Source: Nitrososphaera sp. (GTDB taxonomy: Archaea; Thermoproteota; Nitrososphaeria; Nitrososphaerales; Nitrososphaeraceae). From it: DNA of 34,626 nt. Positions 1 to 34,626 of the stretch are shown here, in pieces. A program made the position numbers and the translations under genes. Position 1 is the first letter of the stretch. Every line of letters begins with the position of its first letter. Under the pieces are notes generated by a model that was not told the origin of the DNA, did no database searches, and saw only the letters and a program-made list of their open reading frames with translations. Where the stretch lies: contig JANWIX010000064.1 of the NCBI GenBank assembly GCA_025449675.1, positions 1-34,626 on the forward strand, written 5' to 3'.

Positions 1-4
1 ATTT

Positions 5-2206
5 TTACTCTCTATCGATGAATTCGTCAGGCGTTGGCGGGTCGGGATTGAGCCCCTTTCTTTTTCTTACATCTCCAACGAGAGTCTTAAAGATCGAGTT
101 TGGAACCGGCAGCCATGACTTGAAATAAGTGTTCCAGAGCGCCTTTCCTGCAGTGGCTCCCCTCATCTTCTCTGAAAGATCAAACGTTTCTGACGCCGGG
201 ACTTCGCCCTGAATGATTGCCACAATGCCTTTCTGTTCAACGTTCAATAGTTTTCCACGCTTGCCAGCAAGGACTCCACCTACTGCTCCGATCTGCTCCT
301 GCGGGCACTTTACTTCGACGCCAAGTATAGGCTCTAGCAAGACAGGATCTGCGATAAGCATAGAACCCAGCATTGCCCTTCGAGTGGCTGGCATGAGCTG
401 CGCAAGCCCCCTGTGCGCCGGGTCCTCGTGCGGAACAAAGTGGTGAAGGACAAACTTTACTCCCCTGACCGATTCCTTTGCAATCGGGCCGTTGTGGATC
501 ACGTCATCAAAGCCCGAGCGGATAGAGTCCATCGATTCCTGGAGGAACTGGACACCCTTTGTCTCGTCTACAAGCATGTTGCCCGAGATGTCAACGGCCG
601 AAACGCTCCTTGCCTCGTCCGCGCTCCATCCCTTCTCCCTGAGTATCCTGGCCATCTCTTTCTTGTCCATGTCTTCCTTTATCTTGCCGGTCCTTATCAA
701 GTCCAAAATGTCATCCTGCAGGGGCTCGATGCGCATGAATATCTTGTTGTGCTTGTTGGGCGACTTGCTCATGATTGGCCCGGCCTTTGCCCTGATGGTT
801 TCTCTATAATTGATAAGCGGCTGGGTCGTGACGATGTCCAATCCAGCCTCCTGTAAGAGAGATGTCGCAATCTCTAGGTGAAGCACACCCATGCCTGCCA
901 TCAGCGTTTCGCCGGTCTCTTCGTTTATCTTTACAATCAGGTTCGGGTCCTCTACAGTAATCCTGCGGAGGTTTTCAACCAGCTTTGGCAGATCCTTGGG
1001 GTGTTTCGGCTCCACTGCTATCGTGACTACCGGCTCTGAAACGTACTTTATCGATTCAAACGCCGGGACGCCCTTTACTGTAGATATGGTTTCGCCTGCA
1101 ACGGCATAGTCAAGCCCGAGCAGTGCCGGGATATTTCCGGCGGGAATGACGCTCACTATTTCTCTGGTGCTGCCCATGTAGATGTTGACTGATTGGACCC
1201 TGCCAGGCCTCTTGGCATCTATAAGGAAAACATCGTCACCGTCTTTTATTGTGCCAGAGTACAGCCTTCCTGTAGCAACCCTGCCAGCCTGCGGGTCGAC
1301 GTTAATGGTTGTAACCATCATTAGCGCGGGACCTTTTTCGTCGCACGCAATCAGAGATTTGCCAATGTCCGAATTCAGATCGCCTGCCCAAATTTTCGGG
1401 ATTCTATATTTTTGAGCCACGTGAGGAGGAGGGTGGTGCTGGACGACCATTCCAAGAACCGCGTCATGGAGCGGGGATTTCAGCGCGAGCTCTTTGATGG
1501 CGTTGGGATCTGCAGATGTGTACGCATCATAGACTTCCTTGAACCCGATCTTGGTCTTGCTCCACATGTTAAAGTTAAAGCCCCACCTGTCCTTTGCCGA
1601 ACCAAATGCCACCGTGTTTCCCTGTATGCTAACCTTCCACTTTTCCTTGACTTCGGGCTCTGCGTAAATGTCAATTAGCTGGTTAAAGTGGGTGATAATG
1701 TTCATCAGCCACTTTTGCATTGCATTTGCGTCCAGCTTTAGCTCCTTGACGAGCCGGTCTATCTTGTTGATGTAAAGCACCGGCCTGACGCGCTCTTCCA
1801 GAGCCTGCCTGGTGACCGTCTCTGTCTGGGTCATGATGCCTTCAACAGAGTCTGATACCACCACTGCGCCGTCAATCGCGCGTAGCGCGCGGGTCACCCT
1901 GCCGGTAAAGTCGATGTGGCCTGGAGTGTCTATCATGTTGATGACGTATTCTTTGCCTTCGGTTTCGTAGAATAGTGTAACGTTTGCTCCCCTGATAGTC
2001 ATCTGCCGGTTCTGCTCCAGTTTCATAGAGTCGAGCGCCAGGGCCTGGCCGGCGACGGAAGGGGAGATGATGCCTGAAGCTGCGAGCAAGCTGTCGCTCA
2101 TGGTAGTCTTGCCGTGATCTACGTGTGCAATGACTCCAAAATTACGTATTTGGTCCTTGTTATGAATAATCCTCAGGATATCCTGAGTTGACTTGAACTT
2201 CGGCAT
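5..2206 (-). CDS. fusA: Archaeal translation elongation factor 2 (aEF-2)
   Basis: 733 aa ORF; GTPase motifs AHVDHGKTT, DTPGHIDF, NKIDR; diphthamide-site-like HRGLAQ near the C-terminus. Confidence 0.97.
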   Translation of the reverse strand: MPKFKSTQDILRIIHNKDQIRNFGVIAHVDHGKTTMSDSLLAASGIISPSVAGQALALDSMKLEQNRQMTIRGANVTLFYETEGKEYVINMIDTPGHIDFTGRVTRALRAIDGAVVVSDSVEGIMTQTETVTRQALEERVRPVLYINKIDRLVKELKLDANAMQKWLMNIITHFNQLIDIYAEPEVKEKWKVSIQGNTVAFGSAKDRWGFNFNMWSKTKIGFKEVYDAYTSADPNAIKELALKSPLHDAVLGMVVQHHPPPHVAQKYRIPKIWAGDLNSDIGKSLIACDEKGPALMMVTTINVDPQAGRVATGRLYSGTIKDGDDVFLIDAKRPGRVQSVNIYMGSTREIVSVIPAGNIPALLGLDYAVAGETISTVKGVPAFESIKYVSEPVVTIAVEPKHPKDLPKLVENLRRITVEDPNLIVKINEETGETLMAGMGVLHLEIATSLLQEAGLDIVTTQPLINYRETIRAKAGPIMSKSPNKHNKIFMRIEPLQDDILDLIRTGKIKEDMDKKEMARILREKGWSADEARSVSAVDISGNMLVDETKGVQFLQESMDSIRSGFDDVIHNGPIAKESVRGVKFVLHHFVPHEDPAHRGLAQLMPATRRAMLGSMLIADPVLLEPILGVEVKCPQEQIGAVGGVLAGKRGKLLNVEQKGIVAIIQGEVPASETFDLSEKMRGATAGKALWNTYFKSWLPVPNSIFKTLVGDVRKRKGLNPDPPTPDEFIDRE

Positions 2207-2277
2207 ACACTCAACCGAAAAAAGTTTTGCGCAGGACTATTAAATGTATCTTGCCTGCGATGAGCGAATGCTTCCGG

Positions 2278-2961
2278 TCACTTCATCATCTTTCGGTAGT
2301 CGCCTTCAAGCACTCCGGCTTCTTCATGCAGCCTGTCGATGTGTTTTGAAAGCCCTTCCGTTGTGTCAAACGGCGAGCCGCAGTAGGGGCACTGAAAGTT
2401 TGCCTTTGCAGCGTTCACAGTGTACGATATCGCTTTTGTGTCAATGATGCAGGCAGCACCTCCGGAAATCGCGTTCTCTTCGACTGCTAGGGAAATCTTT
2501 TCCATCCTTTCCGAAACGTCTTCTCGAAATAGCATGCCAAGCGCCGCGGCGTACGCGTGCACCATGACCTGCCTGACCTTGTTCTTGTCCATCAGGGCAA
2601 GAGCTTCTTTGATCGTAGTCTGGGGGTTCACGGCCAGCACCGGGCTTGTCATTATCTCGCGCAACTTTACCTTGCCGGGGTTTCTTCCTTGGGAGGTTAC
2701 CTTGAATAGCACATCGGTCTTGCTGACGATTCCTACTACCTCGCCCTTGTTGGAAACGAGTATGCTGCGCGCATTCTTCTCCTGCATGGATGCAAGTGCC
2801 TCTTCAGCAGTGCTGCTGGTTTCAAGTATTGCGATATCTGACTTCATTACCTCGCCTACGGGCGATGCCAAAAGAGCCGCAATGTTGCCAGCAGTCACGC
2901 TAGCGTGCTCGGCACCTGGTCCGTTTCCTGGTGAAGTCATCCCACTTATTCTAGACAACAA
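2278..2961 (-). CDS. CBS-pair protein with C-terminal C2H2-type zinc finger
   Basis: 227 aa ORF; two CBS-like repeats (ARSILVSNKGEVVGIVSKTDVLFKV and VRQVMVHAYAAALGMLFREDV) followed by FQCPYCGSPFDTTEGLSKHIDRLH. Confidence 0.85.
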   Translation of the reverse strand: MLSRISGMTSPGNGPGAEHASVTAGNIAALLASPVGEVMKSDIAILETSSTAEEALASMQEKNARSILVSNKGEVVGIVSKTDVLFKVTSQGRNPGKVKLREIMTSPVLAVNPQTTIKEALALMDKNKVRQVMVHAYAAALGMLFREDVSERMEKISLAVEENAISGGAACIIDTKAISYTVNAAKANFQCPYCGSPFDTTEGLSKHIDRLHEEAGVLEGDYRKMMK

Positions 2962-3093
2962 TCTTGTATTTTAGCACTTCTATAAAAAGAATTCAAATTA
3001 GACACATGACCCCTGTGTATTTCTGCAAGTTTCACACTAATATTCAACTATAAACAAAAAGTTTAACTATTTCCTTTGCAGTGAGCAGCTCTC

Positions 3094-3150
3094 ATGTCAA
3101 CAAACAAGACTACGCATGCTAAAGTGGCAAGAACTGAGGGACTGGCCTAG
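3094..3150 (+). CDS. Putative 18-codon upstream ORF (MSTNKTTHAKVARTEGLA*) preceding dodecin
   Basis: ATG at 3094, in-frame TAG at 3148-3150, one nt before the ATG (3152) of dodecin; lies downstream of TATA-like ACTATAAAC near 3048-3056. Confidence 0.3.
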   Translation: MSTNKTTHAKVARTEGLA

Positions 3151-3151
3151 A

Positions 3152-3355
3152 ATGGTATTCAAGTACATCGATATCCTTGGCGAATCGGCAAAGGGATTCG
3201 ACGATGCGGTCCAAAATGCCGTTGAAGAAACAGCACAGACGGTAAAGGACATAAGGACTGCAGAAGTAACCAAAATGAACGTAGTAGTATCAAACGACAA
3301 GATAGTAGAGTACCAGGTAGTTATGCGCGTGGCGTTCAAAGTAAAGAGAAAATAG
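3152..3355 (+). CDS. Dodecin-family flavin-binding protein
   Basis: Internal ATG of ORF 3116..3355 gives MVFKYIDILGESAKGFDDAVQNAVEETAQTVKDIRTAEVTKMNVVVSNDKIVEYQVVMRVAFKVKRK, matching dodecin length and pattern. Confidence 0.85.
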   Translation: MVFKYIDILGESAKGFDDAVQNAVEETAQTVKDIRTAEVTKMNVVVSNDKIVEYQVVMRVAFKVKRK

Positions 3356-3379
3356 GACAACGACGACAAGTCCTATTTT
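3349..3379 (+). terminator. Terminator-like hairpin overlapping the dodecin stop codon
   Basis: Perfect 10-bp inverted repeat AAAATAGGAC / GTCCTATTTT with 11-nt loop, ending in a T-run. Confidence 0.45.
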
Positions 3380-3444
3380 CACCAAAGCGGATCGCCTTGC
3401 CATCCGCATTAATTTAATATTGACAGTGCTAGAACCCTGAGGCG

Positions 3445-4269
3445 ATGGAGATAACGGTGGGCCACACGCCCGACGCCGACGATGCGTTCATGTTCTATGG
3501 CATGGCCACCGGCAAGGTCAGGTCCCGGCTAGCAGTCAAGCACGTAGTCGAAGACATTGAAACGCTCAACAAAAAGGCACTAAGACACGAGCTTGATGTG
3601 ACTGCTGTATCGGCCCACGCGCTAGGCTATCTGGACGACTATGTCATTCTAAAGAGCGGCGGCAGCTTTGGTCTGGACTATGGCCCGATAGTCATTTCGA
3701 AAAAGAAAATGGATGCCGCCGAGCTTTGCAGAGCAACGATCGCGATCCCGGGGAAACTGACTTCGGCCAACCTTCTTCTCATGCTTGCGATAGGCAGATT
3801 CGAAGCAGCCGAGATGTCATTTGAAGCGATACCCGATGCAGTGGAATCCGGCAGGGCAGGCGCAGGGCTCGTCATTCATGAGGCACAAATAACCTATGAC
3901 AGAAAAAAATTCGTGAAGGTCTTTGACCTGGGGAGCTGGTGGGCTTCCAACAATACGGGGCTTCCTGTCCCGCTCGGCATCAACGTGGCAAGCACCCGTT
4001 CGATGGACAGCCAAACGATAGAGGATTTCAGCGAGCTCTTTACAAGATCGATTGCCTACGGCCTTGACAATGTCGGAGAAGCAGTAGACTATGCTATGCA
4101 GTACGGCCGAGGCCAGCCAAAGGAAACAATAACAAAGTTTGTGAAGATGTACGTCAACGATCTCACTCTCGACATGGGTCAGAAGGGCAGGGAAGCAATC
4201 GCAAGAATGTTTGAACTGGCGAGGGAAAAGAGACTGATAGAAAAAGAAGTAAAGATTAAAGTTGTCTAG
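3445..4269 (+). CDS. mqnD: 1,4-dihydroxy-6-naphthoate synthase-like (futalosine menaquinone pathway, MqnD/MqnA family)
   Basis: 274 aa ORF; GHTPDADDAFMFYGM N-terminus, GLVIHEAQITY, DLGSWW, GLPVPLG motifs; next to mqnE/mqnC. Confidence 0.85.
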   Translation: MEITVGHTPDADDAFMFYGMATGKVRSRLAVKHVVEDIETLNKKALRHELDVTAVSAHALGYLDDYVILKSGGSFGLDYGPIVISKKKMDAAELCRATIAIPGKLTSANLLLMLAIGRFEAAEMSFEAIPDAVESGRAGAGLVIHEAQITYDRKKFVKVFDLGSWWASNNTGLPVPLGINVASTRSMDSQTIEDFSELFTRSIAYGLDNVGEAVDYAMQYGRGQPKETITKFVKMYVNDLTLDMGQKGREAIARMFELAREKRLIEKEVKIKVV

Positions 4270-5372
4270 AGCCTGCGAATGATGTTGAAAAAAGTGTCCC
4301 TCTGCGCCGGCTCTCGCTTTATTTCTCTGACCATACTTGCCAGCTCCTCAAGTGACGTTCCCGAAGATTTGCCAGCTGCCTTGAATATTTCTTCGGAATG
4401 TGCCGTTCCCACCATGTCGTTTCCGCCGTACGAAAGAGCTACCTGAGCCACCTTCTTGCCAAGTGCCACCCAGTAGACAGAGATGTTCTTTAGCACGCTT
4501 GCCAGCAGCAGACGCGATACTGCGATCACGCGCAGGTCATATGGCGACGGGCTTTCAGCCGTAACCAGGCCTTTTTGCTCAAGCTCGGTATTTTCGAGGC
4601 TGAACTTGAGCGGAATAAATGTCGTAAAGCCCCCGGTCTTTTTCTGGAGCTCCCTTATTTTCAGGACATGATCTACAATGTGCTCTGGCTTCTCTATGTG
4701 ACCAAAGAGCATCGTGCAATTGCTCTTTATCCCCAGCTCGTGCGCCTGGCGCGCGGTGTCAAGCCATTCCTCGCCGGAGCACTTGCCCACAACTATCTTG
4801 TTCCTCGTTTCAGGGTGGAATATTTCAGCACCTCCACCGGGAAGCGCGTCAAGGCCCGCGGTTTTCAGCCGTGACAGTACCTCTTTGATAGAATTCTTGG
4901 TCAGCCTTGCGATAAAAAAGATCTCTGCCGGAGTGAACGCCTTGATCGTGACCTTTGGCCTTTCTGCCTTGATAGCCTGCATCATTTTTTCATAATAGTC
5001 AAGCCCGAGCTTTGGGTGGAACCCGCCTACTATGTGGAGCTCTGTGGCGCCAAGCTGGTCCGCTGCCTCCCTTGCCCTTGCGACTATCTGATCAGTAGTA
5101 AGGGTGTAGGCGTCGGACTCGCCGCCTTTTCTGTAAAAAGCACATAGCGGGCAGCTGGCTGCGCAAACATTGGTGTAATTGAGATAGTAGGATGAAACGA
5201 ACGTGACAGTATCGCCGCAAAGGTCGCGGCGAAGTTTGTCAGCCGCCGATCCCAGAACGAACAGGTTTTCTTCCTGCATCAGCTGCACGCCGTCGCCGTA
5301 CGAGAGCTCCTCGCCCGCAAGGGCCTTTTCAAGCGCAGGAGTGCCGCCTGCAACCGGCTCGCTCTTTTGCAA
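4266..5372 (-). CDS. mqnE: Radical SAM aminofutalosine synthase (MqnE)
   Basis: CAASCPLCAF radical SAM motif (CxxxCxxC), HIVGGFHPKLGLDYY. Start placed at TTG 5372 (track ORF extends to 5468); TATA-like TTTATAAT (minus strand) about 27 bp upstream. Confidence 0.85.
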   Translation of the reverse strand: MQKSEPVAGGTPALEKALAGEELSYGDGVQLMQEENLFVLGSAADKLRRDLCGDTVTFVSSYYLNYTNVCAASCPLCAFYRKGGESDAYTLTTDQIVARAREAADQLGATELHIVGGFHPKLGLDYYEKMMQAIKAERPKVTIKAFTPAEIFFIARLTKNSIKEVLSRLKTAGLDALPGGGAEIFHPETRNKIVVGKCSGEEWLDTARQAHELGIKSNCTMLFGHIEKPEHIVDHVLKIRELQKKTGGFTTFIPLKFSLENTELEQKGLVTAESPSPYDLRVIAVSRLLLASVLKNISVYWVALGKKVAQVALSYGGNDMVGTAHSEEIFKAAGKSSGTSLEELASMVREIKREPAQRDTFFNIIRRL

Positions 5373-5470
5373 ACATTGATGATTGCTCCAGAGGTCATTA
5401 TAAATCGTTGTCGGACTTGCTCCACGAGGACTTGAAGGAATAAATAACAATAAACGCCCACGAACCACAG

Positions 5471-6595
5471 TTGCAGAGCAAGCTGGTTCAGGACTTCATC
5501 AGAAAATCCGATATCAACGACATCTTGGACCGCGCCCTTGAAGGGCACAGTCTCGGCCTTGATGACTGCGTCAGGCTTGTCAAATCCGATGACGTTTACT
5601 CTATGGGCCTCGTGGCCAACATACTTCGCCGGCGCCTCTTCGGAGACACTATTACTTTTATCAACAACATTATCCTGAATTACACGAACGTCTGCGTAAC
5701 CTACTGCAAGTTCTGTGCGTTTTACCGGCCACCGGGACACGAAGAAACGTATACCGTGCCGGTGGACGAGATCGTCAAACGAGTCGCAACATCGCGTGAA
5801 ATGTTTGGCATAACCCAGGTGCTCATTCAGGGCGGCCACAACCCAAACCTGGGAATTCAATATTATGAAGATGCGTTCAAGGCGATAAAGATCAAGTGCC
5901 CAGAGGTCGGGATCAACGGGCTTTCGCCTTCGGAAGTTGACATGATTGCAAAAGTGGAGAGGAGCAGCACAAGGGAGGTGCTGGCCCGGCTAAAGGCAGC
6001 CGGAATGGACACGTTTGCTGGCGGCGGGGCAGAGATCCTTGAGGACAGGGTGAAAGAAGAGATCAGCCCTCTAAAGATAAAGAGCCACGAGTGGCTGCGC
6101 ATAATGGAGGAGGCGCACCAGCTGGGCCTGAAATCGGTGGCCACGATGATGTACGGAAGCGTTGAAACTGACGAGGAACGCGCCAGCCACATAATAAAAA
6201 TAGCCGAGCTCCAGGCCAGGACTCGCGGCTTTATGGTCTTTATCCCGTGGAGCTTTGAGCCGAACAGGACAGAGATGCAGGCAGAGGGACTGATAAAGTA
6301 CCCGTCAGGCGGCCTCAATCTCTTGAAAATGATCGCGATTTCAAGGATTATGTTTTCTGGTCTTATCGATCATCTGCAGTCTTCATGGCTGACGAACGGC
6401 ATAGGGATGGCGCAGCTCGCGCTAAACTACGGCGCCGATGACTTTGGCGGCACGCTCATCGGAGAGGAAGTGGTGAGCGCGACGGGGGCAAGATCAACAG
6501 AACTGACCTCTGATCGCATAATTGCGGCAGTAAAACAGGCCGGCTTTCGGGTCGCAGAGCGCGACAATATGTACAGGATCATAAAGTACCACTAA
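5471..6595 (+). CDS. mqnC: Radical SAM cyclic dehypoxanthine futalosine synthase (MqnC)
   Basis: CVTYCKFCAFYR radical SAM motif, VLIQGGHNPNLGIQYYED; 374 aa; TTG start with TATA-like AATAAATAAC upstream. Confidence 0.88.
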   Translation: MQSKLVQDFIRKSDINDILDRALEGHSLGLDDCVRLVKSDDVYSMGLVANILRRRLFGDTITFINNIILNYTNVCVTYCKFCAFYRPPGHEETYTVPVDEIVKRVATSREMFGITQVLIQGGHNPNLGIQYYEDAFKAIKIKCPEVGINGLSPSEVDMIAKVERSSTREVLARLKAAGMDTFAGGGAEILEDRVKEEISPLKIKSHEWLRIMEEAHQLGLKSVATMMYGSVETDEERASHIIKIAELQARTRGFMVFIPWSFEPNRTEMQAEGLIKYPSGGLNLLKMIAISRIMFSGLIDHLQSSWLTNGIGMAQLALNYGADDFGGTLIGEEVVSATGARSTELTSDRIIAAVKQAGFRVAERDNMYRIIKYH

Positions 6596-8036
6596 AGTAC
6601 TCGCTCCATCTCTTGTCCACAATACTCTTGGTCTGCTCGTCCACCTCGACGAGCTGCTGGATCTCACGCATATAGCCTTCCTCGCGGGTTTTTGTTGTCG
6701 CGTCGATTCCCAGCTTTGACCCAAGGTTCACGAGAGGCGAAGCTGGATCCAGAGTATCGGTCGGCGTGTTGTTGATGATGATAGTGTCGCGGGCCGGATC
6801 TGCGCGCGTAGTCACGGCCCATATCACGTCGTTCATGTCGTGCACGTTGATTTCGCTGTCGACTACGATAAACATCTTTGTCAGCGACAGCTGGCCCATG
6901 CCCCAGAGGCCCATCATCACCTTCTTTGCCTGCCCGGGGTATTGCTTCTTTATCGATATTATCGCAAGCCCCTGAAACCACCCTGCGGCAGGCATGGAAA
7001 AGTCGACCACTTCTGGATGGAACATCTGCACCAGCGGCAGGAACGAGCGCTCTATCACCTTGCCAATGTATGCGTCCTCGAGTACGGGCCGGCCCACAAC
7101 GGTTGTCAGGTAGATAGGAGCCTTTCTTCTCATAATTCCGGTCAGCGTAAAAGTTGGAAACGGCTCGGCCGGAGTGTAATATCCTGTGTGATCTCCAAAC
7201 GGGCCTTCCATCCTGATGTCGTTTGGATCCACGTAACCTTCGAGCACTATTTCGGCATTTGCAGGCACTTCCAGATCCACCGTCTTGCACTTAACTAGCT
7301 TCACTCCCTTTTTTCTAGTGATGCCGGAGAAGAGAAACTTGTCCATCCCTTCTGGAACTGGCGCAACAGCGCTGAAAACGGTCGCAGGGTCCGCTCCTAT
7401 CACTATTGCGACTTCAATCCTTTTGTTCTGCTCTTTGAGCATCTTGTAGTGCTGCGCCCCGCGCTTGTGGATCTGCCAGTGCATTATCGCGTGATGGTCG
7501 TCGACTATCTGGATCCTGTAGACGCCAAAATTGCGGATTTCAGTTTCTGGATGCTTTGTGACAGTGAGGCCAAATGTAATGAAGCGGCCTGCATCCCCGG
7601 CAAATGACTTTAGCACAGGCATAGAGTTCAACGACGCATTATCAGTTTCGATAATCTCAGTTACCGGCCCGCTATCAACATACTTGGGGCCGTACTCGCC
7701 TATCTCTGACAACTTGGGCAGCATCTTTAGCTTGCCTAGCACGCCTGACGGCATTTTCATCTTTGTCAGATCTACGATGCGCCTGCCGATATCGACAAAA
7801 TCGTCGGTCTCTAGCGCAATTCCCAACCTTTTCATGCTTCCAAAGGCGTTGCCAAGTACCTTCATCTTGGAGCCTTCGACGTTTTCAAAGAGCACCGCGG
7901 GCGAGTCTGCGGAATACATGAGCCTGCGCATGATTTCTGCAATTTCAAGGTGCGGGCTGACAGCCGCCTTTACGCGCTTTAGCTGCCCTGCCCTTTCAAT
8001 GGCTTCAAGATATTCGCCGAGGCTTTCAAACGGCAT
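6579..8036 (-). CDS. UbiD-family decarboxylase
   Basis: 485 aa ORF with UbiD-type motifs (EGPFGDHTGYYTPAEPFPTFTLTGIMRRKAPIYLTTVVGRPVLEDAYIGKVIERSFLPLVQ); adjacent to mqn genes. Confidence 0.92.
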   Translation of the reverse strand: MPFESLGEYLEAIERAGQLKRVKAAVSPHLEIAEIMRRLMYSADSPAVLFENVEGSKMKVLGNAFGSMKRLGIALETDDFVDIGRRIVDLTKMKMPSGVLGKLKMLPKLSEIGEYGPKYVDSGPVTEIIETDNASLNSMPVLKSFAGDAGRFITFGLTVTKHPETEIRNFGVYRIQIVDDHHAIMHWQIHKRGAQHYKMLKEQNKRIEVAIVIGADPATVFSAVAPVPEGMDKFLFSGITRKKGVKLVKCKTVDLEVPANAEIVLEGYVDPNDIRMEGPFGDHTGYYTPAEPFPTFTLTGIMRRKAPIYLTTVVGRPVLEDAYIGKVIERSFLPLVQMFHPEVVDFSMPAAGWFQGLAIISIKKQYPGQAKKVMMGLWGMGQLSLTKMFIVVDSEINVHDMNDVIWAVTTRADPARDTIIINNTPTDTLDPASPLVNLGSKLGIDATTKTREEGYMREIQQLVEVDEQTKSIVDKRWSEYFSGTL

Positions 8037-8140
8037 CTGCCAGCAGCTATTGAGAGAACTCTAGATAAGCGTTGCCAAATGAGCATTCGATGGGCTTGAG
8101 AATATTGAACGCGCTTTTTGTGAATGGAATCCGGGCGTGA

Positions 8141-8554
8141 CTAGTTGCGCCTGCTCTTGAGGAATGTGTTCGTGTCCTTGCGCACCAGCGGTATTATCTT
8201 TTTCATGATTATGTCGTGCACGTTTCCCTTGTTCACTTCAAATGACAGGAGAAGAACGTAGTAGAGCCTGCTATTTTCATCCGCAATAGGAATAGTGGCC
8301 CTGATTATCTTTGCATAGTGTGACATGGCATAGTTTACCTTGCCCAGCAGGTACTCCCATCGAAGCCTGGTATACTGGCGCGTCGCGGCGGTGATGGCAT
8401 ACTGCACCCTTTCCTCCGGACTCAGGATCGGCTTGAGCCCCTTCCTGTCGGCAGTGGCAACAAGGTGGCCGTCTTCGTCTGCAATTCCGGCAAACCGGAT
8501 CGTCGGGTCAAGCGTGACTATTTTATCACAGAATTCTTGGAAGAATGATTTCAT
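8141..8554 (-). CDS. Conserved hypothetical protein (possible roadblock/DUF6659-type)
   Basis: 137 aa ORF on the dense coding strand; RFAGIADEDGHLVATADRKGLKP resembles small sensor/roadblock folds. Confidence 0.65.
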   Translation of the reverse strand: MKSFFQEFCDKIVTLDPTIRFAGIADEDGHLVATADRKGLKPILSPEERVQYAITAATRQYTRLRWEYLLGKVNYAMSHYAKIIRATIPIADENSRLYYVLLLSFEVNKGNVHDIIMKKIIPLVRKDTNTFLKSRRN

Positions 8555-8682
8555 TCAGTATCCCTCGAGTTTCTGGGTATATTTGATTTTCTTTTGAAGC
8601 TAGGCGAATCAGCTTTATCTAGCAGATCTGGATTGAGCTATTGCTGTTAATTTGCTGTAAACAGCCCAGCCTAGGGAGTCAG

Positions 8683-9090
8683 TTACAAAAAGCGGCGTTC
8701 TGATGCGTTTATCGGATAATCGTTTGCACTCATGTCTCTCCTTTGAACAAGACCTTCAGAATCGAATTCCCAGTGCTCATTTCCATGCGTCCTCATCCAA
8801 TGACCTGTTTCAGAGTCGCGCCATTCGTATTCAAAGCGGACAGATATCCGATTATCTCCGTAGGTCCACAGTTCCTTCATTAATTTGTAATCGAGTTCTC
8901 TAGCCCACTTGCGCTTAAGGAATTCGATTATCGCAGCCCGGCCCTTCAGAAATTCGGTGCGATTTCTCCATACGCAGTCTTCAGTGTACGCCAAGGCTAC
9001 AGCTTCAGGATTTCTACAGTTCCACAGTCGCTCTGCGCCCTCCACCTTTGCTTTCGCGGTTTCCGCCGTAAACGGTGGTCTCGGGCTCAT
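8683..9090 (-). CDS. DUF1348 / nuclear transport factor 2-like small protein
   Basis: From internal Met: MSPRPPFTAETAKAKVEGAERLWNCRNPEAVALAYTEDCVWRNRTEFLKGR...; matches the DUF1348/SnoaL-like pattern. Confidence 0.85.
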   Translation of the reverse strand: MSPRPPFTAETAKAKVEGAERLWNCRNPEAVALAYTEDCVWRNRTEFLKGRAAIIEFLKRKWARELDYKLMKELWTYGDNRISVRFEYEWRDSETGHWMRTHGNEHWEFDSEGLVQRRDMSANDYPINASERRFL

Positions 9091-9179
9091 TGCGTGATTA
9101 ATGTTGCTGCGCCGGATAAAAGTCAGAAAGTAACATTGGGGTAACCCAGTGAACAAGCAGTTTCCAGGTTACCTTAGCG

Positions 9180-9557
9180 TCACCTTTCTATATCCAATGC
9201 CTGCTTGAATCCTCTGGGTTTCTTGTCCCGAAACACGTCGGCTGCGCAGTACCTCGTAGAGAACTCGCCCATTTGTTCCAGAATGGGTCTGAGGTGCCCG
9301 GCCTTTTCGGTTAGCTCGTACTCGACCCTAAGTGGCATCTCGGGATAGACGTGCCTTTTGACAAGCTCATCGCGCTCCATCTCTCTGAGCCTCAGGGACA
9401 GAGTCTTTGAGTTAATCTCTTCCACAGAATCCAAGAGCTCGTTGAATCTTGTCTTTCCGTATAGCATCATGTCACGAAGTATGAGCACAGTGAATTTTCT
9501 CCCAATGAGATCAAATGTATTGTGGATAGGACATGATTTTAGTTGTGGTGATTCCAA
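9180..9557 (-). CDS. HxlR-family winged-helix transcriptional regulator
   Basis: 125 aa; CPIHNTFDLIGRKFTVLILRDMMLYGKTRFNELLDSVEEINSKTLSLRLREMERDELVKR is typical HxlR. Confidence 0.92.
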   Translation of the reverse strand: MESPQLKSCPIHNTFDLIGRKFTVLILRDMMLYGKTRFNELLDSVEEINSKTLSLRLREMERDELVKRHVYPEMPLRVEYELTEKAGHLRPILEQMGEFSTRYCAADVFRDKKPRGFKQALDIER

Positions 9558-9596
9558 GTTACCAATTTTTCACCTGCATACAATTTTGTTACTTTC

Positions 9597-9608
9597 TAAC
9601 TTATATAG
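9597..9608 (+). promoter_or_regulatory. TATA box for the DsrE-like gene
   Basis: TAACTTATATAG followed by SD-like GGTGA at 9642-9646 and GTG start at 9651. Confidence 0.5.
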
Positions 9609-9650
9609 CTTACCTTTCTTCATCTAGTTACAAATGGTGAAGGTGAAATA

Positions 9651-10001
9651 GTGCATAAAGTGGCGATATTTGTATTTGCAGACACTGGAGCAAACGAAGG
9701 TTTGGGCCGCGTCGTGAACGCATTAGAGACAGCAAAGGAATTCAAAAATGATGAAGTGCGACTCTACTTCGATGGTACTGGTACCAAATGGCCAGCAGAA
9801 TTAGCTGAAGAGGATCATATAGCGCACAAGCTGTACGAATCCATGACGGGCAAGGTCGCAGGAGCCTGTTCATTCTGTGCAGCGGCGTTTGGGGCAACAG
9901 AGTCGATCAAGAAGGCTCGCATCCAACTTGTAGGCGAATTCGATGACCACATCAGTGTAAAGGGACTCCTTTCAGCCGGATTTCATATCATGAATTTCTA
10001 A
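9651..10001 (+). CDS. DsrE/DsrF-like family protein
   Basis: 116 aa; KVAIFVFADTGANEGLGRVVNALETAKEF... and GACSFCAAAFGA; compact DsrE-like alpha/beta pattern. Confidence 0.75.
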   Translation: MHKVAIFVFADTGANEGLGRVVNALETAKEFKNDEVRLYFDGTGTKWPAELAEEDHIAHKLYESMTGKVAGACSFCAAAFGATESIKKARIQLVGEFDDHISVKGLLSAGFHIMNF

Positions 10002-10147
10002 AAGATATTCCCGGCTCAGGACCATTTTCATTTTCTTAAATGTAAGAGAAAGCCTTTAGGCACAAGAACGGATACATGATTTCGAATAGTGGGTTTATTA
10101 GTTGCCTGTAACGGTTTACGTGCACTAATCAACCAAACCCGGCAAAT

Positions 10148-10318
10148 GTGGTAAAAAATCTAACTGAAGCCATTAACCAAGGTAGTCTGGATAAAGCGCT
10201 GAGGGAATTGTGGCCTGACTTTGTGGTTGCAATACATCAATCAGATGTTAGGTATGTCCTTTACAAAATCGATACTTCGGCAAAACCGTCCCTATGCAAA
10301 TACTTATATTCGTTTTAA
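10148..10318 (+). pseudogene. Small ORF or gene remnant of unknown function (GTG start)
   Basis: Reads VVKNLTEAINQGSLDKALRELWPDFVVAIHQSDVRYVLYKIDTSAKPSLCKYLYSF*; coding-like composition but its 3' end overlaps the rps24e promoter. Confidence 0.25.
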
Positions 10319-10336
10319 AAGGCAATTTGCTTCGCT

Positions 10337-10738
10337 TTGTCCACTCAGGAGGTTGTAACTTTAGAAGATCGCAGGAATTCGCTGATGAACAGGCGCGAAG
10401 TCAAGGCGCTGTTCAGAGGGGCCGCCGGCAAGATCAAGCGGACCGAAGCGGTAGAAAAAATGGCTGCCCAGCTTTCGGTTGACAAGAAACAGATTATCCC
10501 GATAAACCTGATCTGCGAAACCGGAATGACCGACGTTCACGCAATATTCTACGTTTATGACGACGAAAAAGTTGCCGGGAAGCAGCTCCCGCGCTACAGG
10601 ATGCTCAGGACGCTTCCAAAGGAGGAAAGAAAAAAGATACTGGATGATGAAAAGGCGGCAAAGCTCAAGGCGAAGCAGGAATCCGCGGCATCAAAGGGCG
10701 GCAGCACTGCCGCGGCTGGCGGGGGTAAGAAAAAGTAA
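10337..10738 (+). CDS. rps24e: 30S ribosomal protein S24e
   Basis: 133 aa; LEDRRNSLMNRREVKALFRGAAGKIKRTEAVEKMA... KKQIIPINLICETGMTDVHAIFYVYDDEK; TTG start. Confidence 0.93.
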   Translation: MSTQEVVTLEDRRNSLMNRREVKALFRGAAGKIKRTEAVEKMAAQLSVDKKQIIPINLICETGMTDVHAIFYVYDDEKVAGKQLPRYRMLRTLPKEERKKILDDEKAAKLKAKQESAASKGGSTAAAGGGKKK

Positions 10739-10944
10739 TGGCTGACAAAAAGGCTGCAAAAGGCGAGGTTTCCGTCTACAAGTTCTACAAGGTGCAGGGC
10801 GACAAGGTAACCCGAACAAAGAGGGACTGCCCGCGTTGTGGGAAAGGAGTGTTCATGGCGGAACACAAGGACAGGCTTACCTGCGGCAGGTGCGGCTTTA
10901 CGGAATTCACCCACAAGGAACAGGCCAAGAAGGTCAAAAAGTAA
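10738..10944 (+). CDS. rps27ae: 30S ribosomal protein S27ae
   Basis: 68 aa; CPRCGKGVFMAEHKDRLTCGRCGFTEF zinc ribbon; start overlaps the rps24e stop (TAATG). Confidence 0.95.
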   Translation: MADKKAAKGEVSVYKFYKVQGDKVTRTKRDCPRCGKGVFMAEHKDRLTCGRCGFTEFTHKEQAKKVKK

Positions 10945-10945
10945 C

Positions 10946-12598
10946 CTATTTCACAATATCTCGTAGTTCCTTCTTGATGGCCCGCGCCACAGACGGAACC
11001 AGCACAGGATAGAACGATTCTATGTATCGCCTGCTTTTTGACAGCGAGCTTACCTTCGAGCTATCTGTTGCAACGTCAAGGTAGCCGCGCAAGAATGCCC
11101 TGGTTATTCTCGTGGCGGCAGAAATGTTTCGCGTTGTCTTTAGTCCCCAGCTCAGGAACTCTGCGAGGTCCCAGACCTGATCGCCGGAATCAAAGACAAA
11201 CTGCTCCAGGTCTGTAAAGCAGAGACCGCTCTCGCTTACTATCACATTTTTCGGTTTGATGTTGCCCAGGCTTGCTCCAGCGTTGTGGATCCTAGCAACT
11301 TGGGAGCCGGCTTTGGCCAGCAGGTAAAGCTCGTCGTTTCCCTTTATGCAGCTCCTTATCACATCGGCAAGAGTTCTCCCCTCCACAAATCGTGTGACAA
11401 GCAGCTTTCTATCCAGGACTATGGTCTCTATCGCAGGCGCGCAAAGTCCAAGGCCCCGGACGTACCTGATAGCCTTGTATTCAGACCCGAGTCTTGAAAT
11501 CGGGTCTACCTTGAAACGCTTTATCGGCGCGGTCCAGAGGCTCAGAGCTGCCCACTTTACTGACTTTGTCTTTGCAAGATCCTTTACCACGATCTTGTAG
11601 TCGCCAGAGTCCGTACGCAGGATGTGCAGGACGGTCCTGCTGTTTACGTTTCCAAGCCGGCGTTTTCGTAAAACTGAAAAATTCTTGATCCCGCGAAAAG
11701 CCATCAGGTCTTCGAGCCAGTCCTTGCTCTCAGCTACGAGCTTGCCCTCTGCGAGCTGCCAGTATTCGCGTCTCGGATATTCCATGAACGCTGGAAGCTC
11801 AATTTGCTGCCTGGCATGGCGCCTGATCTTTGACTCGGCCTCCTTGATGGCGAGATGGTAGATCCTTCTTCCCGCGTATGTCTGGACTACATACGAACTG
11901 AATTCCTGCAAGCTCTTCGTCAGCTTTAGTTTGATCCTGTCCCTGTGAACAGTAACGCGCTTTTCGGAAATCTGCAAGAGATCGTCACTTCGGGAGAACA
12001 GCTGGCTATCTCCGGAAATAATGTCATGAAGTGCGCTGCGGTAGCCCGCGAGTGCGAAATTCAAGTTGCGCTTTGCTTCCGGCCCGGCGTAGGTCTTGTA
12101 GTAGCTGTAGACGGCGCTGGGGTAGAGCGACATCCTCCGCTTTATCTTGGCAAACGCGATGTATTCCAGCGGAAACGTAATCTCGGTGCCGAGGATTCCA
12201 GTAGAATTCACGATGTTCTCCAGCTCCTCGAGGATCACCCTTCGCTTGTAAGCACGCTCTATGGAATCGAGCATTTCGGCATTAATTACCGGTTCGTAGA
12301 TATGCAAGAGCCGGCCGGCTGCAAACTCGCCCAGCAATCCACGCCGGGCGTCAGCTTCTATCGAACGGCGGCTTACTGCGAGGGCTGAAACGTCGATCCC
12401 GGACTCGCGCAGGTAGACGTACTTTATGGCGTACGGATATTCTTCGAGGACCAGGAACAAGTCGATGTCGCTATCAGGCCGCGAATAGCCTGCCGCCTTT
12501 GAGCCATAGATGCATGCGGCAGCTACCTTGCGGCCTTTTGCGACCTTGTCAATGCATTTCTTTATTGCGGAAAGTTCTTTCGGCGAGAGGCTAGACAT
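10946..12598 (-). CDS. Nucleotidyltransferase domain fused to a Bud32/RIO-like kinase-fold domain
   Basis: 550 aa; N-terminal YGSKAAGYSRPDSDIDLFLVLE (GS...DxD NTase); C-terminal KIVVKD, GSEYKAIRYV, HNAGASLGNIKPKNVIV, FTDLEQF, DQVWDLAEFL kinase-like motifs. Confidence 0.75.
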   Translation of the reverse strand: MSSLSPKELSAIKKCIDKVAKGRKVAAACIYGSKAAGYSRPDSDIDLFLVLEEYPYAIKYVYLRESGIDVSALAVSRRSIEADARRGLLGEFAAGRLLHIYEPVINAEMLDSIERAYKRRVILEELENIVNSTGILGTEITFPLEYIAFAKIKRRMSLYPSAVYSYYKTYAGPEAKRNLNFALAGYRSALHDIISGDSQLFSRSDDLLQISEKRVTVHRDRIKLKLTKSLQEFSSYVVQTYAGRRIYHLAIKEAESKIRRHARQQIELPAFMEYPRREYWQLAEGKLVAESKDWLEDLMAFRGIKNFSVLRKRRLGNVNSRTVLHILRTDSGDYKIVVKDLAKTKSVKWAALSLWTAPIKRFKVDPISRLGSEYKAIRYVRGLGLCAPAIETIVLDRKLLVTRFVEGRTLADVIRSCIKGNDELYLLAKAGSQVARIHNAGASLGNIKPKNVIVSESGLCFTDLEQFVFDSGDQVWDLAEFLSWGLKTTRNISAATRITRAFLRGYLDVATDSSKVSSLSKSRRYIESFYPVLVPSVARAIKKELRDIVK

Positions 12599-13313
12599 AG
12601 CCGTTTCTTTTCTTTCGGAGCTTTACGCTTTCAAACTCGGAAATCTTGTCCCTGACTGCCTGGTCCACCTGGAGCCGGGCCATAGCCTCTATTGGGATCT
12701 TGATTACGTTGGCGTCTATAGGCACTCTGGTGGTGGAAAGGCGTTTGTTCATCCAGAGCTTGATTGCCTTGTCTTCGAGCTTGAAGTCCCGAAAGCCTTC
12801 CGGAAAGCGGGTGGTGATGTGCTTTACCAGCGTAGGATCGGACTTGAAGACTGCCCTTTCTTCAAGCAACCGTCCCGAGTCGGCATATGTCCCTTCGAAA
12901 AGAGTGCTAGACACCTCATCGGATATCACCCTCATCTTTACTATCCTGCTCACAAGTTCAAGATAGTGCATGAATTCGTGAGCCAGAATCGCATGTATCG
13001 TCCCCTTTAGGCCGTACGCGATGAGCGGAGCAGTCACCTGCACGACGACTCTCAACAGCCTGTCATCGCCCACAACCGGTATCGTCCTTGCAAAGAAAAT
13101 GCCCATGTGGGTAAACTCTACGGCCGACGTTGAAACGACCAGGCTCGGCTCGACGTAAAAGTATGGGTACTTTAAGCCTGACGCTTGCTCAACCCTCCTG
13201 ATGCCTTCCTCCACTAGCGGGAATCTTTTAACTATCATGTCATGGATTCTCTGGGGGATCTCGCGCGCTGCAAGGGCGTTTCGAACCTTGTAGAGCGGAT
13301 CAAAGCTGCTCAT
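12591..13313 (-). CDS. Putative zinc metallopeptidase-like protein
   Basis: 240 aa; HAILAHEFMHYLEL (HExxH); overlaps the downstream NTase/kinase gene by 8 nt. Confidence 0.7.
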   Translation of the reverse strand: MSSFDPLYKVRNALAAREIPQRIHDMIVKRFPLVEEGIRRVEQASGLKYPYFYVEPSLVVSTSAVEFTHMGIFFARTIPVVGDDRLLRVVVQVTAPLIAYGLKGTIHAILAHEFMHYLELVSRIVKMRVISDEVSSTLFEGTYADSGRLLEERAVFKSDPTLVKHITTRFPEGFRDFKLEDKAIKLWMNKRLSTTRVPIDANVIKIPIEAMARLQVDQAVRDKISEFESVKLRKKRNGYV

Positions 13314-13353
13314 TCTTTAGCTGCTGACAATTTGCCCCGCTGAGACAAAAATG

Positions 13354-14466
13354 TTACTGAAGTTCTACATCCAGGATGTCAAACCTTACGCATTCGCATT
13401 TGCACCCAAGGACTTCAGAGATGTTTGGTTTCATGTACTCCTCGCCCCCGACAAACTGCTTTATCATGAGCCCGCCATCTGCTACCACAGTCAGCACGAG
13501 ATTGTTAGAATCAATCCTGCGAACGCTTGCAGAACGGATCCGCTTTGTAGCCATTTTCGACCGGTTACGGTAGCTCACTTCCCTGCCTGCAAGTTCCCTG
13601 AGCGCTTGCAGTTCCTTTTTCGTCAGGTTCTTGTCGCACCTGATATGAATTCTTGTCTTGACAATAAAGCGAGGCTGGGTGGTAGGTAGTTCGTCTACCG
13701 TGGACAAGATTGCCTGGACCCCATTGCCCCTGATTGTTATTTTTCTAAAGTTTCTTTTTCGCGGGTCGGAAACTCGCGCATAGAACGGCCGGCCCTTGCC
13801 CAGCACTTGGCTGTTCTGGTCTTCACTTCCAATCCATGAAAATCTTGGCGTTATCCCCTTGGTTATTGCCATCAGCTTTTTTGCGATCACGCCTTCGATG
13901 CTATCGTAACCCGAGAGCCCGGAATGATTGCAGGAGCCGCAACCCTTGCCCTCGCAATCGGGACACCTGTCCTGCTTTTGAGGCATTCCCGATGCCTTCT
14001 TTGTGTACCGGCCGGCAAGTGCTAGCGGCCTGGACTTGGCCGTTACATCAATACTATTTTCCTTGTCAATGGCCAGGCTTATCGTAATATCTGGCCTTAG
14101 ATAATCGACCTTTCCCCTAGTCTGCCTGGCGAGCCTCATTCCAAGCTCCCTTGTCAGCTGGTTCTTTACGCTTTCCATGCCGCGTATCTTTAGCCTTGCC
14201 CTTAGCGCGTCCTCCCTCTCGTAGATCTGGGTGGGTAGCGTGGCGCCAACAAGAAAAGTGTCAAACTCGTAGTCGCAAATGGCAGTCTTGATCTTTTCTG
14301 TCAGAGAATCCAGCTTTTCCATTAGACCCCTGCAGATAAAGCAAGGTTGGCTCAGTTTCGTTCGCGCAATGGCCCCTTGCCTTTCAGAGCAGCGATTGCA
14401 GAGCCTGTACTGCTTTAGCTGCGCGGCAAGGGAATTTCTGTCATGAGCCAAGACCAAGCCTTCCAA
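13354..14466 (-). CDS. pus10: tRNA pseudouridine synthase Pus10
   Basis: 370 aa; N-terminal CNRC...CFICRG zinc site, GSEDQNSQVLGKGRPFYARVSDPRKR, C-terminal Pus10-like domain. Confidence 0.88.
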   Translation of the reverse strand: MEGLVLAHDRNSLAAQLKQYRLCNRCSERQGAIARTKLSQPCFICRGLMEKLDSLTEKIKTAICDYEFDTFLVGATLPTQIYEREDALRARLKIRGMESVKNQLTRELGMRLARQTRGKVDYLRPDITISLAIDKENSIDVTAKSRPLALAGRYTKKASGMPQKQDRCPDCEGKGCGSCNHSGLSGYDSIEGVIAKKLMAITKGITPRFSWIGSEDQNSQVLGKGRPFYARVSDPRKRNFRKITIRGNGVQAILSTVDELPTTQPRFIVKTRIHIRCDKNLTKKELQALRELAGREVSYRNRSKMATKRIRSASVRRIDSNNLVLTVVADGGLMIKQFVGGEEYMKPNISEVLGCKCECVRFDILDVELQ

Positions 14467-15814
14467 GGAACCCTCCCCCTCTTCCTTTGTTGCGCTTCAT
14501 GAAATCCTTGGAATCATTGTAATGTTTTATCATCGCCTTGATCTCGCTTTCCGGCAGGCCGGAGCCCCTGGCTATCCGCTTTCTACGTGATTCGTTGACG
14601 GTGTCTGGCTCTTTCTTTTCTGCCTTTGTCATGGACTGGATAATAAATCGCCACCTCTCCATCCTCACCTGCATTGCATCCAGCTGGTCCTCCTTTACCA
14701 TTCCAGAAAGCCCCGGAAGATTGTCAAGGACATTTTTGAACCCGAGCTTGCTCGCTGAATCAAGTTGCGCGTAAAAGTCCTCTATCGTGAAATTCCCCTT
14801 CATTATCCTCTTGGCCTGGTTTTCGTCGGCCTGCACCTCGAGGTTCTTTGCCATTTCGAGCAGAGCCTTTATGTCGCCCATTCCAAGCAGCCTACCTACA
14901 AACCGCGTAGGGGAGAACTGCTCCAGATCGTCGATCCTCTCGCCGGTGCCGATGAACAGCACCTTGGCCCCGGTCGCTGCGGACGCAGCGAGCGCGCCGC
15001 CGCCTTTGGCCGTGCCGTCAAGTTTGGTAAGGACAATGCCTCCCACCGGCGCTGCCTTGTGGAAAGCCTCCGCCTGCTTGAAGGCTCCCTGGCCTATTGT
15101 TCCGTCGATAACGAGAAGAACAAGTTCAGGCGTCACCACCTTGTACATGTCATTCATTTCCTGCAGGAGGCCCTCCTCCTCCTTGTGCCTCCCGGCAGTA
15201 TCAATGATAACTACATCCAGGTTCTGCGCCTCAAAGTGTTTCAGCCCTTTTCTTGCTATCGCGACAGCATCCTTGTTCTCTTCTTCGCCATAGACCTCGA
15301 CGCCTGTCTTGCTGCAGTTCATTTTCAGCTGGGTAAGCGCTCCCGGACGCCAGGTGTCCGCACCTATCACCCCTACCCTGTAGCCATGCTTTGTAAGCCA
15401 CCTTGACAGCTTGGCAGTAACCGTGGTCTTGCCGCTGCCCTGGATTCCTAGCATGAGCACGACATTCCGCTTGCCAGGTTTGAAGAACGAAGTGGCAGCC
15501 GAATGGTCATCTTCGGGCGACTTGTCTATTGTCTTGATAGTTTCTCCAGAATATCCAAGCATCTTGGCCAGCTCGCCGTACAGGATCGTGATGATGTGGT
15601 CCTTGCGCGAAAGGCCCTTTGGCGGCTGCTCGTTGAGGGCGCGCTCTTTTAGGGTGTCAGTGATTGACTTTACAATGGTGATCTTTACGTCTGAAAGTAT
15701 GAGTGCCCTCTGCAGATCCCTGCACAGGGAATCGATGAGCTCTTCGTTAATGTCAGACGCGCCCGTGATCTTTTTCAGGGCACCTCGCAGGTCGTCACGA
15801 AGCTTTTCAAACAT
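14441..15814 (-). CDS. srp54: Signal recognition particle 54 kDa protein
   Basis: 457 aa; GIQGSGKTTVTAKLSRWL, ADTWRPGALTQL, DTAGRHKEEE, LTKLDGTAKGGGAL. Confidence 0.97.
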   Translation of the reverse strand: MFEKLRDDLRGALKKITGASDINEELIDSLCRDLQRALILSDVKITIVKSITDTLKERALNEQPPKGLSRKDHIITILYGELAKMLGYSGETIKTIDKSPEDDHSAATSFFKPGKRNVVLMLGIQGSGKTTVTAKLSRWLTKHGYRVGVIGADTWRPGALTQLKMNCSKTGVEVYGEEENKDAVAIARKGLKHFEAQNLDVVIIDTAGRHKEEEGLLQEMNDMYKVVTPELVLLVIDGTIGQGAFKQAEAFHKAAPVGGIVLTKLDGTAKGGGALAASAATGAKVLFIGTGERIDDLEQFSPTRFVGRLLGMGDIKALLEMAKNLEVQADENQAKRIMKGNFTIEDFYAQLDSASKLGFKNVLDNLPGLSGMVKEDQLDAMQVRMERWRFIIQSMTKAEKKEPDTVNESRRKRIARGSGLPESEIKAMIKHYNDSKDFMKRNKGRGGGFLGRLGLGS

Positions 15815-15819
15815 GGCCG

Positions 15820-16542
15820 CTACTTTTCTACTAGTGCAGCTTCCAATATTTCAAATATTCCCCGCTGGCCGTCCCATTGCACGCTAGCGCGCCTTATGTC
15901 GAGCCTCTTTTGGAAGAGCGGGCAATCGATGACAAGGGTTTCAGCCTCGCCTCCTTCAAAAGTTAGGTTGAAGCCGTGCTTTTTGCCAAGTGATGCCAGC
16001 CTTGTCAAAGACTCTTTGTCCAGGGTAGCACCTAACCATTCTTTTCCTAGGCCCATGGCAGAAACGCCTACGATCAAGATCTTGTAGCCGCTTTCTACCA
16101 GTTCGTTCATGTACTCGGTGGGATCAGAGTGCCAGAGGGGCGCGACCGGCTCGAGCTCATGGTCTTTGCAGACTTGCTCAAATGCCTGTTTTTGGTACAA
16201 GCTGGATATCCCTCCATAAAGGACTCCCTCAATATTGTACATGGCCTTCGCCTGCGCGATGGATTCGCCAAGCGCCTTCATTTCGTCTTCCTTGGTTCCT
16301 CCAGCCACCGGACGATCAATTGCCGGGATCTGCATCGCGTCTGCAAGGTATTTTGTGATATGGCTGTTGGGATAATGGAATAGCGGGCTGTCGTCGGCAG
16401 CCGGGTGCATGGTTAGGAGGCACACGACCTTGTGGCCAAGCTGTTCAGCCCGGTGGATCGAAAAAGTGCTGTCCTTGCCGCCGGAATAGAGCGAAGCCAG
16501 CTTCACGGGTGAAGAGCTGCCCAGTTTGGGCATTAAACTCAT
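15820..16542 (-). CDS. dph6: Diphthine-ammonia ligase (Dph6) / ATP-PPase family
   Basis: 240 aa; LYSGGKDSTFSIHRA PP-loop, EGVLYGGISSLYQKQAFEQVC, GGEAETLVIDCPLF. Confidence 0.88.
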   Translation of the reverse strand: MSLMPKLGSSSPVKLASLYSGGKDSTFSIHRAEQLGHKVVCLLTMHPAADDSPLFHYPNSHITKYLADAMQIPAIDRPVAGGTKEDEMKALGESIAQAKAMYNIEGVLYGGISSLYQKQAFEQVCKDHELEPVAPLWHSDPTEYMNELVESGYKILIVGVSAMGLGKEWLGATLDKESLTRLASLGKKHGFNLTFEGGEAETLVIDCPLFQKRLDIRRASVQWDGQRGIFEILEAALVEK

Positions 16543-16591
16543 TCGATTAGCCGCTAATTGTTTATATCCTCACACTGACCCGAGTCTAGTA

Positions 16592-17404
16592 TTGGACTTG
16601 TTGCTTGAGGCAAGGAACCTCAAAAAGTATTTTCCGGTCAAAAAAAGCCTGTGGCAACTGATGCAAAGGGGAGGACAGGAATACGTGAATGCCGTTGACG
16701 ACGTCAGTTTCACTCTTCAAAAAGGCAAGGTGCTTGTCATCGCTGGAGAGTCCGGTTCGGGCAAGACTACGGTTGCCAGGCTTGTGATGAGGGCTATTGA
16801 CGCTGACAGCGGCTCGATAATTTTCGAAGGCAAGGATGTAACGCACTACAACGGAGAACAGCTGAAGGACTTTCGCGCTGCGGTCCACATGGTCTACCAG
16901 GATCCATACACGTCCATGAACCCGCGCATGAAGATCTTTGAAATTCTGATGGAGCCAGTTGCAATACACGACAGGGCAAGTACAAAAGAAGCCAGGGCAG
17001 CAAAGGTCCATAGCGCCCTTCGAGAAGTTAGCCTCGATCCAGAAAAGATCTCTCGCAAGCTGCCGCATGCCCTTTCCGGCGGCGAAAGGCAGAGAGTGGC
17101 GCTTGCAAGGGCCCTAGTGCTTCGACCAAGGCTTATCGTCGCCGACGAACCTGTGTCAATGCTGGATGTATCCATCAGGGGAGAGATATTGGGGCTCATG
17201 CAGACGCTCAAGGAAAAGTTTGGCATTTCATACATTTACATAACGCACGACCTTTCGACCGCCCGCTATGTTGGCGATGACCTTGCAATAATGAAGGCCG
17301 GCAAGATAGTCGAAATGGGCCCCATTGATAAGGTGCTGGCCAACCCGGTTCACCCCTACACAAAGCAGCTCATCAGCGCGATCCCAGAGATAAAATCCCA
17401 GTAG
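16592..17404 (+). CDS. Oligopeptide/dipeptide-type ABC transporter ATP-binding protein (OppF/DppF-like)
   Basis: GESGSGKTT Walker A, LSGGERQRVALARAL signature, LIVADEPVSMLD; start placed at TTG 16592, about 27 bp after TATA-like TTTATATCC (track ORF starts at 16526). Confidence 0.92.
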   Translation: MDLLLEARNLKKYFPVKKSLWQLMQRGGQEYVNAVDDVSFTLQKGKVLVIAGESGSGKTTVARLVMRAIDADSGSIIFEGKDVTHYNGEQLKDFRAAVHMVYQDPYTSMNPRMKIFEILMEPVAIHDRASTKEARAAKVHSALREVSLDPEKISRKLPHALSGGERQRVALARALVLRPRLIVADEPVSMLDVSIRGEILGLMQTLKEKFGISYIYITHDLSTARYVGDDLAIMKAGKIVEMGPIDKVLANPVHPYTKQLISAIPEIKSQ

Positions 17405-17458
17405 CAACAAGCATCTCAACATGAAAAACATATTAATGCAGAACTGACCCTAATCATA

Positions 17459-20400
17459 GTGCGGAAAGCACCAGTACTGTCTGCCGGTATCATCGCGCTG
17501 CTCTTATTCTCTATCCTTGCTGTGATGCCTGCCTCTTTTGCCCAGACAGAAAAAGGTCCGTACATAGACCAAGTGAGGTTCATCTTTCGCGAAGATGAGA
17601 ATCTTGCGCTTGAAGAAATAAGGAATGGCGATCTGGACATGTATCATTTTAGAATCGCGCTCGAGGCCGCGCCTGCAGCAGAGAATGATCCCCGTTTGCA
17701 GGTGCATCACAGGCAGGCTGGTTCGATGGGGCTTTTCGTAAACCCGGCGCCCTCGGATGACGACAACACGATCAATCCTTTCGAGTTCCGGGAGGCAAGG
17801 TACGCCCTGAACTACCTGGTAGACCGCGAGTCCATAGTCAACCTTGTCCAAAGGGGGTACGGGACTGCAATGATCGATCCCTTCGGGCTTTCCTCACCGG
17901 AATACCTGAATGTTATTGACATCGTAGAGTCGTTTGGCTTTAGATACAACCCTGCGCTTGCAGAAAAAATGATCTCTGATGCTATGATTGGAGCAGGGGC
18001 CCTGAAGCAGGACGGCAAATGGACATACAGCAATAATCCTGTTGCGATAAAAATGCTGATCAGGCAAGACGATACGCCACGCAAGTCTTTGGGCGAGATA
18101 GTAGCCTCAGAGCTGGAAAAGATAGGCTTTACCGTCCAGAAGGAATATGGTGACTTGAACAAGGCAACCACAGTGGTATATGGGACTGACCCGAAGGATC
18201 TCCAGTGGCACCTGTACACCGAAGGGTTCGCCGGAACTTCAGTCTTTGTGCAGTACAACCCGGTGGTTCCGGCGCAGATGTACGGGCCATGGTACGGGAG
18301 GATGCCAGGCGGGCAGAATCCGGCGTTCTGGATCTATCAAAACGCGACCCTGGACGAAGTGACACAAAAGATTCTCTTCTTCAACTTTACCTCTGAAGCG
18401 GAAAGGAACGACCTTGTCAGGAAAGCTGTGCAGATGGGAGTGCAGGAATCCGTCAGGATCTTTGTAACGCAAAAGACGGATCCGTTCGTCGCGTCGGCCA
18501 ACCTTCGAGGACTGGTCAACGATTTTGGAGCAGGCATCACCAGCAAGTATACGCTGCTCAACGTCCAGCAGACAGATGGAACAAAGTCACTTGACATAGG
18601 TGTCAAGCAGATCCACCAGGGTTCCTGGAATAGCATTGGCGGACTCCAGGACACGTACAGCAGAGACATCTACAGCTCCATTGCCGACAGCGGAACGTTC
18701 CGTGACCCCTACACCGGCGACATAATTCCATTCAGGGCAGAGTGGACAGACGTCTCCACCGAAGGCCCTGTGAACAGGATGGCAGTTGACCCGAGGGCAC
18801 AAGTGTGGGACCCAGCGACACAGACGTGGAAGGCAGAAGGCAGTGGCACTTCTTTGAGCAAGGTGATTTTCAAGCCGCTGTATTCCAGTTGGCACAACGG
18901 GATCCCAATGGATGTTTCCGACTTGATGTTCAGCCAATATTTCTTCTTTGAATGGGGAACTGATTCCGGCGAGGCAGATCAGACAGTGGATCCAGATTAC
19001 ACTGCCCAGGCGTCGGCGGCAATCCCGCTCATGAAGGGCCTGATCTTCTCGCCAACAGAAATTGAAACCTACATAGACTTGTGGCACTATGATGAAAAAG
19101 AGATAGCGGACTCGGGTATCTTTTTCGCCAGCGAACCTTGGGAGATAGCGGCGGCCACTGAAAGGCTCGTCGTAGACGGAAAACTTGCCTTTTCCAGGAA
19201 TGAAGCAAGCGTCAAGGGCGTAAGCTGGCTCGACCCGCTCGTAAAAGAGCACGCGGACATGATAAAGGCTGAACTCTTGAAGATGAAGAGTGAGAATTTT
19301 GTGCCGCCGGCTCTAACGACAGTGGTAAGCGCTGACGCAGCTGCGAAGCGCTATGACGCAAGCATAAAGTGGATCGAGGATCACGACCATGCGATCATTA
19401 GCAACGGTGCATTTTACCTTGATAGCTTTAACACCGCGGGCGGCACAATAACAATAAAGGCGTTTCGCGATGAGTCGTATCCATTTGAGGTCGGGCATTG
19501 GTCAAAGTACGAGCAGCCGAGGCTCGCCGACATCACAAGCATCAATGTACCAAGGTCTGTGGTGATAGGTCAGCCGGCTGAAGTGAGCCTTGACCTCGAG
19601 GTCGCCGGTGAACCCAGCAGCGACGCGACCGTAGAGTATTTTGTTTCTAACAAGGACTCGCAACTGGTCGCAAGGGGAAATGCCGAGCCTGAGGGGGAAG
19701 GCAAGTTCAGGTTTGAACTGCCAGCAGAGAATACGCAAAAGCTATCACCAGGTCCTAATCAGCTAAAGGTTTTTGCAAGCAGCAACGACGCCCGCCGCTT
19801 TGATATTTCGACTAGCACTATTCTTGCGGCCGGCTCATCTTCGACAAACAACCAGACATCCAACAATCAAACAGGGAGCACTGACCAGACCCCGCAGCAG
19901 CCATCTGGCTGCCTGATCGCGACCGCAGCCTTTGGATCCGAACTCACGCCCCAGGTGCAATACCTCCGCAACTTCCGCGAGCAATACATACTTTCTACTT
20001 CATCGGGAGCGGCTTTCATGAACGCATTCAATTCCATCTACTACTCATTCAGCCCCCAGGTAGCTGACTATGAACGGGGACAACCGTGGCTGCAGGGCGC
20101 AGTAAAAGCCGGGTTGTATCCATTGTTCGGAATATTGATGGCTTCAGAGCGCGCTCATTTTGTCACCAATGGCGGAGAGGCAGGCTCGATAATGTCGGGG
20201 GCGCTGGCAAGCATGCTCATCGGAATTGTCTACCTGTGGCCCGCGACCATCTCTGCTAGGGTGCAGAGCAGGTTTTCCGCAGCCGCCAAGATTTCGGTGC
20301 TTATCCTGGCCGCCTCCCTGGTTCTTACATTCGTCGGGATATTTGCTGGCTACTCTGGGCTACTAATGTTCAGCACGCCTCTCATTGTGCTATCGATAGC

Positions 20401-20485
20401 CAGCGCATCTGCGCTGGCTGCGGGCTGGCTGATCAGGCGAGCTCTAAAATTAACACAGGCAAATATTAATAGAAAACTGTTCTAG
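17459..20485 (+). CDS. ABC transporter substrate-binding protein (family 5-like) with CFI-box-like C-terminus and TM helices
   Basis: 1008 aa; N-terminal signal peptide, SBP_bac_5-like body, NNQTSNNQTGS linker, CLIATAAFGSELTPQVQYLRNFREQYILSTSSGAAF (CFI-box-like), then hydrophobic helices; GTG start. Confidence 0.85.
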   Translation: MRKAPVLSAGIIALLLFSILAVMPASFAQTEKGPYIDQVRFIFREDENLALEEIRNGDLDMYHFRIALEAAPAAENDPRLQVHHRQAGSMGLFVNPAPSDDDNTINPFEFREARYALNYLVDRESIVNLVQRGYGTAMIDPFGLSSPEYLNVIDIVESFGFRYNPALAEKMISDAMIGAGALKQDGKWTYSNNPVAIKMLIRQDDTPRKSLGEIVASELEKIGFTVQKEYGDLNKATTVVYGTDPKDLQWHLYTEGFAGTSVFVQYNPVVPAQMYGPWYGRMPGGQNPAFWIYQNATLDEVTQKILFFNFTSEAERNDLVRKAVQMGVQESVRIFVTQKTDPFVASANLRGLVNDFGAGITSKYTLLNVQQTDGTKSLDIGVKQIHQGSWNSIGGLQDTYSRDIYSSIADSGTFRDPYTGDIIPFRAEWTDVSTEGPVNRMAVDPRAQVWDPATQTWKAEGSGTSLSKVIFKPLYSSWHNGIPMDVSDLMFSQYFFFEWGTDSGEADQTVDPDYTAQASAAIPLMKGLIFSPTEIETYIDLWHYDEKEIADSGIFFASEPWEIAAATERLVVDGKLAFSRNEASVKGVSWLDPLVKEHADMIKAELLKMKSENFVPPALTTVVSADAAAKRYDASIKWIEDHDHAIISNGAFYLDSFNTAGGTITIKAFRDESYPFEVGHWSKYEQPRLADITSINVPRSVVIGQPAEVSLDLEVAGEPSSDATVEYFVSNKDSQLVARGNAEPEGEGKFRFELPAENTQKLSPGPNQLKVFASSNDARRFDISTSTILAAGSSSTNNQTSNNQTGSTDQTPQQPSGCLIATAAFGSELTPQVQYLRNFREQYILSTSSGAAFMNAFNSIYYSFSPQVADYERGQPWLQGAVKAGLYPLFGILMASERAHFVTNGGEAGSIMSGALASMLIGIVYLWPATISARVQSRFSAAAKISVLILAASLVLTFVGIFAGYSGLLMFSTPLIVLSIASASALAAGWLIRRALKLTQANINRKLF

Positions 20486-20504
20486 TAGTGCAGGATACAC
20501 GCAA

Positions 20505-21548
20505 TTGGGCTTTTCTCGCTTTGTCATAAAGAGGTCAATAAACATGGTCATTGTGCTCTTTGCGACTCTAGTCCTGACTATAGCCCTGCTTGGTCCGACC
20601 ATGGACAAGATCCTGAAGGAATCGATATTGTATTACGCCGTGGAGGAGCTAAACAACAAGGACATAAAGTTCCCTACCGCAGCAGAACGCCAGCGCTACA
20701 TCGACGAGCAAGTCGCGAGGCAAATCAAAACCATCGGACTTGATGAGCCCTGGTACGGTCCGAAACGCTTCGCCAACACCGTACTGAAAGTCATGATACT
20801 GGATCTCGGAAAATCAAACTACATTACGAGCGACGCTGGCTCTCCTAAAGTATCTGATATCATACTAGAAAAGATGCCAAAGACGATACTCTTGTTCACA
20901 ACCTCAACGATAATCGTCACGGTAATCGGGCTCTATCTAGGCGCATTCGTGGGAAACAAGGCAGGGTCGTTGTGGGACAGACTCAATTCTACTTTTGCTG
21001 TATTCAGCAGCTCATTTCCTACATGGTGGGTAGGAATGCTGATGATCTTTGCCTTTGCCTTCACATATCATATTTTTCCATCCCGGGCCACACCGCTCAC
21101 ACCGCCTTCTGATCCTTCGTACATATTCGACCTTCTTTACCACATGCTGCTTCCACTGATAACAATCGTATTGGTTGCCTTTGGCGCGTGGGCCTACACC
21201 GTTCGGTATTTCGTGGTGGGAGTACTGGGAGAAGACTATATTGCCGCAAAGAGGACGGCGGGGATTCCAGAAAGAAGGATAGTGTATTCGCATGCTTTGA
21301 AAAATGCGGCACCGCCTATAGTTACAGTCGTGGCACTGAGCCTCGCTGGCTCGCTCAGTGGAGCCATAACTATCGAGGCAGTGTTTGACTGGCCGGGGAT
21401 GGGAAGCCTATACTATGATGCGATAGGATTTCTCGACATCCCAATCATAATAGGGATCACCTATGTTTTGACTGTCATCTTTATCCTCACAGTCTTTGTC
21501 ACTGACATAATCTATGCCTACTTTGATCCGCGGGTGAAAGTCGGATGA
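20505..21548 (+). CDS. ABC transporter permease (DppB-like)
   Basis: 347 aa; KRTAGIPERRIVYSHALKNAAPPIVTVVAL EAA-loop and multiple TM segments. Confidence 0.92.
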   Translation: MGFSRFVIKRSINMVIVLFATLVLTIALLGPTMDKILKESILYYAVEELNNKDIKFPTAAERQRYIDEQVARQIKTIGLDEPWYGPKRFANTVLKVMILDLGKSNYITSDAGSPKVSDIILEKMPKTILLFTTSTIIVTVIGLYLGAFVGNKAGSLWDRLNSTFAVFSSSFPTWWVGMLMIFAFAFTYHIFPSRATPLTPPSDPSYIFDLLYHMLLPLITIVLVAFGAWAYTVRYFVVGVLGEDYIAAKRTAGIPERRIVYSHALKNAAPPIVTVVALSLAGSLSGAITIEAVFDWPGMGSLYYDAIGFLDIPIIIGITYVLTVIFILTVFVTDIIYAYFDPRVKVG

Positions 21549-22936
21549 GCGTTACTGAGGTACTCTCCAGGTCAGACATTATTCGCCAGTTCAAACACTC
21601 AAAGAGCGGTCTGGCAGGCGTATTCTTGCTACTCGCCCTTGTCCTGATGAGCGTTTACGCCGCTGTCGCGGTACCGTTCGAATCTCTCAGGCAGTGGAAC
21701 AATCCCGTCTTCTGGGTTGACCTGCCGCAGTCCGCTGCCCCTGCGTGGACAAACTTTGGCTTTGGACCAAAGAACACCGAGCATGTTGTTCTGCGCATGG
21801 AGGATGCGTCAGTTTCAGTCTCTACCGAAGGAGGTGTGCGGACCGTGACGCATTCCTATTCTTTGAACTACAACTATGACACCTATCCGGACGACTTTAT
21901 GCTAATCTACGCCGCTCGATACGGTAGCACGCAGCCTGCATTGCAGGTAGACGTACTGCGCCCGGACGGAAATGAATTCAGGATTTACTTTGCTTCACTT
22001 CCTCCGTCGCAGCAGGGTGACAATGAATTCTCTGCAAGGGTATTCTCTACCGACAGGGCGGTATCAACTGAGCTCCGAAAATACTTGGGCTCCTTTTCGT
22101 ATACACCGGACCACACTAGGCCCCAGGTCATGATGTTCTCAGATGCGGTTGAGAACAGAGTGCTGAAGGGAAATTACGTGATAAAAGAAACGTTCTATCT
22201 TTTCGACCCTGCCGATTCAGTGGTCAATTCAGGGTTCATTCTGGGAGGCAAAGTCTACGGGATCATTGGAACTGACGACTTGCGCAGAGATCTATCAGTG
22301 GGGATACTGTGGGGCGCCCCCGTCGCATTGTTCATCGGGCTCACCGTCGCAATAGCCGGCGTAATTATAGGCCTTATCTATGGTGTCATTGCCGGATACA
22401 AGGGGAACCGCACGGATGAAGGGCTGATGAGAATAAACGACATATTCTATTCTCTGCCGACTCTTCCGCTTCTGATTATACTATCTGTCACCATAGGCAG
22501 GAACATCTTTCTCATCACCGGATTTCTCGTGATATTTGGCTGGGTGGGGATGGCGAAGATAAGCAGAAGCCTTGCCCTCCAGATAAAGAATCTTCAATAC
22601 GTTGAAGCAGCAAAACTGATGGGCCAATCGGATTTCAAAATAATATCCAAGCACATCATCCCCCAGCTTCTCCCGCTGACTTTTGCTTCAATCGCGATCT
22701 CTGTCCCTAGCGCAATCCTGGGAGAAGCGACGCTTAGCTTCCTGGGCCTTTCCGATCCTTCCATCCCGACATGGGGACAGATATTGCACGACGCAAACAC
22801 TGCCGGCGCCGCTTCAAGGGGCCTCTGGTGGTGGATAGTACCTCCAGGACTCATGATAGCGCTGACCGGCCTGGCCTTTGTCCTGATAGGCAACGCGCTT
22901 GATGTAATAGTCAACCCAAGGTCCAGAAAGAGATGA
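21545..22936 (+). CDS. ABC transporter permease (DppC-like) with large extracytoplasmic insertion
   Basis: 463 aa; YVEAAKLMGQSDFKIISKHIIPQLLPL EAA-loop; about 190 residues of soluble sequence between TM1 and the permease core. Confidence 0.92.
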   Translation: MSVTEVLSRSDIIRQFKHSKSGLAGVFLLLALVLMSVYAAVAVPFESLRQWNNPVFWVDLPQSAAPAWTNFGFGPKNTEHVVLRMEDASVSVSTEGGVRTVTHSYSLNYNYDTYPDDFMLIYAARYGSTQPALQVDVLRPDGNEFRIYFASLPPSQQGDNEFSARVFSTDRAVSTELRKYLGSFSYTPDHTRPQVMMFSDAVENRVLKGNYVIKETFYLFDPADSVVNSGFILGGKVYGIIGTDDLRRDLSVGILWGAPVALFIGLTVAIAGVIIGLIYGVIAGYKGNRTDEGLMRINDIFYSLPTLPLLIILSVTIGRNIFLITGFLVIFGWVGMAKISRSLALQIKNLQYVEAAKLMGQSDFKIISKHIIPQLLPLTFASIAISVPSAILGEATLSFLGLSDPSIPTWGQILHDANTAGAASRGLWWWIVPPGLMIALTGLAFVLIGNALDVIVNPRSRKR

Positions 22937-23047
22937 TGGATGCCTCAGGACTCATAATCTTCATCACAAGATGAGAACTCTTTCAGCCGGCTCTTCCTAC
23001 ACTTCATCAGCATCCGGCAGTAACTCTGCCGCTCTATTGTATAACTT

Positions 23048-23452
23048 TTAGCCCTTGACCCTGACGATCTTGATCCTTTCGAGGACCTTCCAGTATTCGA
23101 CTTCCCTGCCCTGGATGTCGCCCTGCGCTATGCGCTCCTTTATCTCGTCTTCCACCGCCGTCGTCTCAAAAGTCTCAAAAGTTTCCAGATCCATTATCTG
23201 GAGCGTATCGCCCTGCTTTGATATTATCTGGCCGCTGCGCTTGTCTATGAGCGGGACTTCGACCTTGGCGGAAACAGGACCTACAAATGGATGTGTCCTG
23301 CCATCGAAAACCCCCACCGCGTTGATCCTGGCCTTGGCCGATCCATGCTTTCCCGGTTTGCTGTGATCATATGAAACGATCCTGCAAGGCTCGCCATCAA
23401 CGACAATGTATGAACCGACTTTCAGCGCACCAAGATCCATCGGCTTGCTCAT
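23048..23452 (-). CDS. eif5A: Translation initiation factor aIF-5A
   Basis: 134 aa; SKPGKHGSAKARINAVGVFDGRTHPFVGP with the hypusination-site Lys context. Confidence 0.96.
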   Translation of the reverse strand: MSKPMDLGALKVGSYIVVDGEPCRIVSYDHSKPGKHGSAKARINAVGVFDGRTHPFVGPVSAKVEVPLIDKRSGQIISKQGDTLQIMDLETFETFETTAVEDEIKERIAQGDIQGREVEYWKVLERIKIVRVKG

Positions 23453-23491
23453 AAATCAAGTGCCTAGAGAAAAGCCTGCTTATATAACGCT

Positions 23492-24103
23492 TTACTTCAA
23501 TTTCTCCAAGATGGAAAAACTGACAAGATTGTTGAGCGCGATTCCTCTCCGGGCGACATCGCGCCTTGTACGCTCGCAGTATTTTTGATCCGTCTGGTGC
23601 GTCTTCTCTCCCTCGACCTCAAGTATCACCAGGTTTTTGGAATACGGGAACGTGAATTTTGGCTGCTCGGCCGCCAGCAGCTGCATCTGCGCAAGGCTTG
23701 CCTTCTTTACCCTGTCGCGCCGGGCAATCGCATTTGCCAAGTCGCCGATTGCTGGATCGCCATTAGTGTACTTTGTGAAATAAAGTGAAACATAATTCAG
23801 CCTGTCACCAGCGCGCTCAAACAACGGGCCGGAGAAACTGAACGTGAACGAAAGCCGATCCATGTTGCTGTTCTTGATGTCGCCAAGTACGGCCTGAAGA
23901 TCATTAAACGAAGCAAGGATGTACGTATTTGCTTTATTCGGAAAGTACGGAATGCTCTCCTCCGCAAATGTCGCGGTCGCAAAGTAAATGTCAGCGACTG
24001 CGTCGTTCTTCTTCCAGTATTCGATCAGGGACGCCGACTGCTTGTCATGTGGCGTGCAAACGTAACCCTGAACGCTACCCCCCGCGTTATCCGCCAATCC
24101 CAT
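23492..24103 (-). CDS. Hypothetical protein
   Basis: 203 aa ORF, coding-like composition, packed between aIF-5A and corA on the same strand; no family recognised. Confidence 0.6.
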   Translation of the reverse strand: MGLADNAGGSVQGYVCTPHDKQSASLIEYWKKNDAVADIYFATATFAEESIPYFPNKANTYILASFNDLQAVLGDIKNSNMDRLSFTFSFSGPLFERAGDRLNYVSLYFTKYTNGDPAIGDLANAIARRDRVKKASLAQMQLLAAEQPKFTFPYSKNLVILEVEGEKTHQTDQKYCERTRRDVARRGIALNNLVSFSILEKLK

Positions 24104-24168
24104 TCAGAGGTTATAATGGGAGTATATATGCTGTAGGGCAACATCGACTTGGTTGTTTCGTGCTTGAG

Positions 24169-25128
24169 TCACATAGATGGTCCCAGCCAGCCGACTCTCC
24201 TGAAGGCCAATACCATCAGAAGGGCAGAGCCGACTGATGTCGCCAGAACAAACATCAAAGTCGTATAGGGCCCCAGCAGATCCCAAATTCCCGTCTGAAT
24301 GCCTCCTGGCAGATTTATGTTCATTCCATAGTATGTGCCAATCACAGTTGCAGGTATTGAGAGTGTGAATACTATGGTGAGTACTGCCAGTATCTTGTTC
24401 GTCTTTTCCTGGCTGAGCATAAAATCAGTGTCTTTGTATATCTCGACTGTTTCTCTCGCCTCCTCAAGTGCCTCGAATATCTTGTCAACGTGCTCGCGAA
24501 CATCTTTAAAGTATGGCGCAAGGTCCTCTTTGGAAAACGGCTGGACGTCGTTTGTCAGATCCACCACGGTCCTCCGGAGTGGGATTACAATCCTGCGAAG
24601 AGTTGTGATCTCGCGCCTCAAAAGCGATATCTGGCGGGGAATGGATATCCGCTCATCAAAGACGCTATCTTCAATGTCATCTATGTTTCCCACGACTTTC
24701 ATCAGTATGTGCAGCAGGTCGTCAACTAGGACGTCTATTATCTTGTGCAGAAGGAATCCCGATGACTTGCCCATTATCAGCTGCCGCTGGCTTTCGTCGT
24801 TCTTGCACATGTTGAATAATTCTTCGAGCGGCTTTAGCTCGCCCTGGTGTATGGTAACGAGAAAATCGGCGCTGACAAAGATGGATAGCTGGCTGAAGAG
24901 GAATCCTTTGTCCTTGTCAGGAGTCGGGAAATGGAGGATCACAAAGATGTGGTCTTTGTACCGGTCTATCTTTGGCAGCTGGATCTTTGATAGACAATCC
25001 TCAAGGTTCAGCTTGTGGAAGGGATACTTTTGCCCGAGGTTGTTCATATCGGCAAAGGTTGGCCTTTGCAAGTTGGTCCACGTGACTCCGTTGTTGGTTA
25101 TTGTTTCAGGCCGGCCCTCTTCAGACAT
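24169..25128 (-). CDS. corA: CorA-like Mg2+/divalent cation transporter
   Basis: 319 aa; YYGMNINLPGG (GMN motif) between two C-terminal TM segments. Confidence 0.93.
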   Translation of the reverse strand: MSEEGRPETITNNGVTWTNLQRPTFADMNNLGQKYPFHKLNLEDCLSKIQLPKIDRYKDHIFVILHFPTPDKDKGFLFSQLSIFVSADFLVTIHQGELKPLEELFNMCKNDESQRQLIMGKSSGFLLHKIIDVLVDDLLHILMKVVGNIDDIEDSVFDERISIPRQISLLRREITTLRRIVIPLRRTVVDLTNDVQPFSKEDLAPYFKDVREHVDKIFEALEEARETVEIYKDTDFMLSQEKTNKILAVLTIVFTLSIPATVIGTYYGMNINLPGGIQTGIWDLLGPYTTLMFVLATSVGSALLMVLAFRRVGWLGPSM

Positions 25129-25185
25129 CTGCGCTCCCTTGTGCTACCTGCTGCGTAACAGCAAATGCCGTTATAAAAAAGTGTG

Positions 25186-26088
25186 TCAGAAATTTGACCT
25201 GAGTTTCTGGTAGTCCAGAGCCTTTGAACTTGAAGCAGTGTGCCACTTTGATGATACGCCTGCCTCAGCTAGCCGGGACTTGTAGTAGGGAATCACGGCA
25301 AACCCGAGGACCGTAGAAGCAGCACCTAGTGGGTCTTTGAATGCACCCCTTAGTGCCTTTGCTGCCGCGGTCCTCAATGGCAGCGCGATCTTGGACTTTG
25401 ATGCTTGAGGGCGAAGCTGGCGGTGCCCGTTGGCTGCCCTCGCGACCTGCGATGCAAGGTCGGGCATGTTCCCGGGAGGTCTAAAGTATACGACCGCCTC
25501 CCTTTCGTATTCGACTTCAAGACCCAACTCCATTACCTTGTACTGAAGATACAGGTCGATTGCGATGGTTTCTTCCGGTATTCTTATCCTTCTTGCTGCG
25601 GATATCTTGATTGAGAGAGCCCTTCCCATGACGGTGTACTGGGACACCCTTTCAAGCCTCACCGAGCCAAGCCAATCCGAGATGAACTTTGAGGCTCTTC
25701 CAGGAATTCCTGCGGCGTCAAAGGGCAGAGGGTTTGACGCGCAGATCCCTACGCGTCCTCGAATCCGGGAAGCAAGTCGCTCGGTGCACGATGGATGGGG
25801 GATAATGTCTGCATCGTAGAGGACAAGGGTGTCTCCGCTGGCCCGGTGAAAAATTTCGTTCCACGCGGCCGATGCGCCTCTTCTTTCGTCCCGATGCAGA
25901 AGCAAAATGGGAAGAGATGAATGACTTGCAAATTGCTCCACAAGCTCGGGTGTCCTGTCAGACGAATCGTCAGAGACTATTACCTGTCGTATCTGGCTGT
26001 GCAAGCGCTGCCGTTCCAGAGCATGGAGCAGGTTTGTAATATTCTTCTCCTCATTGTAGGAGGGAATACCAATTGTTATCTGGCGCAC
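25186..26088 (-). CDS. Family 2 glycosyltransferase
   Basis: 300 aa; ITIGIPSYNEEKNITNLLHAL, VSDDSSDRT, LVLYDADIIP. Confidence 0.9.
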   Translation of the reverse strand: MRQITIGIPSYNEEKNITNLLHALERQRLHSQIRQVIVSDDSSDRTPELVEQFASHSSLPILLLHRDERRGASAAWNEIFHRASGDTLVLYDADIIPHPSCTERLASRIRGRVGICASNPLPFDAAGIPGRASKFISDWLGSVRLERVSQYTVMGRALSIKISAARRIRIPEETIAIDLYLQYKVMELGLEVEYEREAVVYFRPPGNMPDLASQVARAANGHRQLRPQASKSKIALPLRTAAAKALRGAFKDPLGAASTVLGFAVIPYYKSRLAEAGVSSKWHTASSSKALDYQKLRSNF

Positions 26089-26115
26089 TCTTTAATTTCG
26101 TCAAGAGGATGTATT

Positions 26116-27132
26116 ATGAGTTTTGTGGTGCTAATTCCTCACAACAACCTATTCATAGACCATTCACCAATTATTGCCCATCGCTTGCAACAGGTGAGGC
26201 ATGGGGACGCCGATATGCACAGCGCGATGCTGTATGCCGCTGGTCTTCGCAAAGAGCATTTGACTTTTCCAATTTTCGCTTCAGACGCTCGGGGAAGAAT
26301 AAGCGCGATGCCCGGCATGTCGCTAACCCCTGTTGGCGAAATAGCGCGACGCGCTGAAGAGGTCGCCGATAGTGGCATTTCTTCAATAATCCTGTTTGGG
26401 ATTTCAGCAGACAGGGATGCAAGGGGTTCTCCGGCGGCGCATCCTGAAGGCATTGTGCAAAAGGCTATACGGGAAATAAAATCTGTTTTTGGCTCGTCAA
26501 TTAGCATTGTAACTGACGTATGCGTGTGCCAGTACAACAACACCGGCCACTGTGGCCTGTTGCGCAATGGGCGAATAGATAACGACTCTACTCTTGAGGT
26601 TCTTGCAGAGATTGCGATGAGCCACGCGGAGGCCGGCGCGGATGTGGTGGCTCCGTCTTCGATGATGGATGGTCAGGTCCAGGCAATCCGGACGGCGCTG
26701 GCAGACGGTGGGTTGAGGCCGCAGATACTTTCCTATTCCGCAAAGCATGCCTCATCGCTCTATGCCCCGTTCAGATCGGCCGCATTTGCCAGACCAAGGT
26801 CCAGCATGGACAAGTCTTCGTACCAGGTCTCCTATGCAAATCCAAGGCAGGTGATGATGGAAGTGCAAACCGACATCGCCGAAGGCGCCGACATGGTCAT
26901 GATCAAGCCGGCAATGACATACCTTGATCTCGTTACGATGGTAAAGGATCGCTTCTCCATTCCCGTCGCTGTCCAAAACGTCAGCGGAGAGTACGCGATG
27001 ATAAAGGCTGCAGCTGCCAGGGGCTGGATCAACGAAGAGGAATGGAAGGTAAAGACGCTGGCTTCGATAAAACGGGCCGGAGCAGACAGAATAATTTCTT
27101 ACTTTGCAATGGATATCGCAAAGTACCTTTGA
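26116..27132 (+). CDS. hemB: Delta-aminolevulinic acid dehydratase (porphobilinogen synthase)
   Basis: DVCVCQYNNTGHCG metal site, SYSAKHASSLYAPFRSA and MVMIKPAMTYLD Lys motifs; start at ATG 26116 inside ORF 25921..27132. Confidence 0.92.
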   Translation: MSFVVLIPHNNLFIDHSPIIAHRLQQVRHGDADMHSAMLYAAGLRKEHLTFPIFASDARGRISAMPGMSLTPVGEIARRAEEVADSGISSIILFGISADRDARGSPAAHPEGIVQKAIREIKSVFGSSISIVTDVCVCQYNNTGHCGLLRNGRIDNDSTLEVLAEIAMSHAEAGADVVAPSSMMDGQVQAIRTALADGGLRPQILSYSAKHASSLYAPFRSAAFARPRSSMDKSSYQVSYANPRQVMMEVQTDIAEGADMVMIKPAMTYLDLVTMVKDRFSIPVAVQNVSGEYAMIKAAAARGWINEEEWKVKTLASIKRAGADRIISYFAMDIAKYL

Positions 27133-27164
27133 TGCTTGGATAGCACTTGCGCGGAACCCAACAC

Positions 27165-27175
27165 AATTATATATC
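27165..27175 (+). promoter_or_regulatory. TATA box upstream of tRNA-Tyr
   Basis: ATTATATATCA about 28 bp upstream of the tRNA 5' end. Confidence 0.55.
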
Positions 27176-27198
27176 ATTCTTGTGGCAAACGGAAATGT

Positions 27199-27365
27199 CC
27201 CGCGGTAGCTCAGCCTGGTAGAGCTTTCGGCTGTAGATGTCGGCTTTGTCTCATTAGCTGACCACGTGAAACGGCCTATCGGGCGTACAACTTGCAGTAA
27301 CCGAAGAGTCGCAGGCTCAAACAAAATTGGCAAAAGCCAATTTGGAGCAAATCCTGCCCGCGGGA
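27199..27365 (+). tRNA. tRNA-Tyr (anticodon GTA) with two introns (27237-27299 and 27321-27350)
   Basis: Acceptor CCCGCGG(27199-27205)/CCGCGGG(27358-27364), D-arm GCTC..GAGC, anticodon stem TTCGG/CCGAA, loop CTGTAGA after removal of intron 1, T-stem GCAGG/CCTGC with loop CTCAAAT after removal of intron 2; spliced length 74 nt; C1:G72 and A73 as in archaeal tRNA-Tyr. Confidence 0.93.
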
Positions 27366-27405
27366 TACATAATTAGATATTACCTTAAAACCGCAGAATT
27401 TCTCG

Positions 27406-28797
27406 ATGCAAAAGATTGAAACTATAAACCCATCAACAGGTAAGGTCATCGCAGCTTACGAAGGCGAGAGTCCGGAGATAGTCAGCAGGAAAGTAAAGGC
27501 TGCCCGCAACGCTTTTCCCGGCTGGAAAAAGCGGGACCTGTCAGAGCGCGCCGAGTATATTCGCAAACTCGGTCGGGTCATGAGAAAGAACAGGGAGGAC
27601 TATGCAAGGATTGTAACGGAAGAAATGGGCAAGCCGGTCAGGCAGTCGCTTGCCGAGATCGAAAAATGCGCCTGGGTCTGCGACTATTACGCGGATCATG
27701 CTGAAGTATTCCTGCGCGACGAATTGATACCCACAGAATTCCGGAAGAGCTTTGTTTCCTTTGAACCCCTCGGAGTTATCGCAAGCATAATGCCCTGGAA
27801 CTTTCCGTTCTGGCAGGTGATGAGGTTTGCGGTGCCCGCGCTCACAGCCGGAAACGTCGGGGTACTAAAGCATTCCAGCGTATGCCTTGGGAGTGCACTG
27901 AAACTTCAAGAGGCGTTCACTGACGCGGGTTTTCCGGAAAATGTTTTTCAGACAGTCATCGGCGACTACAGGGCTGGCGAGGCGCTAGTCCAGGCGGACA
28001 TTGACGCGGTGTCGGTGACCGGCAGCATCAACACAGGCAGGCGGGTCGCGGAACTCGCTTCCCAGGGCCTCAAAAAGTTCGTACTGGAACTTGGAGGCAG
28101 CGATCCTTTCGTGGTGCTGGAGGACGCCGATCTCAACCAGACGGCGTTCATGGCGACCCAATCTAGGCTGCTCAACACCGGCCAGAGCTGCATAGCTGCA
28201 AAGCGCTTTATCGTGGTCAAAGAAGTCGCCGACAGGTTCACGAAACTCTTTGTAGAGAACACCAAAGCCGAGGTTGTCGGTGATCCACTCGATCCCAAGA
28301 CCACGGTCGGACCCCTGGTGCGGGAGAGCCAGAGGCATGCCCTTGCAAAACAGGTAAACGACGCAAGGGACAAGGGCGGCAAAATTCTGATCGGCGGCAA
28401 GCCACTGAATGGAGACGGGTTCTTTTACGAGCCCACGATAATTTCTGACGTCAGTCACGAAATGGATGTGGTAAGAGAGGAAGTGTTCGGCCCAGCCGCG
28501 CCGATAATCGTGGTGAACAGCGCGGAGGAGGCGATAAGAGAAGCGAACAATTCAGAATTTGGTCTTGGTGCAAGCATCTGGACAAACAACCTTGAGCGCG
28601 GAATCGAGCTTGCAAGGCAGGTCGAAAGCGGCATAGTGTCTGTGAATGAAATGGTAAGGTCTGACCCGCGACTTCCATTCGGCGGCATAAAAAAATCAGG
28701 CATCGGCAGAGAGCTTTCAGAGTTCGGGATAAAAGAGTTTGTGAACATAAAGTCTATCGTCGTAAAGGACATCACAAGCAAGCTGCTTGTCGAATAG
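27406..28797 (+). CDS. NAD(P)-dependent aldehyde dehydrogenase, succinate-semialdehyde dehydrogenase-like
   Basis: 463 aa; PWNFPFWQVMRFAVPALTAGN, LELGGSDPF, NTGQSCIAAKR catalytic Cys. Confidence 0.92.
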   Translation: MQKIETINPSTGKVIAAYEGESPEIVSRKVKAARNAFPGWKKRDLSERAEYIRKLGRVMRKNREDYARIVTEEMGKPVRQSLAEIEKCAWVCDYYADHAEVFLRDELIPTEFRKSFVSFEPLGVIASIMPWNFPFWQVMRFAVPALTAGNVGVLKHSSVCLGSALKLQEAFTDAGFPENVFQTVIGDYRAGEALVQADIDAVSVTGSINTGRRVAELASQGLKKFVLELGGSDPFVVLEDADLNQTAFMATQSRLLNTGQSCIAAKRFIVVKEVADRFTKLFVENTKAEVVGDPLDPKTTVGPLVRESQRHALAKQVNDARDKGGKILIGGKPLNGDGFFYEPTIISDVSHEMDVVREEVFGPAAPIIVVNSAEEAIREANNSEFGLGASIWTNNLERGIELARQVESGIVSVNEMVRSDPRLPFGGIKKSGIGRELSEFGIKEFVNIKSIVVKDITSKLLVE

Positions 28798-28807
28798 ACG
28801 TCACATG

Positions 28808-28846
28808 GACGCTTGCATGCGTCTGATCATGCAATCAGGTTGCATG
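28808..28846. repeat. Two tandem inverted repeats after the aldehyde dehydrogenase
   Basis: GACGC-TTGCAT-GCGTC (28808-28823) and CATGCAA-TCAGG-TTGCATG (28828-28846). Confidence 0.6.
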
Positions 28847-29002
28847 GCTCTACCGGCCTGCGAGGAAGCATTTCGTTCGCCATGAGGAGGTTATCGACCT
28901 ACATGAGAAGTTGGCGCGATCGATGAGATAATGCGCGCGGCAAGTATGTCAGTGGAGCGACACGCGAGCCTGTTAATAATAAATCTGCGGAAACGCGTTT
29001 TA

Positions 29003-29344
29003 ATGGAGCAGCGGGTTTTTGAAAATAAAGTTGAAGCCTACAGGGATGTAAGAAGGAGGTTCTACGATGCTGGAGACGCAGTCTTTGGCCCCGGGGTCCT
29101 CAGCATGATGGAATATTATTTCATGAAGAAAAGAGGATGTAATCCATTTGCGATGCTGCTCTCAGAACCAAGAATGGTGTATGACGAATGGGTGAATATG
29201 TTCAAGGGCGAGGATATTGTGGAAAAGCTGATAGAGAAAGCTGCCGGCCAATGCTACATCACTCTGCTTGAACACATCAAGAAAAATGACGGCTTGAGGG
29301 TGCGGAACATGCTACTGGGCTTATCTCGCGCGACAGTTGCGTAG
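29003..29344 (+). CDS. Hypothetical protein
   Basis: Internal Met of ORF 28931..29344 gives MEQRVFENKVEAYRDVRRRFYDAGDAVFGPGVLSMMEYYFMKKRG...; coding-like. Confidence 0.65.
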   Translation: MEQRVFENKVEAYRDVRRRFYDAGDAVFGPGVLSMMEYYFMKKRGCNPFAMLLSEPRMVYDEWVNMFKGEDIVEKLIEKAAGQCYITLLEHIKKNDGLRVRNMLLGLSRATVA

Positions 29345-29355
29345 CAGATCGACTG

Positions 29356-30408
29356 CTATGGGTTTATCACTGCCCTTCCTATTATCTTGCCAGCCTTGAG
29401 TTCTTCCAGAGCGCCGTTGGCTTGCTCCAGAGTGAATTTGCGCGAGACGACGGACTGTATCTTGTTCATTTTCGCAAGCGCAACCAGTTCGACAAGGTCG
29501 GCAAACTTGCCCGTGTAGGCTCCAGTGAGAGTAAAGGCCCTGAGCGGAACGAGTGGCAGGTTCAAGTCGAGCGATCCGCCGAAAAGCCCCACCATGACTA
29601 GCTTGCCTCTTTTTCGTAGCATGTTGAGTGAGTTTGGTGCCGTTTTTTGGTTGTTTACAAAATCAATCACAGCCTCGGCTCCCTGGCCTGCTGTAATTCT
29701 CTTGACTCCGTCAACCGAGCTTTCGGCGGCTGAATTAATCAGCTCGTCCGCTCCAAGCCTTTTTGCTTCTGCAAGTTTCTTTTCGTCGATATCGACGATC
29801 GCAACTTTGGCATTGGTTATCGCTTTGGCAAGCTGCACGGCCATTAGACCAAGGCCGCCCGCGCCAACGATTACAAGGGTATCTCCGGCCACCGAACCGG
29901 CTTTCTTGACAGCCGTGTATGCGGTAAGGCCCGAGCATGCAAGGGATGCGGCAGCGTTCAGATCCAGGCCGCCTACCTTGACAATATACTTGTAGCTGGG
30001 CACAAGCACGAGCTCTGAATATCCACCATCCTGGTATACTCCTAATGTCCTAGGAGTGTCGCAAAGATTTTCTTCACCTACTCTGCAGGCAGGGCAGAGG
30101 CCCTCTCCTATCCACGGATAAACAAGCACCTTGTCGCCCTTTTGATAGCCAATAACGGAATCACCCACCTCCTCGATGGAGCCGGCTATTTCGTGCCCTG
30201 GCGTCAGCGGAAAGCGCACGCCCCTGTCTTCAACTTTCATGAATACTCCCTGCGGCCCGGCATAGCCCCCTTCCCACAGGTGCAGATCACTATGACATAC
30301 CCCAGCACTTTCAACTCTTACAAGAACCTGATCATTTTTTGGCTTTGGAGTGCCGACCTCTTTTAGCTCCAGAGGCTCTTTGGTCTTCATAATCCGGACC
30401 GCTTTCAT
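29356..30408 (-). CDS. Zinc-dependent alcohol dehydrogenase (MDR family, Sulfolobus-type)
   Basis: From MKAVRIMKTKEPLELKEV; AGVCHSDLHLWEGG, GHEIAGSIEEVG, CPACRVGEENLCD, GAGGLGLMAVQ. Confidence 0.93.
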   Translation of the reverse strand: MKAVRIMKTKEPLELKEVGTPKPKNDQVLVRVESAGVCHSDLHLWEGGYAGPQGVFMKVEDRGVRFPLTPGHEIAGSIEEVGDSVIGYQKGDKVLVYPWIGEGLCPACRVGEENLCDTPRTLGVYQDGGYSELVLVPSYKYIVKVGGLDLNAAASLACSGLTAYTAVKKAGSVAGDTLVIVGAGGLGLMAVQLAKAITNAKVAIVDIDEKKLAEAKRLGADELINSAAESSVDGVKRITAGQGAEAVIDFVNNQKTAPNSLNMLRKRGKLVMVGLFGGSLDLNLPLVPLRAFTLTGAYTGKFADLVELVALAKMNKIQSVVSRKFTLEQANGALEELKAGKIIGRAVINP

Positions 30409-30571
30409 GTTTGGGAGTAGTAGTTCATGTGCTATTAATAGATACCAGTTTGGTTGAAGCGTGATATCCATAGGCTCCGAATCATCAGCGGTCTGATAAA
30501 AGTCCGGGCTTCAGGAAATTTTTTTCCTAAAGTTTAGCTATCAAAACGCAAAAGAAATGCTCGTTGAAGCA

Positions 30572-30997
30572 TCAAGGGATGCCATGCCGTGAATGCGATC
30601 TTGATTGCCGACGGTAGTAATGATGAGTCACTCCCTTTTTCACTGCCTTGGCAGCATGCTTTGTGTATCTAGTCGCTGCATGGCCGATCATCTTGTTGGA
30701 TACAATGATGGTGTTCATCATTGTAGATGCCGCTCCCTGCACGACCTTTTCTGCATACATATCCTGCGCCATAAAGATCAACGCGCTTATCCTTCCAAAG
30801 AATACTATCCCTACTTTTAGCACAAAGAACTTTTTTGCGCTCAAGGCGATCGCGACAACCTTTTGAGGCTTTTTTGGTCGCCGCTGACCAATTGTGCCAG
30901 CTATTGTGACCTGCGCATTCTCAACTGCCATCATTAGCCTTATGGCCACCATGCTAAATGCCAGACCTATGACCTCTACTACTCCATTTCCAGCCAT
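30572..30997 (-). CDS. Hypothetical protein
   Basis: 141 aa ORF with hydrophobic segments and a basic C-terminus; no family recognised. Confidence 0.5.
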   Translation of the reverse strand: MAGNGVVEVIGLAFSMVAIRLMMAVENAQVTIAGTIGQRRPKKPQKVVAIALSAKKFFVLKVGIVFFGRISALIFMAQDMYAEKVVQGAASTMMNTIIVSNKMIGHAATRYTKHAAKAVKKGVTHHYYRRQSRSHSRHGIP

Positions 30998-31176
30998 GAG
31001 AGGTTTCTCCTAACTTGTCGCATACGGCTTCCTTATCGACGAAATTGAAATCCACGATATAACGTCCGTAGCTAAAATAATTAGATCTTGATTTCACCAA
31101 ATGTTAGCTTTGGTAGGATCAGTTTGGTGGGATCTGGCAGACACGCTCTCATCCAAGTGCTGAAGCTAGGTCTGTT

Positions 31177-31632
31177 CTATGCTGAAGCCTTGCTGGGCTC
31201 GGCTCTTCCAAAGAAGGCTTTGACATTGGGAGTATGCAGATAGTAGACCATTATTCCGGCTACAATGATACCGAGCACGGTTGAGACAACGTCAGGCCTT
31301 ATGAGAGCCTCTGCGCCCACCCATGCAACGCTTATCAAAAGTCCCACGACTGCCCAGGGCCAGGCCCACCTCAGCCCTCTTAGCATACCGTAGGCGATTA
31401 CTATCGAGGCGACGCCTGCCGCTGCCACATGTCCCCGATAAACGTAGGCAAACTCTGCCGGCAGTACCGCCAAAATCGGCTCGATTTCTACAATAGCAAA
31501 GACTGCGGCAACCAGTTCCATTATCCCCCCGAGAGCCGCAAGAACAGCAATTATGGTCACGCCGAATGGCCTATCTTTTTGTCCTTGTACTGAGACCACG
31601 AACTTATCCTCTCTATTTGAGCGGCGAACCAC
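31177..31632 (-). CDS. Small multi-pass membrane protein
   Basis: 151 aa; about four hydrophobic segments (GVTIIAVLAALGGIMELVAAVFAI, GVASIVIAYGML, WAVVGLLISVAWVGAEAL, VLGIIVAGIMVYYL). Confidence 0.75.
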   Translation of the reverse strand: MVRRSNREDKFVVSVQGQKDRPFGVTIIAVLAALGGIMELVAAVFAIVEIEPILAVLPAEFAYVYRGHVAAAGVASIVIAYGMLRGLRWAWPWAVVGLLISVAWVGAEALIRPDVVSTVLGIIVAGIMVYYLHTPNVKAFFGRAEPSKASA

Positions 31633-31964
31633 CTAAAACAGTTCGTCAGTATTTTTTGCTACAGGTATCCCTCGGAGTGTCGAAGAACGCACGTCTCAAG
31701 AGAGCTTCACAAACGTCCTGAGCAGACCACAAATGGCGAGGCTTGTGATGCCGCTGACTTTGGCGGATCGGAGCCGGAGCTGGACCTTGACAACGCGGCA
31801 GCAAATTCTGCGCATGTGCCAAGACGGGAAGGGTGATTGGCTTGTTGAGCTGGAACCAAAATATCGCCAATCGAGGACTAGATGCAGAGCAGCTTCCTCA
31901 ATTTTCAGAGCATCTGTCAGATCGTTATCAACATACGCACTATTAGTTAAATAAATGCCAAGAG

Positions 31965-33020
31965 TTGCGTACCCCGAATGGCGAGTACGCTCAGTTATAC
32001 ACACGTTCGGAAACATTTTGTGTATTCTATGTAGACATGGTAAGTTCAACCCACAACATGGCAAATCTAAGAGACTCGGAATACGCTGCCTACTACAAGG
32101 CCTTCTATGATGTCCTGGCTTCGATCGCAAGGAACTTTGACGGAAAGGTAATAAAGTATGTCGGGGACGCGCTGTTAATTTATTTTCCCGCAACTTCAAA
32201 TCCCGCTGACAAGACCGCCTTCAAGCGGTTGCTTGACTGTGGGATGGCAATGATCGGAATCAGATGTAGCATTAACAATGCGTTGCACGCAGAAAAACTG
32301 CCATCAATGTCTTACAGAATCAGCGCTGACTATGGCAAAATGGAATACCTGGAAACCGGAACGTTTCAGGTGCCTGACTGGATAAGTCCTTCGATGAACA
32401 TGGTTACAAAGATAAATCGTGTTGCGCCGGAGAACTCGATGGTTGTAGGCGGAGATCTGCATCAGCTTCTCTCGAGGTTTTGCTTTAAAGAATACACTTT
32501 CAACCTCGCAGATGAACTTGATATTGGCATCAAACAGAAATATCCTGTTTACTCGGTCGCGTGCGCAGAGAGGAATGTACCTGATTTAAGCGAGAAAGTA
32601 CTGCCTTCGATCCGTGTTTCTGGGCGTGGAACGGACGATTCGCTTCATAATATTGTCATAGTCGATGATGAAGAGGACGTGCTTTTGACATGCAGTGAAT
32701 ACCTGTCAGACCACAGGGTCAATGTGGAGACCTTTTCAGATCCCCGACATCTGCTTGGACGGATGGCGATTGTGGGTCCTTCTTACTATGATCTGGCGAT
32801 CCTTGACCTGAGAATGCCAATAATGAACGGCCTTCGGGTGCATCAGTTTCTTGATGCCCTGAAGCCGGGTATCGATACTCTTTTCATTACCGCTCTCGCC
32901 GATGCAGATGAACTTCTTTGCTTACTTCGAGGATTTAGCAAGTCCGACATATTGAAAAAGCCGGTCGGCCGAGAGAACTTCTTAGCCGCGGTGAACAAGA
33001 AAATCAAGCTCCATGCCTGA
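31965..33020 (+). CDS. Class III nucleotide cyclase-like domain fused to a C-terminal receiver domain
   Basis: FYVDMVSSTHN (metal Asp) and VIKYVGDALLIYF (GD motif); C-terminal IVIVDDEEDVLL, LAILDLRMPIMNGL, FITALA, ILKKP = complete REC signature. Confidence 0.85.
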   Translation: MRTPNGEYAQLYTRSETFCVFYVDMVSSTHNMANLRDSEYAAYYKAFYDVLASIARNFDGKVIKYVGDALLIYFPATSNPADKTAFKRLLDCGMAMIGIRCSINNALHAEKLPSMSYRISADYGKMEYLETGTFQVPDWISPSMNMVTKINRVAPENSMVVGGDLHQLLSRFCFKEYTFNLADELDIGIKQKYPVYSVACAERNVPDLSEKVLPSIRVSGRGTDDSLHNIVIVDDEEDVLLTCSEYLSDHRVNVETFSDPRHLLGRMAIVGPSYYDLAILDLRMPIMNGLRVHQFLDALKPGIDTLFITALADADELLCLLRGFSKSDILKKPVGRENFLAAVNKKIKLHA

Positions 33021-33083
33021 TCAATACCGGGCACACCGATCCCGTGCGTCTGGAATGCAGCCCAATGAGGAAGTATCGTGTCC

Positions 33084-33665
33084 TCATATCGGCAGCTCGT
33101 ACCCCACAATGCACAATTGCTCAGGCTTTACTCCTTCAGAAACAGCCGCGTTAATCCATTCCAATTCATTTTCATTTGGAGAGTCGCCTTTCCCTTTGTA
33201 TTCTATGAACATCAGGACATCACCCTCGTCTTTCCAGGCAAGAACATCAAAGAATCCGGACAACCCCCCATTCTTTTCCTTGATTGCTTGGAACTTTGCT
33301 GAAACTTTTGGGGGCAGTGGTGGCGCTACTCCGGTTGGAGGCATACCCGACCAGAGGACATCTTTGCGCCCATGACTATGAAACGAATCCACCCAGACTC
33401 CCCTCCATTGATCCCTCTCAAGATACCTCAATATTGCCAGCTCGCCAAATAGAATTGCGCCTTTTTCAGTGGACACAACCGGCTTGCTCAGATAAGTATC
33501 ATCATCCAGTATTTCCAGCACCCCAGATTTCTTGATCTGATGAAGGCTCGCACAAGGAAAATGGATCTTCAAGGCTTCAATACGTATTTCGCTAGTGTCT
33601 GTTTGTCGAGCCACAAGTCTTTTCTCAAATGCAAGTTTGCGCAGCTTTTCCATCCAAAGTAGCAC
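33084..33665 (-). CDS. Putative VRR-NUC/PD-(D/E)XK nuclease-like protein
   Basis: 193 aa; GFFDVLAWKDEGDVLMFIEYKGKGDSPNENELEWINAAVSEGVKPEQLCIVGYE resembles PD...ExK-GxGD-x-x-x-E/QxxW of VRR-NUC domains. Confidence 0.6.
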   Translation of the reverse strand: MLLWMEKLRKLAFEKRLVARQTDTSEIRIEALKIHFPCASLHQIKKSGVLEILDDDTYLSKPVVSTEKGAILFGELAILRYLERDQWRGVWVDSFHSHGRKDVLWSGMPPTGVAPPLPPKVSAKFQAIKEKNGGLSGFFDVLAWKDEGDVLMFIEYKGKGDSPNENELEWINAAVSEGVKPEQLCIVGYELPI

Positions 33666-33872
33666 CAGATTACTCTAACTAAACCCTTTCTAAAACATGG
33701 CAGACGATTGTTCTCAGGAAAGGGCTCGTACTATGATGAGTTAGAATCCGCATTGGTCTGATGCTTGGCGATAGTGTGGCAAAAATGCTAATCGCAAAAA
33801 AATGAAGAGGGAGAGGCGTTCTAATCACGGCGCCTTGAACGACAGGGCTTGGGCAGGAAGCCAGAAAAACTG

Positions 33873-34061
33873 CTACTTCTTGCTCGCCTGTTTCAATATG
33901 CGCTTGAACAATTCCAGGTCGTACTCAACATTGTCTATGTTTTGTGAACTTATGGTTAGTTCGGGCAGCCATAGTACTAGTCCGTTCTGTTCGTCAAGCC
34001 CAATGCGAGAGACCTTCATGGTTTTCACTTCACCCATTATTCCCACCTCCCGTTCTGTCAA
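33873..34061 (-). CDS. Small hypothetical protein
   Basis: 62 aa; MGEVKTMKVSRIGLDEQNGLVLWLPELTISSQNIDNVEYDLELFKRILKQASKK; coding-like. Confidence 0.45.
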   Translation of the reverse strand: MTEREVGIMGEVKTMKVSRIGLDEQNGLVLWLPELTISSQNIDNVEYDLELFKRILKQASKK

Positions 34062-34420
34062 TGTGCATCAAAGAGTGTTGACTCCTCAAGTTGTGTTCAG
34101 TATGAACTTCTGCGGAGAACTTTTGGGGGATTCGTATGAACTTGTTACCGAAACAACATTTTGATTTTGCTTTGTTCACGCGATCCAAATTATCCCAATC
34201 TCCACGAAGTATCAACCTCTTCGCCTGACGTTAGTTTAAACTTTATGTATTTTGCTCTCAGTTAACGGCATTGTTCAGAATTGCAGGTGGACTTGAGAAT
34301 GAGCAGCTGATCGGATTCACAAGAAATGTTTCTCTCAAGACACATCCTCGGTTCGTGCATCTCAAAGTGGCAGAACCTATCGCGCAGAATCAGATGATGT
34401 TTTGAATTCTGTGAAATCGC

Positions 34421-34621
34421 TCATCCCTCAATTGGCATATCTGAATCGCGTACTTCAAGCATCAGCGTAGGTAGTACTTCTGCAATTCCACGTGCCGACG
34501 AATCTATTATTGCATCATATTCATCTGGAAGGGAGTCTCGGTCCTTATAGTATTTGTAAAGAGTCTGATCCGCGGCACAAACCCGAGCGTAAAACGGGGG
34601 TATACTATTTTTACTGTGGCT
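34421..34621 (-). pseudogene. Start-less coding-like ORF fragment at the window edge
   Basis: Frame reads SHSKNSIPPFYARVCAADQTLYKYYKDRDSLPDEYDAIIDSSARGIAEVLPTLMLEVRDSDMPIEG* but is preceded by TAG (34622-34624) with no nearby ATG/GTG/TTG. Confidence 0.3.
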
Positions 34622-34626
34622 CTATA

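Follow-up and report, generated by a model that had tools for sequence, protein, structure and literature searches.

A two-intron tRNA-Tyr gene of Nitrososphaera and a T-loop intron fixed in the sampled Nitrososphaeraceae

The tRNA-Tyr(GUA) gene of the soil ammonia-oxidising archaeon Nitrososphaera sp. contains two introns, one at the canonical position 37/38 and one within the T-loop, between positions 58 and 59. The gene occupies 27199–27365 of the forward strand of the window, which is the whole 34,626-nt stretch of DNA analysed, and has a spliced length of 74 nt including A73. The probability that this is a functional single-copy gene with two protein-spliced introns is put at about 0.95; from the sequence we infer its transcription, the cutting and ligation of its precursor and the order of the cuts. 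In the sampled family the T-loop intron is fixed and occurs in two tRNAs (Tyr and Trp); it is bounded by a relaxed bulge–helix–bulge (BHB) motif. The window corresponds to contig 64 in a 1.74 Mb MAG of 87% completeness. The neighbours of the tRNA gene, on the same strand, encode delta-aminolevulinic acid dehydratase (upstream) and an aldehyde dehydrogenase (downstream). The features described below are collected in Table 1.

Table 1. Features of the tRNA-Tyr locus (window positions) and of the splicing endonuclease subunits (positions within loci L117 and L200)
Feature	Position	Strand	Basis
TATA-box-like TTATATAT	27167..27174	+	25-32 nt upstream of tRNA-Tyr
Exon 1, positions 1-37, anticodon GUA	27199..27236	+	sequence reading, ARAGORN after intron removal
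Canonical BHB central helix, 5' side (C32-U35)	27231..27234	+	pairing analysis
Canonical intron at 37/38, 63 nt	27237..27299	+	central helix, bulges, outer helix
Upper hairpin of canonical intron (GUCGGCU...AGCUGAC)	27239..27262	+	RNAalifold consensus, four families
Conserved element CGGCC UAUC GGGC GU ACA	27272..27289	+	CGGCC complementary to G30-G34; ACA 15 nt from CGGCC start
Canonical BHB central helix, 3' side (GCAG)	27294..27297	+	pairing analysis
Exon 2, positions 38-58	27300..27320	+	sequence reading, ARAGORN after intron removal
T-loop BHB central helix, 5' side (G53 C54 U55 C56)	27315..27318	+	55/55 unique Tyr paired at all four pairs
Noncanonical intron at 58/59, within T-loop, 30 nt	27321..27350	+	conservation, pairing, fold
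8-bp hairpin of T-loop intron	27324-27331/27336-27343	+	fold
T-loop BHB central helix, 3' side (GAGC)	27345..27348	+	pairing analysis
Exon 3, positions 59-73	27351..27365	+	sequence reading, ARAGORN after intron removal
Splicing endonuclease subunit pair, one with apparent Y-H-K triad, the other without the His	L117 951-1583; L200 1222-1785	-; +	

The unspliced window yields no tRNA with ARAGORN and none with Rfam at gathering thresholds. Once both introns are removed ARAGORN reports tRNA-Tyr(gta) with a full cloverleaf in which every stem is paired. If the T-loop insert is kept, it reports no tRNA, and if that insert alone is removed it mis-calls the gene as a tRNA-Asn with a shifted intron. 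The preliminary description had proposed a two-intron tRNA-Tyr with all arms paired, had placed the introns at 27237–27299 (63 nt) and 27321–27350 (30 nt), and had warned that scans without multi-intron support would miss or mis-score the gene. These boundaries hold and give the 74-nt tRNA, the perfect ARAGORN tRNA-Tyr appears solely after excision of both segments, and the warning is borne out by the blank results and the tRNA-Asn mis-call. In each of the Nitrososphaeraceae genomes read, a tRNA serving two codons is lost to any scanner without a multi-intron model, which affects MAG completeness counts and codon–tRNA studies of this soil group.

A gene that standard scans miss in its unspliced form might be a decayed pseudogene in a cell served by another tRNA-Tyr. 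Another intact tRNA-Tyr, which, with the present copy silent, had been named beforehand as a finding that would overturn the two-intron gene, was looked for in the source genome and this match alone was found; each complete Nitrososphaera genome searched also has a single tRNA-Tyr match. The family group to which the gene belongs (f1) corresponds to Nitrososphaeraceae by sequence match to named records; those sharing the tRNA-Tyr 5' half come from Nitrososphaera, Nitrosocosmicus, Nitrosopolaris and other Nitrososphaeraceae. Its genomes have one copy each wherever a tRNA-Tyr was found, the exception being one genome with a second match truncated at a contig end. As all stems are intact and the gene is fixed in the sampled family, the chance that it is a pseudogene is negligible. 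Most of the tRNA-Tyr genes of the 51 relatives have a T/A-rich box beginning between -32 and -28, and the TATA-like box upstream of the present gene is, as judged from sequence, its own promoter, from which it would be transcribed.

The 63-nt intron beside the GUA anticodon, proposed earlier to lie at 37/38, forms a canonical BHB. The 4-bp central helix (positions 32–35 with i-6 to i-3) is paired at 4/4 positions in 53/54 unique f1 introns, and sliding the partner leaves at most 0.61 of the cells paired. The bulges are each 3 nt and the anticodon stem provides the outer helix, as in canonical 37/38 BHB introns generally.

The motif of the T-loop intron was analysed with pairs counted from the two splice ends, the scored cells being four pairs of the central helix and the next four inner pairs. 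The pairs G53:i-3, 54:i-4, 55:i-5 and 56:i-6 are formed in all 55 unique tRNA-Tyr and all 27 unique tRNA-Trp sequences. Across all scored cells 98.0% are paired in Tyr and 98.6% in Trp; when the partner is slid by 1–2 nt these values fall to 26–57% and 26–42%, respectively. At position 54 Tyr has a C:G pair and Trp a U:A pair, and the first inner pair (i2:i-7) is C:G in some sequences and U:A in others. The 5' bulge consists of A57, A58 and i1 (3 nt). Because the bulge rule places each cut after the second nucleotide of a bulge (A57 A58|A; A A|A59), the junction falls at 58/59, where it had been proposed within the T-loop. Variants of the 3' bulge such as AGA and ATA give CUCAA|AU all the same; the mature T-loop is constant although the bulge and intron sequences vary. 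G53 is borrowed from the T-stem; the effective 3' bulge is thus 5 nt and the outer helix has four pairs, in place of the 3-nt 3' bulge and outer helix of the strict form, and the motif is a relaxed BHB. When the T-arm is folded alone the minimum-energy structure keeps an intact T-stem and the BHB form appears in the centroid. An explanation of C54 by the intron was dropped, as C54 is also present in an intron-less tRNA-Tyr (L002) and in the tRNA-Lys(TTT) and one tRNA-Met of the source genome.

Comparison with the tRNA-Tyr loci of relatives, as the preliminary description had suggested, places both introns in all 51 fully read Nitrososphaeraceae genes, the source gene included; the T-loop insert always follows A58, and it is present in 50/50 loci from named records. 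The insert is 19–32 nt long with freely variable sequence. It is missing from family group f2 (7/7) and from the Nitrosopumilaceae-like group f9 (25/25). Unrelated inserts at or next to 58/59 of tRNA-Tyr are found in three further groups (f10, 2/3; f22, 2/3; f33, 1/1). In one genus of f10 (g20) and one of f22 (g61) alleles with and without the insert coexist (L002 compared with L003; L264 compared with L265/L266), and the insert-free alleles have an ordinary 7-nt T-loop. The same architecture is found in the tRNA-Trp(CCA) of the source genome (L113, contig 74), a 138-nt Rfam match with introns at 37/38 and 58/59. All 31 f1 tRNA-Trp records read carry the 58/59 intron besides the canonical one; these comprise this gene and 30 further records, one of which is the same gene again. 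The earlier view of T-loop introns as noncanonical stands, while their assignment mainly to Thermoproteales and some other lineages is too narrow given the sampled family, its tRNA-Trp and the tRNA-Tyr inserts in three or more further families of the phylum. The Tyr and Trp introns with their switch at position 54, together with the alleles with and without an insert, offer a well-defined setting in which to study how T-loop introns originate and why they persist.

These comparisons also bear on the idea that the T-loop insert, which forms a strong hairpin, is retained in the mature tRNA as an extension of the T-arm. A retained hairpin would not need exon–intron pairing or a Tyr/Trp switch at 54, yet the splice-side nucleotides and the 53–56 pairing stay while the sequence and length of the insert drift. 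Retention would further disrupt the D-loop/T-loop elbow, and the intron-less alleles show a normal T-loop. Retention is therefore most improbable, and removal of the insert as an intron is the reading followed here.

Why the intron should be kept is a separate matter. Avoidance of mobile elements has been proposed for archaeal tRNA introns (PMC4090602, PMC3293823), and as 58/59 falls within the usual attachment stretch the intron could persist because it breaks an integration site in the 3' half of the tRNA. The viral contigs searched include none with a tRNA-Tyr 3' half, either uninterrupted or interrupted. This account would explain retention of the intron and not the mechanism of its removal, and is considered quite unlikely.

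The enzyme expected to remove both introns is represented by two PF01974 proteins in nearly all relatives that are at least 90% complete. Read against the M. jannaschii enzyme, the Y-H-K triad positions of the shorter protein are filled by FAVY, DHAPYLV and a Lys. In the longer protein FRVY and the Lys are kept, with KKPAKYVV in place of the His. The pair, as judged from these motifs, is consistent with the (alpha-beta)2 type of endonuclease, the type assigned to Thaumarchaeota (PMC4090602). Efficient removal of relaxed motifs, which are known at the T-loop, is restricted to the (alpha-beta)2 and epsilon2 enzymes (PMC6379350). In the 87%-complete source assembly the longer, beta-like subunit alone was found and the catalytic alpha subunit was not; its absence there is probably an assembly gap. 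In the proposed pathway the precursor would be transcribed from the gene's own promoter, C32–U35 would pair with the 3'-proximal GCAG of intron 1 to form a BHB, and G53–C56 with the 3'-proximal GAGC of intron 2 to form the relaxed BHB. The (alpha-beta)2 tRNA-splicing endonuclease would then cut each strand behind the second nucleotide of its bulge, and the exons would be joined by RtcB-type ligation into the standard 74-nt tRNA.

The 37/38 intron contains, in addition to its splice motif, a deeply conserved element. Across four families, 83 unique 37/38 introns share one RNAalifold consensus, which pairs exon G30–G34 with an intron CAGCC and places a hairpin above U35–G37. Most of thirteen additional loci, twelve of which come from six other families, have unrelated hairpins in place of the upper one, as in f22, f24 and f29. 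A CAGCC-type segment, a small hairpin and an ACA/ANA 14–16 nt from the start of the segment are nevertheless present in 95/96 unique introns from ten family groups (besides the window, loci L004–L010 and L254–L268), and positions 31–34 are paired with the segment in 95/95, as the guide complementarity of an H/ACA RNA would require. The sequence between segment and ACA varies, and a 1-nt longer loop is compensated by a 1-nt shorter spacer in f10 and in most f2 introns. In f10, f22, f24 and f29, and in most f9 introns, the ACA shares nucleotides with the BHB strand ACAG; in f1 and f2 it is separate from that strand and is still kept, in 54/54 and 7/7 introns, respectively. In f1 it lies 7–11 nt from the 3' splice site and may be followed by any base, so it stands outside the BHB. 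The sole tRNA-Tyr with A31 among 398 phylum genomes (L261) has U as the partner at the same spacing; covariation at position 31 thus rests on this single case.

Together with wholly different upper hairpins between families, these features suggest that the element might be more than a spacer and might present or guide U35 for pseudouridylation before splicing, either in the fashion of an H/ACA RNA or as a determinant for aPus7 (TruD). In Sulfolobus, Psi35 of pre-tRNA-Tyr is reported to be H/ACA-dependent and made by an H/ACA sRNP (PMC7991803). Several observations speak against such a role. Read by eye, the upper hairpins of the families contain no K-turn, K-loop or tandem G-A motif, and the intron element has no consistent lower stem. 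The 14–16 nt rule for the ACA box is measured from the upper stem (PMC4652768), whereas here the distance is counted from the guide segment and the upper stem stands several nucleotides from the pocket, so the spacing is not that of an H/ACA RNA. A search of the locus with Rfam at E up to 10 gave chance matches only and no H/ACA family. Among shuffled introns 2–15% each satisfy the loose segment-plus-ACA rule, rates that cannot be multiplied across introns because the families share descent. The CAGCC segment may instead make a local hairpin with RGGC; the element would then be a plain structural one, and local GCCU/RGGC pairing would fix the spacing without any guide function. The TruD motifs look intact; that an RNA guide is necessary for lack of TruD was rejected, the enzyme being present in 21/21, with motifs that resemble those of the M. 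mazei protein, and Cbf5 is present alongside it. A role of either kind in presenting or guiding U35 is consequently regarded as unlikely. The narrower proposal is that the 37/38 intron of tRNA-Tyr in Nitrososphaeria and relatives encodes a cis-acting, H/ACA-like element by which U35 is held or guided for pseudouridylation ahead of splicing, and that this element has exon nucleotides in common with the splicing motif; it is a little more doubtful still. Were it true, modification of U35 and splicing would be mutually exclusive in time. Deep conservation inside an ordinary intron offers a direct way to test whether anticodon modification in archaea can depend on an intron.

Other tRNA genes of the source genome have features of their own. 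Three, read by eye, have extra segments outside 37/38 (L114, L115 and L116): the segment lies in the D-loop region in tRNA-Gln(CTG), close to where the D-arm starts in tRNA-Gln(TTG) and at about 25/26 in tRNA-Asn(GTT). U at position 55 is nearly universal in tRNA; four tRNAs of this genome (L088, L090, L098 and L104) have C55 in a loop reading UCCGAAU, and C54 is present in tRNA-Tyr, tRNA-Lys(TTT) and one tRNA-Met. The C55 and C54 tRNAs may reflect editing or loss of Psi55. The exact tRNA-Thr arm is found in 3/31 genomes of the order.

Noncanonical tRNA introns of Thaumarchaeota are already known in kind, 107 having been reported with tRNAscan-SE 2.0 (PMC8450103), and the T-loop intron described here is a further example. 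Like those of Crenarchaeota and Thaumarchaeota, which include T-loop introns (PMC8450103, PMC6379350), it is short, lies off 37/38, has a BHB at its junctions and belongs to a lineage with the (alpha-beta)2-type enzyme. What sets it apart from them is its fixation across the sampled family, its shared position in Tyr and Trp, and its relaxed outer helix. The 37/38 intron resembles canonical archaeal tRNA-Tyr introns in position, 4-bp central helix and 3-nt bulges, but has an extra element conserved across the phylum. A T-loop BHB is likewise found in the permuted tRNA-Tyr of Thermofilum pendens, which, with tRNA-iMet, is joined at 59/60 (PMC3218864); there, however, the gene is permuted and the position a neighbouring one, whereas Nitrososphaera has an intron. 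The tRNA-Trp intron of Haloferax, with its box C/D guide (PMC4090602), is similarly complementary to its own exon, and the H/ACA sRNP reported for Psi35 in Sulfolobus has the same target uridine as the putative Nitrososphaera element (PMC7991803). As a putative guide, the Nitrososphaera intron differs from both in having no recognised C/D boxes and no K-turn seen in its hairpins.
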